NCBI GenBank assembly: GCA_021414245.1
Contig: JAIOOU010000007.1
Coordinates: 124,001-188,000 of the forward strand
DNA length: 64,000 nucleotides
Origin: Chloroflexota bacterium
GTDB lineage: Bacteria > Chloroflexota > Anaerolineae > Anaerolineales > Villigracilaceae
Reading direction: 5' to 3'
Shown here: positions 1-64,000 of the stretch, one piece after another
Layout: each line of letters starts with the position of its first letter
Numbering within the stretch: the first letter of the stretch is position 1
Made by a program: the position numbers and the translations under genes
Notes under the pieces: generated by a model
What the model was told of the DNA's origin: nothing
Databases searched by the model: none
Seen by the model: the letters and a program-made list of their open reading frames with translations, nothing else

Positions 1-51
1 GCGCAGAGAGATAACGATAACAACAATTAATAGAGCAATTGATAAAAACAT
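1..51 (-). CDS. N-terminus of an unidentified membrane protein (cut by window edge)
   Basis: Seventeen codons from an ATG at 51-49 read to the window edge without a stop: MFLSIALLIVVIVISLR, a hydrophobic N-terminal membrane segment. AAGG lies 8 nt upstream as a possible ribosome site. The start is 15 nt after the stop of the preceding - strand gene, so the two are probably co-transcribed. The rest of the protein is outside the window and no family can be named. Confidence 0.5.
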   Translation of the reverse strand, partial: MFLSIALLIVVIVISLR

Positions 52-66
52 GATGGCAACCTTGGG

Positions 67-1176
67 TTATGCATTCTCAAATGCTTGTTCTAACAGCTCA
101 AGCAGATGAAGCAGATGCTTACGAGTGGATGGGTTAAGGCGCGTGTCCTGGCTGACCTTCATTTCCTCTTGACGAACGGCGCGCACAACAAAGGCAGGTA
201 CAAACATGATCCGTCCCGCGGGAATGACCTCAAACTTCGTAATATCAACGCGAAGTTCCTGATCGTCGAAATACGGCAGGCTCAGGCTGAGTCCGCGGTT
301 CAAGTTGCCGGAGTTGGCCCGCTCCTTGATGCGGGCAATGATCTCCTTTGTCTGAAAGATCGCCAGTGCACGCCCCTGATTGACCAGTTGCCCGAGCATG
401 CCGTAACGTTTCTTGGCGTATTCTTCATCAGCTGAAATATAAGGAGCGAGTGCCACAGCAAGGAATAAGACTTCCATAAACCTTTGCATCGACTTCAAAT
501 GTGCCCTGGCTTCTTCCACTGACTTAACCAGCAGCTCACCGTTTTGATCGAAGACCACCCATTGAGGCAGGAAGAACTTTCTTGCAAATGGGACAAACGG
601 TACCAGGAGATCACCGCGTCCATCTTCAGTTTTCCCATCTTCAGCAATCGCATCTGTTGACGCGGTGATGGCTGATTCTGCTTCGAGAGAATCAGTTTCA
701 GGGACAAAGGGAATCGTTTCGCCTTCATCTGCAAGTTTGTAGGTGACTGTTCGCCCTGCGGGTAACATGTTGTAAACCATGTGTGTCACAGCGGCGTGAT
801 GCAGCAAGCTTGTTGCAACAGAGACCGCCCGGTCGGGCGATTGCTCCAGCTCGGTTAATGAATGGCGAAGTTCCTTGTAAAGCTCCACTTTGCGAAGACG
901 GTTCATGAAACCGCCTGCTGTATACGAGCGTTGATTCTGCGGAATGGTCACCGGGGCGGGTTGATCCACGTTTTCGATCGTGCAAATGATTCGATCTGGA
1001 AGTGAAAAGCGGACTTGCGTACCGCCCTCAACAATGGCTTCAGCGATTTGTTTTCCCTGGGCTTCAAGAAATCGCTGGATGATGGCAGGTTGTGCAGAGA
1101 ACAAAGCCTGTTGGCGTTTGTATTCCTCTGCCAGGTGATCTGATAATGATGCCTGTTTTGATTTGGTTTCTGACAT
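67..1176 (-). CDS. hypothetical protein, 369 aa
   Basis: I do not recognise this family. The protein is mostly hydrophilic and probably cytoplasmic, with no signal peptide. An acidic, low-complexity stretch (about residues 150-190) separates an N-terminal half from a C-terminal half. One moderately hydrophobic helix lies near residue 240 (LFLAVALAPY). The C-terminus is helical and Leu-rich. It is the middle gene of a - strand run: the Usp-like gene ends 30 nt upstream and a membrane-protein gene starts 15 nt downstream, so it may share transcription with them. Nothing in the sequence points to an enzymatic role. Confidence 0.7.
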   Translation of the reverse strand: MSETKSKQASLSDHLAEEYKRQQALFSAQPAIIQRFLEAQGKQIAEAIVEGGTQVRFSLPDRIICTIENVDQPAPVTIPQNQRSYTAGGFMNRLRKVELYKELRHSLTELEQSPDRAVSVATSLLHHAAVTHMVYNMLPAGRTVTYKLADEGETIPFVPETDSLEAESAITASTDAIAEDGKTEDGRGDLLVPFVPFARKFFLPQWVVFDQNGELLVKSVEEARAHLKSMQRFMEVLFLAVALAPYISADEEYAKKRYGMLGQLVNQGRALAIFQTKEIIARIKERANSGNLNRGLSLSLPYFDDQELRVDITKFEVIPAGRIMFVPAFVVRAVRQEEMKVSQDTRLNPSTRKHLLHLLELLEQAFENA

Positions 1177-1206
1177 TCTTTACCTTTTGAAATAATGGAT
1201 TTGATC

Positions 1207-1863
1207 TTACGTAAACAGTGAATTCCACAACCAGATCAGGGCAACCTCAACAAAGATGCAGACATAGATCAGGGTTGTATGTGTCCATTCCTCTGGCAGC
1301 TGAACAATGTTCATTTCAGCCCAAAGAAATCCACCGATAATCGCCATGGACCCCAGCCAAAAAAATGCTCGGGATATGAATGTTGATTTTGGATTATTTA
1401 CCGTCCGATAGTCTGAAAGAATGTAGATGGGTGTTTCAAGGCTCGACCTAAGAACTTGATCCAGTGACTTGCGGATAAAACCCACCTTTTGTCCTGCATA
1501 ACAGGCAACGATGTCACCTTTCCGCCATGTTTTTTGGACATACTTTATCCAATCATTTCCATGCTCGATCATGATTTCGGCGGACACGTTCGGATCCTTG
1601 ATAATGGCGGCCATGGTAACCAGCTTGCGCCGAAGCTGAGATTCCTCTTCATAATCAGTGGTAAGGCTGAGGAGTAAAACGTTTAATTGCATGGACCGCG
1701 CAATTTCCCAGATTCGATGTTCAAGATCTGGCGTTTCCTTTTCAGAGGAAGGGAAAAGAACAATTAGACGGGGGGCAGGTTCTGACTCAGAATAGACCGG
1801 AGGTTCCGAATTCGACACGGGGGATAAAGTGAAGGATGGTGGGCTTACGTCAAGTTTGTTCAT
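1207..1863 (-). CDS. Usp-like domain protein with two C-terminal membrane helices
   Basis: The 218-residue protein has a disordered Pro/Ser-rich N-terminus (1-30), an alpha/beta region (about 31-152) that reads like a universal-stress-protein fold (strand RLIVLFPSS, later NVLLLSL, AEIMIEHG and PIYILSD), then two membrane helices (about 165-183 and 198-216). I chose the ATG at 1863. The frame stays open to 2142, but that extension runs through the hairpin terminator at 1943-1971 and into the response-regulator gene and has no protein character. KdpD proteins carry a Usp domain before their membrane part, and the neighbouring KdpD-like kinase (2704-4173) lacks it, so this could be a detached Usp sensor. 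That role is inference. The Usp assignment is by pattern only. Confidence 0.6.
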   Translation of the reverse strand: MNKLDVSPPSFTLSPVSNSEPPVYSESEPAPRLIVLFPSSEKETPDLEHRIWEIARSMQLNVLLLSLTTDYEEESQLRRKLVTMAAIIKDPNVSAEIMIEHGNDWIKYVQKTWRKGDIVACYAGQKVGFIRKSLDQVLRSSLETPIYILSDYRTVNNPKSTFISRAFFWLGSMAIIGGFLWAEMNIVQLPEEWTHTTLIYVCIFVEVALIWLWNSLFT

Positions 1864-1942
1864 GTCACCTCGTATATAGAACAATCTTAGCCACCTCCCA
1901 TAAAACGGCGACAAAGAATTGCACCAATCGCATAAAGAACAA

Positions 1943-1971
1943 ATAAAAAACGCCCCGTTAGTGGGGCGTTT
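1943..1971 (-). terminator. rho-independent terminator of the KdpE-like gene
   Basis: Inverted repeat AAACGCCCC / GGGGCGTTT with a short TTAGT loop at 1948-1971, followed on the - strand by a T-rich tail (TTTTTTATTT). It lies between the stop of the response-regulator gene (2012) and the Usp-like gene start (1863). Confidence 0.85.
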
Positions 1972-2011
1972 AAGAAAAACGTCACTGTTAGAATCATGAC
2001 AATGACTGGGG

Positions 2012-2707
2012 CTATTCGTCTGAAATAAATCGATACCCAATGCCAGGTTCGGTAAGAATGTATTGCGGGCGTTCAGGGTCCACTTCAAGCTTCTTCCGGA
2101 GTTGACGCATATAAACCCTGAGGTACTCTGTATGGTCTGCATCTGCCGGCCCCCATACCTGTATCAGAATATTTTGATGCGTAAGCACGCGTCCGTGGTT
2201 GGCTGCCAGATAGGCCAGGAGTTTGTATTCCGTGCCGGTTAATTTGATTTCTTCATCGCCGCGTTTGATCAGATGCCACACGAGGTCAATGGTGAGTGAC
2301 CCGGCTTTAATTAATTTGCCTTGTGCGCCCTGCCTGCCTATCGAATGGCGCAAGGCCACTCTTACACGCGCGAGCAATTCCTCGATTCCAAACGGTTTGG
2401 TCAAATAGTCGTCAGCGCCCTTGTCGAGCGCTGCCACTTTATCACGCTCACTGTCTCGTACGGAAAGAATAATGATCGGGATTTGAGTCCATTCGCGCAA
2501 GCGGGCGCAGACTTCGACGCCATCCATGTCTGGCAAACCCAGATCAAGAATGATGATGTCAGGCTCGTTCGTTGCGGCAAGGGTCAAACCCTCCTCGCCT
2601 CGGCTCGCAGTGGTTACTCTGAATCCTTTTTCAGTGAGGATGGTGCGCACCGCGCGTTGAATTTGCGGTTCATCATCAATCACCAGAATATGTGGTTCAT
2701 TGCTCAT
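2012..2707 (-). CDS. KdpE-like response regulator (OmpR/PhoB family), second copy
   Basis: The 231-residue protein has a receiver domain (1-120) with acidic pocket D11/D12, phospho-acceptor D55 (IILDLGLPD), the switch Ser in IIILSVRD and Lys in YLTKPFG. A winged-helix DNA-binding domain follows (about 135-229; LTGTEYKLLAYLA, GIGYRFI). The layout is typical for KdpE. The start overlaps the kinase stop by 4 nt (ATGA), so kinase and regulator are translationally coupled. It is divergent from the kdpFABC operon, and a second KdpE is encoded at 12147-12827. It probably binds the intergenic region at 4174-4420; whether it controls kdp or another target cannot be read from the sequence. Confidence 0.93.
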   Translation of the reverse strand: MSNEPHILVIDDEPQIQRAVRTILTEKGFRVTTASRGEEGLTLAATNEPDIIILDLGLPDMDGVEVCARLREWTQIPIIILSVRDSERDKVAALDKGADDYLTKPFGIEELLARVRVALRHSIGRQGAQGKLIKAGSLTIDLVWHLIKRGDEEIKLTGTEYKLLAYLAANHGRVLTHQNILIQVWGPADADHTEYLRVYMRQLRKKLEVDPERPQYILTEPGIGYRFISDE

Positions 2708-4173
2708 TCGGTCTCTGTGTCCATGGGGATTTGAGGAGGCAGTAAGCCGTCCCAGGTAAGGGGAAGGGTGAAATTAAAGGCGAATCCATCTGATACATTT
2801 TCCGCCCAGATCCGTCCGCCGTGTGCTTCAATGATTCCTTTGCAGATCGAAAGCCCGAGTCCGGTACCCGTCACACGGTCTGCGGCGGTGATGCGATAGA
2901 ACTTGTCAAAGATCCGTTCCAAATGTTCGGGAGGCACGTGCGGCCCCTGGTTTCTCACCTGTATATGGACTGTCTCGCCTTCGACGTTCGCTCGAATACG
3001 GATTGTGGTGTTTGACGGTGCATACTTTAAACTGTTGCTTACTAAATTTGTGAAGACCTGTTCCATCTGAACATAATCCACGGGAATGAACGGCAAACTC
3101 TCCGGCATATCAACCATAAGCTTGTGCTCGTCCACTGAATGTCTCATACGGGCCAGTACACTCTCCACGATCTCAGGCAAAATATTCCACTCACGTTTTG
3201 GCTTGAGCGCTCCCGATTCGATGCGCGACATATCGAGGAGGTTCCCAACCAGCATGTTCAAATGATCCGCTTCATCATCGATGGCCGCGATCAACTCAGG
3301 GCGTGCAGCGGAATCCCAACTGATTTCATTACTTCTTAAACTTGAGGCAGCGGCTTTGATTGTGGAAAGGGGAGTCCGCAGTTCGTGCGAAACAGAAGAT
3401 AGGAGAATGGATTTTAATTGATCGCTTTCTTCAAGGATCTTTGCGCGTGACTCTGCTTTCGCAAGCCTCGCGCGTTCCAGCGCCAACGCTCCTTGACTTG
3501 CGAAAGTTTGTAACAACCGCATCTCTCCGGACGCGATAACGGGTCCCGCCTTCCAGAGCAGAATCTCCCCGAGGTTGCCTCGCGCTGCCTGAATCGGGAC
3601 AGCCAATTCGGGAGGGCGAGTCGGGGTCTTCGTTTCAGGTAGATGAAAGGCAAAGGATGCTGTACCTGTAATATTAAGCGATACATACTCACCTTGTGAA
3701 ACAGCCTGCACTTGTTTGGCAAGGATTTGTGCAATGGCATGGTCATCGTGAAGGCCAGTAAGCGCCACACTCAATTCATAAAGCTGGGTGGCTTCGCGTT
3801 CCCGCGCATTCGCTGCGATCAGGCTTGCTTGCATGCGCCCAACCAGCTGGCTGATGACTACAGCTACCACGAGAAAGACCAGGAGGATGACTACGTCCGC
3901 AGGGCGGTGGACTGCCAGGGTGTAATAAGGTGGAATAAAAAAGTAGTTGAATGTCAGAAAGGTGATGAGTGCACTGGTGATGCCGGGGCCGAGCCCCCAA
4001 AAGGCGGTGATCAGGCCAAGCGGAATCAGATATAAAAGCGCGATCAGGGTCGTATCAAGTCCGCCGCGCAAATTAATGAAAACCACTGTGGTGACAGCGA
4101 TCGAACCTATTGCGAAAAAATATTGACCGAAGCGTGAAACTAAAGATGAAATCCGCATGTTTGTGAAGTTCAT
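2704..4173 (-). CDS. truncated-type KdpD-like sensor histidine kinase
   Basis: The 489-residue membrane kinase corresponds only to the C-terminal half of KdpD. It has four DUF4118-type membrane helices (about 18-112), a GAF-like linker domain (about 125-240), a HisKA dimerisation domain with phospho-accepting H263 (SVSHELRTPL), and an HATPase_c domain (about 365-475; N box NLVSNSLKYA, G boxes GTGLGLSI). It lacks the N-terminal ATP-binding KdpD domain and the Usp domain that full-length KdpD (as at 9477-12137) carries and that in other bacteria receive potassium or c-di-AMP signals. It pairs with the overlapping regulator gene. The input signal may therefore differ from that of the full KdpD. 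Confidence 0.92.
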   Translation of the reverse strand: MNFTNMRISSLVSRFGQYFFAIGSIAVTTVVFINLRGGLDTTLIALLYLIPLGLITAFWGLGPGITSALITFLTFNYFFIPPYYTLAVHRPADVVILLVFLVVAVVISQLVGRMQASLIAANAREREATQLYELSVALTGLHDDHAIAQILAKQVQAVSQGEYVSLNITGTASFAFHLPETKTPTRPPELAVPIQAARGNLGEILLWKAGPVIASGEMRLLQTFASQGALALERARLAKAESRAKILEESDQLKSILLSSVSHELRTPLSTIKAAASSLRSNEISWDSAARPELIAAIDDEADHLNMLVGNLLDMSRIESGALKPKREWNILPEIVESVLARMRHSVDEHKLMVDMPESLPFIPVDYVQMEQVFTNLVSNSLKYAPSNTTIRIRANVEGETVHIQVRNQGPHVPPEHLERIFDKFYRITAADRVTGTGLGLSICKGIIEAHGGRIWAENVSDGFAFNFTLPLTWDGLLPPQIPMDTETE

Positions 4174-4207
4174 TATACTCTTTTGGTAATTGCAGGAAAG
4201 AGCTTTA

Positions 4208-4290
4208 AAACGAAGTACACCAAGTATGCAAAGGAAAAAAAAGAGTCTTGATTTCCCTGGGTCTTCCTTTGTGACCTTTGTGTTTACAGA
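4208..4290. repeat. imperfect inverted element built of CCTTTGTG-like units
   Basis: Left arm contains ACGAAGTACACCAAGTATGC then AAAGG. The right arm contains CCTTTGTGACCTTTGTG, roughly its reverse complement. Short units of the CACAAAGG type are a common intergenic repeat style in bacteria with many dispersed repeats. It lies in the divergent kdp intergenic region, so a regulatory role is possible but unproven. Confidence 0.3.
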
Positions 4291-4328
4291 GAGTTATCCC
4301 ATTAAAAATAACAAAGCCGTTTTATTGG

Positions 4329-4348
4329 TTTCTTGACGCTTTCTTGAC
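4329..4348 (+). promoter_or_regulatory. direct repeat, probable KdpE operator upstream of the kdp operon
   Basis: Two identical 9-mers TTTCTTGAC start at 4329 and 4340, exactly 11 bp apart, that is one helical turn. OmpR-family regulators bind tandem half-sites with this phasing. It lies 73 bp before the first kdp start codon, an activator position. I could not define a convincing -35/-10 pair downstream (TACACT at 4392-4397 is the best -10), which fits an activator-dependent promoter. The assignment to KdpE is inference from location. Confidence 0.5.
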
Positions 4349-4420
4349 ACCCTGCCCCTTCTTCTTGCCCCTAATTTGACTGACAACTGCATACACTAAG
4401 GATCGAAATGGAGTCGCAAC

Positions 4421-4519
4421 ATGAATGATCTAATTTATATCGGCTTGACAATATTGTTCTTCGCCCTCACTTATGGATTTATCCTGGTCTGCGAGCGGCT
4501 TATGGAGGACAAATCATGA
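4421..4519 (+). CDS. 32-aa membrane peptide at the head of the kdp operon
   Basis: A 32-codon ORF encodes one membrane helix followed by a short basic/acidic tail containing CERL. GGAG lies 7 nt before the ATG. The stop overlaps the kdpF start as ATGA, so the two are translationally coupled. Small peptides with a C-(D/E)-R-L ending occur just before kdpF in other bacterial kdp operons, from general recollection. The function is unknown; a small stabilising subunit of the Kdp complex is a reasonable guess. Confidence 0.7.
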   Translation: MNDLIYIGLTILFFALTYGFILVCERLMEDKS

Positions 4520-4608
4520 ACATCCTGTATGTAATAACGGGCATCATCACACTGATCCTGTTCGTTTATCTCGTATTGGCTTTACTTAAACCGGAGTGGT
4601 TCGGATGA
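4516..4608 (+). CDS. kdpF: KdpF, small subunit of the potassium-transporting ATPase
   Basis: A 30-residue single-helix peptide (MNILYVITGIITLILFVYLV, then LALLKPEWFG). The length, the position directly before kdpA and the ending LxxLLKPExF match KdpF, which in E. coli is a 29-residue subunit that stabilises KdpFABC in the membrane. Both ends overlap neighbours by ATGA (upstream peptide at 4516-4519, kdpA at 4605-4608), so the three short cistrons form a coupled chain. Confidence 0.9.
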   Translation: MNILYVITGIITLILFVYLVLALLKPEWFG

Positions 4609-6353
4609 ATATCTATAGTTGGTTTCAGCTTATTTTCTACATAGTGGTTTTGCTGGCCCTGGCAAAACCACTTGGTTCGTTTATGGCAAAAGTCTATCAG
4701 GGGGAGCATACATTCCTGGATCGCGTGCTTGGTCCGGTGGAAAAGCTCATTTATCGCCTCTCTGGGGTCAAATCTGATGAGGAGATGAACTGGAAGACTT
4801 ACGCGATTGCTGTTTTGTTGTTTAATGCGTTTGGTTTGTTCTTTGTATATATCTTGCAGCGGTTTCAGGCGATTCTACCTTTTAACCCCCAGGGACTTGG
4901 AGCAATCACACCCGATTCTTCTTGGAATACTGCCGTAAGTTTTGCGTCCAACACCAACTGGCAGGGATATGGCGGTGAAGTGACGATGAGTTACCTCTCT
5001 CAAATGCTTGGCTTGACCGTGCAAAACTTCGTGTCTGCTGCAACGGGCATGGCTGTTATGGTTGCACTGATCCGCGGTATCGTACGTCACACGGCGAAAG
5101 GCATCGGTAATTTTTGGGTCGATCTTGCCCGTAGCACACTATATATCTTATTGCCTTTGTCTCTTGTTTTGGCACTTGCCCTTGTTTCACAAGGCGCTGT
5201 ACAAACTTTCAGCGAGTACAAGACTGTTGCCATGCTTCAACCCACAACTGATGCGAACGGCAACACCGTAACGGAACAGGTGCTGGCCGTTGGCCCTGCT
5301 GCTTCACAGATTGCGATCAAACAGTTAGGCACGAACGGCGGCGGATTCTTCAACGTTAATTCCGCTCATCCTTTTGAAAACTCAACACCATTCTCCAATT
5401 TTCTGGAGGTGCTGGCAATTCTCGTAATACCTGCTGCGTTGTGTTACACCTTCGGCAAAATGGTGGGCGATACTCGTCAGGGGTGGGTTATCCTGATCAC
5501 GATGACAATCATCCTTGTAGCCTTTATCGCATTGGCGGTTTGGGCTGAACAAGCCGGCAACCCCGCATTCACAAAGATGGGAATCGACCAGGTACAAACG
5601 AATATCAACCCTGGTGGGAACATGGAAGGCAAAGAGACCCGCTTTGGCATTGCGAACTCGGCACTCTGGGCTACGGTCACGACTGCTGCGTCGAATGGCT
5701 CGGTCAATTCCATGCATGATTCGTTTATGCCTCTCGGTGGATTGGCTCCCATGTTTCTCATGCAGTTGGGTGAGATCATTTTCGGCGGAGTCGGCTCTGG
5801 CTTGTATGGGATGCTGGCTTTCGTCATCGTGGCAGTCTTCATCTCTGGATTGATGGTCGGTCGCACTCCTGAGTATCTAGGCAAGAAGATCGAAGCCTAT
5901 GAAATGAAAATGGCAGCTCTGATGCTTCTGATCCCGATCTTGCTGGCAAAAGTTGGTACCGCTATTGCCGTGGCATCAGCAACAGGCCTTGCAACCATTT
6001 GGAACACGGGTGGACCGCATGGTTTTAGCGAAGTGCTTTATGCCTTCTCATCCGCAGCCAACAATAACGGCTCGGCATTTGCCGGCTTGGGTGCGAACAA
6101 TCCGTTCTATAACACGGCCCTCGGGATTTGCATGTTCTTTGCACGTTACTGGTTGATTGTCCCTGTACTTGCGATCGCAGGTTCCCTTGTGCAAAAGAAA
6201 AAAGTCCCTGCCAGTGGCGGGACATTACCTACACACACGCCGCTGTTCATTGTCTGGTTGATCGGTGTCATCATGATCGTGGGCGCGCTCAGCTTTATCC
6301 CTGCTCTGGCGTTGGGACCCATCGTCGAGCACCTCATGGTCTTTGCTCACTAG
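4605..6353 (+). CDS. kdpA: KdpA, potassium-binding channel subunit
   Basis: The 582-residue polytopic protein is the potassium-selective pore of the Kdp P-type ATPase in the cytoplasmic membrane. All four selectivity-filter loops are recognisable: NTNWQGYGGE, TNGGGFFNVNSAHPFEN, TTAASNGSVNSMHDSF and NNNGSAFAGLG. The highly conserved GxNMEGKETRFG loop is also present. The length is normal (E. coli 557). I chose the ATG at 4605 rather than the in-frame GTG at 4596, because the ATG overlaps the kdpF stop (ATGA) and gives the usual N-terminus. The gene is followed 12 nt later by kdpB with its own AAGGA site. Confidence 0.97.
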   Translation: MNIYSWFQLIFYIVVLLALAKPLGSFMAKVYQGEHTFLDRVLGPVEKLIYRLSGVKSDEEMNWKTYAIAVLLFNAFGLFFVYILQRFQAILPFNPQGLGAITPDSSWNTAVSFASNTNWQGYGGEVTMSYLSQMLGLTVQNFVSAATGMAVMVALIRGIVRHTAKGIGNFWVDLARSTLYILLPLSLVLALALVSQGAVQTFSEYKTVAMLQPTTDANGNTVTEQVLAVGPAASQIAIKQLGTNGGGFFNVNSAHPFENSTPFSNFLEVLAILVIPAALCYTFGKMVGDTRQGWVILITMTIILVAFIALAVWAEQAGNPAFTKMGIDQVQTNINPGGNMEGKETRFGIANSALWATVTTAASNGSVNSMHDSFMPLGGLAPMFLMQLGEIIFGGVGSGLYGMLAFVIVAVFISGLMVGRTPEYLGKKIEAYEMKMAALMLLIPILLAKVGTAIAVASATGLATIWNTGGPHGFSEVLYAFSSAANNNGSAFAGLGANNPFYNTALGICMFFARYWLIVPVLAIAGSLVQKKKVPASGGTLPTHTPLFIVWLIGVIMIVGALSFIPALALGPIVEHLMVFAH

Positions 6354-6365
6354 AAGGATTTTAGA

Positions 6366-8465
6366 ATGACTATTCAAACAAAAAAACCAGCCACATATCG
6401 CCGCGAGATCTATCAGCGAGCCATTGTGGAGTCCTTTATAAAACTTAACCCACGCCTGATGGTGCGTAATCCCGTTATGTTCGTTGTGGAAGTTGGAAGT
6501 GTATTAGCTACTGTGTTGTGGATCCAAGCTCTCGCTGGACAAGGCGAAGCCCCCACAGACTTTATCGGTGCAATTGCGATCTGGTTGTGGTTCACTGTCC
6601 TATTTGCGAATTTTTCCGAGGCTGTTGCTGAAGGACGTGGCAAGGCACAGGCCGAGTCACTGCGCAAGGCTCGTCAAGACACGCCTGCGAGGAAAATAAA
6701 CGGCGCCGCATCCGACGTGAAAACTGCGCTGTCAAAGGTTGAAGTTGTCTCATCGACTGCGTTGCGCAAGAACGATCTGTTCCTTGTTGAAGCCGGTGAT
6801 ATTCTCCCCGCAGACGGTGAGATCGAAGCAGGAATTGCTTCAGTGGATGAAAGTGCCGTGACCGGCGAATCAGCTCCCGTTGTACGTGAGGCGGGCGGAG
6901 ATCGCTCCGCTGCCACAGGCGGCACACGACTCCTTTCGGACTGGCTCATCATTCGCGTCAGCGCTGATCCTGGGCAGGGATTCCTCGATCGTATGATTAG
7001 CATGGTGGAAGGCGCGAAGAGACAAAAGACGCCGAACGAAATTGCGTTGAATATTTTGCTGGCTGGTTTCACGATCATCTTTTTAGTTGTGTGTGCAACT
7101 CTCCTGCCTTATTCATTGTATAGCGTGAGCGCTGCCGGAAAAGGCACTGCAATAACGATTACGGTCTTAGTTGCCCTGCTGGTGTGTTTGATCCCGACCA
7201 CAATCGGCGGATTACTTTCCGCCATTGGAATCGCCGGCATGGATCGCATGATCCAGCGTAACGTGATTGCCATGTCTGGTCGGGCAGTAGAGGCAGCCGG
7301 GGATGTGGATGTGCTGCTGCTCGATAAGACCGGCACGATCACACTTGGAAACCGCCAGGCCGTGGAATTCATCCCTGTCAATGGAGTGGATGTAAAAGAT
7401 TTGGCCGAAGCCGCACAACTTGCTTCTTTGGCCGATGAAACCCCTGAAGGTCGTTCAATCGTTGTGCTTGCAAAAGAACGATTTGGTTTGCGCGGACGGA
7501 CCATGGGTGCCAGTGATGAAGCGCCGCAGGGCATGCATTTCGTCCCATTCACTGCACAGACACGTATGAGCGGTGTCGACTTCGATGGAATCACCATTCG
7601 CAAAGGCGCGCCAGATACGATGGTGGAGTTGATCCAATCGAATGGCAAGGTTCCGTCCGATCTAAGACCTTCCATCGATAATATTGCCCGCATGGGCGGC
7701 ACGCCGCTGGTGGTGACGAAAAATAACAAGGCGCTGGGGGTGATCCATTTGAAAGACATCGTCAAAGGTGGAATCAGGGAGCGCTTCGCACAATTGCGCA
7801 AGATGGGCATCAAGACAGTAATGATCACAGGTGACAATCCCTTAACCGCCGCAGCGATTGCTGCCGAAGCCGGTGTGGACGACTTTCTTGCCCAAGCCAC
7901 ACCTGAGACAAAGTTGAAATTGATCCGCGAATATCAAACGGGCGGGCGCCTTGTTGCCATGACCGGTGACGGTACGAACGATGCTCCTGCGCTCGCACAA
8001 GCTGATGTTGCTGTTGCCATGAATACAGGGACACAGCCTGCGCGCGAAGCCGCCAATATGGTGGACCTCGATAGCAACCCAACGAAGCTTCTTGAGATCG
8101 TGGAGATTGGCAAGCAGCTTCTCATGACCCGCGGTGCGCTGACAACCTTCAGCATTGCTAATGATGTAGCGAAATACTTTGCCATCATCCCTGCAGCTTT
8201 TGCTTCCACATATCCTGTGTTGACTACGCTGAACTTTATGCGACTTGCCACACCGGAGAGCGCGATCTTGTCTGCGGTAATCTTCAACGCCCTCATCATC
8301 ATTGCGTTGATCCCCCTGGCTTTGCGTGGTGTACCTTATCGTGCAGTCGGTGCAGCACAATTACTGCGTGACAACCTGTTGATCTACGGAGTTGGCGGTT
8401 TGATCGCCCCATTCATTGGCATCAAGCTGATCGACATGTTGTTGGTTGCTTTTCACTTGGCTTAG
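6366..8465 (+). CDS. kdpB: KdpB, catalytic P-type ATPase subunit
   Basis: The 699-residue class IA P-type ATPase couples ATP hydrolysis to potassium uptake through KdpA. Visible motifs are the actuator TGES at 166-169, the phosphorylation motif DKTGTIT with phospho-Asp D320, and the hinge [15 protein letters not shown]. The membrane-helix Pro motif is [10 protein letters not shown]. The C-terminal membrane block is intact and the length is normal (E. coli 682). Ser in TGES is the residue whose phosphorylation inhibits E. coli KdpB at high potassium; it is conserved here. It sits between kdpA and a non-canonical small membrane gene. Confidence 0.97.
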
Positions 8466-8473
8466 GAGACTTG

Positions 8474-8878
8474 ATGATGACTACCAATGGTGCTCGTCCA
8501 AAATGGTGGCAGGTTTACCTCACCTTTCCGCTTCTGGTTGGGCTGTTCATGGTGGATACCCGCCTCAAACTTTCCTCACGCGGACATCAAGCCGTACAGA
8601 TCGGAAGCATCCTCTTGATCTATGGACTAATCCGATTGTGGTTGAAAGCCAATGCGACAGCCCTCATGAGCATGGATCAGCAGCGATTCCATGCGACAGT
8701 TACTGTAATTCGAGCTCCTGTATACCAACTTTCAGACACAAAAAACGAGAAACGCCGGATCTTCCAGTTCCCCAATTCGGAAATCAAAGGGATATTGAGC
8801 GACACATTTGAAATGGACTACATCGATGCAGAATATATTTCCGTTGATGAAGTTTCACAAGAATTAAACAAGGAATAA
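8474..8878 (+). CDS. unidentified membrane protein inserted between kdpB and kdpC
   Basis: The 134-residue protein has one or two N-terminal membrane helices (about 12-28 and 38-56) and a hydrophilic C-terminal domain (about 60-134) with beta-strand character ([27 protein letters not shown]). The standard operon order is kdpFABC, so this gene is an insertion. AGGAG ends 4-7 nt before the two adjacent ATGs at 8474 and 8477; either may be the start. It lies 8 nt after kdpB and 2 nt before kdpC, and so is fully integrated in the operon. I know of no family for it. Its place suggests an accessory or regulatory partner of the KdpFABC complex; that is inference. Confidence 0.8.
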
Positions 8879-8880
8879 AA

Positions 8881-9471
8881 ATGACATCACAATTACGCCC
8901 TGCGTTTTTCATGCTTTTGATCCTTGCCCTCATTACAGGAGTGTTCTATCCGCTGGCTGTGACGGGCATCGCCCAGATCGTATTTCCGAGCCAGGCCAAT
9001 GGCAGCTTGATAATGGCAGATGGAAGGGCTGTCGGTTCTGAACTGATCGGCCAGCAGTTTGATGACCCCAGCTATTTCTGGGGACGCATCTCTGCGACAG
9101 GCGCTTTTCCTTATAATGCCTTCAACTCCGAGACCCTGACCGCCTCCTCTGGCTCGAACTATGGCCCGTTAAACCCCGCGCTTACAGATATGGTGCAGGC
9201 ACGTATCGATGCTCTCAAAGCCGCCGACCCTGACAACACACTTCCGATTCCTGTTGACCTGGTCACTGCTTCTGGAAGTGGGCTGGATCCTCACATTAGC
9301 ATCGCCGCCGCATACTATCAAATCCATCGTGTCGCAGAAATCCGCGGGTTGAGTGAAGCGGATGTCCAATTCCTGGTGGATAAATATACAATCGGGCGTC
9401 AATTCGGATTTCTTGGTGAACCGAGGGTTAATGTTCTCTTATTGAATCTCGCATTGGATGGGATACAATAA
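8881..9471 (+). CDS. kdpC: KdpC, potassium-transporting ATPase subunit C
   Basis: The 196-residue protein has a single N-terminal membrane helix (about 8-30) and a large external domain, as in KdpC, the subunit that raises the pump's ATP and potassium affinity. Family motifs are [26 protein letters not shown] and [11 protein letters not shown], followed by the [24 protein letters not shown] ending (shown here as positions about 165-190). The start has AAGGA upstream. The next gene, kdpD, begins 5 nt after the stop. Confidence 0.96.
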
Positions 9472-9476
9472 ATTTG

Positions 9477-12137
9477 ATGGAAAAACGTCCGGACCCCGAT
9501 GAGTTACTGAAACGAGCCAATGCGGAGGAGCAAGCTGCCAAGCGCGGCAAGCTCAAGATCTTCCTTGGTTATGCAGCCGGAGTTGGCAAAACCTACGCCA
9601 TGCTTGAGGCGGCGCATCAACGCAAGGTGCAAGGGATTGACATCGTTGTTGGCTATGTGGAGACTCATAAAAGAGTTGAGACCGAGGAACTGGTGGACGG
9701 GCTGGAAGTATTGCCACGTAAACTGGTGGAATATCGGGGCGTTTCACTGCCCGAAATGGATGTGGATGTGGTCATTAAACGCCGTCCCTCCATTGTGCTG
9801 GTGGACGAATTTGCTCATACCAATGCGTCAGGCTCGCGTCATCCCAAGCGGTATTTGGATGTGGAGGAAATTCTTGATGCCGGGATCGATGTGTATACCA
9901 CACTGAATGTCCAGCATTTGGAAAGTTTGAATGATATCGTGGCGCAAGTGACGGGTGTGATCGTAAAAGAAACTGTCCCGGACCGGGTGCTTGACGAGGC
10001 TTCCGAGATCGAGGTCATAGATTTGCCGCCTGATGAACTCCTGGCGCGGCTTAACGAAGGCAAAGTCTATCTTCCGGAGCAGGCTTCCCGCGCAATTGAT
10101 AAATTTTTTCGAAAAGGAAACCTGACGGCTCTGCGTGAAATGTCCCTGCGCCGCGCTGCTGAACGAGTAGATAATCAAATGCGCTCTTACATGCAAACAC
10201 GCTCCATCTCCGGCCCATGGGCGGCAGGGGAACGGCTGGTCGTGTGCATCAGCCCCAGTCCGCTGGCGGAAAAACTGATCCGTACCACACGCAGGTTGGC
10301 TGATGAACTCAATGCAGAGTGGTATGCAGTCTATGTGGAGATTGCCTCCAAGCCTGAGATCAAACCTGCCAATCGGGATCGCATCGGACGCACCCTGCAA
10401 TTGGCAGAGGAATTGGGAGCGAAGCAGAGTCTTACAATCGCAGGAAGCTCGATTCAGGAGGCTGTCCTGGATTTTGCTCACAAGAATAATATTACAAAGG
10501 TGGTTGTGGGTAAACCCCTTAAGCCTCGCTGGCAGGAAATATGGAGCGGTTCGATCGTTGACCAGCTCATCTATGCCAGTGGTGACATTGATGTCTATGT
10601 CATCAGTGCACGGGTTGAATTAAACAAACCTGTTGTGCCAACAGAGTGGCAGCTGCACCGTCCATTATGGCGGTATTTTCTTGGCCTGGTGTTGGTCGCT
10701 ATCTCCACTTCATTTGGATTGCTGATTCGCGGAAACCTCGAACCTGTGAATCTTGTCATGCTATATCTGGCTTCCACGGTGGTTGCTGCGGTTTATCTTG
10801 GACGCGGACCTTCGCTTCTTACCGCGGTCGCAGGGGTTCTGGCATACGATTTTTTCCTGATTCCGCCGTATCTGACCTTCGCAGTCAGTGATACCCAATA
10901 CATCATTACATTTGCGGCATTGCTTGTCGTTAGTTTGGTCATCAGCTCACTGACCGTCCGTGTACGGGAACAGGCAGGGGCTGCAATTCAGCGTGAAAAA
11001 CAAACAGCTGCCTTGTATGACCTCAGCAAGGATCTGACGTCCGCCGCTGACCTGCTTCAGGTCGCCAATATCATTATTTCCCAGATTCGCCGTGCCTTTG
11101 GACGGGATGTTGCCATTTTCCTCCCGGATCATCAACAATTACAAATCTTTGCGAGCTCCCCAAATTATCAGCCCGATGAAAATGAGCTGGCGGTAGCAGC
11201 CTGGGCATATGAGCATGACCAGCCGGCTGGCCGTGGAACTGACACCCTGCCTGCGGCAGCTTTGCGATGCCATCCACTGAAGACTTCCAACGGCATGGTC
11301 GGTGTCCTTGGAGTTCACTCAAAAGACCAGGCGAATTTCCTATCCCCCGAGCAAAGGCTTACTCTTGCGGCATTTGCGAATCAAGCTGCGCTTGCCCTTG
11401 AACGCGCCAATCTTTCCGAGCAGGCACGTCAGGCCGAACTATTGCGCGCCACCGAATCCCTTCAAACCGCCCTGCTCAATTCCATCTCCCATGACCTGCG
11501 TACACCCTTGGTTTCGATTACCGGAGCCCTGAGTTCGTTGGACGAGGATAGCGGTTTGCTGAACGATGCGGCACGACGGGCCTTGATCGAAAATGCGCGC
11601 GCTGAAGCGGATCGACTGAACCGCCTGGTGGGCAATCTGCTCAATATGACGCGTATAGAGAGCGGCGCGATTAAACTCAAGCTCGAGTCTGAAGACATCC
11701 AGGATGTGATCGGTACGACGCTGGAACAGCTGGGCCAACGGATTGCAGATCACAAAGTGCAGGTGCATGTGCCTGTGGATTTCCCCCTGGTCCCGATGGA
11801 TTTCACGCTGATGGCGCAGGTCCTGGTTAACATTCTGGAGAATGCCGTTAAATATTCACCGGTGAATTCAATCATCGATGTTTCAGCTGAATTGTTGGAT
11901 GAAACGGCCCGCATCCGGGTCGCGGATCGCGGAGTTGGCATCCCTCCCGAGGACCTCTCGCGCGTCTTTGACAAATTTTACCGCGTCCAGCGCCCCGAGA
12001 ATGTCAGCGGTACGGGGCTTGGACTTTCCATCAGCAAGGGCATTATCGGGGCCCATCATGGTACCATCCAGGCAACCAACCGCGATGGCGGTGGGACGAT
12101 CATTGACATCGAATTACCTTTGGAAAAAAAGGGATAA
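9477..12137 (+). CDS. kdpD: KdpD, full-length sensor histidine kinase
   Basis: The 886-residue sensor kinase controls the kdp operon. The domains in order are the KdpD ATP-binding domain (about 20-230) with Walker A GYAAGVGKT starting at G31, a Usp domain (about 245-370), four DUF4118 membrane helices (about 398-495), a GAF-like domain (about 515-645), HisKA with H672 (ISHDLRTPL) and HATPase_c (NILENAVKYS; GTGLGLSI). The length matches E. coli KdpD (894). I prefer the ATG at 9477 to the TTG at 9474. In characterised bacteria the N-terminal region senses potassium, and the Usp domain binds c-di-AMP in some Firmicutes; the ligand here is unknown. The gene is 5 nt after kdpC. Confidence 0.97.
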   Translation: MEKRPDPDELLKRANAEEQAAKRGKLKIFLGYAAGVGKTYAMLEAAHQRKVQGIDIVVGYVETHKRVETEELVDGLEVLPRKLVEYRGVSLPEMDVDVVIKRRPSIVLVDEFAHTNASGSRHPKRYLDVEEILDAGIDVYTTLNVQHLESLNDIVAQVTGVIVKETVPDRVLDEASEIEVIDLPPDELLARLNEGKVYLPEQASRAIDKFFRKGNLTALREMSLRRAAERVDNQMRSYMQTRSISGPWAAGERLVVCISPSPLAEKLIRTTRRLADELNAEWYAVYVEIASKPEIKPANRDRIGRTLQLAEELGAKQSLTIAGSSIQEAVLDFAHKNNITKVVVGKPLKPRWQEIWSGSIVDQLIYASGDIDVYVISARVELNKPVVPTEWQLHRPLWRYFLGLVLVAISTSFGLLIRGNLEPVNLVMLYLASTVVAAVYLGRGPSLLTAVAGVLAYDFFLIPPYLTFAVSDTQYIITFAALLVVSLVISSLTVRVREQAGAAIQREKQTAALYDLSKDLTSAADLLQVANIIISQIRRAFGRDVAIFLPDHQQLQIFASSPNYQPDENELAVAAWAYEHDQPAGRGTDTLPAAALRCHPLKTSNGMVGVLGVHSKDQANFLSPEQRLTLAAFANQAALALERANLSEQARQAELLRATESLQTALLNSISHDLRTPLVSITGALSSLDEDSGLLNDAARRALIENARAEADRLNRLVGNLLNMTRIESGAIKLKLESEDIQDVIGTTLEQLGQRIADHKVQVHVPVDFPLVPMDFTLMAQVLVNILENAVKYSPVNSIIDVSAELLDETARIRVADRGVGIPPEDLSRVFDKFYRVQRPENVSGTGLGLSISKGIIGAHHGTIQATNRDGGGTIIDIELPLEKKG

Positions 12138-12146
12138 TCACGGATC

Positions 12147-12827
12147 ATGGAAACGGGTCAGCGGGTTCTGGTTGTGGACGATGAGACCTCCATCAGGCGT
12201 TATTTGCATGCAGCATTAACAGCACAGGGATTTAACGTGTACGAGGCGGCCGATGGCGGAGAGGCTCTGAACGCCGTCCTGGCTCATCGGCCGGAGCTCA
12301 TCATACTCGACCTGGGTCTGCCCGATATGGATGGCATTGAGGTGACTCGCCGGCTGCGGGAATGGTCCCAGACGCCCATCATCATTCTCTCGGTCCGTGA
12401 AGCCGAACAGGATAAGATTGCCGCCCTGGATGCGGGCGCAGATGATTATCTGACGAAGCCATTTGGCACTGGTGAATTACTGGCCCGCATGCGTGTTGTT
12501 CAACGCAGACAGGTCACAGGGTTGAATGAACCTGTTTTTTCCACGGGCAACCTGAGGGTGGATTTTTCACGCCGTCTTGTTAAAGTTGATGAAAAAGAAA
12601 TTCAATTAACCCCGACAGAATATGATATTTTGCGTATATTGGTAATGCATGCTGGAAAGGTGTTAACCCATCGTCAGCTTCTTCGTCAGGTGTGGGGGGA
12701 CGGCTATGATGACATGCACATCCTGCGTGTCAACATTAGCAACCTGCGCGCAAAACTTGAACCTGATCCGGCCCGTCCGACTTATATCCACACCGAAGCG
12801 GGGGTGGGGTATCGTTTGAAAGTTTAG
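12147..12827 (+). CDS. kdpE: KdpE response regulator
   Basis: The 226-residue OmpR/PhoB-type regulator has a receiver domain with phospho-acceptor D55 (LIILDLGLPD) and Lys in YLTKPFG, and a C-terminal winged helix (LTPTEYDILRILV, GVGYRLKV). It starts 9 nt after kdpD and completes the operon, as in the canonical kdpDE arrangement. It is closely similar in motif layout to the second copy at 2012-2707, so the two arose by duplication or share recent ancestry. Its likely operator is the phased repeat at 4329-4348. The operon ends at the hairpin at 12869-12894. Confidence 0.96.
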   Translation: METGQRVLVVDDETSIRRYLHAALTAQGFNVYEAADGGEALNAVLAHRPELIILDLGLPDMDGIEVTRRLREWSQTPIIILSVREAEQDKIAALDAGADDYLTKPFGTGELLARMRVVQRRQVTGLNEPVFSTGNLRVDFSRRLVKVDEKEIQLTPTEYDILRILVMHAGKVLTHRQLLRQVWGDGYDDMHILRVNISNLRAKLEPDPARPTYIHTEAGVGYRLKV

Positions 12828-12868
12828 GGATTGTGTTTTTATCGCGTGAATGCGCACTTTCACAAATA

Positions 12869-12894
12869 AATAAACCGCCTTTCGGCGGTTTATT
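12869..12894. terminator. bidirectional terminator between kdpE and tRNA-Val
   Basis: Eleven-base-pair stem AATAAACCGCC / GGCGGTTTATT with a TTTC loop. The - strand tail (TTTATTTGTG beyond the stem) is T-rich and fits the tRNA transcript. The same hairpin can end the converging kdp transcript. Confidence 0.75.
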
Positions 12895-12895
12895 G

Positions 12896-12969
12896 TGGGC
12901 GCGGAGGGGCTCGAACCCCCGACCTCATGTGTGTGATACATGCACTCTAACCAGCTGAGCTACGCGCCC
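12896..12969 (-). tRNA. tRNA-Val (anticodon CAC)
   Basis: A complete cloverleaf can be folded by eye. The acceptor stem is GGGCGCG/CGCGCCC and the D arm is GCTC/GAGT. The anticodon stem is CATGT/ACATG with loop ATCACAC, giving anticodon CAC, which reads the Val codon GUG. The T arm is GGGGG/CCCTC with loop TTCGAGC. The discriminator base is A and CCA is not encoded. It stands alone and is followed by a terminator. Confidence 0.95.
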
Positions 12970-13030
12970 GGGGAAGCGACGGAGATTATAGTATAGGCTT
13001 TGGCCTTTGGCAAGGAACTGCCGGGGGCGG

Positions 13031-14263
13031 CTAATGGTCGCGTGGCGGCAGGTAATCCCAGGGATTCACCTTCGTGCCGGCCATCAGTTCAAAATGCAGG
13101 TGAGGGCCGGAGGAATGACCGGTGGAACCCACTGCACCGATCGCCTCGCCCTGGCCAACACTTTGCCCGCACCCTTTATAGATCTCACTTAAGTGGGCAT
13201 ACAGGGATTGAAAACCGTTTCCGTGGTCGATCATGATCATGTTGCCGTAACCGTAATTATTCCAGCCGGCATATACGATCACGCCTGCGTCCGCGGCATA
13301 AACCCCTTCACCCAAATTTCCGGCGAGGTCAATACCGCGATGATTGGTCTTCTCGGAATAATCGAAACCGGACAGATAATGTTTTGCTGTCGGGTAAACA
13401 TAAGTGCCGTATCCTACTGCGCCGCCGCTGACTGGGTCACAGGCGCCCGGACCCAATACGCGTGCAGATGCGGGGTTTTCGCGGGTGACACCCAGCGGGG
13501 CGCTCCAATTCACGAACTCGCGCGTGCCGCCGGGGATGATCAGCCAGGTCCCGGCTGGGATGTTCGCGTTCTCATAATCGCCGACCGTGTTGGGGTCAAT
13601 ATTGTTTCCGGGAAAATTGATGATGTCCGCGGCTTTCACCCCGTAAAATTCAGCCCACTTGCCGAAGGGGATTCCGCCCAGCCATTGCCAGTAGACACCA
13701 TCGACCGGCAATATGGTTAACTCCTGCCCGGGTTTGAGCGAGTGCGGATCATCCAGCAAAATATTGTAATTGCCCCATAAAACCGTCTGCGGATCGAGCC
13801 CGAATTTCTCCGCGATCCCAAAGACGGTATCCCCATCCTGAACGATGTAGGTGCTGAGTTTGTTGCGTGGACGGGAGGGGATATTGGTGTGGATTTGCGC
13901 AGCGCGCGAGATGCCGGCGATGACGGATACATCCTGCGCGGGGATGGACGCGATATCCACCACTGCGGTCGCTGCAGGACCCGTGACCTGCCCGTTGTTT
14001 CCCTGAATTGGATTCGGCGTCTGATTGTAGAAGGCCTGCACAAGGAAAATGACGACCGCGATTCCTAATATGGAAAATATATTGGTTCCGGCACGTAACA
14101 GCGATTCGCCCAGTCCCATTTGAACAAGGGCGTTGATCCAGCGTGAGATCAGACTCCGTGATCTTTCCGGATTTTTTTGAGAGGGGGATGCCCCGTTTCT
14201 TTTCCAGCCGGCTGTGGAATCGGGCGTGTCTTCATTGAAATCGTTTCGCATATTATTCATCAT
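13031..14263 (-). CDS. membrane-anchored LysM/M23 peptidoglycan endopeptidase
   Basis: The 410-residue protein has a cytoplasmic N-terminus and one membrane helix (about 62-79). LysM-type glycan-binding segments follow (about 138-186 and a weaker one at 192-245), then a C-terminal M23/LytM domain (about 305-405). The zinc ligands are visible as H308 and D312 in HRGID and the HLH at 388-390 in GPHLHFE, so it should be catalytically active and cleave peptide cross-links at the cell envelope. The frame is open from a TTG at 14299, but I start at the first ATG pair (14263); no Shine-Dalgarno sequence is obvious. It is probably the last gene of the - strand run that includes the SRAP gene 91 nt upstream. 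Confidence 0.92.
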   Translation of the reverse strand: MMNNMRNDFNEDTPDSTAGWKRNGASPSQKNPERSRSLISRWINALVQMGLGESLLRAGTNIFSILGIAVVIFLVQAFYNQTPNPIQGNNGQVTGPAATAVVDIASIPAQDVSVIAGISRAAQIHTNIPSRPRNKLSTYIVQDGDTVFGIAEKFGLDPQTVLWGNYNILLDDPHSLKPGQELTILPVDGVYWQWLGGIPFGKWAEFYGVKAADIINFPGNNIDPNTVGDYENANIPAGTWLIIPGGTREFVNWSAPLGVTRENPASARVLGPGACDPVSGGAVGYGTYVYPTAKHYLSGFDYSEKTNHRGIDLAGNLGEGVYAADAGVIVYAGWNNYGYGNMIMIDHGNGFQSLYAHLSEIYKGCGQSVGQGEAIGAVGSTGHSSGPHLHFELMAGTKVNPWDYLPPRDH

Positions 14264-14354
14264 AACTGGCCAAAAAAACGGCGTCAAGTTGCCTGCCAAA
14301 CGCTAATCCTGCGTTAACCCGCCGTCCGCCCGATAATAAGGAAAAAACTCTTAT

Positions 14355-15023
14355 TTAGGCCGGCAGGATCAATTCTGCGCGATCAATGCCTGGGCCGTTG
14401 ACCATGGTCGAAACCGGATAGGCGGACATGGCTTCAGCGGGAAATGGCCGAATGAGGGGAAGCAGGCTGTCGGGAGTCCGAGGCGCTGGATCCAGCCAGT
14501 CGGCATAATCGTCCTTGTCCAGGATCACGGGCATGCGGTTGTGCAGTGTCGCCATTAATTCATTGGGGGTGATCGTGATGATGGTGCAGGTTTGCAGGGT
14601 CCCGCCGTCGGGCGAGTGCCATTCATCCCATAGACCGGCAAATGCAAAGGGTTTGCGGTCCTTCATGTGAATAAAATAGGGTGTTTTGGATTTTGAACCT
14701 TCCATCGTCTTCCACTCATAGAAACCATCGGTGAAAATCAGGCAGCGTTTGTATTTGAACCCGCCCCGGAAAGACGGTTTCTCGGCGATGGTCTCACCCC
14801 GCGCATTGATGAGCTTGTTCGCGATGGACGGGTCTTTCGACCAGGAGGGGATCAGCCCCCACAGAAAAAAATCAGCTTTGTTCTTTCCATCATTTGGAAT
14901 GGCAAGCACCGGCTGGGTGGGCGCAATGTTATAGCGCGGCGAAAATTGTCCAGGGAATTCGTAATCCCCAAAAATGTCAATTGATTCAGAGGGATTGACA
15001 GTGAGTGTATATCTTCCGCACAT
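14355..15023 (-). CDS. SRAP-family protein (YedK/HMCES), abasic-site DNA-protein crosslinker
   Basis: The 222-residue protein starts MCGRYTLT. Cys2 becomes the N-terminal nucleophile after Met removal and, in YedK/HMCES, forms a thiazolidine crosslink to abasic sites in single-stranded DNA. Other family signatures are present: NARGET, the Glu in DGFYEWK, and the His in LHNRMPVIL. The length matches E. coli YedK (222). AAGGAG lies 5-6 nt before the ATG. The stop of the upstream histidine-kinase gene is 31 nt away, so the two may be co-transcribed. Confidence 0.95.
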   Translation of the reverse strand: MCGRYTLTVNPSESIDIFGDYEFPGQFSPRYNIAPTQPVLAIPNDGKNKADFFLWGLIPSWSKDPSIANKLINARGETIAEKPSFRGGFKYKRCLIFTDGFYEWKTMEGSKSKTPYFIHMKDRKPFAFAGLWDEWHSPDGGTLQTCTIITITPNELMATLHNRMPVILDKDDYADWLDPAPRTPDSLLPLIRPFPAEAMSAYPVSTMVNGPGIDRAELILPA

Positions 15024-15054
15024 GCTTTCTCCTTTTGGCGGTCATTTGCCCGGA

Positions 15055-17637
15055 TCAGGACAATGTAAAGTAAAACGTGGCGCCCTGGCCGGTCTGGGAT
15101 TCAACCCAGATGCGCCCGCCGTGCACCTCTATGATCCTTTTGACCAGTGCCAACCCTATTCCGGTGCCGGCGCTTTCAGCGGTAAGTTTGTCAAACAGGC
15201 CAAATATTTTTTCGTGAAATTCAGAGGCGATTCCCGTTCCGTTATCCTTCACATAAAATACGGTTTCACTCCGGTCGTTGCGAATGGCCCCGATCTCAAT
15301 TCGCGGACGGGGCTGGTTTCCCATGAATTTTATGGCGTTGTCGATCAGGTTTTGCATGACCTCGACCAGACGGACCCGGTCGCCTTTGATCACGATGTCG
15401 CTGCTTTCGTATTCGATGATCACATTTCCGGCCTTGATCTGTCCATGCACGATCTCAAGCGCATCCCTGACAATTTCGTTGAACGGGATTTCGACCGGCG
15501 TGTTCATCAACCTGCCGATGCGGGAGAGCTCAAGCAGGTCTTTGAGCAGGGTCTGCATTTTTTCCACGGCGGTTTCAATGCGCTGTTTGTCATGGTTAAG
15601 TTTTTCGTAATTGCCTTCGCGTGCATCTTTTTCCAAATAACCCAGAAAACCGCGAATGGTCACCAGGGGGGATTTTAGGTCATGTGAAACTGTATAGGTA
15701 AATCGCTCCAACTCTGCGTTTTTGGCTTCCAGTTCAATAATGAAATTCTGTCGTTGGACCAGTTCATTCTCCAGGGCCGAATTCAGGCGGGCATTTTCTA
15801 TGGCCAGCCCCGCATAGCCGGCAAACAACCGCAGAGCCTCCAACTGGGCATCTGTGATCGGACGTCCGGTGATCATATGGTCCACACACAAAACGGCGAC
15901 CGGCTTTTCCCCGGCCCAGGCTGCGATGGCGGCGAAATCCTTTGCGTCCGCCGGGATATCCCTGGCAGGCGGGCTGTGTTTATCTTCGTGTGTATGTGTA
16001 AGATAGATCGTGTTTGGTGTTTCAAGGACCCGTAAAAAGGGTGCCGACTCTGGGTTATCCTGCTTTATGGCGATCCAGGTATGCCACTCGTCTGTCATTT
16101 CGCCTTGATAATTCGTTCCAAAAGTCCCGTCCATGGAGTTGCGTTCGGGGTTATATAGATAAATTCCGGGACGGTCGAATCCCAGGTCATCATGAATCCC
16201 ATGCCAGATTCTCGTCAGGGTCGTCCGCAGATCGTTGACCTCGGTCACCCGCTGCCCGAGTTTAATGACCTTTTCCAGGATCTCGCGCCGCTGCTGTTCG
16301 AATTCCTCGGCCTTCTTCCGTTCCGTGATCTCGCGGGCGATGCCTGTGGTTCCGATCACCTCGCCATCTGCGTTCAGGATGGGGGATTTGATGGTCTCCA
16401 CCCAATACTCCCTGCCTGTGCTGTCGACTTGAAGTTCCTCGGCATATTTGCGTCGTCTGGTTTGGATCACCTCCAGATCGTCCTTACGGTATATTTCGGC
16501 ATAAGCAGCCTGCCAAATATCGAAATCGTTTTTGCCGGCGATCTCATCCATCTTCATTCCGGCTGTTTTTGCGAACTGCTCATTGACTGCGATATACCGG
16601 TGATTGGTGTCCTTCAGCCAGGCGATGTCAGGGATGCCGTTCAGAATGGCGGATTGTCTTAATAGAGTTTCGATTATTTTTTCTTCAGCAAGTTTTTCCG
16701 CGGTTGCATCCTGCACGGCACCTACAATACCCGTCAGCCGATTTTCCTTCTCGTTCCAGACCGGGTGCGCGAAAATGCGTTCCCAGCGGATCTCCCCGCT
16801 TTTTGTAAAGGTTCGAATTTCAGACCGGATATCCTTGTTGTTCTTCAAGGTTTCCATGTCCTGCGCGTCCCGGGCAATGTCATCGGGATGCACGTGAGCC
16901 AGCCAGCCGCCTTTGGCCACATATTCTTCAAAGGTGTAGCCGGTCATCGATTCAAATGCCCCGGTGACCCAGACCAATGTGATGCGGCCCTGTTCGTCCA
17001 CATCGCTGGCGAAGATGTAATCCGTGCTGACTCGCGAGATAAGACGATATTTTTCCTCGCTGGCGCGGGCACGGGCAAGGGAATATCTCACGTTGCGGGA
17101 GGCCAAATATTGCAGGACTGCCCCAACGGGAAAGAGCACGAGACTGACGACCCAGGTGGTTAAAGGTGAGCCATCGAAACCGAAAGCGGTTCCTTGCTGG
17201 ATATGAGCCCCCGCCATCCAGCCTCCTGCCGCCAGCGATAAAAAAGTGAACACTGTGGAGCCGCGCCCGCCCAAAAGGATCCCGGCAATGGCGATCACCA
17301 ATCCATATCCCAGCAAATAGGCTTCGCTTTGCACGCCGCCCGCTGTTGCTGCGGTAACGGTAAAGAAGAGCCAAAAGCTGCTTATTTGGAGTATGGACGC
17401 CGCATGCACGTATCCACGACGCAGCATGACAAGGAGAAATATATTAACTGTCTCCCCAAAGGCCGCCTGGATGAGCGTTCGTCCCAGGTTTTCAGGAGTC
17501 AGGAGCAGGGTATAGATGAGGAAAGGAATTGGAACACTGACAAGCACCCACAGGATGACATGCAAAATATAAGCCTGTTGGGTCTTGCCATCGTCATCGA
17601 AAACCGGAGCGATAAACAGTTTTTTCAGGGACTTCAT
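15055..17637 (-). CDS. membrane PAS-PAS-GAF sensor histidine kinase
   Basis: The 860-residue protein has about six N-terminal membrane helices (20-185), two PAS domains with PAC-like ends (about 195-315 and 325-440), a GAF domain (about 450-615), a HisKA domain with H652 (YTVSHDLKSPL) and HATPase_c (NLIDNAIKF, DNGTGI, GTGIGLALVK). No receiver domain is fused and no response-regulator gene is adjacent, so it is an orphan kinase. Its ATG overlaps the selB stop by 4 nt (ATGA), an unusual pairing with a translation factor. The ligand of the PAS and GAF modules is not readable from the sequence. Confidence 0.93.
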   Translation of the reverse strand: MKSLKKLFIAPVFDDDGKTQQAYILHVILWVLVSVPIPFLIYTLLLTPENLGRTLIQAAFGETVNIFLLVMLRRGYVHAASILQISSFWLFFTVTAATAGGVQSEAYLLGYGLVIAIAGILLGGRGSTVFTFLSLAAGGWMAGAHIQQGTAFGFDGSPLTTWVVSLVLFPVGAVLQYLASRNVRYSLARARASEEKYRLISRVSTDYIFASDVDEQGRITLVWVTGAFESMTGYTFEEYVAKGGWLAHVHPDDIARDAQDMETLKNNKDIRSEIRTFTKSGEIRWERIFAHPVWNEKENRLTGIVGAVQDATAEKLAEEKIIETLLRQSAILNGIPDIAWLKDTNHRYIAVNEQFAKTAGMKMDEIAGKNDFDIWQAAYAEIYRKDDLEVIQTRRRKYAEELQVDSTGREYWVETIKSPILNADGEVIGTTGIAREITERKKAEEFEQQRREILEKVIKLGQRVTEVNDLRTTLTRIWHGIHDDLGFDRPGIYLYNPERNSMDGTFGTNYQGEMTDEWHTWIAIKQDNPESAPFLRVLETPNTIYLTHTHEDKHSPPARDIPADAKDFAAIAAWAGEKPVAVLCVDHMITGRPITDAQLEALRLFAGYAGLAIENARLNSALENELVQRQNFIIELEAKNAELERFTYTVSHDLKSPLVTIRGFLGYLEKDAREGNYEKLNHDKQRIETAVEKMQTLLKDLLELSRIGRLMNTPVEIPFNEIVRDALEIVHGQIKAGNVIIEYESSDIVIKGDRVRLVEVMQNLIDNAIKFMGNQPRPRIEIGAIRNDRSETVFYVKDNGTGIASEFHEKIFGLFDKLTAESAGTGIGLALVKRIIEVHGGRIWVESQTGQGATFYFTLS

Positions 17638-19532
17638 CGGATCTTCAACTTCCTGAAATCGCCATCCCGGATCGTGATTCCGATGGTGTCCAGATGTTCG
17701 AGAAAGGCCTGGGCGTATTTGCGGGTGGTATTGAAAAGGTCGCGCACTTCAGCCAGGCTGATCTCACCACGTTCCTGCATGGACGCGCGAAGTCTGCCGA
17801 GCATCTCATCATAGTCCGATTTGCGGAAGATGACATCTGCAGAAACCGGGATCAATTCCTTTAATTCGATCAGCGCATTGACGACCTCCTCGCCGGCCTC
17901 CGCATGACACTCCTTGACGCTGGGCGGCGAATATGGATTGAGTTCAAATTTTCGCATCAACCCCCGGACCTGCGCCTGCTGACTGGTCCCAAACCGGATC
18001 CCGTGCCCGGCTTTTGCCACCCAATTTCCCTCTTCAATCACCAGGCCCCGTTTTGATAGTTGGGAGAGGACGGCATTATAGCTGCGCGGCACCATCTTGA
18101 GGCGGCTCTTCAATTCTTCGCGGGAAATACCGCGCCGCAATGGAAATTGTTCATGATATGTGCTGAGGGTCCGGTCAACGCGGTCCGTGATCTCGTTCCA
18201 ATGAGGCAGGGCCATGACAAGCAGGTCACTGGTTGTATTCACCTGACCGGCTTCCAGGGCGATCAGCCGGTCATTTTGCAGCAGGTCGTCCAGGGCTTCC
18301 TGTGCACTGACTGATTCCAGCCGGGATTTTGCCACGACTTCCCTCGCACCTGCGATGTTCAGTGCCAGTGCCGCCTCGAACAGGATGTCTGATGGGGAAC
18401 CCTGCATAAGAGCCTCGAAGGATTTGAGCACTTCCTCATCAAATCGTTTGTGTCTCCCCTTGGGTTGATGATCGATGATCAATCCACCGCCAAGGGTTTC
18501 ACTGGGAGAGGGCCGGCGCAGGATATATTTATCGCCGCGTACCGCCACAAGCGGATCGCGCATTTCGAGTTGGATCCAACCCTCCTCGCCGGGTTTTAAT
18601 TCCTCCGTGCCCAGCAGCCTCAAGGTTGCGATGGTTTCGCTTGCGCCTACAAAAAACTTGACTTCATCCCCATGCCTGGCAGGCAGCGAAGCGTCTTTGA
18701 GCAGACGAAAGCGGGCATCCACTCTTCGCGTTGCCTGGTATTGACCGGGATGAACCACCACTTCGCCACGTTGCACCAATTCCGTGTCAACTCCCGATAT
18801 GTTCACCGCAGTCCGTGATCCAGGCACGGCTGTTTCCTCTTTTCTCTTATGGGTTTGCAGTCCCCTGATCCTGCCTCTTAAACCGCCCGGCAGAATTTCC
18901 ACTTCATCGCCGATGCTGAGATGGCCGTCGTTGAGTGTGCCGGTGACCACGGTGCCGAATCCACTCATATTGAAGACCCGGTCGATCGGGAGGCGCGGCC
19001 GGTTAATATCCAATCGGGCGGGCTTTGATTCCAGGACCTTGCTGAGAGTTGTGATCAGCAGGTCCAGCCCGGTCCTGTTTTTGGCAGATACGCGTATGAT
19101 GGGTGCATTGGCGAGAACGGTATCGCTGACGGCACCACGAATGTCAATTTCCAGCAGATCAAGCCAGGTTGAGTCTGAGGCGATGTCCGTCTTGGTGAGC
19201 ACGATCAAACCGGCGGGTATCTGCAAAAGATCCAGGATCGCCAGGTGCTCACGTGTCTGGGGCATGACACCTTCGTCGGCAGCGATAACCAGCAGGGCTG
19301 CGTCGATTCCCCCGATGCCCGACAGCATGTTTTCAATAAAGTCGCGGTGACCGGGCACATCCACAATGCCCACCTCTTCCCCGTTGGGAAGGGTAAGCCA
19401 TCCGAAACCAAGTTCAATGGTCATCTCACGGGCCTGTTCCTCTTTGAGGCGGTCCGGATGTGTGCCGGTCAAAGCCGCAATAAGGGTGGATTTGCCGTGA
19501 TCTACATGACCTGCCGTGCCGATGACTCGCAT
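17634..19532 (-). CDS. selB: SelB, selenocysteine-specific elongation factor
   Basis: The 632-residue translation GTPase brings Sec-tRNA to UGA codons followed by a SECIS hairpin. Visible are GHVDHGKST (8-16), DVPGH (58-62) and TKTD (113-116), beta-barrel domains (about 175-350), and C-terminal winged helices ending in a segment with FNTTRKYAQAFLEHLD that is typical for SelB and absent from EF-Tu. The length fits SelB (E. coli 614). The frame opens at 19586, but the ATG at 19532 gives the canonical N-terminus. No selA, selD or tRNA-Sec is in the window. A TTAAAT box lies 6 nt before the ATG. Confidence 0.93.
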   Translation of the reverse strand: MRVIGTAGHVDHGKSTLIAALTGTHPDRLKEEQAREMTIELGFGWLTLPNGEEVGIVDVPGHRDFIENMLSGIGGIDAALLVIAADEGVMPQTREHLAILDLLQIPAGLIVLTKTDIASDSTWLDLLEIDIRGAVSDTVLANAPIIRVSAKNRTGLDLLITTLSKVLESKPARLDINRPRLPIDRVFNMSGFGTVVTGTLNDGHLSIGDEVEILPGGLRGRIRGLQTHKRKEETAVPGSRTAVNISGVDTELVQRGEVVVHPGQYQATRRVDARFRLLKDASLPARHGDEVKFFVGASETIATLRLLGTEELKPGEEGWIQLEMRDPLVAVRGDKYILRRPSPSETLGGGLIIDHQPKGRHKRFDEEVLKSFEALMQGSPSDILFEAALALNIAGAREVVAKSRLESVSAQEALDDLLQNDRLIALEAGQVNTTSDLLVMALPHWNEITDRVDRTLSTYHEQFPLRRGISREELKSRLKMVPRSYNAVLSQLSKRGLVIEEGNWVAKAGHGIRFGTSQQAQVRGLMRKFELNPYSPPSVKECHAEAGEEVVNALIELKELIPVSADVIFRKSDYDEMLGRLRASMQERGEISLAEVRDLFNTTRKYAQAFLEHLDTIGITIRDGDFRKLKIR

Positions 19533-19623
19533 GTCTCTATTTAACCACAATGTTATTATGAAAGGGGGGAATAAAATTGTCCTCAAGCGTGTTTATACAC
19601 CTGAGGACATGGAATGGCCGGGG

Positions 19624-20811
19624 TTATTTTTTTGTTTTTTTGCCGTGACCCATGATGCGTTGATAGGAAGTCATCCATTCATGCACGACGTTCATTAATT
19701 CCTGTAATTGCTTTTCGGTCGTGTCGGTGGTTTGATGCATCTGGTCCTGTAAAACCTGGGCGGCATCGTCGAATGAGGTCATGCGGGCCTCGGTCTTCTG
19801 TACATCCTTGCGAATCTCGCGGAACGACTCCTCTGAAGACAGGCTGTATCCTGTCCAGCGTTTTTGATCGTCCGCCTTAAAGCTGACCCATTCCTGGCGG
19901 ATGCGGTCCTCGGCCAGGCGTTGCATTTCGGTTACCTCGTTGATGCGGCGCTCCAATTTGGTGTTGAGTTCGAGGTAGGTTTCCTGGGCTTTTTTCGCGC
20001 CGCGCAGGGCCTCATCGAGCTGCTTTACCTGAGTATCCAGTTCCGCGGCCTCTTTTTGGAAGATGTCATATTTTTCCTTCCAATCCTTCCAGGCGCGGTC
20101 CCGGTCGATCTGGGCAATCGCCTGTTGTTCAAGGAAGGCGGTTTGAGCCTGTTTGCGCTCTAGCTCGGAGGAGATCAGATCGGTGAAGCGGTTTTCCATG
20201 TTGCGTATTGAGTCCGCATTCATGGCTGCCTTCTCCCGGCTTTCATCCACCCGTTTGCGCATGGCGGTGATCTCACCCTGTACATCCGTGATCCGTTTCA
20301 GGTCGTTTTTGCGGGTTTCCTCCACGGCTTTCAACGAATGCAGTACATCATCCTTGTAGCGCAGGGATTCGTCCACGCGCGTCTTGAGGTCACTGATATT
20401 TGTCAAAATTCGCTGGATCTCGTCGGTGCGTTCCTTGAGCTGCTTTTTCAGATCGGGGATATCCGCTGCTGATTTGAATTTTGATACGGTCAGGTTTATA
20501 TCGTTCAGTTCGGCCTGGATGCGTTTGGAGGTTTCCTGGTCCGCAAGCGCGCGGGTCTTTTCCTTGTCCTCGATCAGTTTGATGATGTCATTGCGCTGCT
20601 TGGTGATGATCTCCTCGAATTGTTCCATCCGCTTTGCGGCGGGTGTGATTTCCGTGAGTTGTTTGCTGAGGGATTTGATCTGTTTGGAAACAACACCCAC
20701 CGAAGACTCGGAGGTGACGAGGCGCGCATCAATCGAGGAAAGCGCCTCCGTATTTTCACGCTGCTGTTGATCCAGCCATTCAAGTCTTTTGACGATTTGT
20801 TCGAATTCCAT
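19624..20811 (-). CDS. long coiled-coil protein, unknown function
   Basis: The 395-residue hydrophilic protein is almost entirely heptad-like and rich in Glu, Lys, Gln and Arg. It has no signal peptide and no membrane helix, and ends in a basic KKTKK tail. Coiled coils probably span about residues 5-385. It has GGAGAG 5-6 nt before the ATG. It follows the three-gene antiporter-like cassette by 62 nt on the same strand and precedes selB by 91 nt. Coiled-coil proteins of this composition are hard to place; a structural or scaffolding role is a guess only. Confidence 0.8.
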   Translation of the reverse strand: MEFEQIVKRLEWLDQQQRENTEALSSIDARLVTSESSVGVVSKQIKSLSKQLTEITPAAKRMEQFEEIITKQRNDIIKLIEDKEKTRALADQETSKRIQAELNDINLTVSKFKSAADIPDLKKQLKERTDEIQRILTNISDLKTRVDESLRYKDDVLHSLKAVEETRKNDLKRITDVQGEITAMRKRVDESREKAAMNADSIRNMENRFTDLISSELERKQAQTAFLEQQAIAQIDRDRAWKDWKEKYDIFQKEAAELDTQVKQLDEALRGAKKAQETYLELNTKLERRINEVTEMQRLAEDRIRQEWVSFKADDQKRWTGYSLSSEESFREIRKDVQKTEARMTSFDDAAQVLQDQMHQTTDTTEKQLQELMNVVHEWMTSYQRIMGHGKKTKK

Positions 20812-20874
20812 GGAACTCTCCGGTAATTGTGGGGAAATTGATGTTGGAAATTATAGCATGCCCGTTGTGTGCAC

Positions 20875-22272
20875 TTACTGGCCGAGATGTTCGAAGAGGG
20901 CCGGCAGGTTCCTGATAAAGGGATGTAGAATCTGGGGGAACATTCCAAGAACGAACAATCCGATGATCCCAATGCCCAGCATGATAACCTGGGGCCAGTC
21001 TTCATTGATCTGCCACGGGACCTGCTCTTTCGCCATAACAAATACAGCCAGTGTCCTGATCGCGGCAATCAGCAGGCCGAGCAGGCCCAGGAATGCCCAG
21101 AATGAGATGAGCAGGGATTGGCCTGCCAGTTCCTGCCATAAGGCAATGCGCGACGGAAAGCCGGCCAGAAGAGGAAAACCCGTCATCGAAAGGTGCGCCA
21201 GAATCAGAGCTGCGGCGGCAAGGGGATGACTGCGTGCAATCCCCTGAAGTTCGCTGAAACGCAATGAGTAGACCCGGCGTTTAAGGATCGAGAGTGCCAG
21301 TGCCCATACGGCCAATTCCAAACCGCGGGGTATTAGAAGCATAAACGTAATACTGACCAGTTCAGAGGATGGCAAACTCATGGCAATGATAACCAGACCA
21401 ACCTCGGCAATGGCGGTATAGCCCATGATGCGGCCGATGTGCCGCTGGACTGCAGCGAAGAATCCCCCGCTGGCCACCATCATCACACCTGCCAATTGAA
21501 TGGTGCTTATTAATTGGGGCGTGTTGCGAATCCATGTATATTGATCCAAAAAGCCAAGGGCAAAGATCGCAGTAAAGGTTGGCAGTGCCCAAAGGAGAAA
21601 GCCCGTTACATAGGGTGAAGATTCCTCCATGAGCATGGGAATCCAGTTATAGAGCGGAAAGACGCCGAACAGGAAGGCAAATCCCATGCCCAGCATGGCC
21701 CCGGCCTGAGTGGTGGCGCCAAGGTCCCCGGGACTGGCTTCCACACCTGCCAGCATCCAGCCGGAAAAGAGGATGAACGGCATGGCAAGGGTTTGATAGA
21801 TCAGGAAGCGCACCACGCCTTTCCCGGGTTTTTGATAGGGGGGGACCAGCAGGGGAATGGTCAGCATCGCCGCGATCTCGATCAGCACGGCCGCAAAGAG
21901 AAACGGCTCCACCGCGATGGATGCGGTTAAAAGGGATACGATCATTAATCCGATCGAAACGAAACGATTGGCCGTGCCGGACGCATGGGTTCCAAAGAAC
22001 CACAGGGCCGCCAGACCATAGATCACGGCCAGCAGGGGGCCGTCAGCGGTATTCAGGACAAAGCTGCGCCCGAAGAACTGAATGGAGGATGATATCTTCA
22101 GTGAAATCGAGCCAAGTAAAAGCGCCACATCGATGGGAAAGACCAGCGCGACGATGGCAAGAATCGTTGCAAATGTTCCGCCTGCAAGGGGTGAATGGCG
22201 TTCGGGCAGGAACAGGAAGATCAGGATTCCCATCAGGAACGGGATCAAGATCCAGATGATGGGAGCGTTCAT
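20875..22272 (-). CDS. NuoN/MrpD-like proton-conducting membrane subunit
   Basis: The 465-residue protein has about 13-14 membrane helices and resembles the antiporter-like subunits of complex I, Mrp and hydrogenase-4. A Glu in VLIEIAAML sits where the TM5 Glu of the family lies. The usual TM7 motif (K-x-x-x-x-P-hydrophobic-H-x-W-L-P) reads FLFGVFPLYNWIP here, so the Lys and the His of that motif look replaced. It overlaps the next upstream gene by 4 nt (ATGA at 22269-22272). No Nuo redox subunit is nearby. It could be an ion-translocating module or a degenerate structural subunit. Confidence 0.8.
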   Translation of the reverse strand: MNAPIIWILIPFLMGILIFLFLPERHSPLAGGTFATILAIVALVFPIDVALLLGSISLKISSSIQFFGRSFVLNTADGPLLAVIYGLAALWFFGTHASGTANRFVSIGLMIVSLLTASIAVEPFLFAAVLIEIAAMLTIPLLVPPYQKPGKGVVRFLIYQTLAMPFILFSGWMLAGVEASPGDLGATTQAGAMLGMGFAFLFGVFPLYNWIPMLMEESSPYVTGFLLWALPTFTAIFALGFLDQYTWIRNTPQLISTIQLAGVMMVASGGFFAAVQRHIGRIMGYTAIAEVGLVIIAMSLPSSELVSITFMLLIPRGLELAVWALALSILKRRVYSLRFSELQGIARSHPLAAAALILAHLSMTGFPLLAGFPSRIALWQELAGQSLLISFWAFLGLLGLLIAAIRTLAVFVMAKEQVPWQINEDWPQVIMLGIGIIGLFVLGMFPQILHPFIRNLPALFEHLGQ

Positions 22273-22880
22273 GCCTGTTCCTCGGTGTCGGCAGGATAAA
22301 AACCGGCGATCAACAAATATGAACCGACGATGCCGAGTCCCAAATTTGTCACAGCAAGAAAACCCGCAACAAGAATGGAGCTTTCCACCGCGCCATATAA
22401 AATCTCGAAACCAGTCAACAGGGTTAATAATCCCAGGATCACCTGCAGAATCTCGGAAGTCACACCCAGATGTACGAGGCCCGCACCGATCAACAGCAGG
22501 CTGCCTGCAATGACCGGCAGACCGAGGCCGGGAATGGCTGCCTCGATCCGGGATGTAGTGCCGGCGGCGGCGAGTGTGACGATCAAGATCAGTACCACCT
22601 TAAACCATTGTCCGCGGGGCCAGAAGGATTCAACATTTTCCTCTTCCAGGTTGGATATTCCAAGGCGGGTCATGCCCAGTGCGGCAACCACCATCCAACC
22701 CGTGATCAGTTTTGCCGAGCCCATGGCAAAAGGCAGATGACGAGTGATCAACCAGAATGCGGCAAGGTATTGCGCTGCGAGTGCGCCCAGGCTGAACCGC
22801 CAGTCGCGGGTGATCAGAAGAGTGGTGGAGGTTGCCAGGATGAGGGCAACTGCGATCCAGGAAATGAAATTGATCAACAT
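22269..22880 (-). CDS. small antiporter-complex-like membrane protein (HyfE/NuoK-like)
   Basis: The 203-residue protein has about six membrane helices. One short soluble loop (NLEEENVESFWPRGQ, about residues 78-92) interrupts them. The C-terminal half (VILGLLTLLTGFEILYGAVE, then further helices) recalls the small hydrophobic subunits HyfE or NuoK that pack next to antiporter-like subunits. It is sandwiched between two NuoN/NuoL-like genes: 1 nt after the upstream stop and overlapping the downstream start by 4 nt. The three almost certainly form one complex. The family name is tentative. Confidence 0.7.
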   Translation of the reverse strand: MLINFISWIAVALILATSTTLLITRDWRFSLGALAAQYLAAFWLITRHLPFAMGSAKLITGWMVVAALGMTRLGISNLEEENVESFWPRGQWFKVVLILIVTLAAAGTTSRIEAAIPGLGLPVIAGSLLLIGAGLVHLGVTSEILQVILGLLTLLTGFEILYGAVESSILVAGFLAVTNLGLGIVGSYLLIAGFYPADTEEQA

Positions 22881-22881
22881 G

Positions 22882-24432
22882 CTAGCGGGAACCCTGTGTT
22901 AATAAGGAGACAAAAAGAACAATAAAGAGCAAGGTCCACATGATGCCGCCTTCGCCTTCAAGGACATCGGTGACCGTCTGGCCGATATTTCCAAATATGC
23001 GGTAAATCGTCCAAAAGCCTTGATAGATGGTGTTCAACCCGGAATCTGCGGGTGTCAGCCAGTGTGCCCGGACCGGGTTGAGAATGCGAAATCGTGGCGT
23101 TGCCCAGATCACCCCAAAAGTCAGGAGTGATACGATCACGGCCAGCAGCCATGCTCCGATCTGGCTTGAACCGTTCCAGCCGGCCAATCCCAATAAGACT
23201 TGAAAAAAGATCAGCATGAAAATCCCTGCCGGATACACGGTCCGCATCCAATTTTGCTGTGCATCCAGCGAGTCGCGGCCGGTCGGACGCAGGGCGTTGC
23301 GGATGAAACCAGCGGTCAGAAGAGCTTGAGCTACGACCACAAAGACTGTGAAAAATCCAAGCCTTCCAACCCAGGCACTGGCGGTTAAGGAGAAGGGCAG
23401 GGAGGACATGCTCCAGGCGCCGATCAACATGGCACGGTTAAGCCAGGTCTGCTGAACGGAGGCGAGAAAGAGGGCGCCGCCGACCAGGATGAGGGCACAA
23501 CCCCAGGCAACGACACCTGTTGAATTTCCGCTTAGCGCGGAAAGAACTGCCAGCGAGGCAATACCGATGATCCAATAAGGCCGGCCGGTTAATTCATCCG
23601 GTGCCCGCAGCCACATCCAGCCTCCATACAGGGAGGCGCCGACAGCCAGAATGAATAAAAACGGAGTAATGGAGGAGATCAAACTCTCCGCCGGTACATG
23701 TGCAAGAAGCACCAGACTGGAGGCGGCTGAGATCAGGCGGAGCGCGGTTCCGAAACCACGGCGCAGAGTGGATTCGGATGAATACGGTAAATGAAGAGGC
23801 AGCACTCCAAGGCGCAATCCGGCGGCGGCAACAAGGTATAGTCCCGAACCCGAAGCAATGGATTGAAAATCAAATATATTCCCCTGGGCAATACTGATAA
23901 TGCTGGCCCACAGGAGGAGACCGATGCCGAATGCGCGCGATGAAAAGGAGGTAACCACCTTTTCATTGGCAGCCGGTCCATCTACCGAACGTAATTGCGC
24001 GATCAGTTCAGTCATATCCAACGCCCCCCATATCATCAGTAATGTGAGGGGGTTGTCTGCGGTGACCGCCAGGATGCCGAGGCCGCCCAATGCAAGCGTT
24101 CCGGCCCAAGTCAGCGAGTTTGTGAAAGCCGGGCGTGCAACCGCAGTGAGCAGCACGGCCAGGGTCAATGCGCTGATACTTAAAGCAAAGGGCCATGAAA
24201 TATCATCCGCCCGGAAGAGGATCGGATTAATGAACAGGGTTCGCGGTTGCCAGGCAGGCAGGGCAAGGTCGAAAGGAGTCAGCGCCAGCCAGCCGTAAAC
24301 ACTGACCAGGGCCAGGATCGCCCCGCCCACGGCCAACAACCAGGTGTAGCGTGCATTGGGTTGGAAAATCCGCAAAAGTACCAATGCGAGCGCCGAGGCG
24401 AAAAGTAGAAAGCAGGAAATCAAGATCAACAT
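22882..24432 (-). CDS. NuoL/NuoM-like proton-conducting membrane subunit
   Basis: The 516-residue protein has about 14 membrane helices and is first in the three-gene cassette. The TM5 region reads MIWGALDMTEL, where the usual W-E has become W-G although acidic residues follow. The TM7 region reads LRLGVLPLHLP, matching the family K-x-G-x-x-P-hydrophobic-H with Arg for Lys. A C-terminal amphipathic segment and last helix (about 460-512) resemble the NuoL tail. On the - strand TACAAT at 24444-24449 lies 11 nt before the ATG, so the mRNA leader would be only a few nucleotides and I see no Shine-Dalgarno sequence. Confidence 0.78.
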   Translation of the reverse strand: MLILISCFLLFASALALVLLRIFQPNARYTWLLAVGGAILALVSVYGWLALTPFDLALPAWQPRTLFINPILFRADDISWPFALSISALTLAVLLTAVARPAFTNSLTWAGTLALGGLGILAVTADNPLTLLMIWGALDMTELIAQLRSVDGPAANEKVVTSFSSRAFGIGLLLWASIISIAQGNIFDFQSIASGSGLYLVAAAGLRLGVLPLHLPYSSESTLRRGFGTALRLISAASSLVLLAHVPAESLISSITPFLFILAVGASLYGGWMWLRAPDELTGRPYWIIGIASLAVLSALSGNSTGVVAWGCALILVGGALFLASVQQTWLNRAMLIGAWSMSSLPFSLTASAWVGRLGFFTVFVVVAQALLTAGFIRNALRPTGRDSLDAQQNWMRTVYPAGIFMLIFFQVLLGLAGWNGSSQIGAWLLAVIVSLLTFGVIWATPRFRILNPVRAHWLTPADSGLNTIYQGFWTIYRIFGNIGQTVTDVLEGEGGIMWTLLFIVLFVSLLTQGSR

Positions 24433-24489
24433 GGGAGACGATAATTGTATCAGTTTTATGGATGGGCCACTTTGCCCTTTTACTTTTGG

Positions 24490-24495
24490 TACAAT
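24490..24495 (+). promoter_or_regulatory. -10 box giving a probable leaderless transcript for the DUF3048 gene
   Basis: TACAAT ends 7 nt before the ATG at 24503. Transcription normally starts 6-8 nt after the -10, so the first mRNA base would be the start codon. No good -35 is visible at the expected spacing. Confidence 0.4.
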
Positions 24496-24502
24496 CGTGC
24501 CG

Positions 24503-25771
24503 ATGACCTTTCAACACCGCCGATCCGCCGGATTGAGTTTTCTTTACTGGATTTTGGCCGTTTTATTGATCGCCTCGTGCGCTTCCCTGCCAGACCCCAC
24601 GCCTGCTGTGGCGATTCTGCCGGTTCTTCCCACACTGACGCCTTTTCAGCCCTTTGCGGACCCTGTTATTGCAGAACAGACCCCCCAGCCGGAAGCCACC
24701 TTTACTCCTTATCCAACCCGATATGTCCTTGCAGAGACCCTGCCTGTACAAGTACAAGTCCTTCCTCCATCTGAAGCCAGCCCGCTCAATATCTATAATC
24801 CATTGACCGGGCTTCCGGTCAGCGACCCGTCCTTTTTGCAACATCGGCCGTTCGCCATCAAGATCGCGAATTCGCCGGATTATGTCCGTCCGCAATCGGG
24901 CCTGAGCCTGGCGGATGTCGTATATGAATATTATATTGAATGGGGGGATACCCGCTTTATCGGTGTGTTCTACTCCAATCATCCCAAGATGGTAGGCCCG
25001 GTGCGTTCCGGCAGATATTTCGATGAACATATCACCCGCATGTATCACGCCTTTCTGGTTTTTAAGTCCGCTGACCCGCGCGAGCTCTCGTATTTGCAGG
25101 GCAGTGACCTTAAGGATTTTCTGGTGATTGTGGGGTTTGGCGGCTGTTCACCCTACTTTACCGGCCCGTATGTCCGGGATTCCTACAATAATCAATTTTT
25201 TAATTCCACCAAATGGGCGGCTTGTGCGGACAAAAAAGGCGTGGATAACTCTGCCCAGGTGCTGAGCGGCGGCTTTTTTACGGAGGATGTGCCTGAAAGC
25301 GCACTGGCGGTTTCACGCATCTTCTCTTTTTATTCAATCTATAACTATAACTATTGGGAATATGACCCCGCCACGCACAAATATTTCCGCTACCAGGAAG
25401 CCAATGACATGATCAACGGCAGGCCGGAGGCATATACACCTCTTTCGGATGCCCAAACCGGGCTGCCGGTAACCGCCGAAAATGTGGTGGCTCTGTTTGT
25501 CCCCCATATTTATGCAAATACCTATAATGCCCACGACCAGGTCTTTAACATTGACCTGGTGGATTATGGAGATGCCTATGTCTTTCGGGACGGGGTGGCC
25601 CTGCCAGCTGTCTGGCACCGTGCGCATGAAGATCAGCCTATTTTGTTAACCACACCGGATGGTGATCCGATCTACCTGCGGCCCGGGCGGACCTTTTATC
25701 AGGTGCTGGGCGTAAATTCCACCGCTACGCAGAACGGGTCCGATTGGCACTTTGTTTTCAAAACGCCCTAG
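24503..25771 (+). CDS. DUF3048 (YerB-like) lipoprotein
   Basis: The 422-residue exported lipoprotein has a signal peptide with lipobox LLIASC (about residues 18-23), a Pro/Thr-rich linker, and then the two-part DUF3048 domain: an N-terminal region with NPLTGLPV, RPFAIKIANS and SNHPKMVGPVRSGR, and a C-terminal region ending in a beta-rich segment (RPGRTFYQVLG). The YerB family is found mainly in Gram-positive bacteria and Chloroflexota, and its function is not established. The frame opens at 24356 inside the divergent gene, but the signal peptide and the -10 box place the start at 24503. Confidence 0.9.
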   Translation: MTFQHRRSAGLSFLYWILAVLLIASCASLPDPTPAVAILPVLPTLTPFQPFADPVIAEQTPQPEATFTPYPTRYVLAETLPVQVQVLPPSEASPLNIYNPLTGLPVSDPSFLQHRPFAIKIANSPDYVRPQSGLSLADVVYEYYIEWGDTRFIGVFYSNHPKMVGPVRSGRYFDEHITRMYHAFLVFKSADPRELSYLQGSDLKDFLVIVGFGGCSPYFTGPYVRDSYNNQFFNSTKWAACADKKGVDNSAQVLSGGFFTEDVPESALAVSRIFSFYSIYNYNYWEYDPATHKYFRYQEANDMINGRPEAYTPLSDAQTGLPVTAENVVALFVPHIYANTYNAHDQVFNIDLVDYGDAYVFRDGVALPAVWHRAHEDQPILLTTPDGDPIYLRPGRTFYQVLGVNSTATQNGSDWHFVFKTP

Positions 25772-25881
25772 TTTCTGCGGTCCGGAGCGTGGGATAATGG
25801 AGGGAGCAACGGTGTTTCAATAAAACGTATCGGCTCCAAAAGCGGTAAAATAACAACATTCCCGGTCGACCCGGAGTCCTT

Positions 25882-26403
25882 ATGACCTTTGACCCTGTTT
25901 TTCTAAGCAATTTAACCCTGGTGCTGACAGCCTTTGGCGGAGCCTTTCTGGCCGCGTTGTGGATCAGCCTTGTGGTGTGGACCTATCGAGATATCCGGGC
26001 ACGGGCCCGCGATCCCCTGGTGCAGACACTGGCCGCCTTGTTGGTGGCGGTCTTGAATCTGCCCGGTGTGCTGGTGTACATGATCCTGCGCCCGCCGCGT
26101 ACTCTGGAAGAGGAATATCAACGCACTCTGGAGGAGGAGGCCCTTCTGCAGGCCCTGGAAGACCTTCCACTCTGCCCCGGCTGTGAGCGGCGTGTAAAGG
26201 AAGACTGGCAGATCTGTCCAAACTGCCATACAAAATTAAAGAAGGCCTGCCATAATTGCTCCAAATTTATGGAACTATCCTGGAACATCTGCCCATATTG
26301 CGGGACCCCCGCACCCGGCATGAGATTGGAATCCTCCAGCATTGATGAGGCTTTGCGCGGCTTGAAGTTGGATGGCGAACAGGGTGAAGTAAAGGTCGAG
26401 TAA
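25882..26403 (+). CDS. membrane protein with double zinc ribbon
   Basis: The 173-residue protein has two N-terminal membrane helices (about 8-32 and 46-66), an acidic linker, and a double zinc ribbon made of four CxxC pairs (CPGC and CPNC, then CHNC and CPYC, about residues 98-142). This arrangement suggests a membrane-tethered protein with a cytoplasmic zinc-binding domain. The function is unknown. It lies between the DUF3048 and MenC-like genes, 110 nt and 99 nt from them, so it probably has its own promoter. Confidence 0.85.
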   Translation: MTFDPVFLSNLTLVLTAFGGAFLAALWISLVVWTYRDIRARARDPLVQTLAALLVAVLNLPGVLVYMILRPPRTLEEEYQRTLEEEALLQALEDLPLCPGCERRVKEDWQICPNCHTKLKKACHNCSKFMELSWNICPYCGTPAPGMRLESSSIDEALRGLKLDGEQGEVKVE

Positions 26404-26502
26404 AATTCACGAAACTACGCAGATAATGTCCTGCAGGATGATTCCGGTGCTGCCGGGTGACCTGCAGGATGTTTCTTGTCATGGTAAAGCGAGTGAGTCA
26501 AA

Positions 26503-27606
26503 ATGAAAATCGAATCCATCCTGCTCCATCATCTGCGTATGCCATTGGTCTCGCCGTTTGAGACTTCCTTTGGTCGTGAAACGGATCGCGAATGTATTCT
26601 GGTCGAGATCCACGCTGAAGGGTTGACCGGCTATGGGGAGTGTGTTGCCTCGCGCGACCCCGGTTATAACTATGAGACGACCGGCACGGCATTGCATATC
26701 CTCAAGGAATTCATTGTCCCATTGCTGCTGGGCGCGCAGATCAAAGACGCCCTGGATTTCCAGACGCATGTTTCCTCCATCCGCGGACATCACCTGGCCA
26801 AGGCTGGCGTGGAAATGGCGATCTGGGACCTGCTGGGCAAGCGTGCTGGAAAATCCCTCCGGGAACTTCTGGGAGGGGAACGCGAAAAAGTGGAAGTGGG
26901 AGTCTCCATCGGGATCCAGGACTCAGCCCAAAGTCTGGTGCGAAGCGCGGCGGATTATATTAAGCAGGGTTATGCAAGGGTAAAGATCAAGATCAAACCG
27001 GGCAGGGATGTTGCGGATGCGTCCGCCGTTCGAAAGGAATTTCCAAAATTGCGCCTGCAGGTGGATGCGAATTCGGCCTATTCCCTGGCGGATGCCGGAG
27101 CCCTTCAGTCTCTCGATGAATTGGATTTGCTGTTGATCGAGCAACCCCTGTTCGAGGATGATATTTGGGATCATCACAAAATGCAGGAACGGTTTAAGAC
27201 GCCGATCTGCCTCGATGAAAGCATTGTGTCGCCGCGGCATGCCCGTTATGCGATCGAGATGAATGCCTGCCGTATCATCAATATCAAGGCCGGCAGGCTG
27301 GGTGGTCTCAGCCAGGCCGTGCTAGTGCATGATCTGTGCCGGGAGGTTTCCATGCCGGTTTGGTGCGGCGGCATGCTGGAGACCGGCATCGGGCGCGCCT
27401 CCAATCTGGCACTGGCTTCCCTGCCGAATTTTTTGCTGCCCGGGGATATTTCCGCCTCGGACCGTTATTATGCGCGCGATATCACGAACGAACGATTTGT
27501 GTTGAATGCGGACTCGACCATTGATGTTCCGCGCGGCCCCGGTCTGGGTGTGACCATCGACCGGGACGCCTTGAAGGAATTTTCCCTGACCCATTTGTCA
27601 TTTTAA
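26503..27606 (+). CDS. menC: o-succinylbenzoate synthase-like enolase-superfamily enzyme (MenC)
   Basis: The 367-residue enzyme belongs to the mandelate-racemase/MLE group of the enolase superfamily. Catalytic features are the Lys pair in VKIKIKPG, metal ligands in LQVDANSAY, LIEQPL and CLDESI, and the C-terminal Lys in NIKAGRLGG. The N-terminal capping domain has PFETSFG and GYGECVASRDPGYNYET, as in the OSBS/N-acylamino-acid-racemase subfamily. OSBS dehydrates SHCHC to o-succinylbenzoate in menaquinone synthesis. No other men gene is nearby, so an N-succinylamino-acid racemase function is a real alternative. Confidence 0.85.
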   Translation: MKIESILLHHLRMPLVSPFETSFGRETDRECILVEIHAEGLTGYGECVASRDPGYNYETTGTALHILKEFIVPLLLGAQIKDALDFQTHVSSIRGHHLAKAGVEMAIWDLLGKRAGKSLRELLGGEREKVEVGVSIGIQDSAQSLVRSAADYIKQGYARVKIKIKPGRDVADASAVRKEFPKLRLQVDANSAYSLADAGALQSLDELDLLLIEQPLFEDDIWDHHKMQERFKTPICLDESIVSPRHARYAIEMNACRIINIKAGRLGGLSQAVLVHDLCREVSMPVWCGGMLETGIGRASNLALASLPNFLLPGDISASDRYYARDITNERFVLNADSTIDVPRGPGLGVTIDRDALKEFSLTHLSF

Positions 27607-27671
27607 AATAGGTCGCTGGCCGGTTAATAAAGTGATATAACTTGCTGGATCTCCAACCTGGTTTGAAACCC

Positions 27672-29447
27672 ATGATGTCCATTTCCGCTTTCAAAGTGAA
27701 ATTACACCCTAAAAATCAGTCGAACAAAAATCACATTACACGCACAGGAAGCTTTCTCCTTGCCGTGACTTTTTTGTTGTCCGCCTGTCAACCTGCATTA
27801 TGGGGCACGCCTCTTCCGCCGCCGACAGCAGCCCAGCCGGCCGTCCCATCATCCGCCCTGCCGACGGATACGGGCGTGCCAATTGTTCTCACACCTGCGC
27901 CCCCCACGCAGACTTCAATGCCCGAGATTCCAGGCGCTTCAATGATCTTGGTTGGCCCGGCTATTCCTCCACTCCTGCGTGAGAAGTTCATGCAAAGTGG
28001 ATTGCAGATTTCAACATCCGTACAGGAAGCGAAGGGTCTGTCCGTGGATGTGGTCAGGCAACCCCAAAACGCAATCAATCTATCCACGTGGACCTTTGCG
28101 CTGGTGGCGCCTTTCCCGACCATTGTGGATGACATCACCTCCCAGGATCTTCTTTCCGCGTGGAATGCCTCCTCTTCAGGACCTTTTCAGGACATCCCCT
28201 TGCTCATGGATGAACCCACGCTGGCCACCTTGACAGTTGTTCTTGGACCGCCCGCAGACGGGGCGGTCCAGGTTGTCCCTGCGGACCAATTGCTTGGTGC
28301 TGCCTGGAATGAGATGCCGGCCTGGGCCATCGTCCCCTTTGAGACGATTGAACCCAAATGGAAGGTGTTGACCATTGATGGTCAATCGCCCATTCAAAAG
28401 AAATTTAACCCATCCACCTATCCGTTGATCGCCAGTTACCAGGCATCCTGTAACGAGCCTTGTTCCGTCTCCGTACCGCAGGATCTGTCCTTTGTGAATC
28501 GCGACCCGCAGAAACTGGCCACCGTGATCCTGACCGGTGTGACCGCCCTGGTCCGCGCCACCGCCGCCACGATGGATGCAAAAGGCATCCTGTACCCGGG
28601 CGAAGCCGTCCGCGACATCCTGCGTGAAGCGGACATTACTCATATTAATAACGAGGTTGCGTTTTACAACAAATGTCCTTCGCCGGATCCAAATCAGAAA
28701 GGCATGGTGTTCTGCAGTTCCCCGCGCTACATCGAATTGCTTACGGATATCGGCACCGACGTGATGGAACTCTCCGGGGATCATTTCGGCGATTATGGTA
28801 CGGATGCGTTTTTGGAAACCCTGGATATTTACCGGCAAAACAAGATCCAATATTACGGCGGCGGCTTGAATCTGGAAGACGGCCGCAAGCCCCTGCTGCT
28901 TGAAGTCAACGGCAACAAATTGATGTTTATCGGCTGCAATATTAAAAAAGCCTATGCCGGCGCGACGGACACCAAACCCGGGGCGGTCTTATGCGACTTT
29001 GATTATATGACCGCCCAGATCGCAGACTATCGCGCCCGGGGATATTTGCCCATCTCCACTTTTCAGTATAACGAACTGGATGTTCCAAAGGCCACCGAGC
29101 AGCAGGAGATCGATTTTCGAACCCTGGCTGACGCGGGTGCGGTCATTGTCAGCGGCAGCCAGGCGCATACTCCCCAGATGATGGAGTTTTACAAGGATGC
29201 CTTTATTCATTTTGGCCTGGGGAATCTTTTCTTCGACCAGGTACTCAAAGTGGGACGCAGTCCCAAGCAAAATGAATTCATCGACCGGCATGTCTTTTAT
29301 GACGGCCGCTATCTGGGCGTGGAACTGGTCACCGCCTTTCTGGAGGATTACGCCCGTCCGAGATTGATGAAACCGGCCGAACGGACAAAGTTCCTGGGCG
29401 ATTATTTTAATTACAGTGGCTGGGATTTCTTACAGGCCGTACCCTAG
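27672..29447 (+). CDS. CapA-like (PGA_cap) lipoprotein, copy 1
   Basis: The 591-residue exported lipoprotein has a signal peptide with lipobox LLSAC (about residues 31-40), a Pro/Thr linker and an N-terminal domain of about 240 residues that resembles a solute-binding fold. A CapA-type metallophosphatase-fold domain follows (about 265-580). Family landmarks are present but altered: ITHINNEVAF, LSGDHFGDYG where canonical CapA has NNHxxDYG, and GSQAHTPQ where it has GHHPHV. The metal site may therefore differ. The ending FGLGNLFFDQ is typical. I start at the first ATG (27672); a TTG at 27642 also fits. A paralogue follows 26 nt after the stop. Confidence 0.85.
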   Translation: MMSISAFKVKLHPKNQSNKNHITRTGSFLLAVTFLLSACQPALWGTPLPPPTAAQPAVPSSALPTDTGVPIVLTPAPPTQTSMPEIPGASMILVGPAIPPLLREKFMQSGLQISTSVQEAKGLSVDVVRQPQNAINLSTWTFALVAPFPTIVDDITSQDLLSAWNASSSGPFQDIPLLMDEPTLATLTVVLGPPADGAVQVVPADQLLGAAWNEMPAWAIVPFETIEPKWKVLTIDGQSPIQKKFNPSTYPLIASYQASCNEPCSVSVPQDLSFVNRDPQKLATVILTGVTALVRATAATMDAKGILYPGEAVRDILREADITHINNEVAFYNKCPSPDPNQKGMVFCSSPRYIELLTDIGTDVMELSGDHFGDYGTDAFLETLDIYRQNKIQYYGGGLNLEDGRKPLLLEVNGNKLMFIGCNIKKAYAGATDTKPGAVLCDFDYMTAQIADYRARGYLPISTFQYNELDVPKATEQQEIDFRTLADAGAVIVSGSQAHTPQMMEFYKDAFIHFGLGNLFFDQVLKVGRSPKQNEFIDRHVFYDGRYLGVELVTAFLEDYARPRLMKPAERTKFLGDYFNYSGWDFLQAVP

Positions 29448-29473
29448 TCATCAAAAATCAAGAGAGAACCTGA

Positions 29474-31129
29474 ATGAAAAAAAACCTTTTAACCATAATT
29501 TTTTGCATCCTACTCGCCGCTTGCGCCCCCGCCACGGATCTGCCGGCGGCCGTTGCCACTGAACCGGCTCCGACTGCAACGCTCTCCAATACACCCATGC
29601 CGGAGGCTTTATGGATCGGTCCCGCGGTTCCGGCTGACCTGCTGATTGCTGCAAAAACATGGAATATTCCTGTCACAGACGACCCGTCTCTCGCGACTCA
29701 ACAACTCAATGTGGCGGATTCGGGCTCCGTGTGGATCTACGCCCTCGTTGCCCCCTTTCCGACCGTGACGGATGATGTCTCGTTTGCAGATCTGTCCTCA
29801 GCCTGGAAAGGCGTTCAAGCGGGACCTTTTGCCGGGCATGCGCTTCTCATGGCACAGTCCACGCTGGAGGCTTTCACGGCTCTTTGGGGCGAACCCGCTT
29901 CGGGCGCGGTCCGAGTCGTTCCGTCCGATGAGCTGGTGGACACCGCCTGGGCGGAAATGCCGGCCTGGGCGATCATCCCCTTTGAGGAGATCCAGCCCAA
30001 GTGGAAAGTCTTGAGCGTGGACGGTCAGTCTCCCATTCACAAGAATTTCAATGCGGATGTTTATCCGTTGAAGGTGACCTTTGGTTTGACCCATCCCGGG
30101 GCATTTGTATTGCCGGAATCGAACCGCGACCCATCCAAGCTCGCCACGGTGGTGTTGACCGGCGTCACTGCACTGGTGCGCGCCATCGCCGCGACCATGG
30201 AAGTGAAGGGCGTCACCTATCCCGGGTCACTGATTGGTGACTGGCTGCGCGAAGCGGATGTGGCGCATGTCAGCAATGAAGTCCCCTTCGATGCGGCCTG
30301 TCCGACCCCGAATTACAGCTATACAAACCTGGTCCTGTGCAGTGACCCGAAGTACATGGAACTGTTCCTGAACGTCGGCACGGATGTGATCGAATTGACC
30401 GGTGACCACTTTGCCGATCGTGGCGTGAACGCCATGCTCGATACGCTCGCCTTGTACAAGGCCAACAACCTGCCGTATTACGGCGGCGGTGCCAATGAGA
30501 CCGAGGCGCGCAAGCCCCTGCTGATGACGGTCAACGGGAACAAGATCGCCTTCATGGGCTGTAATGGGAAGATCAAATATCCCAAGGCCACGGATACGAT
30601 CCCCGGTGCGGCACGCTGTGATTACGATTTCTTTGTGCAGCAGGTGAAGGATGTCAGGGCGCAGGGCTACATGGTGATTTTTACCTTTCAGCATGAGGAA
30701 TGTTATTTTGCCGGACCCTGCTACACCCATACGGAGGGTTTCCATAAAGTGGCGGATGCTGGCGCCACCATTGTCAGCGGGAGCCAGGCGCATTTTCCGC
30801 ACATCATGGAATTTCGCGGCGATTCATTCATTCATTACGGGTTGGGAAACCTGTTCTTCGACCAAATGAAATACATTCTTCCGGATGGCACCTCCATTGA
30901 CGGGACCCGCCGTGAATTCCTTGACCGGCATGTTTTTTACAACGGTCATTACCTGGGTGTGGAATTGTTGACGGCCATGTTGGAGGATTACTCCCGTCCG
31001 CGCCCGATGACTGAAGTCGAGCGGACCGAATTCTTAAGTGAATACTTCAATTTGAGCGGCTGGACTCCGCTGTCGCCAACCCCCATTCCGCAGCCCACGG
31101 TAACCCTCACTCCGATCGCTTTGCCATAG
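29474..31129 (+). CDS. CapA-like (PGA_cap) lipoprotein, copy 2
   Basis: The 551-residue paralogue of the preceding gene is collinear along its length. Examples are WAEMPAWAIIPFEEIQPKWK against WNEMPAWAIVPFETIEPKWK, LTGDHFADRG, and GSQAHFPHIMEF with YGLGNLFFDQ. It has a shorter signal peptide with lipobox LLAAC (about residues 13-17). The tandem duplication suggests related but separate roles at the cell surface, perhaps in polymer handling as for CapA/PgsA of polyglutamate capsules, although no capB or capC is present. The C-terminus carries a Pro/Thr-rich tail. AGAGAG lies upstream of the ATG. Confidence 0.86.
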   Translation: MKKNLLTIIFCILLAACAPATDLPAAVATEPAPTATLSNTPMPEALWIGPAVPADLLIAAKTWNIPVTDDPSLATQQLNVADSGSVWIYALVAPFPTVTDDVSFADLSSAWKGVQAGPFAGHALLMAQSTLEAFTALWGEPASGAVRVVPSDELVDTAWAEMPAWAIIPFEEIQPKWKVLSVDGQSPIHKNFNADVYPLKVTFGLTHPGAFVLPESNRDPSKLATVVLTGVTALVRAIAATMEVKGVTYPGSLIGDWLREADVAHVSNEVPFDAACPTPNYSYTNLVLCSDPKYMELFLNVGTDVIELTGDHFADRGVNAMLDTLALYKANNLPYYGGGANETEARKPLLMTVNGNKIAFMGCNGKIKYPKATDTIPGAARCDYDFFVQQVKDVRAQGYMVIFTFQHEECYFAGPCYTHTEGFHKVADAGATIVSGSQAHFPHIMEFRGDSFIHYGLGNLFFDQMKYILPDGTSIDGTRREFLDRHVFYNGHYLGVELLTAMLEDYSRPRPMTEVERTEFLSEYFNLSGWTPLSPTPIPQPTVTLTPIALP

Positions 31130-31219
31130 CTCATTGCTTTGGTGGACATAAGATGAAAACCACCTCTACTACATGCTCCCAGACCGGCCATTTCCCCAGT
31201 AAAATCAACTTAAATCAGA

Positions 31220-32080
31220 ATGGGCGTGATTAAGTTGAAAAAAACCGAGTTCTTTGAACGTTTAGGCCTGCCTTTTTGGACCGCCATATGTATTGGTCTT
31301 GTCGGTGGTTTGGGAATCGTGGATTACCTGACGGGCAATGAATTAAGTTTTTCCCTGTTCTATCTTCTGCCCGTTTCCCTGGCTGTCTGGTATGTAAATC
31401 CTGTGCTGGGGTTGCTGATCTCGGTACTTAGCGCGGTCACCTGGCTCGCGGCGGACCTTTCCGTGGGTGAAAATTTCACCCATCCCATTATATATTTTTG
31501 GAACTCCCTGATCCGGCTTGCATTCTTTCTGATTGTGACCTACCTGCTTTCGGAACTGCGTAAAAGCCAGACCACCATTCAGGCCCTGGCCCGCACCGAT
31601 CATCTGACCGGATTGTATAATATCCGGTATTTTCACGAGTTGCTGGAGATCGAGCTTAAACGATCCGGCAGATACAAACGCTCCTTCACGCTCGTGTTTT
31701 TGGATCTGGATGATTTCAAGTTGATCAACGACCGCTTTGGTCATGCCGAAGGCGACCAGTTGATCGCTTTTATTGGAGCCGAGTTGAAATGGCCCCTGCG
31801 AGGTACGGATATCGTTTCACGGCTGGGAGGCGATGAATTTGCCATTTTGCTGCCGGAGACAGGACAGTATGCAGCAAAGGTCGTCATGTCCAAGATTCAG
31901 AACCATCTTGCCGGACAGTTGGGCAAAGCATATCCTTTTGTCACCTTCAGCGCCGGAGCGGTCACTTATGAAGTTCCGCCGGGATCGATTGCGGAAACCA
32001 TCAAGATCGCCGATGATCTAATGTATTCCGTTAAGAATGGCACAAAGAACGGAGTCTTATTTTCAGTATATAGGGGATGA
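31220..32080 (+). CDS. membrane diguanylate cyclase (GGDEF)
   Basis: The 286-residue protein has four or five N-terminal membrane helices (about 18-112) and a complete GGDEF domain (about 122-283). The active-site loop RLGGDEF is intact (203-207), with DxxxF/N substrate residues upstream (LDLDDFKLIND) and an inhibitory RxxD I-site (R194-D197) exactly five residues before it. It should synthesise c-di-GMP from two GTP and be product-inhibited. It lies 90 nt after the second CapA-like gene and converges on fabL. Confidence 0.94.
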   Translation: MGVIKLKKTEFFERLGLPFWTAICIGLVGGLGIVDYLTGNELSFSLFYLLPVSLAVWYVNPVLGLLISVLSAVTWLAADLSVGENFTHPIIYFWNSLIRLAFFLIVTYLLSELRKSQTTIQALARTDHLTGLYNIRYFHELLEIELKRSGRYKRSFTLVFLDLDDFKLINDRFGHAEGDQLIAFIGAELKWPLRGTDIVSRLGGDEFAILLPETGQYAAKVVMSKIQNHLAGQLGKAYPFVTFSAGAVTYEVPPGSIAETIKIADDLMYSVKNGTKNGVLFSVYRG

Positions 32081-32104
32081 AAAAATCGCTGCTACCCTCT
32101 GTTT

Positions 32105-32875
32105 TCATTTCGGGATGGGCAGGGTATAGCCCCCATCCACCACCAGGGTCTGTCCCACAATCATTGTCGCGGCAGGCGAGCACAGAAAGGCAACCACTTC
32201 CGCCACTTCCCGGGGCGTGATCAGCCTGCCGGCCGGGACCAGGTCAATGAATTTTTGCAGAATGTTGTCCTGGCTGCCCATCGAGGCAAAATGATGCAGC
32301 GCATCCGTCTCCACCACGCCGGGTGAAACCGCATTGACGTTAATTCCCTTTGAGATCAACTCCACGCCCAAATAACGGGTGAGTGACTCCAGCGCCGCTT
32401 TGCTCGCGCCGACCACCACATAATCAGGCAGCACCCGGCTGGCACCTGCGCTGGAAATGCTGACGATCTTCCCGCCGCCGCGCTTTTCCATCAGGATTGC
32501 GGCACGCTGGGCGGAGAACAAAAGCGCACGCGCATTAATGTTCATGGTCCAATCCCAGCCTTTGGGCTTCTGTTCCATCGCAGGGCGGTTGTATCCTGAG
32601 GCCGCGTTATGGATGAGGATATCCAGTCCGTGGAATTCCTTTTCCACTTCATCAAACATGCGCTGCAGGTCATCCAGGTCGCCCACATCCGCCTTGACCA
32701 GCAAGGCCCGGCGGCCGAGGGCCTGGATCTCGCGGGCCGTCTCCTCGGCCGGGGCGCGATTGCGAAAGAAGTTGACGACCACGTCCGCGCCGCGTTCAGC
32801 AAAATGCAGGGCAATCGCCTTCCCGATGCCGCGCCCGGAACCGGTCACAAGCGCGATCTTATTTTGAAAATCCAT
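32105..32875 (-). CDS. fabL: enoyl-ACP reductase, FabL type
   Basis: The 256-residue short-chain dehydrogenase has the Rossmann motif TGSGRGIG (11-18), HNAAS (89-93) and a Y-x6-K catalytic pair (Y152, K159), which is the enoyl-reductase spacing rather than the Y-x3-K of common SDRs. The segment WDWTMNINARALLF closely matches what I remember of B. subtilis FabL, as does the ending GQTLVVDGG. FabL performs the NADPH-dependent last step of each fatty-acid elongation cycle. AGAGGA precedes the ATG. The DUF309 gene ends 18 nt upstream on the same strand. Another SDR function cannot be fully excluded. Confidence 0.88.
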   Translation of the reverse strand: MDFQNKIALVTGSGRGIGKAIALHFAERGADVVVNFFRNRAPAEETAREIQALGRRALLVKADVGDLDDLQRMFDEVEKEFHGLDILIHNAASGYNRPAMEQKPKGWDWTMNINARALLFSAQRAAILMEKRGGGKIVSISSAGASRVLPDYVVVGASKAALESLTRYLGVELISKGINVNAVSPGVVETDALHHFASMGSQDNILQKFIDLVPAGRLITPREVAEVVAFLCSPAATMIVGQTLVVDGGYTLPIPK

Positions 32876-32893
32876 GGTTTCCTCTGGGATGAT

Positions 32894-33394
32894 TTAATCG
32901 AAATAAATATTCAAGTCCGAACAATCAAAGCGGTTCCCGCAATTGGGACAGCTGACCTTGCAGTTCTTTTCATGCATCCGGGCGCCACAGCGGTCGCAGA
33001 TCCATATTCGTTTTTCGTTCCAGGTTACATCCTTGAACAGCGAGGTGTCAAATTCAAGGATTCTTTCCCTGCCCAACTTTCGTACTTCGAGAATTACGGC
33101 TTCAAGGTCGTTTCGCAATTTTTCCACGTCAATTCCCCTGCACACATCGGGCCAGTTCCTCAGCCATCTCATGCTCCGTTCGTACACTTTGAGCGCGCCG
33201 TCGTAATTTCCGCGGGTCACGTGCAGGCAGGTCACCGCCGCCTGTAATATCCCCTGGTATAACTCGCGGACTTTCCCCGGTTCATCGCGCCAGGCAGTTT
33301 CCAGTTCCTCGTGCGTTTCAAAGAACTTTTTTTCGTTGAATAACTTCAGACCTTCGACCGCCTTTGGATGCAGGATCCCGTCGCAATCTTCCAT
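32894..33394 (-). CDS. DUF309 protein with C-terminal zinc ribbon
   Basis: The 166-residue protein has an N-terminal helical DUF309 domain (about 8-105) with the signature FFETHEELETAWR (H28, E29, E32) and GILQAAV, a family of unknown function with a probable metal-binding HExxE. A zinc ribbon follows at the C-terminus (WICDRCGARMH and VSCPNCGNRF, about 130-160). The two-domain fusion is unusual, since DUF309 proteins are often a single domain. AAGGTG lies before the ATG, 10 nt after the stop of the large transporter fusion; fabL follows. Confidence 0.88.
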   Translation of the reverse strand: MEDCDGILHPKAVEGLKLFNEKKFFETHEELETAWRDEPGKVRELYQGILQAAVTCLHVTRGNYDGALKVYERSMRWLRNWPDVCRGIDVEKLRNDLEAVILEVRKLGRERILEFDTSLFKDVTWNEKRIWICDRCGARMHEKNCKVSCPNCGNRFDCSDLNIYFD

Positions 33395-33404
33395 GAATCA
33401 CCTT

Positions 33405-36400
33405 CTATTTTTCAAGCGCTTCCCTCAGTTCGATGACTTCACGTACCCGCGCGCGCAAATTGCCCGTCAGCATTTGGATCGTACCCATGGCTACCTCCAC
33501 CCGGTCCGACATTAATTCATAGAACGATTCCTGGTCCAGTCGAAACACGACCGTGTCCTCCAGAGCCCGGATCGTTGCCGTGCGCGGCTCGGTATCCAGC
33601 AGGGCCAGTTCACCGAAGACGGCCCGTTCTCCGAGCGTATTGATCACGCGCTCCCCATCCATCACTGCCACCTGACCGCTGACAATGATGAACATGCTGC
33701 TGCCCTGTTCGCCTTTTTCAACAATGTTTCCGCCTGCAGGGACCTCCGTCTCTGCCAGCAGCCCGCTTAGTTCAGCCAGCACGTCGTCAGGCGTGGTCTT
33801 GAATAAATTCACCGATTTCAGGATCAATACTTTTTCAACGGTCGAATACATTCCTGTTTGTCCTTTCTCCATCGTCCAGTTCGCGCAGGTCTTCAGCCAG
33901 CCTTGTGATTGACTGGCCAGGGTTTGCAGGGAAACTTTTTCAGTGATGCCCATGCGATTGCAGGCTTCCGTGGCCGGCAGGGATTCGACCAGCGGCATCA
34001 TGATCAATTTTGCTTCACGCGGCAGCACGGTATCCAGCGTCTCAATTGCATATGGGATCTTTGCAGCCTGGTTTTGCAGGATCACGCGTCGTGCATTGGT
34101 CAGTGCCTTGCGGTCATACATGAAAGTCATCAAGTGGAAGAGTCTCTCGCGGGTGTGATAAATTTCGATGCGGATCGCCTGCGCAAGCAAGTCCATCCCG
34201 CCTTTGGATTCGACTTCCCGCAGCGAGGAATACAGCATTCGGACATGTTGCGCTTCACGCCCGACCTGGGCCTGTACCGGGCCATTGGCAGGATCAGCCC
34301 GGTAGCCACATTCCACCAAAGCCGCGAGGACAGCCTCACGCAGATCCGAATCCACGTAACTCAGACGGGACTCGAGCAGAGCTGTCGCGGCCGGTCCGCC
34401 TGTGTTCCCGCAGATGCGGATGAGTTTTCTGTGCACCGCCTTGGGGAACTCCGCCTGATCGAGGGCGATCCCAAGGAAGGGGAGCACCGTTTCGCCGCCC
34501 ATTTCCAGTGCCTTGGCGGCCTGCACCCGCGTCGAGGCATCCCTCATTGCATCGATCACCTTGAACCAGTTTGTATTTTTATGGCTGGTCCCAGTGGCCA
34601 GCAGAGCTTCGCGCCGGACTTTGACCTCGGGGTCATCCAGTAATTTCTCGAGCAGCGATTCAAAACCTGCTGCGCCGAATCTTCTCATGGCTTGTGCAGC
34701 CAGAATTCGATTGGCCGGCGATTCATGGCCGGCAAGTTTTTCCAGTCTCTCCTTTGAAATGGAGAGCCCGTCCTCACCGCCGTATTTCATCAACCCAACC
34801 AGCGCGCCAAAGGTGTCTGCATTGTTGTTCGAATTTAAGTAGGGCAGCATGAGATTGATGTCATCCGCGGTCAGGGCGGAGAACGCCTGCACTGCCGCGC
34901 GGCGGGTGTCCGGAATTTCCTCCTGCGGGATGCGTTCTGCAAGGTTCGTACGAGCCTGCGGTGGTTTGATGCGTTCGATCTTTTCCAGTACAGACACACG
35001 AACATTTGACGAGGCATGGCCCAGCAGGTTGATCAATTCGCTTTTTAGCTTTGGATGGTTCACCTCCTCCAGCAGGTCGAGGGAGTACAACACAGTCCCT
35101 TCGTGTTTGCTGGATAGACCCTTCATCAGGATCTCGGTGTTGATCTCCTCCACATTGATCAGTTCCTCCCGTTTGAAGCGGCGTTTATGGATCGCCTCGA
35201 CAAGTTGATTTGGATAGGCGTTCGCCAAAACAATGCTTAATACCAGCCAGCCAATGGCCAGGCCAATATAAAAAAAAGAGAGTTGAATGGCCCCGAACTT
35301 CAGAAAATTGGTCAGGGCAACCAGCACCAGGCCGGCGATCCCGATCGCGGCCGGCTGGATAATTCCCTCGCCGACGGCCCGCGCCTTGGGACGCAGCGCA
35401 TCGGATATGGGTTGATATAAAATGGAGGAGGCGGATTGGTCAAGGGTGAAGCCGAGTCCCTCGTTGTTAAATTTCCCTGCGATTGCAAACCAGAACAGGC
35501 CCAGGGTCCAGGAGGAAGCGAAGATGCCGACGCCGGCGAATCCGCTCATCGAGGCGATCAATGCGATCGGCGTGGTCAGCAGCCCGGCCCATAATCCGAA
35601 CCGGCTGATGATGCGGCCGGTCAGGAAGGTGTCTGTGATGAAGCCGAGCAGGCCCACCATGCTGAAAAAACTGCCGATGAAGCCGGCATTCGCAGCCGTG
35701 TCAGGGAATTGAATGGAGGCCATGCTGTAAAAGATGGCGTCCATCACAAAATATGCCACGCGCCAGAGGGCTGCCAGGGCAAATACGAGCAGAATATACC
35801 GGTTGCGGAAAAGTGCGCTGGTCGGCGGTTGCTGCACGGCCGGGGCGTCGTTCTTTTGAGTCTGTGGTTTTTTTCTGCCGCGCAGGATCACACTCTGGAT
35901 CAACAGGGCGATCAACATACAGGCGGCGATGATGAAATAAAGATTTTCCGTCCCGAGAGTCTTTGCGATGCTGCCTGAAAAGGGGCCGGCGACAATATAG
36001 GATAACCAGGAGCCGGCGTTTAATAAACCGAACAGCCTTTTGCCCTGTCTGACATCAAAAATATCGGAAGCCAGTGTCCAGAAGGCGAGGACTGCAAGAT
36101 TGATCAGGGTCTGCGTCCAGATGGGAAGCAGGAGCGCCAGTCCCTTGGAAGGTGCGATGGTCAGGCCGATTCGAAACGCAAGCGTGGCAACTACGAGAAA
36201 CAGAACGGTCAGCCGGAGCCAGCGGGCCAAAGAGACGCGTTCCGAGATCTTCAGGAATACCGCAGTGATGCTCGAAACAACCACTGCGATGCCAATATAG
36301 GTGAAGGGAATGGCTGAAGCATCCCAATAGGCCAGGAAGAGCGGCATGGCTGCGGTTTGCGCGAAGAGCATGGCTGCGCCCATGAAAAAATATTGGGCCA

Positions 36401-36467
36401 GCATGAGATAGACCGTGCGACGTTCTTCGGGGCGGATGTTAAGAATGGTGTCTATTCGTGTCAGCAT
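33405..36467 (-). CDS. MFS/ATP-ADP-translocase-like transporter fused to HEAT repeats and a cyclic-nucleotide-binding domain
   Basis: The 1020-residue multidomain protein has about 12 membrane helices in the N-terminal part (about 20-420), of the major-facilitator/Npt1-like type. A soluble region of HEAT-like helical repeats follows (about 455-800), with regular units such as PKLKSELINLLGHASSNVRV and DPEVKVRREALLA. A C-terminal cyclic-nucleotide-binding domain ends it (about 885-1005) with the phosphate-binding cassette FGELALLDTEPRTATI. I chose the ATG at 36467; the open extension to 36674 runs into the divergent gene and lacks protein character. A transporter or membrane sensor gated by cNMP is a plausible reading; the substrate is unknown. 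Confidence 0.88.
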   Translation of the reverse strand: MLTRIDTILNIRPEERRTVYLMLAQYFFMGAAMLFAQTAAMPLFLAYWDASAIPFTYIGIAVVVSSITAVFLKISERVSLARWLRLTVLFLVVATLAFRIGLTIAPSKGLALLLPIWTQTLINLAVLAFWTLASDIFDVRQGKRLFGLLNAGSWLSYIVAGPFSGSIAKTLGTENLYFIIAACMLIALLIQSVILRGRKKPQTQKNDAPAVQQPPTSALFRNRYILLVFALAALWRVAYFVMDAIFYSMASIQFPDTAANAGFIGSFFSMVGLLGFITDTFLTGRIISRFGLWAGLLTTPIALIASMSGFAGVGIFASSWTLGLFWFAIAGKFNNEGLGFTLDQSASSILYQPISDALRPKARAVGEGIIQPAAIGIAGLVLVALTNFLKFGAIQLSFFYIGLAIGWLVLSIVLANAYPNQLVEAIHKRRFKREELINVEEINTEILMKGLSSKHEGTVLYSLDLLEEVNHPKLKSELINLLGHASSNVRVSVLEKIERIKPPQARTNLAERIPQEEIPDTRRAAVQAFSALTADDINLMLPYLNSNNNADTFGALVGLMKYGGEDGLSISKERLEKLAGHESPANRILAAQAMRRFGAAGFESLLEKLLDDPEVKVRREALLATGTSHKNTNWFKVIDAMRDASTRVQAAKALEMGGETVLPFLGIALDQAEFPKAVHRKLIRICGNTGGPAATALLESRLSYVDSDLREAVLAALVECGYRADPANGPVQAQVGREAQHVRMLYSSLREVESKGGMDLLAQAIRIEIYHTRERLFHLMTFMYDRKALTNARRVILQNQAAKIPYAIETLDTVLPREAKLIMMPLVESLPATEACNRMGITEKVSLQTLASQSQGWLKTCANWTMEKGQTGMYSTVEKVLILKSVNLFKTTPDDVLAELSGLLAETEVPAGGNIVEKGEQGSSMFIIVSGQVAVMDGERVINTLGERAVFGELALLDTEPRTATIRALEDTVVFRLDQESFYELMSDRVEVAMGTIQMLTGNLRARVREVIELREALEK

Positions 36468-36529
36468 AATTGGATGATTTTGGTAGTATAACATGCGGCT
36501 TTCATGGAGATGGTAAAATTCCCCTGCAC

Positions 36530-37423
36530 ATGGAAAAACATCCCAAAAATAGGCTTGTGATCCTGGCTGCGGCCCTGTTTGCCCTGATCGCCCTGGTGGT
36601 GCTTGGCAGCGCGTTGAAGAATGTCTCTTTTCGACCTGCACAGAGGTTAAGTCGGTCCGAGACTGAGGTCGCACAGATCTCGGTCAATGAGGTGGTGGAA
36701 AGCATCGCAGACGTCCCGCTTTGGAAGCAGGTCGTATTTTGGGTTCTGCTTTTCTTTTTTATTTTGCTGGTTTCGGCGCTGCTCTCGCCGGAAATGCGCA
36801 AGCGATTGCTGCTGGGTATCCTCCGTCTGGCCATTTCCGTAATTCTATTTCTCTACATTATGAAGAACAATCCCGGTTTGTTGGAAGGGTTGTTCGCCAT
36901 GGCCAGCTTTGGAGCCGGACCTGCGGATCCGGCCGGGCAGGAAAATATTCCGCCGCCGGTCTTTGAACCGCCGCATATTTCCGGATGGCTTTCCTTTTTT
37001 GTCACATTGGGGATTGTCGTATTAACAGGCTGGACGATCTGGCGGATGAATCGCTGGTGGGTGCACCGCAACGAACTGCTTGCCCGGCGCCGCCCCCTGG
37101 ATGAACTGGCCGAGATCACGCGTACATCCCTGCAGGAATTATCTGAAGGCGGATCATCCTACCAGGACACGATCATCCAGTGTTACGAAAGGATGAGCCG
37201 TGCGGTAAGTGTCAGAAGGGGCCTGTCCCGTGACATGGCCATGACCCCGTCGGAATTTGCTGCACGACTCGAAAAGGCCGGCCTGCCGCGTGGACCGGTT
37301 GACCAGCTGACCCGGTTGTTTGAATCGGTCCGCTACGGGGCACGGATCTCCGAACAGCGCGAAGTCGATCAGGCAGTTTCCTGTCTGACCTCCATCCTGA
37401 AATATTGCGGAGAAGCAGCATGA
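36530..37423 (+). CDS. DUF4129 membrane protein, first gene of the MoxR operon
   Basis: The 297-residue protein has membrane helices (about 9-27, 62-80, 90-108 and 153-172) and a C-terminal DUF4129 domain (about 190-295; CYERMSRAV, MTPSEFAARL, DQLTRLFESVRYGA). DUF4129 proteins, some fused to transglutaminases, regularly accompany MoxR and DUF58 genes. The ATG at 36530 is preferred; TAAAAT at 36514-36519 lies 10 nt before it, leaving a very short leader. The stop overlaps the next start by ATGA. Confidence 0.88.
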   Translation: MEKHPKNRLVILAAALFALIALVVLGSALKNVSFRPAQRLSRSETEVAQISVNEVVESIADVPLWKQVVFWVLLFFFILLVSALLSPEMRKRLLLGILRLAISVILFLYIMKNNPGLLEGLFAMASFGAGPADPAGQENIPPPVFEPPHISGWLSFFVTLGIVVLTGWTIWRMNRWWVHRNELLARRRPLDELAEITRTSLQELSEGGSSYQDTIIQCYERMSRAVSVRRGLSRDMAMTPSEFAARLEKAGLPRGPVDQLTRLFESVRYGARISEQREVDQAVSCLTSILKYCGEAA

Positions 37424-38034
37424 CCCGCCGTGTGTTTCTTTTTGCAGGTGCACTGTTAACTGCGATCGCGATCGCCTTTCTGCTGCGGGATGTGGTCGAG
37501 CGCATGATCGTCGCACCTCTGGCCTATATCTGGTGGGTTTTGAAGTTGTATTACTCCGCATTTCCACAATATATTTTGTGGATCGTCCTGATCCTGGTTG
37601 CGGTGTTTTCCGCCGTCTCCAGCCTGATGCCTGAATCCGAGACTGGCGGGGGACCGAAGCCCGCTCCGGTCGTCCTTCAAGGGCGGATCGCAGGTCTCGC
37701 GGAGTGGTTGAATAAATCCAGGCACGGCGGTATTTACTACAAGTGGCTGATCGCAAACCGGTTGGGGAAGACTGCCCGCGAAATTCTGGCCCAGCGCGAG
37801 GGACATACGGTCAGCAAAAAGTTTGGGCGTTTGCAGGGACAGGATTGGCATCCTTCGGAGAACATGGACAGCTATCTGGAAAGCGGATTGAACGGTTCGT
37901 TTGCCGATTATCCCCAGCCGCGATTTTGGACGACCCCGCTGCCCACGCCTCTCGACCTGGATACGGAGCAGGTTGTTGATTACCTTGAAGGTGAAATGGA
38001 GACGCATCATGATGGAAATCACAAGGGTATCTGA
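37420..38034 (+). CDS. unidentified membrane protein of the MoxR operon
   Basis: The 204-residue protein has two or three N-terminal membrane helices (about 4-25, 32-48 and 50-66) and a hydrophilic C-terminal region containing LANRLGKTAREILAQREG-like helical sequence and an acidic, His-rich end. It overlaps the DUF4129 gene by 4 nt and the MoxR gene by 26 nt, and so is firmly part of the operon. I do not recognise the family. Similar genes of unknown function often sit between DUF4129 and MoxR in related operons. Confidence 0.82.
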   Translation: MTRRVFLFAGALLTAIAIAFLLRDVVERMIVAPLAYIWWVLKLYYSAFPQYILWIVLILVAVFSAVSSLMPESETGGGPKPAPVVLQGRIAGLAEWLNKSRHGGIYYKWLIANRLGKTAREILAQREGHTVSKKFGRLQGQDWHPSENMDSYLESGLNGSFADYPQPRFWTTPLPTPLDLDTEQVVDYLEGEMETHHDGNHKGI

Positions 38035-38962
38035 ATTAAGCCGCAAGGTGATCGATGAAGTCGAACGGGCCATTGTTGGCAAGCGTGAACTGCTTGAAAT
38101 GATCATGGCGGCCGTGCTTGCGGGTGGACATGTCCTGCTCGAGGATTATCCCGGCCTGGGCAAGACCTTGATCGCGCGCAGTTTTGCCTCGGCGCTCGGA
38201 TTGGATTTCAAACGTATTCAATTCACACCAGACCTGCTGCCTGGCGATATCACCGGTGGATATATCTTTAATCGCACCAAAAACAAATTTGAATTGCGGC
38301 AGGGTCCGGTCTTCACCAATATTTTACTGGCGGATGAGATCAATCGCGCCTCGCCAAAAACCCAGTCCGCTTTGCTGGAAGCCATGCAGGAAGGCCAGGT
38401 GACCCTGGAAGGGGAGAGCCTGAAACTGGCCGATCCCTTCCTTGTGCTTGCCACCCAAAACCCGATCGAATATGAAGGTACGTTCCCGCTGCCCGAAGCC
38501 CAATTGGACCGTTTCATGTTGAAACTCACGGTGGGATATCCCAGTCTCGAAGAGGAAAAGGAAATTCTGCAGCGCCGCCGTGAACGCAAACGGGATGAAC
38601 TCGCACTCAGGCAGATCACCAAACCTAAACAGCTGCTTGAAATGCGCGCCGCTCTTGAGAACGTGCATGTGGACCCGGACCTGGAGGGATACATCTCGGC
38701 CCTCGTGCATGCCACACGCATTGACAGGCGGGTGGCTGTGGGCGCCAGTCCGCGCGGGTCGCTGGCATTTCTAAAGATGGCACGCGCACAGGCGGTGCTG
38801 GCGGGGCGCAATTATATTTTGCCCGATGACGTCAAACATTTTGCGGTGCCTGTCCTGAGTCACCGTCTTTTGCTTCAACCTGAATACTGGATGTCCAGGC
38901 AGATTCATGGCGACGTGATTCGTGACGTATTGAAAGCCACGCCCGTTCCGGTCATTCAATAA
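38009..38962 (+). CDS. MoxR-family AAA+ ATPase
   Basis: The 317-residue AAA+ ATPase has Walker A EDYPGLGKT (45-53), Walker B LLADEINRASPKTQSALLEA, sensor/arginine region ATQNPIEYEGTFPLPEAQLD and a C-terminal lid domain with ASPRGSLAFLK. MoxR proteins act as chaperones for metal insertion or protein-complex maturation, usually with DUF58/VWA partners, as here. I start at the ATG at 38009, preceded by GGAG, rather than at the upstream in-frame ATG inside the previous gene. Confidence 0.94.
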   Translation: MMEITRVSELSRKVIDEVERAIVGKRELLEMIMAAVLAGGHVLLEDYPGLGKTLIARSFASALGLDFKRIQFTPDLLPGDITGGYIFNRTKNKFELRQGPVFTNILLADEINRASPKTQSALLEAMQEGQVTLEGESLKLADPFLVLATQNPIEYEGTFPLPEAQLDRFMLKLTVGYPSLEEEKEILQRRRERKRDELALRQITKPKQLLEMRAALENVHVDPDLEGYISALVHATRIDRRVAVGASPRGSLAFLKMARAQAVLAGRNYILPDDVKHFAVPVLSHRLLLQPEYWMSRQIHGDVIRDVLKATPVPVIQ

Positions 38963-38963
38963 A

Positions 38964-40229
38964 TTGCGCCGCTCCATTTTCCTTTCCTCGCTTGTATACG
39001 GTCTGTTGTTGGCCGGGCTGATCACCCTGCGCGGTCAACTTATCGCGCTTGCCATTCCAATTGTCCTGTATCTTTTGTTTGGGTTTTGGAATGCGCCGGA
39101 GGTCCTGGACCTGCAGATCGAGCGCCGGCTTTCACACGACCGGATCAGCCCGGGTTCAGAGTCGGTGGTGACGTTGACGGTGACCAACCATGGCACGGAT
39201 ATCGAGGAGCTCATGCTTGACGAAAAGATATCCCCGCAATTATCGGTCCGCTTCGGTTCGACCCGTCATCTGCTTCGGCTCGCGAAGGGCGGTTCCCACA
39301 CTTTCACCTATACGGTCGCCGGTCCGCGCGGCTCCTATCCTTTTGAAACCATTCATGCCACCGCCACGGAATCCTTAGGGTTGATGCGCCGCGAGCAGTT
39401 CGTACGGTCCAATGAGCGCTTGTTCATCTTTCCGGAATTCAGACGGCTGAAGCATGTGTCCATTCGCCCTCGCAGGACCCGGGTGTATGCAGGCAGCATC
39501 CCCGCCCGTATTGGCGGCAGCGGGACCGAATTCTTCGGCGTGCGCGAATATCAATCCGGAGATTCATCGCGTACGATTAACTGGCGGGTCAGCGCGCGCC
39601 ATGATGAAAACCTGTATTCCAATGAGTATCAGCAGGAACGGGTGGCAGATGTCGGTATCGTGGTGGATGCGCGCACCCATGCAAATTTGTTTGGTCCCAC
39701 CCGGTCGATTTTTGAATATACAGTGGCCGCATCGGCCGCCCTGGCCGATGCATTTTTGATGCAGGGGAATCGGGTGGGCCTGCTGGTCTATGGCAGTTTT
39801 CTTGGCTGGACTTTGCCTGGCTATGGAAAGGTCCAGCGTGAAAGGATTCTGCAGGCTTTGGCACATGCCGAAGTGGGGACCAGTTCGGTTTTCGCAGGCC
39901 TGGAACATTTATCTCCGCGCATGTTTCCTCCCGAGTCACAGATCGTGTTGGTGAGTTCGCTCGTGAATGACGACTTAAATGTACTTGTGCAGCTGCGTGG
40001 ACGCGGCTACCAGGTCATGGTCATCACTCCGGACCCGGTCAAATTCGAGCTGGGAATCCTGCCGTCGTCACAGTCCGTGGACCTGGCCGCACGCGTTGTC
40101 CGTATGGAACGTGATTTGTTAATCCGCCGGCTGGAGCGGGCCGGGATTCAGGTTCTCGAGTGGGATGTGTCCCTTCCGCTGGACCAGGCTATCGGTCCGG
40201 TGTTGATGCGCCACAGGAGGCTGATGTGA
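38964..40229 (+). CDS. DUF58 protein, MoxR partner
   Basis: The 421-residue protein has two N-terminal membrane helices (about 4-35), a beta-rich domain and a DUF58 core with the family signature FGVREYQSGDSSRTINWRVS, followed by a VWA-like fold (VGIVVDAR, then NRVGLLVYGSF). The start is TTG, 1 nt after the MoxR stop; no ATG fits before the membrane helix. MoxR-DUF58 pairs are typically linked to envelope or metal-cofactor maturation. The stop overlaps the next gene start (GTGA). Confidence 0.92.
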   Translation: MRRSIFLSSLVYGLLLAGLITLRGQLIALAIPIVLYLLFGFWNAPEVLDLQIERRLSHDRISPGSESVVTLTVTNHGTDIEELMLDEKISPQLSVRFGSTRHLLRLAKGGSHTFTYTVAGPRGSYPFETIHATATESLGLMRREQFVRSNERLFIFPEFRRLKHVSIRPRRTRVYAGSIPARIGGSGTEFFGVREYQSGDSSRTINWRVSARHDENLYSNEYQQERVADVGIVVDARTHANLFGPTRSIFEYTVAASAALADAFLMQGNRVGLLVYGSFLGWTLPGYGKVQRERILQALAHAEVGTSSVFAGLEHLSPRMFPPESQIVLVSSLVNDDLNVLVQLRGRGYQVMVITPDPVKFELGILPSSQSVDLAARVVRMERDLLIRRLERAGIQVLEWDVSLPLDQAIGPVLMRHRRLM

Positions 40230-40714
40230 CTTTGATCGCATTGATATCCGCCATTGTGATCGCCAGCTCGTCCCTGGCCTGGGAATTTGAACAACGGGGG
40301 TTTTCCTCCTTTGCAGTCTGGATTCTGATCTTTGGGGTGGTCTGGCTGCTCGCGATCTGGCGCAGATGGAAATGGTATTCACCCTTTGCCTTGATCAGCG
40401 CAACCATACTGGCGGCCCTCGGTTTGTATCTGGATTTCAATCCCGGCTGGATGTTTGCCGGCGGGGTTTTTGCGCTTTTCGCGTGGGATATGGCGGAGTT
40501 TCGTCAGCGCCTGTATTTGATGGCGGCGGATGACGACACGCGCGGGATCGAGCGCCGTCATCTGGCACGCGTGAGTTTGCTGATGCTGGCAGGTTTGTTT
40601 CTTGCCTCGATTGTCATGCTGATCCGCGTACAATTTACTTTTGAGTGGGGGGTGTTTCTTGTGGCTGTGATCCTGCTCGGGCTTGCGCAACTGGTCGGCT
40701 GGTTTAAGCGGTGA
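40226..40714 (+). CDS. small polytopic membrane protein ending the MoxR operon
   Basis: The 162-residue protein has four or five membrane helices (about 2-20, 29-45, 51-75, 107-125 and 132-155). The start is GTG at 40226, overlapping the DUF58 stop by 4 nt, with a perfect AGGAGG 5 nt upstream. No family is recognised. Its 3' end overlaps the convergent P-loop kinase gene by 11 nt, so the two transcripts must be read through each other. Confidence 0.82.
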   Translation: MTLIALISAIVIASSSLAWEFEQRGFSSFAVWILIFGVVWLLAIWRRWKWYSPFALISATILAALGLYLDFNPGWMFAGGVFALFAWDMAEFRQRLYLMAADDDTRGIERRHLARVSLLMLAGLFLASIVMLIRVQFTFEWGVFLVAVILLGLAQLVGWFKR

Positions 40715-41246
40715 TTTTTTTCAGCCACTCCTTGGCACGGGCGGGGTGATCGAAGCGGATGATGTTCAAATGCGAATTTTCAGGCAATGCAAAAAGCGCG
40801 GGATATTCACGTTTGCGCCTCCAGTAGGTCTTGAACAGCCAGCGAAACAGGGACTCGTTGGACCATATTTTCATGTGTGTCCAGAAATTTTCAACGTTGT
40901 CTGAAAATAATTTTTCCCGGGTAACTGCACGCCGGATGGTGCGCGTCAATAGGCGCCAGAAAACGATCGGAAACGGATAATCGAGCCAGATAATGGTGTC
41001 TGCTTTCTTCCAGAGAAGATCGCGCACCACATGATAGTTCCCCGCCACGACCCAGGCTCCGGCCAGGGTAGCCAGTTCAACGCGCCGACGAAATACTTCA
41101 TCCGGCGCTTCCACCCAATTTGGCTCCCAGTGCAGGGCATCCAGGTCGATAAAGTCCGCGCCAAGTTTTCCAGCCAGCCTGGCTGCCAGTGTGGACTTGC
41201 CCGAGCTGGTTGTGCCGACGACAATAATATGGGGAGGGGTATTCAT
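40704..41246 (-). CDS. P-loop nucleotide kinase-like protein (adenylate-kinase/FlaR-like)
   Basis: The 180-residue protein has Walker A GTTSSGKST (11-19), FIDLDALHW, WVVAGNY and a basic lid-like region rich in Arg and Lys (RRAVTREKLF). This matches the small AAA/adenylate-kinase-like group sometimes called topology modulation or FlaR-like proteins. The substrate is unknown. TATAAT lies 11 nt before the ATG and there is no Shine-Dalgarno sequence, so the leader is very short. Confidence 0.85.
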   Translation of the reverse strand: MNTPPHIIVVGTTSSGKSTLAARLAGKLGADFIDLDALHWEPNWVEAPDEVFRRRVELATLAGAWVVAGNYHVVRDLLWKKADTIIWLDYPFPIVFWRLLTRTIRRAVTREKLFSDNVENFWTHMKIWSNESLFRWLFKTYWRRKREYPALFALPENSHLNIIRFDHPARAKEWLKKITA

Positions 41247-41303
41247 GTCAGGTGGGGATTATAATTTGCCAGACAAAATTCATAAATCCATGTGAGGCCT
41301 TTC

Positions 41304-42656
41304 ATGTTCGATCTGCCCGATGACGAAATTCTCCCGCTTTCCAGGGAGCATGTATTCTGGACGTGGTCTGCCCAGGCCAAAGTCAATCCGCTTGCCGTGA
41401 AACGCGCCAAAGGTGTATATTTTTGGGATGTGGAAGATAAACGCTATCTTGATTTCAACTCGATGACGATGTGCGTCAACATTGGCCACGGGAATGAACG
41501 CGTCATCAAGGCCATGCAGGATCAGGCGGCAGAATTATCCTACGCAGCGCCGGGCATGGCCACGAAGATCCGCGCGATCGCCAGCAAAGCGGTTGCCGGG
41601 ATCACACCTCAGGCAGCGTTGACCAGGGTACTGTTCACCCTCGGCGGCGCGGATGCCAACGAGAACGCCATCAAGCTGGCGCGCGGTTATACCGGGCGGC
41701 ACAAGATCCTGGCACGGTACCGGTCATACCATGGCGCCAGCGCAGGGGCCATGGCAGCCACCGGGGATCCGCGGCGCGTGGCCTGGGAGCCGAACCTGAT
41801 GACCGGGGTGGTGCATTTCCTGGATCCATACCGCTATCGTTCCACATTTCACCGGCTGAATCCCGATATTTCTGAGGAGGAATTCTCCCGCGATTACCTT
41901 AATCATCTGGAGGAGATCATCCTGTATGAAGGTCCGCAGTCGATTGCGGGAATCATCATGGAATCCGTTACGGGCACGAACGGGATCATCATCCCCCCGC
42001 AGGGATACATGCAGGGGGTGCGCGCACTGTGCGACAAATACGGCATTGTGATGATCGCGGATGAGGTCATGAGCGGATTCGGCCGTACGGGAAAATGGTT
42101 CGCGGTCGATCATTGGAATGTTGTGCCGGACATCATGACCATGGCCAAGGGACTCACGTCCGCCTACGCGCCGCTCGGCGCGGTCGCAATGAAGCCCGAA
42201 ATTGCCGCAGCTTTCAATGAGCATGCCTTTGAAAGCGGGTTGACCTATACTTCACATCCCATTTCATTGGCCGCGGCAGTGGCGAATATTCAAGTGATGA
42301 AAGAGGACAAGCTGGTCGAGCATGCTGCGGGCATGGGGGCTGTTTTGCGCAGGATGTTGACGGATCTTGGCGAGGCACATCCCTCCATCGGGGAGGTCCG
42401 CAACCTTGGATTGTTCGGAATCATCGAACTGGTCAGGGATCGTAAAACAAAGGAACCGCTCGCTCCCTGGAACGGGTCCTCTCCGGAGATGGCTGCCTTG
42501 AAGAAATATTGCACTGATCATGGTTTGTTCATTTACACCCATTGGCATACCATCCTGATCATCCCGCCGTTGATCATTACCGAGGAACAATTAAAGGAAG
42601 GTATGGATGTTTTGGATAAAGCCCTGGAGAGTACGGATCAGGTTGTAAAAAAATAA
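41304..42656 (+). CDS. class III aminotransferase (PLP-dependent)
   Basis: The 450-residue enzyme of the aspartate-aminotransferase fold, class III, has YLDFNSMTMCVNIGHGN, the PLP-phosphate loop TLGGADANENAIKLAR, IADEVMSGFGRTGKWFA and the Schiff-base Lys K282 in MAKGLTSAYAPLGAV. The closest style is the taurine:pyruvate/omega-aminotransferase group, but the amino donor cannot be fixed by eye. I chose the ATG at 41304, with GAGG 6 nt upstream, over the GTG at 41292. It stands alone and ends at a strong hairpin. Confidence 0.92.
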   Translation: MFDLPDDEILPLSREHVFWTWSAQAKVNPLAVKRAKGVYFWDVEDKRYLDFNSMTMCVNIGHGNERVIKAMQDQAAELSYAAPGMATKIRAIASKAVAGITPQAALTRVLFTLGGADANENAIKLARGYTGRHKILARYRSYHGASAGAMAATGDPRRVAWEPNLMTGVVHFLDPYRYRSTFHRLNPDISEEEFSRDYLNHLEEIILYEGPQSIAGIIMESVTGTNGIIIPPQGYMQGVRALCDKYGIVMIADEVMSGFGRTGKWFAVDHWNVVPDIMTMAKGLTSAYAPLGAVAMKPEIAAAFNEHAFESGLTYTSHPISLAAAVANIQVMKEDKLVEHAAGMGAVLRRMLTDLGEAHPSIGEVRNLGLFGIIELVRDRKTKEPLAPWNGSSPEMAALKKYCTDHGLFIYTHWHTILIIPPLIITEEQLKEGMDVLDKALESTDQVVKK

Positions 42657-42680
42657 AAATATCCTGTAAAGGAACATAAA

Positions 42681-42708
42681 AAAGACCCTGTCAAAAGACA
42701 GGGTCTTT
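42681..42708. terminator. bidirectional terminator, aminotransferase / Flp pilin
   Basis: Stem AAAGACCCTGTC / GACAGGGTCTTT with an AAAA loop. T-rich flanks on both strands suit the two convergent genes. Confidence 0.9.
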
Positions 42709-42729
42709 TTTATGTTAAGTGGACGTGGA

Positions 42730-42885
42730 TTAGACGCCGGAAAGGCTGGAGTTGATTTTGCTGAACACGTTGCCGATGATGGGGCCAAGGATCATCAAAG
42801 CTGCAATGACGACGATAGCTACCAAAACGAGGATTAAGGCATATTCAACAAGACCCTGACCTTTTTCTTTGGGTGAAAATAACAT
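42730..42885 (-). CDS. Flp/Fap-type pilin, 51 aa
   Basis: A 51-codon ORF encodes a type IVb (Flp) prepilin: a short basic leader ending in KG, then QGLVEYALILVLVAIVVIAA. Cleavage after G9 puts the invariant Glu at +5 next to Tyr, as in Flp pilins processed by TadV/CpaA. A membrane helix and a short Ser-rich C-terminus follow. AAGGAG lies about 11 nt before the ATG. No Tad export gene is in the window, so the assembly machinery must be elsewhere, or this is an orphan pilin. Confidence 0.9.
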   Translation of the reverse strand: MLFSPKEKGQGLVEYALILVLVAIVVIAALMILGPIIGNVFSKINSSLSGV

Positions 42886-43039
42886 GGTATAAAATTCTCC
42901 TTTCTAGTAGATTTCGCAGGAAGGTCTCCTGAGATTGACTTTATTTTACTCTGTCCAGGCGAAAAGGCAAGTGATTTGCGCAGTTTTGCCCTAACAGTTA
43001 TGTTAACTTTACCCTTTAGGTGGATCTTTTCCCTGATTT

Positions 43040-45082
43040 TTATTTGGCCGGCAACGTGGTCGGTGCAGGGGGCGGAATGCGATGTGCTCCGGGGTAAAGC
43101 GGCATGTCTGCCATGTAGTAGGCATGTTCATAAGCCGTGGTGGCTCCGCCCTCGCCAATAATTGGTTCGATCAGTTCATTACCATTCGAGTCGGTGCCCG
43201 AGGTGATTTGATCTGCAAGTGCGGCCATCTCATTGATCACCGTTTCCATGTCCGGACCAAAAGGCATTTTTTGCAACTGCAATGCCTTTTCAAGAAGCTG
43301 TATGGTCCAGCCGTTCATATTATCCAGGCAAATGATGACATGTTCGCTGTGCAGTTTGATGTTCTGGGTTGCATCCGGGGCCTGGGCGGCGAATTTCGCA
43401 TGCGATTTCGCCTGTGAAATATAACCCTGGTCGGTGTACCCTGGATCCCCGTTCTCCAAAAGCCCAAACCCGTCACTCGCATCATCAATGGTGCCATTTT
43501 TATCCCAATCAAGATACTGGTTGGTGTTTGCGCTGCCTGCGATCTCGTTGATGATCTCTTCGGTCTTTTCGCGGATCTGGGCTTCGTCGCCCCTGGAAAA
43601 GGCCAGTTGAAGTTCGCTGGTGCTGTTGTCAACGGCGTCGACTGAGTTCCACAAACCCTGCATAAGAGCGGTCTGTTCGGGAGCGCCAGGGAAGGCAACG
43701 ATCAAATGACGGATGTGAATGAAGGCGAAGGGCGGGAATACCGAGGAGGCCGCGATATTTCCCGAGGAATCATTCGGGGTCGGGTCGTTGTCGGGTTCAA
43801 GGGTGATCTCAACCTGGTCGAAGGCCTGAAGGATGTTTTCCTGACTTGGAATCGTGAAGGTCAAATTGCCCTGGCCTCCCTCATCCATGGAGACTGTGCC
43901 GATGTTTCTGCGGGTTTCTCCGCCCTGGGCAAGCAGCCAGACGTCATAATGCATGCCGGGATCGGGAACAGGAAGGTCGGTAAGTTTAACGGTTGCCTTA
44001 TCCACCAGGGCATTTTGATCCGCAAAAGCAACCTGTCCGACAGGCAGGTCATGCGGAGCCACTGGGGGACGTAAAAAGCGGAAGGCAATGATGGAAGCGA
44101 TCAGAATCACAAGGGCGCCGATTCCCACCCAGGTCCAATTGATCGAACCGCGCCCTTTATTCTTCTGCAGGGAGGCCTGTGCGACTTTGACGATCGTGAG
44201 GGTTTGCAGGGAAACGGTCTGCCCGTTAAAAACGGAGATGAATTCATCGACCATTTCCTTCGCGCTGTGATAGCGAAGATCGGGGTCCTTGGAAAGGGCG
44301 CGGTCGATGATGGTTTGCAGGTCGGTGGAGATCCCGTCGATGGCTGGTGGGGGGTCGTTTAAGTGTTTCATCAAAACGCCGAACGAAGACTCGGCGTCAA
44401 ATGGGACCACGCCTGCGAGCATTTCATACAGCATGACGCCCAGGGAATAGATATCGGTCCTGCGGTCCACCCGCTCGCCACGGGCTTGTTCGGGACTCAT
44501 GTAGGTTGGGGTGCCGGAGACGGTACCTGTTGAGGTTTGGATGGATGAATCAAGAAGGCGGACCAGGCCGAAGTCGGTAAGGATCGGTTCGACATCTGCA
44601 GGCAATGGCAGATTGGGGTCGACCGGACCGCTTGCCGAGCGCAGCAGAACGTTGGCGGGTTTCAGGTCCCGATGGACCATGTTTTGAGAATGGGCGTAAT
44701 CCACTGCGGAGGCAAGCGGGGAAAGGATCCGGGCGATCATGTCATAAGACAGTTTTTCGCCGCGCTTGTGCAGGGCCTTGAGATAATTTGCAAGCGAGGC
44801 CCCCTCGACCAGTTCCATGATCAGGCAGGGCTGGCCGTCGGCCAGTTCATAATCGAACATCTGGATGATGTTCGGGTGGCGCAGTCCGGCCACAACGCGT
44901 GCTTCGCGTTCAAAACGCTTCTGGTTTTCCGGGTCGGTATCGACATGCTCGCGCATGATCTTTACCGCCACTTTGCGATTTAACGAAGCATGTTCGCCGA
45001 GGTAGACTTCCGCCATTCCCCCGCGGGCGATTAATTCGCCGATATATACTTTGCCGATCGTTCTTCCGGTCCAATTGGGCAT
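43040..45082 (-). CDS. transmembrane Ser/Thr protein kinase with RskA-like external domain
   Basis: The 680-residue protein has a PknB-type kinase domain (about 10-275) with the Gly-rich loop ARGGMAEVYLG, K41 in VAVKIM, HRDLKPANVLL, DFG and YMSPEQARG. A juxtamembrane linker, one membrane helix (about 335-358) and an extracellular part follow. That part begins with an RskA/anti-sigma-K-like domain (PGMHYDVWLL, VEITLEPDNDPTPN; about 375-470) and continues in a helical region. An EF-hand/dockerin-like loop DWDKNGTIDDASD starts at D525, which suggests calcium binding. The frame opens at 45241, but MPNWTG at 45082 starts the protein, 6 nt after a TATAAT box. Confidence 0.92.
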   Translation of the reverse strand: MPNWTGRTIGKVYIGELIARGGMAEVYLGEHASLNRKVAVKIMREHVDTDPENQKRFEREARVVAGLRHPNIIQMFDYELADGQPCLIMELVEGASLANYLKALHKRGEKLSYDMIARILSPLASAVDYAHSQNMVHRDLKPANVLLRSASGPVDPNLPLPADVEPILTDFGLVRLLDSSIQTSTGTVSGTPTYMSPEQARGERVDRRTDIYSLGVMLYEMLAGVVPFDAESSFGVLMKHLNDPPPAIDGISTDLQTIIDRALSKDPDLRYHSAKEMVDEFISVFNGQTVSLQTLTIVKVAQASLQKNKGRGSINWTWVGIGALVILIASIIAFRFLRPPVAPHDLPVGQVAFADQNALVDKATVKLTDLPVPDPGMHYDVWLLAQGGETRRNIGTVSMDEGGQGNLTFTIPSQENILQAFDQVEITLEPDNDPTPNDSSGNIAASSVFPPFAFIHIRHLIVAFPGAPEQTALMQGLWNSVDAVDNSTSELQLAFSRGDEAQIREKTEEIINEIAGSANTNQYLDWDKNGTIDDASDGFGLLENGDPGYTDQGYISQAKSHAKFAAQAPDATQNIKLHSEHVIICLDNMNGWTIQLLEKALQLQKMPFGPDMETVINEMAALADQITSGTDSNGNELIEPIIGEGGATTAYEHAYYMADMPLYPGAHRIPPPAPTTLPAK

Positions 45083-45085
45083 TTG

Positions 45086-45111
45086 CCGATTATACCCGAT
45101 AGTATAATCGG
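45086..45111. promoter_or_regulatory. symmetric divergent promoter between the Ser/Thr kinase and cinA-like genes
   Basis: A perfect inverted repeat, CCGATTATAC / GTATAATCGG with a CCGATA spacer, contains a TATAAT on each strand: 45089-45094 for the - strand kinase and 45103-45108 for the + strand gene. On the - strand TTTGAC (45111-45116) stands 16 bp upstream as a -35. The palindrome may also be an operator. Confidence 0.6.
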
Positions 45112-45131
45112 TCAAATTGCAAGGAGATTTC

Positions 45132-45617
45132 ATGCCAAGAATACCTGAAGAGGTTTTGCACGAATATATGACCTCCCGCGGATTGAAGCTGGCGACAGCT
45201 GAGTCCTGTACCGGGGGGCTGGTTTCCGATCGGATTACCAATGTTTCCGGTTCGTCGGAATATTATCCCGGCGGGGTGGTGTCCTATTCCTATGAAGCCA
45301 AGGTTAGTTTGCTGGGTGTTTCCTGGGATACGCTGAAATTACATGGGGCTGTCAGCCGGGAAACCGTGTTGGAAATGGCGCACGGTGTGCGGAAATTGCT
45401 GGATGCCGATATCGGCCTGTCGGTCAGCGGGATCGCAGGCCCGACAGGTGGTACCCCTGAAAAACCCGTCGGGTTGACCTGGGTCGGTCTGGTCACCGAT
45501 CAGGGGGAATGGGCCAGGAGTTTTGTTTGGGACGGTGATCGCCGGCAAAATAAACAATCCTCGTCCGAGGCGGTTTTGGAGTTCGTGGTCGATTATCTGG
45601 AAGGAAGGCTCGCATGA
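45132..45617 (+). CDS. pncC: nicotinamide-nucleotide amidohydrolase (CinA C-terminal/PncC family)
   Basis: The 161-residue stand-alone CinA C-terminal domain has LATAESCTGGLVSDRITN (active-site Ser in ESCTGG), YPGGVVSYS, the Lys near the A-K-V motif, and SGIAGPTGGTPEKPVG. PncC deamidates NMN to nicotinic acid mononucleotide in pyridine-nucleotide recycling. AAGGAG lies 5 nt before the ATG at 45132, which fixes the start. The stop overlaps the following nucleosidase gene by ATGA, so both are probably in one nucleotide-salvage unit. Confidence 0.93.
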   Translation: MPRIPEEVLHEYMTSRGLKLATAESCTGGLVSDRITNVSGSSEYYPGGVVSYSYEAKVSLLGVSWDTLKLHGAVSRETVLEMAHGVRKLLDADIGLSVSGIAGPTGGTPEKPVGLTWVGLVTDQGEWARSFVWDGDRRQNKQSSSEAVLEFVVDYLEGRLA

Positions 45618-46294
45618 AAACAATCGTGCTGATTTCAGCCAATGCGGAATGGAGAGTGGTGAAGGAACTCTATCCCGACCTGGTCATCAAAGAATCCCCT
45701 TTTGGGGAATTCGCAGCCTTGAATGACATAGGTCATGGCGTGCTGTTATTTCACGGGGGCTGGGGCAAGATCGCCGCGGCTGCCACAACCCAATACGTGA
45801 TCGACCATTTCGAACCCGATCTGCTGGTAAATCTTGGCACTTGCGGTGGTTTTGAAGGCCGCATTGAGACCGGGACCGTCATCCTTGTGGAGCGGACCCT
45901 GGTCTACGACATCGTCGAGCGGATGGGCGATGGCGCCGAAGCGATCAAGCATTACGGATCCTCCCTCGACCTGAGCTGGTTATCCCCGAATGTGCCTCAT
46001 CCCATCCTGCGCGGACTGCTCGTCTCCGCCGACCGCGACATTGTTGAGGCCGACATTCCCATGCTGATCAGAAAATATGACGCCGTGGCCGCAGACTGGG
46101 AATCCGGGGCGATCGCCTGGGTGGCCCAAAGAAATGAGATGCCCCTCTTGATTTTGCGCGCTGTCAGTGACCTGGTGGGCGGCGGCGGCGGCGAGGCCTA
46201 TGGAAACCTCGAACTGTTCCACGACCGGACCAAGATCGTCATGCGCAAGCTTTTCAACCAGCTGCCAGATTGGTTGAATTCGATAAAATTGTAG
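45614..46294 (+). CDS. MTAN/purine-nucleoside-phosphorylase family protein
   Basis: The 226-residue protein of the PNP/UDP-phosphorylase fold has LVNLGTCGGF, the substrate loop AADWESGAIAWVA with its Glu, and LILRAVSDL with the catalytic Asp. This is typical of 5'-methylthioadenosine/S-adenosylhomocysteine nucleosidases and related futalosine hydrolases. Which nucleoside is cleaved cannot be decided from the sequence alone. It is translationally coupled to the pncC-like gene and followed by a long hairpin. Confidence 0.85.
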   Translation: MKTIVLISANAEWRVVKELYPDLVIKESPFGEFAALNDIGHGVLLFHGGWGKIAAAATTQYVIDHFEPDLLVNLGTCGGFEGRIETGTVILVERTLVYDIVERMGDGAEAIKHYGSSLDLSWLSPNVPHPILRGLLVSADRDIVEADIPMLIRKYDAVAADWESGAIAWVAQRNEMPLLILRAVSDLVGGGGGEAYGNLELFHDRTKIVMRKLFNQLPDWLNSIKL

Positions 46295-46296
46295 GA

Positions 46297-46338
46297 CAAC
46301 AAAAGAGACCGTTACCCAAGTAACGGTCTCTTTTGTTG
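46297..46338. terminator. bidirectional terminator, nucleosidase / serpin
   Basis: A perfect 19-bp inverted repeat (46297-46315 and 46320-46338; core GAGACCGTTAC) with a CCAA loop. A/T-rich outer stem on both sides serves the converging nucleosidase and serpin transcripts. Confidence 0.92.
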
Positions 46339-46346
46339 CAGTGACT

Positions 46347-47627
46347 TTATTCTGCAGGGTTAAGCACGCGCCCGATGAAAAGGATCTGGCCGTGAACTGT
46401 ATCCCGGATGATGAAGATGAATGGCCTGTCCACTTGCAGGGTCACATCATACATGAGCGCACCTGTGGCTTCCATGATGACCGCCGTAGCGGCGGCGGCC
46501 TCGGTCCCTTCCTCATCGACCGCCACGAAGGCCTTGTGAATGACGTTGCCGATGTATAGGTCTTTGTTACCTGTCATGCCGGAGAAGTCAGCCAGGTCGC
46601 CATCAAAAGCATCGGTCATGCCCAAACTCTTTAGCGCATCCGGCAGGCTGAAATCTTTGGTGAATTCAAATTTGGGCAGGCCCAGCGCCACCGAAGCCGG
46701 TTGCATCCCGGCCAGGATTTCATCGAATTTTTCCCTGTTGAATGCAGACTCAAAAGTCTCGAAGCTGCCTGCATCCGGGACAAGTATGTCCATGGCGGTT
46801 GTTTCACCAGCGTAGGCGAGTTCCACGGCTTGATATCCATCGCCTTGCATATACGGAACTTCGAACATGCCTTCATGCATCGTTTTCGTTGTGACTTGTG
46901 TGCCGTCGATCAAATAAAAGGGATTGTCTCCGGTGGAGTTCGCATCGAATTTGGCGAGCCAATCCGCCTTAAAATAAATGGCGTTGACCAGGATCATGCG
47001 CGTATCCGGTCCGACCGAGTCGCGCGGGAGCAGATCGTTGATCCTGTCCTCCGTCTTGTCGCTGACCCAGACGTTGATCTCCTTGCGGGCCGGCTCGGCC
47101 TGGTGGATGAAATCCGCCAGGTGAACTCCCGCGCCGTAGTTAAGCGCAAGGACATCCAGAAAATCCTGCCGGAAGGGATGGGTCTGTTCGGACCAGACTG
47201 CATTGGCGATGTTGAGTTTCATCGGTTCCTGATCCTTATCCAGATTTAACGGTTTTTTTTGCAGGGCCAGGTCGAGCGCGTTGAAAGCGGGGTGCAGTTG
47301 ATTCTGTGGCAGGAAATGCAAGGTTTGCGCCATCTGACTCTCGGTCTGGCCGCGGGCGCCGGCATACGTCATGGCCAGGGCCAGGGAAATGCTGTACGGA
47401 GACAGGATCAGATTCCCGTTTTCGGAACGAAGCGAGCTGTACATGTCCAATGCAAAGGCATTATTACCAGTGACCAGGGCGCTGACTTCCCCTACGGGGA
47501 TGGACGGATTCGATTCGCGCTTGAGGTTGGATTCGGCCATCCCAAGGGATGCGGAAGGGGAGCAGGCCGCGAGCAGCATGCCGAGCAGGACAGCAAGGAT
47601 TGGGATTTTGATAAGTCTGGATTTCAT
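46347..47627 (-). CDS. serpin (serine-protease inhibitor) lipoprotein
   Basis: The 426-residue protein has a signal peptide with lipobox LLAAC (about residues 17-22) and a full serpin domain (about 45-424). Landmarks are NLILSPYSISLALAMTYAGA, LVNAIYFKADW, the hinge EEGTEAAAATA and the C-terminal RPFIFIIRD. The hinge is of the inhibitory type, small residues at P12-P9, so it should trap a protease by loop insertion. Counting from the hinge puts P1 near the Thr in MEATGA, which is tentative. AGGAG lies 6-7 nt before the ATG at 47627. Surface anchoring suggests protection against extracellular proteases. Confidence 0.94.
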   Translation of the reverse strand: MKSRLIKIPILAVLLGMLLAACSPSASLGMAESNLKRESNPSIPVGEVSALVTGNNAFALDMYSSLRSENGNLILSPYSISLALAMTYAGARGQTESQMAQTLHFLPQNQLHPAFNALDLALQKKPLNLDKDQEPMKLNIANAVWSEQTHPFRQDFLDVLALNYGAGVHLADFIHQAEPARKEINVWVSDKTEDRINDLLPRDSVGPDTRMILVNAIYFKADWLAKFDANSTGDNPFYLIDGTQVTTKTMHEGMFEVPYMQGDGYQAVELAYAGETTAMDILVPDAGSFETFESAFNREKFDEILAGMQPASVALGLPKFEFTKDFSLPDALKSLGMTDAFDGDLADFSGMTGNKDLYIGNVIHKAFVAVDEEGTEAAAATAVIMEATGALMYDVTLQVDRPFIFIIRDTVHGQILFIGRVLNPAE

Positions 47628-47674
47628 GGGTTCTCCTGATTGAATGGACGTCCGCAAGCTGTTTGTGTTCCCGG

Positions 47675-48160
47675 TTACAGTACGATCTCCATCGAAATAT
47701 TATCCATGCTTTTGCGGTAGCTCGGAATTCTGTAAAATCCGAATCGGGTATAAAAGCGGATTGCGCGTTCCTGTCTTTGGCTGGTTTGCAGGCGGACTTT
47801 TTTATATCCATACGAGCGTGCAAAATCCAGCAATTGCGTCACGACCGTGTAGCCGATCCCTTGCCCGTGATATTCCTCGAGCAGCCACAGCCGCTTCAAC
47901 TCGGCAGTATCCTGCTCGAGCTGCTTGACTGCACCGGTACCGACCAGTTTGTCGTCATCCATCACCACCAGGAACAAGCCGCGGCTTTGACCGTAGGAAT
48001 GCTGATAGTCATCCACATCGTGCAATTCATCTTCATCCTCCAGGATGTCGTAGAACTCCTGCACGGTTTTTTCCGGTTCGAAGATGCGCTGGGCGACGGC
48101 TGTGATGACCAGTTTGGCATCCATGATCTGATGAGGTTGCATGGGGGTGATATTTATCAT
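47675..48160 (-). CDS. GNAT-family N-acetyltransferase
   Basis: The 161-residue protein has the GNAT acetyl-CoA-binding signature LLEEYHGQGIGYTVVTQLL (motif A, about 97-115) followed by RLQTSQRQERAIRFYTRFGF (motif B). The acceptor is unknown. TAAAAT lies 6 nt before the ATG and there is no Shine-Dalgarno sequence, so the mRNA is probably leaderless. It is divergent from the MFS gene, sharing a 58-nt intergenic region. Confidence 0.9.
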   Translation of the reverse strand: MINITPMQPHQIMDAKLVITAVAQRIFEPEKTVQEFYDILEDEDELHDVDDYQHSYGQSRGLFLVVMDDDKLVGTGAVKQLEQDTAELKRLWLLEEYHGQGIGYTVVTQLLDFARSYGYKKVRLQTSQRQERAIRFYTRFGFYRIPSYRKSMDNISMEIVL

Positions 48161-48218
48161 GTCTTGATTTTACACGCTTCAGCGGGCGTTATAATCCGTC
48201 TTCGCCACACAAATTCCC

Positions 48219-49478
48219 ATGCAAAATACTCCCGAACAACAGGAAATTCAAAGAAGAAATTTTCGTTATGTGCAGATCGATGCGGTCGGCGTGAGCATCT
48301 CCAACGTTGCGGCGCCCTTTCTGCCGGTCTTTCTGACCCGCCTCGGCGCTAGCAATTTTCAGGTTGGTTTGTTGACCTCCATGCCGGGCGTCACAGGACT
48401 GATCCTGGCAATCCTGGTAGGGCGCTTTCTGCAAACCCGCAGCAGCATTGTGCCCTGGTACAGCCTGTCCCGTTTGCTGGTCATCTCCTGTTACGCGTTG
48501 ACCGGTTTGCTGACCTTTGTGCTTTCAAAAGAATATGCGGTGATCGCAACCCTCGTCATCTGGGCCTTCGCCACCCTGCCTCAAACGGCCCTGGCGGTGG
48601 CCTTTTCCGTGGTGATGAATGCCGTGGCCGGACCTGAGGGGCGTTACGCCCTATTGAGCCGGCGCTGGGCGATCTTTGGATTAACCACCGTGCTGATGAC
48701 CTTCTTCGTTACCCGTACGATAGACCTGGTTGAGTTTCCCCGCAATTATGAATTGATGTTCTTTGGATTGTCCCTGGGCGGATTGATCAGTTTTTATTTT
48801 TCAAGACGGATCAAACTTCCGCCTCAGACTCCGCCCGCGCTTGTCCCATCCTCAACGCCATTTGACTCGGCTCGAAATTATTTTTCCTTAATTCGAAGCC
48901 AGCCCGCGTTTACAGCTTTCGCCACGAAGAAATTTGTCTACTACTCAGCGCTGGCTCTGAGCCAGCCCATCATGCCCTTGTTCCTGGTGCGCGAGGTCAA
49001 GGCTACGGACTCACAGATCGGCACGATCACCATGGCGATGTCGATCGTGATGCTGGCCGGCTATTTCCTATGGCCCATATCTTCTCGAAAATATGGCGGA
49101 AGATTTGTCCTGCTAGCTACAACCTTCGGCATGATCTTTTATCCCGCGTTGACGGCCGCCACTCCACAGGTTCCTCTCATTATTTTGTACGCAGGCATTG
49201 CCGGCTTGTTTCAGGCCGGCCTGGACCTGGTTTTCTTCGACGAATTGATGAAAACAGTCCCGCCGGAATATGGCGCAACCTTTGTCTCGCTGGCGCAATC
49301 CATGCAATACATGTCCGCCATTCTGGCTCCGCTGGCCGGCACCTGGCTTGCCGATACGATAGGATTGGGCGGCGCGCTGTGGGTGAGTGCCGGCCTGCGG
49401 CTGTTTGGGTTTGTCCTGTTCCTGATGCCGGATCGAAGGCAGGCGGCTGGCCCGGCATCAGGAACTTTGGCCGGTTAG
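48219..49478 (+). CDS. major facilitator superfamily transporter
   Basis: The 419-residue protein has about 11-12 membrane helices with a central cytoplasmic loop (about 200-235), a typical MFS layout. The N-terminal part FLPVFLTRLGASNFQVGLLTS recalls MFS efflux proteins. The substrate is unknown. A TATAAT at 48190-48195 precedes the ATG by 23 nt. The 3' end stops 4 nt before the convergent lipoprotein gene, with no separate terminator visible. Confidence 0.88.
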   Translation: MQNTPEQQEIQRRNFRYVQIDAVGVSISNVAAPFLPVFLTRLGASNFQVGLLTSMPGVTGLILAILVGRFLQTRSSIVPWYSLSRLLVISCYALTGLLTFVLSKEYAVIATLVIWAFATLPQTALAVAFSVVMNAVAGPEGRYALLSRRWAIFGLTTVLMTFFVTRTIDLVEFPRNYELMFFGLSLGGLISFYFSRRIKLPPQTPPALVPSSTPFDSARNYFSLIRSQPAFTAFATKKFVYYSALALSQPIMPLFLVREVKATDSQIGTITMAMSIVMLAGYFLWPISSRKYGGRFVLLATTFGMIFYPALTAATPQVPLIILYAGIAGLFQAGLDLVFFDELMKTVPPEYGATFVSLAQSMQYMSAILAPLAGTWLADTIGLGGALWVSAGLRLFGFVLFLMPDRRQAAGPASGTLAG

Positions 49479-49482
49479 TTGA

Positions 49483-49968
49483 TTATCTGACCACTTTCCA
49501 GGTCATGGTGACTTGGTCCGGGGTGATGCTGATGGATTCAAGTGTGCTGTTCTGGTTCTTATTCCCTATCAGGGACAGCCGATTTGCGATGGTCTGATTC
49601 CACAGGTCCACGCGGTTCTGTTCGATGGCCACACCGTCGATCTGCGCGGCCGAAATGGTTGAGGTGAGTTGACCGTTGCTCACGCCCAGGTCAAGACGGA
49701 GGCTGAGTGAATCTGTTTTGGCGGCATCGTTCAGACGTTGACGGGTGCTGGTCACCAGCACATACCCGGATTGCAGGGAGGCATTCAATTCCTGGATGAG
49801 CGGGTCGGCAATGGCGGCTGTGATGGCCTCCTGTAATTCCTGCTGGCTGATGGTGGTTTCCACGGTCAGGGAACCGTCCCCATTGCGGGAGATGTTGGCC
49901 TTGCAGGCGCTGGTCATAAACAGCAGGGCGGCCAGGATGAAGGATGCTTTGTTCGATAAAAGATTCAT
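49483..49968 (-). CDS. hypothetical lipoprotein, 161 aa
   Basis: The protein has a short signal peptide with lipobox FMTSAC (about residues 17-22), then a beta-rich mature domain with DGSLTVETTISQQELQEAI and SISITPDQVTMTWKVVR. I start at the ATG at 49968 because GGAGA lies 6 nt upstream; the ATG at 49980 is part of that site. No family is recognised. It is probably attached to the outer face of the cytoplasmic membrane. Confidence 0.78.
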   Translation of the reverse strand: MNLLSNKASFILAALLFMTSACKANISRNGDGSLTVETTISQQELQEAITAAIADPLIQELNASLQSGYVLVTSTRQRLNDAAKTDSLSLRLDLGVSNGQLTSTISAAQIDGVAIEQNRVDLWNQTIANRLSLIGNKNQNSTLESISITPDQVTMTWKVVR

Positions 49969-50155
49969 AAGGTTCTCCATTTTTTCTTTGATTATAAGAC
50001 GGCTTTATGGATGCTTCGTGAATGGGATGTAAACTCTGCGTAAATTATTTTGAGCAGGCCCCGGTATTAATTTGCCGTATAATTTGGACTGTGCGATCCC
50101 GTAAACAATTACAGATCCACCTTGTCATCATCGAACAAAATTTGTGGAGGAAACC

Positions 50156-51196
50156 ATGTTTGGAATTCGTTACATCAAGGCGTCGCCCACCCAATATATT
50201 ATTCATTTTGTGAACGGCCGCAAGCGGCGTGCTGGGGCGGGACTGGCCTTCTTTTATTACAAGCCGGCCTCTTCCATCGTGATCGTCCCCATTGGAAGCG
50301 CGGATGCCCCGTTCATTTTCAATGAAATCAGCAGGGATTTTCAACCCCTGACCGTGCAGGGCGAGTTGACCTATCGTGTGCAGAACCCGGAACTGGTGGC
50401 CTCCCTCCTGAACTTTACCGTGGACAGTGTCTCGACCCGTTATGTGTCCGATGATTCGCAAAAATTACCGCAGCGATTGATCAACCTTCTGCAGGTGCTC
50501 GTGCGCGCCGAAGTGCAGAGGCTGCCCTTGCGGGAGGTGATCCATTCCTCGGAAATGGTCGCCTCCGCCGTGCTGGCAAAGATGGCTGGCAGTGATTCGC
50601 TCAAGGCGCTGGGCGTGGAAGTCATGGCCTTGTCCATTCAAGCCATCCGCGGCGTGCCCGAGGTGGCGAGGGCCCTTGAATCCGAGGCGCGCGAAGAAAT
50701 GATGCGCCGAGCGGACCAGGCCATCTATGATCGCCGCAATGCCTCGGTGGAGCAGGAGCGGCGCATCAAGGAAAATGAGTTGAACACCGAGATCGCCATT
50801 GAAGAAAAGAAACGCCAGATCCGCGAAGCCAAAGTGGATGCCGACCTGGCCGTGGAGACCAAGGAGCAGGAGGTCCGGAAACTGGAATTGAACGGCCAGA
50901 TCGAGCTGGAGAACAACCGCAAGCAGCTGGTGGCCACGCATTCGGAAAATGCCCGCGCCGAAGCGGACGTGCAGGCTTACGCCATGGAAGCCACCTTGAA
51001 ACCCTTCCAGAAACTAAATCCCGAGGTGTTGCAAATGCTGGCGGTGCAATCCACCGATCCGCGTTTGATGGTCAGTTTGGCGCTCAAGGAATTGGCGCAA
51101 AATGCGGGCAAGATCGGCAATCTGAATATTTCGCCCGACCTGTTCGAGGCTTTGATGCGCGAACAGAATCCCCAAACTCACAAAGAATCCAAATAA
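50156..51196 (+). CDS. SPFH/band-7 domain protein with long coiled coil
   Basis: The 346-residue protein has an SPFH/prohibitin-like domain (about 1-175; DFQPLTVQGELTYRVQNPE, LRALGVEVMALSIQAIRG-like region) and a long charged coiled coil (about 180-290). There is no clear N-terminal membrane helix, unlike stomatin or flotillin. TGGAGG ends 5 nt before the ATG at 50156. The next gene starts 13 nt after the stop and encodes an NAD-kinase-like protein, so the pair is probably one functional unit. Confidence 0.88.
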   Translation: MFGIRYIKASPTQYIIHFVNGRKRRAGAGLAFFYYKPASSIVIVPIGSADAPFIFNEISRDFQPLTVQGELTYRVQNPELVASLLNFTVDSVSTRYVSDDSQKLPQRLINLLQVLVRAEVQRLPLREVIHSSEMVASAVLAKMAGSDSLKALGVEVMALSIQAIRGVPEVARALESEAREEMMRRADQAIYDRRNASVEQERRIKENELNTEIAIEEKKRQIREAKVDADLAVETKEQEVRKLELNGQIELENNRKQLVATHSENARAEADVQAYAMEATLKPFQKLNPEVLQMLAVQSTDPRLMVSLALKELAQNAGKIGNLNISPDLFEALMREQNPQTHKESK

Positions 51197-51209
51197 CCGG
51201 CGGGACTGA

Positions 51210-52157
51210 GTGGACTTCGAGAAGGTCGTTCTCGTCACCCGCAAGACCCGCCTGGAAGGCCTGCTGGACCGGTTTAATACGGTCGGGCAGGCCCGCTTTT
51301 ATCTGGAACACAACGGCGGAAATTTCACCCAGTATCAACAGGAATATGACACCTATTATGCCGCCGTGGACCGGCTGCGCGCGGAACTGCCCAAGCTGGT
51401 CAAATTTCACGAGATCGAACGCGGCTTTCTGCCCAACTTTATTTTTGCGGACAACGAGATCGTGGTCACGATTGGGATCGATGGGCTGGTTGCGAACACG
51501 GCCAAGTACCTGAACGGACAACCCCTTGTGGCGGTCAACCCGGACCCGGCTCATATTGACGGCATCCTGCTGCCTTTTGCCGTGGGTCAGGCCATCCCCG
51601 CTGTTCAGGATGTGCTTAAGAAACAGGCGCGCATTCGGCAGATCAGCATGGCCGAGGCGATGCTCAACGATGACCAATCCCTGCTGGCCTTCAATGACCT
51701 GTTCATCGGCGTGCGCAGCCATGTCTCGGCGCGTTATTTGATCGAGCTGGGCAAACAGCAGGAGCATCACTCTTCGAGCGGGATCATCGTGTCCACGGGT
51801 GTGGGTTCCACGGGCTGGCTGAGCAGCCTCTTCAATATGGCCAACGGCATGCTGCAAGGCTTTGATGACAAACCCGTGGTTGCACGTCCCTCCCTGCCGG
51901 CCTTTCGCCTGAATTGGGAGGAGGAGAAACTGGTCTTTGTGGTGCGCGAACCGTTTGTAAGCAAGACCTCGGGCGCGAAACTGGTCTGTGGATATGTCAC
52001 CCCCACAGCTTTGTTGGTTTTGCATTCCGAAATGCCGGAGGGCGGCGTGATCTTTAGCGATGGCGTCGAAGCAGACTTTCTGGCCTTTAATTCAGGCGCC
52101 ATCGCCACCATCGGGCTGTCAAAGAAAAAGACCCAATTGGTTGTAGGTAAAAAATAA
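51210..52157 (+). CDS. NAD kinase/diacylglycerol-kinase-fold protein
   Basis: The 315-residue protein has the NADK fold. The family GGDG motif appears as IGIDGLVANTAKYL, retaining the Asp. VAVNPDP and IIVSTGVGSTGWLSS match the NxG and T-P-T-G-S-T motifs, with Val for Pro. The start is GTG (51210), 13 nt after the SPFH gene. It may phosphorylate NAD to NADP, but the altered GGDG/TPTGST residues and the SPFH partner leave room for a different substrate. Confidence 0.82.
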   Translation: MDFEKVVLVTRKTRLEGLLDRFNTVGQARFYLEHNGGNFTQYQQEYDTYYAAVDRLRAELPKLVKFHEIERGFLPNFIFADNEIVVTIGIDGLVANTAKYLNGQPLVAVNPDPAHIDGILLPFAVGQAIPAVQDVLKKQARIRQISMAEAMLNDDQSLLAFNDLFIGVRSHVSARYLIELGKQQEHHSSSGIIVSTGVGSTGWLSSLFNMANGMLQGFDDKPVVARPSLPAFRLNWEEEKLVFVVREPFVSKTSGAKLVCGYVTPTALLVLHSEMPEGGVIFSDGVEADFLAFNSGAIATIGLSKKKTQLVVGKK

Positions 52158-52196
52158 AAAATCTTCCGAACCCATACTGGTTCGGAAGATTTTTTA
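52157..52196. terminator. bidirectional terminator, NAD-kinase-like gene / metG
   Basis: Sixteen-base-pair stem AAAAATCTTCCGAACC / GGTTCGGAAGATTTTT with a CATACT loop, giving T-runs in both directions for the converging genes. Confidence 0.93.
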
Positions 52197-52198
52197 TA

Positions 52199-54022
52199 CT
52201 ACTTTCCCAATCTTGCCCGTTCCTCATCCGCCAGGCTGCCCTCAAACTTCTTGAACAGCGGACCCGGTTGGTTGAGCTTCTTCCCGGGCTGCAGGTCACT
52301 GGGCTTCCACTGCAATCCTTCAACGCCTTTATATCGTAATATCATGTGCTCGCCAAGCGAGTCTTTGACCATCTCGGTGTATTGCTCGCCGAAAAGGGGA
52401 GTCTCGTATCCAAAAAAGCCATGCAGCTTTTCAGACGTGAAGGGCAGGAAGGGTGCGAACATGACCTTGAGCGAGTCGATGGCTTTCAGGGCGGTGTAGA
52501 TGGTTTTCGACGCGCCTTCCTTGTCCACCTTGATCGCGGACCAGGGCGCATTGACGTCGAGGTATTGATTGACCACCGTGGCGAGCTTCATGGTCTCACC
52601 CAGGGCTGAACGCAGGCGCACGGCTTCAAGCTCCGCGCCCACAGCCTTGAATCCGTTCTCAATGGTGGCGAGCAATTCCAGGTCCGCGGGACGCAATGCA
52701 GGGGCGGATCGCGATCCGCCCGTACCCATATCATCCACAGAAGGGACCTGCCCATCCCAATTCTTATAACAAAACGCCAGCACGCGATTAGCCAGGTTAC
52801 CCCAGGTGGCTACCAGCTCGTTGTTGTTGCGCGCCACGAACTCCGACCAATCCCAATCACTGTCCTTGCTCTCGGGCATGTTGACGGTCAGGTAATAGCG
52901 CAAGGCATCCGGGTCGAAGCGGGTCAGGGCATCGCGTCCCCACACGGCCCAATTGCGCGAGCCGCTGATCTTTTTTCCTTCGAGATTCATGAATTGATTG
53001 GCGGGCACATCGTACGGCAGGATCAACGGGACTTCCTCGCCGGAATACAACTCCATGAACGCGCTGCCGACGCCCATCAGTTCGGCGGGCCACAATGAAG
53101 TGTGGAAGAAGATGTTGTCCTTGCCAATGAAATGATATTGCTTCGCCTGTGGATTCGTCCACCACTCGCGCCACGCATCCTTCTGACCCGAGACCTGCGC
53201 CCACTCAATCGGAGCGGACAGGTAGCCGATCACGGCCTCGAACCACACGTACAATTTTTTCGTTTCCCAACCGGTCTCGCTGACCGGGACAGGGATGCCC
53301 CAATCCAGGTCACGGGTGATCGCGCGCGGCTTGAGTCCCTCAGCCTCCACCTTTCTCAGTGATTCGCCCAGCACGGTGTCGCGCATATGATCGGCGCGGT
53401 CCTTGAGATATTTGACGACGTCGGGCTCGAGCTTGGAGAGATCGATGAAATAATGCTCGGTGTCACGCAGCTCCGGCGAGGACGTATCGCCCTCGACCTT
53501 GGATTTCGGGTTGACGAGTTTGGTGGGATCAAGCACATTGCCGCAGGTATCGCATTGATCGGAGCGCGCGCCTTCGGTGCCGCAGATGTAACAGGTCCCT
53601 TCAATGTAGCGGTCAGGCAGGAAGCGGTTCAACCCGGGCGAGAACCATTGCGGCTCGACCTTTGTAAAGAGGAAGCCGTTCTTTTGCAGGGCCAGGAAGA
53701 CCGTCTGCGAGACCTTGAAATGGTTTTCGCTGTGCGTGGTTGTATACAGGTCGTAGGAAATGCCGATCTGTTTGAACAGGTCAATGAAGCCTTCGTGATA
53801 GGACCGGTAGACTTCCTCGACCGGCTTGCCGAGTTTGTCCGCGCTCATGGTGACGGGCGTGCCGTGTGAGTCGGTGCCGGTGATCATCAAGACGTTGTTC
53901 CCCTTGAGGCGGTGATAGCGCGCGGCGATGTCTCCGGGCAGGTGGGAGCCGGTCAGGTTTCCGACGTGGATCTCGGCATTGGCGTAGGGCCAGGCGACGG
54001 CGATCAGGATGTTCTCGGGCAT
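52199..54022 (-). CDS. metG: methionyl-tRNA synthetase
   Basis: The 607-residue class I aminoacyl-tRNA synthetase charges tRNA-Met. Motifs are the HIGH-type PYANAEIHVGN, two zinc CxxC knuckles (CYICG and CDTCG, about 145-165), WFEAVIGY and the KMSKS-type KISGSRNW. No C-terminal EMAP-like tRNA-binding domain follows the anticodon-binding helices. Two in-frame ATGs exist; the second (54022) has GGAGG 7 nt upstream and gives the canonical MPENILIAVAWPY start. Upstream is the dispersed repeat at 54043-54146. Confidence 0.96.
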   Translation of the reverse strand: MPENILIAVAWPYANAEIHVGNLTGSHLPGDIAARYHRLKGNNVLMITGTDSHGTPVTMSADKLGKPVEEVYRSYHEGFIDLFKQIGISYDLYTTTHSENHFKVSQTVFLALQKNGFLFTKVEPQWFSPGLNRFLPDRYIEGTCYICGTEGARSDQCDTCGNVLDPTKLVNPKSKVEGDTSSPELRDTEHYFIDLSKLEPDVVKYLKDRADHMRDTVLGESLRKVEAEGLKPRAITRDLDWGIPVPVSETGWETKKLYVWFEAVIGYLSAPIEWAQVSGQKDAWREWWTNPQAKQYHFIGKDNIFFHTSLWPAELMGVGSAFMELYSGEEVPLILPYDVPANQFMNLEGKKISGSRNWAVWGRDALTRFDPDALRYYLTVNMPESKDSDWDWSEFVARNNNELVATWGNLANRVLAFCYKNWDGQVPSVDDMGTGGSRSAPALRPADLELLATIENGFKAVGAELEAVRLRSALGETMKLATVVNQYLDVNAPWSAIKVDKEGASKTIYTALKAIDSLKVMFAPFLPFTSEKLHGFFGYETPLFGEQYTEMVKDSLGEHMILRYKGVEGLQWKPSDLQPGKKLNQPGPLFKKFEGSLADEERARLGK

Positions 54023-54042
54023 TCGTGCCTCCAGTTTCATAG

Positions 54043-54146
54043 GTCATTGCGAGGAGAGGATCTTCGGAGAAGGAATCTCCTTGCAATCGAAAATTTTGAT
54101 TTTGGTGACGCCATGAGGTTGCTTTGGGCTTCGCCCTCGCAACGAC
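54043..54146. repeat. 104-bp intergenic element with GTCATTGCGAGG ends
   Basis: The ends GTCATTGCGAGG and CCTCGCAACGAC are inverted repeats with one mismatch. Internal pairs (GGAATCTCC, GGGCTTCGCCC) suggest it folds as RNA or single-stranded DNA. The style, CATTGCGAGG with CAATCTCC and GGGCTTCGCCC, matches dispersed palindromic repeats seen in Chloroflexota genomes, from general recollection. Only one copy is visible in this window. Confidence 0.65.
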
Positions 54147-54159
54147 ATGTTAATTTATA

Positions 54160-54191
54160 AACAAAAAGGCTGTCCGCTAAATGGACAGCCC
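54160..54191 (-). terminator. terminator of the 29-codon ORF
   Basis: Stem GGCTGTCC / GGACAGCC with a 7-nt loop at 54168-54190, followed on the - strand by TTTTTGTTT. It lies 23 nt after the stop of the small ORF. Confidence 0.8.
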
Positions 54192-54213
54192 GTTTTTGAT
54201 CAGGTATGTTAAC

Positions 54214-54303
54214 CTAACGTACGTTCCACTCGGCGCAGCAAGACATTGCCATTTGCATGGCCATGGTCATTAACACCATGGGGAAGGCAGGTTTGAAATT
54301 CAT
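54214..54303 (-). CDS. candidate 29-aa Met-rich small protein
   Basis: A 29-codon ORF from an ATG at 54303 encodes a peptide with six Met in its middle third, then CC and the end AEWNVR. The case for it being real is its transcription unit. TTGCCA (54334-54339), a 17-bp spacer, TAAACT (54311-54316) and a 7-nt gap lead to the ATG, and a hairpin terminator follows the stop. It is probably leaderless. No Shine-Dalgarno sequence is seen and no family is known. It could also be a non-coding RNA whose start happens to read ATG. Confidence 0.45.
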   Translation of the reverse strand: MNFKPAFPMVLMTMAMQMAMSCCAEWNVR

Positions 54304-54339
54304 AGCGCCAAGTTTACTATGTCCTGTGGCGGATGGCAA
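54304..54339 (-). promoter_or_regulatory. promoter of the small 29-codon ORF
   Basis: On the - strand TTGCCA (-35) and TAAACT (-10) are separated by 17 bp. The -10 ends 7 nt before the ATG, so transcription would start at or next to the start codon. Confidence 0.55.
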
Positions 54340-54377
54340 GCCGTTGACTTCGGCCGCCCCGGTTCGCGACTGCCGGG

Positions 54378-55190
54378 TCATTGAATCGAGAAATTCAGGC
54401 TGACGAACAGGAACACGATAAAGGTGATCCCCAGCAGGATCAGGGTGTAGTGCCTGAGCCGTTCGCGCACCTCAAAGTCAAATTTGCCCTGCCCCCAGGC
54501 AAAGGCCGATTCCGGGCCGAACAATCTCCGAAAGGCAAAGGGATTGAAATTGAAGAACCGGTTCGCCGCGCCGATCATGACTGTCAACGCCGAAAGGACG
54601 GCATACGCGTAAAATGAGTATTGCTCGAAAGGGGTGGTGAGCCAGGCTTTCAGGTCTCCAATGTGGGTCAGGTAACTTTTTACCAATACAAAGAGAGGCA
54701 GGCCAAACAGCCAGAAGATCAAATTCGGGGAACGGTTCCCGGCGGGCAGGCTGTAGATCTGGTCCTCGAGTCTGTCGATGATATCCGCAGCCCACTGCCT
54801 GTCTTCAGATTGAACGCGCAGGCTGATCCGGTCATGACGTGTATCCCACAGCCCGCGGTAGCCCATCGTGAAGGTGACGAGCACATTCCAGTTCTCCCGT
54901 GTTCCCTTGAGCACGATCCCGTCCTCTACCCGGTCAGGCTGTTTGACAAAATCCGCATCCACGATCAGCTGGATGATGTTCCGGTTCTGCACCTCCAGAT
55001 CATGCAGGACCTCCTCCAGACGGGTCGTTTCAAAATACCGATAGTTCGAGGTGACGATGGTGTAGACCACTTCGGCGGGGGCGGGGAAATACCTGGCGGC
55101 ATTCTCCATGGTCTTGTGAAATCCGCGCAGGCCGTCCTCGGTCAAAATAAAAGTTTTAAAATAGGTTTCTTCCACACCTGTTGTGATCAT
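54378..55190 (-). CDS. hypothetical protein with three C-terminal membrane helices
   Basis: The 270-residue protein has a soluble alpha/beta N-terminal part (about 1-150; YFKTFILTEDGLRGFHKTM, VVYTIVTSNYRYFETT, DRISLRVQSEDRQWAADI) and membrane helices at about 160-175, 195-212 and 245-265. The C-terminal end FSIQ is short. No family is recognised. It is preceded by a weaker terminator hairpin at 55225-55249, so it probably has its own promoter in the 155-nt gap. Confidence 0.75.
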   Translation of the reverse strand: MITTGVEETYFKTFILTEDGLRGFHKTMENAARYFPAPAEVVYTIVTSNYRYFETTRLEEVLHDLEVQNRNIIQLIVDADFVKQPDRVEDGIVLKGTRENWNVLVTFTMGYRGLWDTRHDRISLRVQSEDRQWAADIIDRLEDQIYSLPAGNRSPNLIFWLFGLPLFVLVKSYLTHIGDLKAWLTTPFEQYSFYAYAVLSALTVMIGAANRFFNFNPFAFRRLFGPESAFAWGQGKFDFEVRERLRHYTLILLGITFIVFLFVSLNFSIQ

Positions 55191-55224
55191 TTCCGCTCCG
55201 GATCGAGAATTTTATTGGGAAACA

Positions 55225-55249
55225 AAAAGGCCATCCACAAACCTGGACA
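55225..55249 (-). terminator. terminator-like hairpin downstream of the GT87/113-aa gene pair
   Basis: On the - strand RNA, GGCUGUCC pairs with GGAUGGCC (two G-U wobbles) around an 8-nt loop, followed by UUUUUGUUU. The wobbles pair only as - strand RNA, which supports that orientation. It resembles the hairpin at 54160-54191. Confidence 0.6.
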
Positions 55250-55346
55250 GCCCGTTGGGTTAGATCGTTTTAATACGAAAGCTAACGCGCTTTCCAAACA
55301 TGGCCCCGACTCAGCTTGTTTCAGGTCGTGTAGCCACTTGTTTATT

Positions 55347-55688
55347 TTAGGTTGTTGCCTGGCCTTTGTCAATGGGAGCCTGTTCATTGGGCTTTGTGGA
55401 GATGAAGTCAAATAGGAACCCCAGGCCGATGGAAATGATCCCCGCGCATCCCAAACCAGCGGGGACGCCAATGTAAGTCGCAATGATCGTCAGTCCGAAT
55501 AAGGCAAATCCCTGATCCAGATTCTGCAGGGCGGAGGAAATATCGGGAATGGATTTTATGAATAACGAGATGCAACTCGCGATTCCGCCGATCGCAATCA
55601 CGGCGCCAACACTCTTTGCAAGGAACGCCGTCAGCCGGATCCCCGCGAACCAGCAGCCTTCCTTTGGGATCCTCTTTCTGATTTTCAT
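55347..55688 (-). CDS. small membrane protein, 113 aa
   Basis: The protein has a basic N-terminus and three membrane helices (about 18-42, 55-72 and 78-97). The ATG at 55688 overlaps the stop of the GT87 gene by 4 nt (ATGA), with AGGAG 10 nt upstream. The open frame to 55784 lies inside the neighbour and is rejected. No family is recognised. It is translationally coupled to the mannosyltransferase-like gene and may assist it. Confidence 0.72.
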   Translation of the reverse strand: MKIRKRIPKEGCWFAGIRLTAFLAKSVGAVIAIGGIASCISLFIKSIPDISSALQNLDQGFALFGLTIIATYIGVPAGLGCAGIISIGLGFLFDFISTKPNEQAPIDKGQATT

Positions 55689-56890
55689 GGAATCACAACT
55701 CCTGAATGTATCGGTCTTTTTCGATTCAAATAAAGCAATCCGAAGCTGACCCCAACTACGATGAGCGTGGTTCCCAAACTCCACAAGTCTTTGTCCGTCG
55801 AGGCCTGCTGCAAAAGCGCGAACAGGGAATACAGGTCCAGGATGATCAGGAAGAGGAAGGCGGGGAGATAACTTTTTGTTCTTTCCACCAGGATTCCTGT
55901 GATCCAGACGATCGGGATGATGTAGGTCACCTGGTCATACGCCCACAGATAGACCGTGGAAACAAAGGCGGCCGGGAGGATGACATTGAATGCTTCCCAG
56001 GCCGTGACTTTGGCAGGATTCTTCCAAAGGAAGAGCCCTGCCAGCCCGAGCAGGACCAGTGCCAGGGTCCCGCCCAGAAGCGTGGAGCAGGGTGAAGCGC
56101 CTTTACATGCAAGATACGAAAAGGCCCAGACATTCGAATGCACGCCGAGAGTCCGGTCCATGACAGCCTCGCTCGCGCCGCGAAATTTAACCACCCACCA
56201 TGGATCCTGGACCAGGCCGATGATCAGCAGGGACAATCCGCCCAGGATCATGCCAAGGATGGCCTGCCAGTCACGCCGGGCCAGAAACCAGACCCCGGCC
56301 AGCAGCAGGATGGTCAGGCCTTGGGGAGGCTTGAGAATGATTAACGAAAGCAGGAAGCCGGCTGCAAGCGATTTCTGCTTTTCAAGCAGTTTGATCGTGC
56401 CCAGAATTGTCAGGATGGCGAAAGCCCCGATTGAGCCTGTATGCAGCGTTAAATACATCGGCCCAAAGAAAAAAAACGATGCAAAGAGTGGAATCAGCAG
56501 TCGTCGATGGGCGCCGGTGTGCCAGCCGCCGAGAAGCACATGAATGGAAGCGGCCATGATGACCAGCGAAAGAACCTGAAAACATAGATAGGCGTTGATC
56601 AGGGATAAATACCCAAACGGGATGAAGAGCAGGGCCAATGGCAGGGGATAGGGGAAGATCCTGTTCGGCTGCCATTTGATGCCGTAGGTTTCATGGCCTG
56701 CCAGGTATTGAGTTGGGTCATAGGGATTTTGGCCTTCCAATTCCATGCGCCCGGCCAGCCAGAAGAATGTGAAATTTGAGCTCCCCACGTCAAAGCCGGC
56801 GTAACTGATCCGGACGCGCAGGAAGATCATCCCCGCGATCAGGAGGAGTGCCGCCACGGTCCCTGCTTGCTGTTGAATGGTTTTTTTCAT
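55685..56890 (-). CDS. GT87-family (DUF2029) mannosyltransferase-like membrane protein
   Basis: The 401-residue protein has about 10-11 membrane helices. The first periplasmic loop contains FDVGSSNFTFFWLAGR and QNPYDPTQYL, typical of GT87 (PimE-like) polyprenyl-phosphate-dependent glycosyltransferases, with the catalytic Asp expected in this loop (the D of GFDVGS is a candidate). The sugar and the acceptor are unknown. It is coupled to the 113-residue protein and lies 54 nt after the DUF177 gene. Confidence 0.88.
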   Translation of the reverse strand: MKKTIQQQAGTVAALLLIAGMIFLRVRISYAGFDVGSSNFTFFWLAGRMELEGQNPYDPTQYLAGHETYGIKWQPNRIFPYPLPLALLFIPFGYLSLINAYLCFQVLSLVIMAASIHVLLGGWHTGAHRRLLIPLFASFFFFGPMYLTLHTGSIGAFAILTILGTIKLLEKQKSLAAGFLLSLIILKPPQGLTILLLAGVWFLARRDWQAILGMILGGLSLLIIGLVQDPWWVVKFRGASEAVMDRTLGVHSNVWAFSYLACKGASPCSTLLGGTLALVLLGLAGLFLWKNPAKVTAWEAFNVILPAAFVSTVYLWAYDQVTYIIPIVWITGILVERTKSYLPAFLFLIILDLYSLFALLQQASTDKDLWSLGTTLIVVGVSFGLLYLNRKRPIHSGVVIP

Positions 56891-56944
56891 GAGCGATTTA
56901 AAATGACAGCCACCTTTTCCGGGTGACTGTCATTTTGATCGGAG

Positions 56945-57448
56945 TTATAAAAGGTCTTTGAGCTTCGCAAAGGGCGAGTCGTTTTGCTCGGGCGTGTGGC
57001 CGCAATCCTTCTCGTTCAAATTCTGGCCGCACTCGGTGCACAGCCCCTGGCAGTCGGGCCTGCAGATCGGGCTGATCGGGACCTCCAGGAGGGCATACTC
57101 CCGGATTAGAGTGGACAGTTCGATGTGGCCGTCCTCCGGCAGGATCAGCCCGGATTCGGTCTCTGAGCGGCTGTCGAAGGCGTATAGCTCCGTGAAGGAC
57201 CATTCAAGCTCATGTTCATAATCCGTCAGGCAGCGCACACATTCCAGGGTGGTTGCGCCTGAAAAATCCGCTTGAAGGAAAAGGCCCTGGGGGGTTCGGC
57301 TGATGTTGACCAGGCCTTCAAAGGAGCGCAGTTCCAGATCGTCGAGCAGGATCTTGTCCATCTCGAACGGGAAATCGTGGCTGCGGCCGATCTCTTCATG
57401 AGCGATGAAGCCGACGTTAATACGGAAGGGTTTTTTGGGATTTGGCAT
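56945..57448 (-). CDS. DUF177 (YceD) protein
   Basis: The 167-residue soluble protein has the DUF177 signature CVRCLTDYEHELEW and a C-terminal Cys cluster CRPDCQGLCTECGQNLN with a later CGH. In plants and E. coli YceD homologues help 23S rRNA maturation and are usually encoded next to rpmF (ribosomal protein L32). Here the next downstream gene is a GT87 transferase and no rpmF is found. I use the ATG at 57448; the open frame to 57580 extends into the prenyl synthase gene region and has no protein character. Confidence 0.9.
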   Translation of the reverse strand: MPNPKKPFRINVGFIAHEEIGRSHDFPFEMDKILLDDLELRSFEGLVNISRTPQGLFLQADFSGATTLECVRCLTDYEHELEWSFTELYAFDSRSETESGLILPEDGHIELSTLIREYALLEVPISPICRPDCQGLCTECGQNLNEKDCGHTPEQNDSPFAKLKDLL

Positions 57449-57519
57449 GGCTGGAGGTCTTTTACCGCGAAGCGCGCAACGCTGTTTCCTGGCGTACCCG
57501 GCGGTCTTCGTGATTACAT

Positions 57520-58485
57520 TTAGACTTTGCGGTCCACGATGTATTTGGCGAGATTTTCCAGGGCGTCGCGTTCGGCGCACGGCTCAAAGGATTCGAGTCG
57601 GGACAGGGCGCGCTCCACGTGCTGCTCGGCTTCAAGCATGGCCTGTTTGGTGGCGTTGCTGGCGCGGATATGATCCACCAGCCGTGTCATGTTCTCGTTG
57701 TTGGTCCAGCCGCCGTTGGGCAGGGACAGCACATCCACATCGTCGGGGTTGGCTTCGGCGTAGTAAATGGCCGGCAGGGTCACGAGGCCGTTCAAAAGGT
57801 CGGAGCCGAGCGGTTTGCCCACAGCCGATTGTTCGCCGTTGAAGTCGAGGATGTCGTCCACGATCTGGAACGCGATGCCGATCTGATAGCCAAAATCGCG
57901 CATGGTTTCCACTGTGGCTTCGTCCACCGGGCTGACCATGGCGGAGGCGCGCGCCGTCATTTCGAACAGCGAGGCGGTCTTGGCGTAAATGCGTTTGTAA
58001 TAATTGTCGCGGTTGATCAGGCCGCGCGAGGTGAACATCTGTGTGAGTTCACCGTTCACGATGATGGCCAGGGTTTCCGAAAATAATTTCATCAATGGCA
58101 GGTGATCGGTCTCGGCGGCGGTGATGGCCGCACGCGCAAAAAGAAAGTCACCGGTTAAAACAGTGGCCGGAGGCGACCAGCGGGCATTTAATGTGGGCAT
58201 GCCGCGCCGCAGCAGGGAGCCGTCGATCAGGTCATCGTGTACGAGCGTGGCGGTGTGCAATAATTCCACCGCCGCCCCGAGGGTGACGATTTTTTCAAGA
58301 GGGGCGCCCAACATGTTCCCGACCAGCAGGCTGAGGGTCGGGCGGATGCGCTTGCCTCCCGAAGCGAGCAAATGTTCCAGGGCAGCGCGCATGTCCGGGT
58401 GGGAGTTATCCGCCTGGGCGCGCATTCGTTCTTCAACGAGTTTGATTTCTTCTGTTACCGGGGTTAGAAAAGTTACCGCGTTCAA
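57520..58485 (-). CDS. polyprenyl diphosphate synthase (IspB/HepT-like)
   Basis: The 321-residue trans-prenyltransferase condenses IPP onto allylic diphosphates. It has both Asp-rich motifs: HDDLIDGS near residue 87 and QIVDDILD near residue 215. GGKRIRP is present near the N-terminus. It is of the type that makes quinone side chains or long polyprenyl chains. The start is probably TTG at 58485: GGGGAG lies 6 nt upstream, inside the end of tatD, and the tatD stop is 1 nt before it. A TTG at 58503 is the alternative. Confidence 0.92.
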   Translation of the reverse strand: MNAVTFLTPVTEEIKLVEERMRAQADNSHPDMRAALEHLLASGGKRIRPTLSLLVGNMLGAPLEKIVTLGAAVELLHTATLVHDDLIDGSLLRRGMPTLNARWSPPATVLTGDFLFARAAITAAETDHLPLMKLFSETLAIIVNGELTQMFTSRGLINRDNYYKRIYAKTASLFEMTARASAMVSPVDEATVETMRDFGYQIGIAFQIVDDILDFNGEQSAVGKPLGSDLLNGLVTLPAIYYAEANPDDVDVLSLPNGGWTNNENMTRLVDHIRASNATKQAMLEAEQHVERALSRLESFEPCAERDALENLAKYIVDRKV

Positions 58486-58486
58486 A

Positions 58487-59308
58487 TCAGTCTCCCCATG
58501 CAAAGAGCCGGGCTGCGTTGGCAGTGGTGATGCCGGCGATCTCTGCAGGGCTTTTGGAATGGATTTCTGCTATTTTATCAGCAATATGATGAACAAAGGC
58601 AGGTTCGTTTCTTTTGCCACGAAATGGCACAGGGGCAAGGAAGGGCGCATCGGTTTCGATCAGGATTTTGTCAAGGGGAATTTGTCGTATGATTCCGCGC
58701 TTTTCCTCCGCATTTTTATAGGTCACCGGACCTGTGACTCCGATGTAAAAACCAAGCTCCAGCGCCTTTTGCGCGGTTTCCAGGTTGCCGTTGAAGGAAT
58801 GCAGCACGCCGGGTTTTTCTGCAAGTGGACCCTGCAATGCTGTCTGCCATTCCTCGAGAATTCCAAGCAGATCCACGGATGCCTCGCCAAGCCATGCATC
58901 GTTTTCCTCGCGCATGTGAATGATGACGGGTTTCCCGACCTCCTTTGCAAATTGCAGTTGTCGCCGTAATGCCTCGCGCTGGAAGGCGCGCCGTTCAGGT
59001 TCCTTGACCCAGTAATAGTCCATGCCGATCTCGCCGATGGCGACCACTTTTGGATGGCGGGCCAGTTCCTTCACTTCCTGAAAGGTCTCTTCGGAGAATT
59101 CCTGCAGATCGGTGGGATGGAACCCGACTGCCGCATACACGCCGGAGTTTGTTTCAGCCAACAGAACCGCTTCCTTGCTGGACCTGTGGTGGAGTCCCGG
59201 CACGAGGATGCGGACCAGCCCCGAATCCGTTGCGCGCCGGATCACTTCCGCGCGGTCCGGGTCGAATTTATTGTAATCAAGGTGGCAGTGCGTATCGGTC
59301 AGGTTCAT
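58487..59308 (-). CDS. tatD: TatD-family metal-dependent deoxyribonuclease
   Basis: The 273-residue TIM-barrel hydrolase has THCHLDY (H7, H9), GEIGMDYYW, PVIIHMRE, LHSFNG and IETDAPFLAP, the full set of TatD metal ligands. The length matches E. coli TatD (260). TatD enzymes are 3'-5' DNases linked to DNA repair or RNA quality control. It directly precedes and slightly overlaps the Shine-Dalgarno region of the prenyl synthase gene. A TATAAT lies 20 nt before the ATG. Confidence 0.94.
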   Translation of the reverse strand: MNLTDTHCHLDYNKFDPDRAEVIRRATDSGLVRILVPGLHHRSSKEAVLLAETNSGVYAAVGFHPTDLQEFSEETFQEVKELARHPKVVAIGEIGMDYYWVKEPERRAFQREALRRQLQFAKEVGKPVIIHMREENDAWLGEASVDLLGILEEWQTALQGPLAEKPGVLHSFNGNLETAQKALELGFYIGVTGPVTYKNAEEKRGIIRQIPLDKILIETDAPFLAPVPFRGKRNEPAFVHHIADKIAEIHSKSPAEIAGITTANAARLFAWGD

Positions 59309-59480
59309 TCTGTTGGTCTTGACGGAAATTATAACTGCGAAGACCTGTTTTCCCCGCCCGGCCCGCTTGTCAATGGCCTTTCAAATTTTAGTCCAACCAA
59401 ATGTACTATTTTCAGCATGCAGGGATGTGCTAGACTCTCACATATTCGTTCGAGCCGCCTGACTTAATGGAGAGTTGATC

Positions 59481-60263
59481 ATGCGAAACCGTATTTTAAC
59501 TTCTGCGCTTGCTTTGATGTCCCTTGTTTTGGCTTCACTGGCTTGCAGCCTGCCAGGCTCCGGCGGGACCTCCCCGACCGGTGAAGCGCCTGCTGAAAGC
59601 GGGCCCTCCGGCGCGGGCGCCGGAAATGGCGCCTGTGCCAATCCGCTTTATCCGGTTGTGACAGGCGCAAGTTGGACTTATTCTTTTAATGGAGCTGCGC
59701 CTGGAAACTTTACCAGGTCGATCACGGCTGTCAATGCGGATGGATTTTTGGACCAGGACGTCTTCGATTCCGGAATCTCACGAAGCGGTGAATGGAAATG
59801 TGATAACGGATCCTTGATCGCGCTTAAACCGGATTCAGGCGCATCGACCGCGGATGTCCAATCACAAAATGTCAGCGCCACCTTTCAAACCACGGCCATG
59901 AGTGGAGTTACCCTGCCCGGGACGGTCAACCCTGGAGAATCCTGGTCTCAAAACTTTTCCATGGAAGGTGTTGAACATATCAACGGGATGGATATACCTG
60001 CCAGGAGTGATACGTCATTTACCTGTACCGGCGGAGCGACTGAGTCTGTTATTGTCCCGGCGGGCACGTTCAATGCGATGCGCATGGACTGTTCAACCAA
60101 CATTGCGATCACCATTACCATGAACGACACCGATATTCCGACGAACGTTGCGACAACCTCCACCATGTGGTATGCGCCCGGGGTGGGCATGGTAAAAACC
60201 GACAGCGTGGTGGGGACCACGGGAAACATCACCCTTGAGTTGACGGCATATAATATTCCGTAA
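59481..60263 (+). CDS. exported lipoprotein, beta-rich, unknown function
   Basis: The 260-residue protein has a signal peptide with lipobox LASLAC (about residues 13-18), a Gly/Pro/Ala linker (about 22-48) and a beta-rich domain rich in Thr, Ser and Asn. A repeated feature is strands ending in GMD/MRMDC with VVPAGTFNAMRMDC, a style seen in carbohydrate- or polymer-binding lipoproteins. The ATG at 59481 has GGAGAG 6 nt upstream. It ends at a terminator shared with the phosphohexomutase gene. Confidence 0.85.
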   Translation: MRNRILTSALALMSLVLASLACSLPGSGGTSPTGEAPAESGPSGAGAGNGACANPLYPVVTGASWTYSFNGAAPGNFTRSITAVNADGFLDQDVFDSGISRSGEWKCDNGSLIALKPDSGASTADVQSQNVSATFQTTAMSGVTLPGTVNPGESWSQNFSMEGVEHINGMDIPARSDTSFTCTGGATESVIVPAGTFNAMRMDCSTNIAITITMNDTDIPTNVATTSTMWYAPGVGMVKTDSVVGTTGNITLELTAYNIP

Positions 60264-60282
60264 AAAGTGCAGCCTGGAATCA

Positions 60283-60316
60283 AAAAAATTCCGAAGTTCA
60301 AACTTCGGAATTTTTT
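60283..60316. terminator. bidirectional terminator, lipoprotein / phosphohexomutase
   Basis: Stem AAAAAATTCCGAAGT / ACTTCGGAATTTTTT with a four-nucleotide loop; T-runs on both sides suit both convergent genes. Confidence 0.92.
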
Positions 60317-60328
60317 CATCTCACCAGG

Positions 60329-61759
60329 TTATTTTATTCCGGCAACCTTCAAACCGTCTTCGAGGATCGCCTTTACCTTATCGCCATGCCTTGTCTCACA
60401 GTAGACTCTCAGGATCGGTTCTGTTCCGGAGAAGCGGATCAACATCCAGCCGCCGTCCTCGAGCTTGAATTGGAACCCGTCCACGGTGACGAGTTCGGTT
60501 ACTTTCAGGCCGCCCAGGGTCTTGGGGTTGTTGTCCATGATGATCTTCTTGCGGGCCTCGGGGTCGCCGCTGAAGGGACTGTCCACGCGGTCGTAGAAAT
60601 ATTCACCGCCGACCTTGGCGAACAGGTCCTTCAATAGCTCGGTGGGTTTCTTACCCGTCCGGACCATGAAATCCAGCATGTACAACCCGGCCAGTATTCC
60701 ATCGCGTTCGGGGACATTTCCGCGGAAGGCATAGCCGCCGCTTTCCTCGCCGCCGATCAGCGCGTTGGTCTCGGTCATCTTGGGCGCAACAAACTTGAAG
60801 CCCACGCCCGTTTCATGGACGGGCACGCCGTAGATCTCACCCAGTTTGTTGAGCATGTTGGTGGTGGACAGGGTCTTGACGATGTCGCCGCGCTCGCCGC
60901 GCACTTCCAGCAGGTAATAGGCCAGCAGGGCATACACACGCAGCTGGTTGATAAAATGCCCGTTTTCGTCGCCGATGCCGCAGCGGTCGGCATCCCCATC
61001 GGTGATCAACAGCACGTCCGCCTTGTTGTCCACGGTGGCCTTTAAGCCGACATCGATATTCGGCTGGATCGGCTCGGGACGTTTCATCTCCGGGAAGGAG
61101 GGGTTGCGCTCGTTATGGATTTCGATCACACGGGTCTTGCCGCCCGCGAGCAGGCGCGGGAACCAGCCCATACCGTTGCCCCACATCGTATCCACCATGA
61201 CGGTCAGGCCCGCATCCTTGATCGGCTGCAGGTCGATCAATTTGTCCCTTGTAAGATGTTCGATGTATGGAAGCGCTGCATCGAATTTAACGATCTCGCC
61301 GGCAGCCTCCGCATCCTTGTAAGCCTTTCGTTTGACATCCTTTACATCATCCGGGATGCCGCCTTCGATCTGTTTCAAGCCCTCCGGGTCGATGGCGCCG
61401 CCCGTCTCGTTGCGGACCTTGAAGCCGTTGTCCGTGGGCGGGTTGTGACTGGCGGTGATGTTGACGGCCCCGGCGGCTTTTTTGTCCACCACGGCGTAGG
61501 CGATCACGGGAGTGGGCGTTGCGCCGTCGGTTAAATACACCTTTAATCCATTGCCGGCCAATACCTCGGCCACGGCTGCGGCAAAATGCTCGCTGCTGAA
61601 GCGCATGTCGTGACCGACAATGACCCATTGTCCCTTTTTGCCGGCGGAAAGCATGTACGAGGCAAAGCCCTGGGCCGCGCGGCGCACATTATCAAAGGTG
61701 TAATCCTCCGCGATCACCCCGCGCCAGCCATCCGTGCCGAATTTTAGTTTTTGTGCCAT
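60329..61759 (-). CDS. phosphoglucomutase/phosphomannomutase
   Basis: The 476-residue alpha-D-phosphohexomutase has the phosphoserine loop TASHNP with S104, the Mg loop DGDADR (254-259), the sugar loop [10 protein letters not shown] (about 345) and the C-terminal phosphate-binding RFSGTEP. It interconverts hexose 1- and 6-phosphates for envelope sugar or glycogen metabolism. The subfamily (Pgm, ManB or GlmM-like) is not decided by these motifs. The next upstream gene lies beyond the phosphohexomutase start on the same strand, 52 nt away. Confidence 0.92.
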
Positions 61760-61811
61760 TGATGTTTCTCCTCAGGAATGATGACTTTGAAAATTATATC
61801 CGCAAAAAAAG

Positions 61812-62828
61812 CTAGGGTGTACCAGTTGGAGTACCTATCGGAGCAGGGGTGGCTGTGAGCGTTTCAAGCGGATCCAGGATCGGGGTGTAGGTTGGCAGTG
61901 CCGCCGGGGTGGGTGTTTCAGCGGCCGCATTCGCAGGTGCGCCTGTCATCAACATTTGCCAGGCGATCTCGAGGTCGGCGGAGGCCACCACCGGGAAGGC
62001 GGGCAGATTTCCGAGGGCCAGGTCGAGGCGGTCGATCACCTGCGCCAGCTGCGGCTGTTCCGTTTCGGATTGCAATTGAGCCAGCAGGTCGCGTGCGTCC
62101 TTTACATCCTCGCGGGCCAGGCCAAAGTTGCTTTGCGAAAGATACAATCTTGCACGGCCGAGCATGTCGAGGACGCGTGTCATCATGACTTCGTGTTTCA
62201 GTTCGAGCTGGGCCTGGTCGTTATTTTCTCCCAGCCTGCCTTCCAGGGCGGCCTGCATCTCTGTCAGTTTGGCAAGCGAGGCGCTGTGCGCATCCACGGA
62301 GGATTCAAGCGCGCTCACGCGTCCGTTCATTTCAATTAATTCGGACCGCAGGGCCGCGATCTCTCCCTCCAGTTCACTGACGCGGGCGGTGTTGCGCTCG
62401 ACCGGGGCGATGAAGGTCTTGTTCAGAAACGGCAAGCCGTAATAAAGCGCGGCGCCAAATCCGCCGATGACCAGGATGATCAGAACCAGCCTGAGCAGGG
62501 CGCGCATAAAATTTCCGAAGGCCCGTCCAAAACGACTCAGGAAGGTGGTTTTTTCCTCCGGGTATGAATGGACCGGTTCGGGGATGCCCAACGGCTCCCC
62601 GCCGACCGGAACCAGGCTGTTTTTTCGGGATTCATTCAGCTCGGCTTCGAAGTAGCTTTGCATCTTTCCGAGCAGGTTCTTTCCGACCTTCTGCACTTTG
62701 GCGCAATCCTCCACAAAATCAAAGGGCCGGGCCGCGATGATATTGCCCGCGATGGGGCGTGTCACCCCGGGGATTTTTGTCAATGTGGTGATGTCGGCTG
62801 TATTGAGAAAGAAGAGAAAGTCGTCCAT
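61812..62828 (-). CDS. HhH domain - membrane helix - coiled coil protein
   Basis: The 338-residue protein has an N-terminal helix-hairpin-helix domain (about 9-60; LNTADITTLTKIPGVTRPIA), like those of ComEA or DNA-repair proteins. One membrane helix (109-132), an external coiled coil (about 146-200), a helical region with repeated Leu and a Pro/Thr-rich tail (about 300-338) follow. An HhH on the cytoplasmic side of a single membrane helix, with an external coiled coil, is an uncommon order; canonical ComEA has it outside. A role in DNA-membrane attachment is a guess. The upstream gene starts 11 nt away on the same strand. Confidence 0.85.
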   Translation of the reverse strand: MDDFLFFLNTADITTLTKIPGVTRPIAGNIIAARPFDFVEDCAKVQKVGKNLLGKMQSYFEAELNESRKNSLVPVGGEPLGIPEPVHSYPEEKTTFLSRFGRAFGNFMRALLRLVLIILVIGGFGAALYYGLPFLNKTFIAPVERNTARVSELEGEIAALRSELIEMNGRVSALESSVDAHSASLAKLTEMQAALEGRLGENNDQAQLELKHEVMMTRVLDMLGRARLYLSQSNFGLAREDVKDARDLLAQLQSETEQPQLAQVIDRLDLALGNLPAFPVVASADLEIAWQMLMTGAPANAAAETPTPAALPTYTPILDPLETLTATPAPIGTPTGTP

Positions 62829-62838
62829 GCTGCTCCTT

Positions 62839-64000
62839 TTATTTGAAGAAATGGTTAAATGTCCACTCGATGTTTTGGATCAAATGCGGATTGTAGATCC
62901 GGATCCGGTGCAGGTTGCTTGAATAACAGATCAAAAAGCTGATGATCACAGTATAGGCCCAGAGGCCCGTGCCGGCAATTGAATAAATGGATTTCGCCGT
63001 GGGCCTGGCTTTGAGGGATTCGAGTCCCTGCCAGAAGCCGATACAGGTCAATAGGGACAGGGCTGGCAGCAGGTCCAGCAGGTAGCGCATGGTAAGGTAG
63101 AAAAAGAACAGCAGGGTCAAAAAAAGCAGCAGGGAGGAACCTGCCAGGGAGACAGTGATCCAGCGGATATTCTTTTGACTGCCCACGGCTGCCAGAAGCG
63201 CGAAGATCAGAAACGGACTGCCAACGAGCATCCCGGTGACCTCCTCCGCGTAGTAATCGTATATATGCGGGTTGTAACTTTCATACCAGGCCGGGCCGCC
63301 CCAACGGGTGGCTTTGAAGAAGGGGAAGGTGGGCTTGGCCTCGAAGGGGTTTAACAGCAATTTATACAGGTTGGGTGGAGCATAAGCGGCCGAAAAAGAT
63401 TCATTCAAGGTTTCATGGATATCCGTCTGTGTCAGTTGATAGCCCAGGCCGAATTCTGTGAACGAATCGAAGCGGGCATGGTTGTACCAGCCATAGGCGG
63501 CCGCACCCAACGCAAGAGGCAGGGCCAAGGCGAAAATGAATTGTACCGCCTGCGGGCGGTAACCTTTCACTGCCCGGATCAGGACCAGCAAGGCCAGAAA
63601 GGCGATCGGGATGACGAGGGTGGTGCGTGAGCCGACCGATAATGCAAAGAAGGTCCCGGCAAGAATCAGGCGTGAGATGGAGGGTTTATTGAATGCCGTG
63701 AACAACCAATAAAGTCCGCCGATGAAAAAGAACTGCGCGCTGACAAGAGCCGCTTCATAGATGCGCGGCTCGAGCAGCATATAGAGGATGGGGTTGATCA
63801 GGCCGATGAAGGAAATGCTTAATGCAATGGCCCAGACCGGCAGTTCCTGAAAATAGTTTTTCCGAAGCTCCAGAATGAGTAGGATCTGAAAAGCCAGCAG
63901 GCCAACCATGAAGGCAAAACTCAGGATATTGTCCGGGACAGGTTGGAAATAAAACGGTTTCACCAATGCCAGGAGCAGCGCCGGGACCGGCCCCCAGTAT
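62839..64000 (-). CDS. ArnT/PMT-like membrane glycosyltransferase (N-terminus outside window)
   Basis: The frame is open to the window edge and reads YWGPVPALLLAL before the first internal start candidate, so the gene continues upstream. About 386 codons are visible with about 10 membrane helices and a periplasmic loop. The layout (YWGPVPALLL, FTEFGLGYQL, PHIYDYY) suggests a dolichyl- or polyprenyl-phosphate-dependent GT-C glycosyltransferase of the ArnT/PMT type. The C-terminal end (WTFNHFFK) is complete. The substrate is unknown. Confidence 0.8.
   Translation of the reverse strand, partial: YWGPVPALLLALVKPFYFQPVPDNILSFAFMVGLLAFQILLILELRKNYFQELPVWAIALSISFIGLINPILYMLLEPRIYEAALVSAQFFFIGGLYWLFTAFNKPSISRLILAGTFFALSVGSRTTLVIPIAFLALLVLIRAVKGYRPQAVQFIFALALPLALGAAAYGWYNHARFDSFTEFGLGYQLTQTDIHETLNESFSAAYAPPNLYKLLLNPFEAKPTFPFFKATRWGGPAWYESYNPHIYDYYAEEVTGMLVGSPFLIFALLAAVGSQKNIRWITVSLAGSSLLLFLTLLFFFYLTMRYLLDLLPALSLLTCIGFWQGLESLKARPTAKSIYSIAGTGLWAYTVIISFLICYSSNLHRIRIYNPHLIQNIEWTFNHFFK

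Follow-up and report, generated by a model that had tools for sequence, protein, structure and literature searches.

Results

A compact membrane-protein gene set on the minus strand

The window analysed here is a stretch of 64,000 nucleotides from a Chloroflexota bacterium of the order Anaerolineales. An earlier note on this DNA had proposed a three-gene set at 20875-24432, and three minus-strand open reading frames occupy exactly these positions, with A and B lying 1 nt apart and B and C overlapping by 4 nt in the ORF list. The genes, their neighbour and the codons discussed below are as follows.

22882-24432, minus strand: gene A, membrane protein of 516 aa with a predicted NuoL fold (ORF, AF2 model, fold comparison)
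24016-24018, minus strand: codon of Asp139 of A in TM5 (38/38 order-type rows)
23812-23814, minus strand: codon of Arg207 of A, which takes the place of the TM7 Lys (NuoL K229; 38/38 order-type rows)
22269-22880, minus strand: gene B, small subunit of 203 aa with seven predicted helices, N-terminal half weakly MbhD/NuoJ-like (ORF, AF2, profile match)
22710-22712, minus strand: codon of Lys57 of B, aligned to the Glu of the MbhD motif (alignment)
20875-22272, minus strand: gene C, NuoN/NuoM-like antiporter subunit of 465 aa (ORF, PF00361, NuoN model, profile matches)
21148-21150, minus strand: codon of Arg375 of C, which stands where NuoN has its TM12 Lys (K395; alignment)
19624-20811, minus strand: neighbour D, soluble coiled-coil protein of 395 aa, of doubtful membership in the module (adjoins A-B-C in many loci of the order)
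19578-19609, minus strand: terminator-like hairpin of 13 pairs, directly after D, where the selB ORF begins (terminator scan)

The order and orientation of A-B-C recur in many families, so the set is more than a chance arrangement. Pfam and NCBIfam models placed no NuoB, NuoD or NuoH gene inside the cluster, and the earlier statement that the module has no local redox, Mrp or DabA partner holds for the cluster.

Fold and family assignment of the three subunits

Gene A belongs to no Pfam or NCBIfam family, the only rows being at E 0.12 and 0.27, and hhalign of its alignment against E. coli NuoL, NuoM, NuoN and Hyf proteins was negative. Its profile gave just two weak matches among PDB sequences, both to one unrelated protein, and when every sequence in the A and B alignments was scanned with Pfam, no match was common to two members. 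The AF2 model of A (pLDDT 81) matched complex I NuoL with a Foldseek E of 1.7e-11 and, by VIA, with Z 34.4 and rmsd 5.5 over 478 of 516 residues at 14% identity; a chain of an MrpA-MrpD model ranked third in Foldseek. An A-type protein with canonical residues, L152, provides an intermediate (hhalign probability 81%, E 1.2e-5), and it is this intermediate together with the model fold that indicates NuoL kinship. As modelled, gene A thus has the NuoL fold, though sequence families do not reach it.

Gene C was placed more directly. Its residues 190-386 matched Proton_antipo_M (PF00361, E 5.3e-14), and its profile matched MBS and NuoN chains at E 1e-26 to 8e-24; the NCBIfam NuoN model matched at E 3e-17, which is far under that model's cut-off, and the NuoM models were likewise far under theirs. 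A with its NuoL fold and NuoN-like C bear out the earlier description of two NuoL/NuoN-like proteins flanking a small one. That small protein, B, had been called HyfE/NuoK-like. Its AF2 model (pLDDT 90) contains seven helices. The HyfE/NuoK label is weakly supported: hhalign found no match to E. coli HyfE and NuoK (about 1%), and the best match is to MbhD of Pyrococcus MBH (6cfw chain D) over the N-terminal half, at E 0.0083. Pfam and NCBIfam have no family for B, Foldseek found nothing in the PDB down to an E of 0.001, and all VIA rows listed had Z below 8, which is no significant fold match. B perhaps resembles a NuoJ/NuoK-type small subunit.

Replaced ion-path residues are conserved

In TM5 of gene A, W135-G136 stands where W-E is expected, and in TM7 Arg207 replaces Lys, as the earlier note had read from the sequence; Asp139 lies one turn beyond G136. 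Of 70 A rows, only L152 and L198 combine TM5 Glu with TM7 Lys. Judging from the alignments, the TM5/TM7 ion pair of A is rewired into a fixed Asp/Arg pair and not randomly altered. The window's A is also devoid of counterparts of the middle and terminal charged residues, the terminal Lys included. The loss of the TM7 Lys that had been claimed earlier is true of C, although C keeps its TM5 Glu (Glu136); none of 89 C rows has Lys at the TM7 position. Other charges of C are retained: Arg406 in 39/39 rows, Arg316 in 34/40 and an acidic residue at Glu290 in 33/40. By alignment, gene C holds conserved buried charges of its own while the middle lysines are lost. In the eight closest pairs, dN/dS was 0.05-0.14 for A, 0.05-0.18 for B and 0.03-0.10 for C. 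These sequence comparisons indicate that A-B-C is under purifying selection and not decaying, and values of 0.03-0.18 together with the conserved residues rule out a pseudogene or relic.

These residues bear on two other readings. The antiporter fold might carry no ions at all and provide a structural or regulatory platform in assembly, in a supercomplex or in signalling, which would fit the lost middle lysines, the lost terminal Lys of the window's A and the Arg in place of Lys in TM7 of A, arginine being a residue that deprotonates poorly; the survival of B-C alone in family f16 also points this way. We consider such a scaffold somewhat unlikely, since the buried charges listed above, with Asp139/Arg207 of A, are conserved and not dispersed, and the 59 loci without NuoD have no fourth partner in common (see below). 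Alternatively, A-B-C could be a minimal Mrp-like cation/H+ antiporter for pH or Na+ homeostasis, given a subunit set that resembles MrpA-like, small and MrpD-like proteins, the Mrp chains among the fold matches of A and the near-universal presence of the module in the sampled order. The residue counts for TM5 and TM7 given above speak against this, as does the absence of any Mrp small-subunit family of the MrpA-MrpG set from the matches listed for A, B, C and D (for C, the best 25 of 36), and we regard it as quite unlikely.

No spare redox partner among the families searched in the genome

The genome harbouring the window, which is 98% complete, was searched for families that could supply the missing arm. 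PF00346 was found at two loci, PF01058 at three and PF00146 at two, and the NuoD, NuoB and NuoH copies fit other sets, namely a complete Nuo set, a '2M' complex I in split form and a hydrogenase-like cluster; by ORF sizes, the cluster of the third PF01058 gene looks like a soluble hydrogenase. These family searches left no spare NuoD, NuoB or NuoH partner for A-B-C. DabA (PF10070) had no match in this genome and occurred in 2 of 15 genomes searched, one of family f35 and one of f71. An orphan peripheral arm at 240-243 kb of contig C1 (NuoB, NuoCD, ferredoxin-type) was considered as the missing partner. Contig C9 ends in NuoH, J, K and L genes and C1 in three further antiporter genes; the two ends presumably join. 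Because these end genes match the split 2M complex I published for the phylum (available part of PMC7117926), the arm was rejected as a likely partner. The condition named earlier as refuting the proposal was that the proteins are ordinary members of a complex encoded elsewhere, and of this the genome gave no sign.

The same split arrangement, seen also in L178, where the 2M complex I NuoB-CD-I genes lie apart from the membrane genes, could suggest that A-B-C supplies extra or alternative membrane subunits to one of the cell's two complex I enzymes. We think this very improbable, as both sets possess NuoL, M and N-type genes of their own, and both the conserved order and the redox-bearing relatives of A-B-C are particular to it.

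Relatives in the phylum carry hydrogenase-like redox genes

Relatives were sought within the phylum, with one contig scan beyond it that used a single protein as query. The B-family profile matched in 116 of 400 genomes, including 34 of 35 sampled from the order (Anaerolineales) and 18 of 20 from the remainder of the class (Anaerolineae), and the order A-B-C is retained across the phylum. At 20 loci in five families (f35, f45, f71, f74, f92), a gene for a NuoD-like, group-4 [NiFe]-hydrogenase-like large subunit is followed by A-B-C, accompanied by a NuoB-like gene in 9 and a putative NuoH-like gene in 16; the latter is a weak call (hhalign gave P 0.013 across 209 columns, and sequences taken singly had no match). 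The earlier claim of no Nuo or hydrogenase partner does not extend to these relatives. The L151 NuoD-like protein matched FHL HycE (9e-37) and MbhL (1e-35) over nearly its full length and complex I NuoD less well (1e-26, to residue 290), and 12 of the 20 NuoD-like proteins keep all four [NiFe]-type cysteines, whereas NCBIfam puts NuoD models first, above hydrogenase models. Other lineages have A-B-C without redox genes or B-C alone, and in f16 B-C persists without A. Neither in the window nor in the loci of the order that were read do large or small hydrogenase subunits adjoin A-B-C.

HMM families and gene order in common make the membrane arm homologous to that of the redox-bearing loci; for A the link is its place and L152, direct sequence matches being weak. 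With such relatives, A-B-C looks like a reduced old complex and not an assembly from nothing. In the C tree the NuoD-bearing rows form one clade (SH-aLRT 93 by a quick method, with long branches flagged) within a base that is not resolved. A single gain would therefore be as parsimonious as several losses, and the tree is compatible with either direction.

Neighbour D and the search for a fourth partner

In the window, D is followed by the hairpin listed above; the stretch has 13 terminator-like sites where 5.9 would be expected. Under stricter criteria, 10 of 42 gaps between D and selB had such a site; the gap in the window was scanned too and had none. The earlier note had suggested the coiled-coil protein as a partner, and a force- or signal-transducing machine of A-B-C and D would agree with their synteny in many loci of the order, with a D that is 35% identical even in L071 and with the hairpin after D. 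By contrast, D adjoins selB in 8 of 9 loci with A-B-C not nearby (picked because A and D matches lay apart or A was not found), and it is not beside A-B-C or B-C in f16, f17, f19, f20, f39 and f70 loci. Though often adjacent, D thus finds no support as an obligate fourth partner; it belongs at least as much to selB as to A-B-C, and the joint machine is improbable.

A conserved fourth partner, proposed earlier as a check, did not emerge: among 59 loci without NuoD, the neighbourhood survey found none spanning the families. The most recurrent neighbours there were D (23) and selB (19), followed by a gene that we take from its sequence to be dihydropyrimidinase-like (11) and by genes of 192 aa (11), 330 aa (9) and 921 aa (7).

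Discussion

Taken together, A-B-C would be a conserved membrane module of the complex I/group-4 [NiFe]-hydrogenase superfamily, with one NuoL-like, one seven-helix small and one NuoN-like subunit and no electron-transfer arm; we hold this identity and the redox-free state to be likely. Its ancestor was most likely a six-subunit group-4 hydrogenase-like complex, a direction that we infer. Related families still encode the large and small subunits of such a complex and a putative NuoH-like anchor beside A-B-C, and all three are absent here. The three proteins may form one complex, which would be a passive, membrane-potential-dependent ion conductor or exchanger with A as the gate and C as the conduit. 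This mechanistic step taken alone is tentative and rather less likely than not. In the part of PMC11496545 available to us, antiporter subunits on their own are able to conduct protons, with the TM5/TM7 ion pair as the gate, and removal of the middle or terminal charged residue stopped conduction; the window's A has no counterparts of those residues, so conduction may be impossible. The full reading, in which a redox-free membrane arm was probably left behind when the redox module was lost and would act as a gated module for ion translocation or as a scaffold, stands at about an even chance. A further proposal would make A-B-C one more redox-free branch of the superfamily, the third after Mrp and DAB, which arose as a hydrogenase-type redox module was lost step by step. 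Its buried axis would be re-poled by Glu to Lys in B and Lys to Arg in A and C, so that it moves anions or is a potential-gated valve instead of a proton pump. We regard this proposal as unlikely. The 'new ion-translocating or structural complex' of the earlier note survives in its antiporter-like character and want of a local partner, and is weakened by the redox-bearing relatives.

Group-4 [NiFe] hydrogenases (Hyf, FHL, MBH) and Ehr likewise combine NuoL-like, small and NuoN-like membrane subunits, and the phylum relatives of A-B-C have a HycE/MbhL-like large subunit alongside. Unlike them, the window has no large, small or NuoH-like subunit, with none spare found in the genome, and the ion-path residues are replaced. 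Mrp antiporters are also redox-free sets of NuoL/NuoN-fold subunits, but the A-B-C cluster comprises three genes, none of them of the MrpB, E, F or G type, and the key Lys/Glu residues are missing. Respiratory complex I, including the 2M complex I of Chloroflexi, shares its superfamily and fold with A and C; unlike it, A-B-C has no NuoB, NuoD or NuoH, A has Gly136/Asp139 and Arg207 for TM5 Glu and TM7 Lys, and the antiporter subunits of the genome's two complex I sets are separate from A-B-C. The DAB (DabA-DabB) inorganic carbon complexes use a NuoL-like subunit without redox partners, the difference being that the genome harbouring A-B-C has no DabA match. No title or abstract opening in the literature searched describes the module, nor do the available parts of PMC12361115 and PMC6349859; in the available parts of the genome paper on Chloroflexus aurantiacus and of a study on C. 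aggregans, two complex I clusters are named and no others.

It is still asked how the two halves of complex I, membrane and redox, were joined and of what either is capable by itself. In this phylum, graded forms share one gene core and range from hydrogenase-like sets of six genes to a pair of membrane genes, and in one order the ion-pair residues have changed and the change is apparently fixed. Such natural variants allow tests of which residues turn an antiporter subunit into a pump. A-B-C suggests that respiratory-type ion pumps can lose their engine and be reused, and that a membrane arm can persist through most of a bacterial class without electron input.

Gene layout, spread and selection of A-B-C

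The earlier note had placed a three-gene module at 20875-24432, and these coordinates were borne out by open reading frames on the minus strand, with a gap of 1 nt between A and B and an overlap of 4 nt between B and C:

22882-24432, minus strand: A, NuoL-fold gene (516 aa)
22269-22880, minus strand: B, 7-helix gene (203 aa)
20875-22272, minus strand: C, NuoN/NuoM-like gene (465 aa)

The module is located on contig C4 of its own genome (3.87 Mb, 98% complete). Its gene order, spread and selection could be read directly from its relatives. Searching with C retrieved 33 named loci (identity 53-78%, one at 34%) labelled Anaerolineales, Anaerolinea, Chloroflexi or with a few other bin labels; as far as contigs extend, C is followed by the coiled-coil gene D and then selB, and DUF3048 lies upstream on the opposite strand with the exception of locus L071. 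The single A sequence matched 49 of 61 genomes, own genome counted, and an A profile matched 24/24 members of the order Anaerolineales (E < 1e-43) in a sample of 301 genomes. A B-family profile matched 116 of 400 phylum genomes: 34/35 in the order, 18/20 in the rest of the class Anaerolineae and 64/345 elsewhere, some of them weakly. For the eight closest pairs per gene, dN/dS was 0.05-0.14 (A), 0.05-0.18 (B) and 0.03-0.10 (C).

Other genes were seen around the module or its relatives. A tandem plus-strand pair in the window (27642-29447 and 29474-31129) appears by eye to encode similar lipoprotein-like products. In family f9, some 5 kb separate A-B-C from an extra antiporter-like gene (784-798 aa; L081:1199-3595 and L086:14387-16741), and the gene before A-B-C in family f70 (L199-L203) is one that we take from its sequence to be a prolipoprotein diacylglyceryl transferase.

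D (19624-20811, 395 aa) sits beside the gene of SelB, the selenocysteine elongation factor (17634-19586), a pairing present in 36 of 41 D-bearing loci. D was found in 24/24 order members and, at E < 1e-40, in 12/14 other class members. It adjoins selB in 28/32 loci with A-B-C near and in 8/9 without, these nine having been selected because their A and D matches were not close together or no A match turned up. Because D abuts selB with or without A-B-C nearby, the two travel together, and D may be a SelB-linked factor of the class. A hairpin lies 3' of D in the window; of the 42 D-selB gaps covered by a stricter scan, 10 held a site of this kind, the window's gap not among them.

Fold and ion-path residues

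A alone matched no curated family in Pfam or NCBIfam, and no family was common to the 23 aligned A members. Its AF2 model (pLDDT 81, pTM 0.84) retrieved complex I NuoL chains in Foldseek at E 1.7e-11 and superposed on complex I NuoL with 478 of its 516 residues aligned (Z 34), establishing a NuoL fold. C is a Proton_antipo_M protein of the antiporter family, close to NuoN/NuoM models with scores far under their cut-offs. B gave a confident seven-helix model (pLDDT 90) that found no clear match in fold comparisons. The wide B profile matched MbhD over profile positions 8-88 (E 0.0083), aligning Lys57 of B opposite a Glu of MbhD; the last part of the profile matched an MrpC-type chain at no better than E 9.4. 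HHalign of B against E. coli HyfE and NuoK was negative.

Several ion-path residues are changed. Aligned to E. coli NuoL, the window's A is without the TM5 Glu and TM8 His; its TM12 Lys is missing as well, and the TM7 Lys is replaced by Arg. Among 70 A rows, two of them gapped at this site, only L152 and L198 have both TM5 Glu and TM7 Lys; Asp139 and Arg207 are present in 38/38 order-type rows. C keeps the TM5 Glu in 30 of about 42 order-type rows (36/89 overall), and its TM7 position is Lys in 0/89 and Arg in 20. In order-type rows of C, Arg or Lys occupies the TM12 position in 34/39, Arg406 is found in 39/39, position 290 is acidic (Glu290) in 33/40 and Arg316 occurs in 34/40. B has Lys at position 57 in 34/40 order-type rows and 63/87 wide rows; Glu stands there in 4/87. 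Isolated complex I antiporter subunits are described in passages of PMC11496545 as conducting protons under the gating of a TM5/TM7 ion pair, with conduction blocked on removing a middle or terminal charged residue. This speaks against canonical proton conduction by A-B-C.

Redox partners in the genome and in relatives

In the families searched, its own genome showed no spare partner for A-B-C. Pfam matches there comprised ten for PF00361, two loci for PF00346, three for PF01058, two for PF00146 and zero for PF10070. A full Nuo set on contig C7 accounts for part of these. Others fit a NuoB-CD-ferredoxin set at C1:240-243 kb, whose probable membrane genes stand where contigs C9 and C1 end; this split set with doubled NuoM fits the 2M complex I of Chloroflexi as outlined in parts of PMC7117926. 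The third PF01058 gene, the only gene of its cluster covered by the family test, lies in a cluster resembling a soluble hydrogenase by ORF sizes.

Redox-bearing relatives do exist. In neighbourhoods read with HMMs, a NuoD-like gene precedes A in 20 loci of five families (f35, f45, f71, f74, f92). Eight carry NuoD, A, B, C, NuoB and a putative NuoH-like gene (H), L193 and L197 being counted on HMM match lists; L198 lacks H but has the other five, its A being assigned by place. Eight further loci are without NuoB, and three without both NuoB and H. H aligns weakly with NuoH/HyfC. Three NuoD-like proteins tested matched Complex1_49kDa at 9e-27 to 6e-35. The L151 protein matched FHL HycE and MbhL near full length and more strongly than it did any NuoD chain of complex I, although NCBIfam ranked NuoD models on top for it. 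The complete set of four [NiFe]-motif cysteines is present in 12/20 NuoD-like proteins, and NuoB-like proteins have four cysteines in 7/9, three in L197 and zero in L198. In this last locus (f92), the NuoB-like protein without Fe-S cysteines (6690-7178) stands beside a NuoD-like protein with its four. At L151:5389-11740 (minus strand), six genes make up a minimal set resembling a group-4 hydrogenase, whose small subunit has ~120-150 aa; similar sets occur in L192, L194, L195 and L196, and the literature searched held no account of this type. A-B-C without NuoD, NuoB and H is found in the order, f17, f19, f21, f39, f67, f70 and others, part of the A genes being assigned by place only, and B-C without A in f16, f26 and f36.

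Origin and meaning

In the C tree, 72 family rows separate from 7 outgroup rows (99) and NuoD-bearing rows form one clade (SH-aLRT 93); the basal order is without resolution, so the tree gives no direction. A-B-C probably arose by loss of redox genes, because three genes that work together in a known complex would more readily drop out one by one than be acquired next to fitting membrane genes, and because L198 has a NuoB without cysteines. The module would thus be a reduction from a redox-bearing complex.

Redox-free members of the complex I superfamily, Mrp and DAB, are known. Since the superfamily and such members are already established, what is new here is A-B-C as a variant, of which the literature searched held no account. 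We infer that A, B and C assemble as one complex, which would conduct ions or serve as a scaffold.
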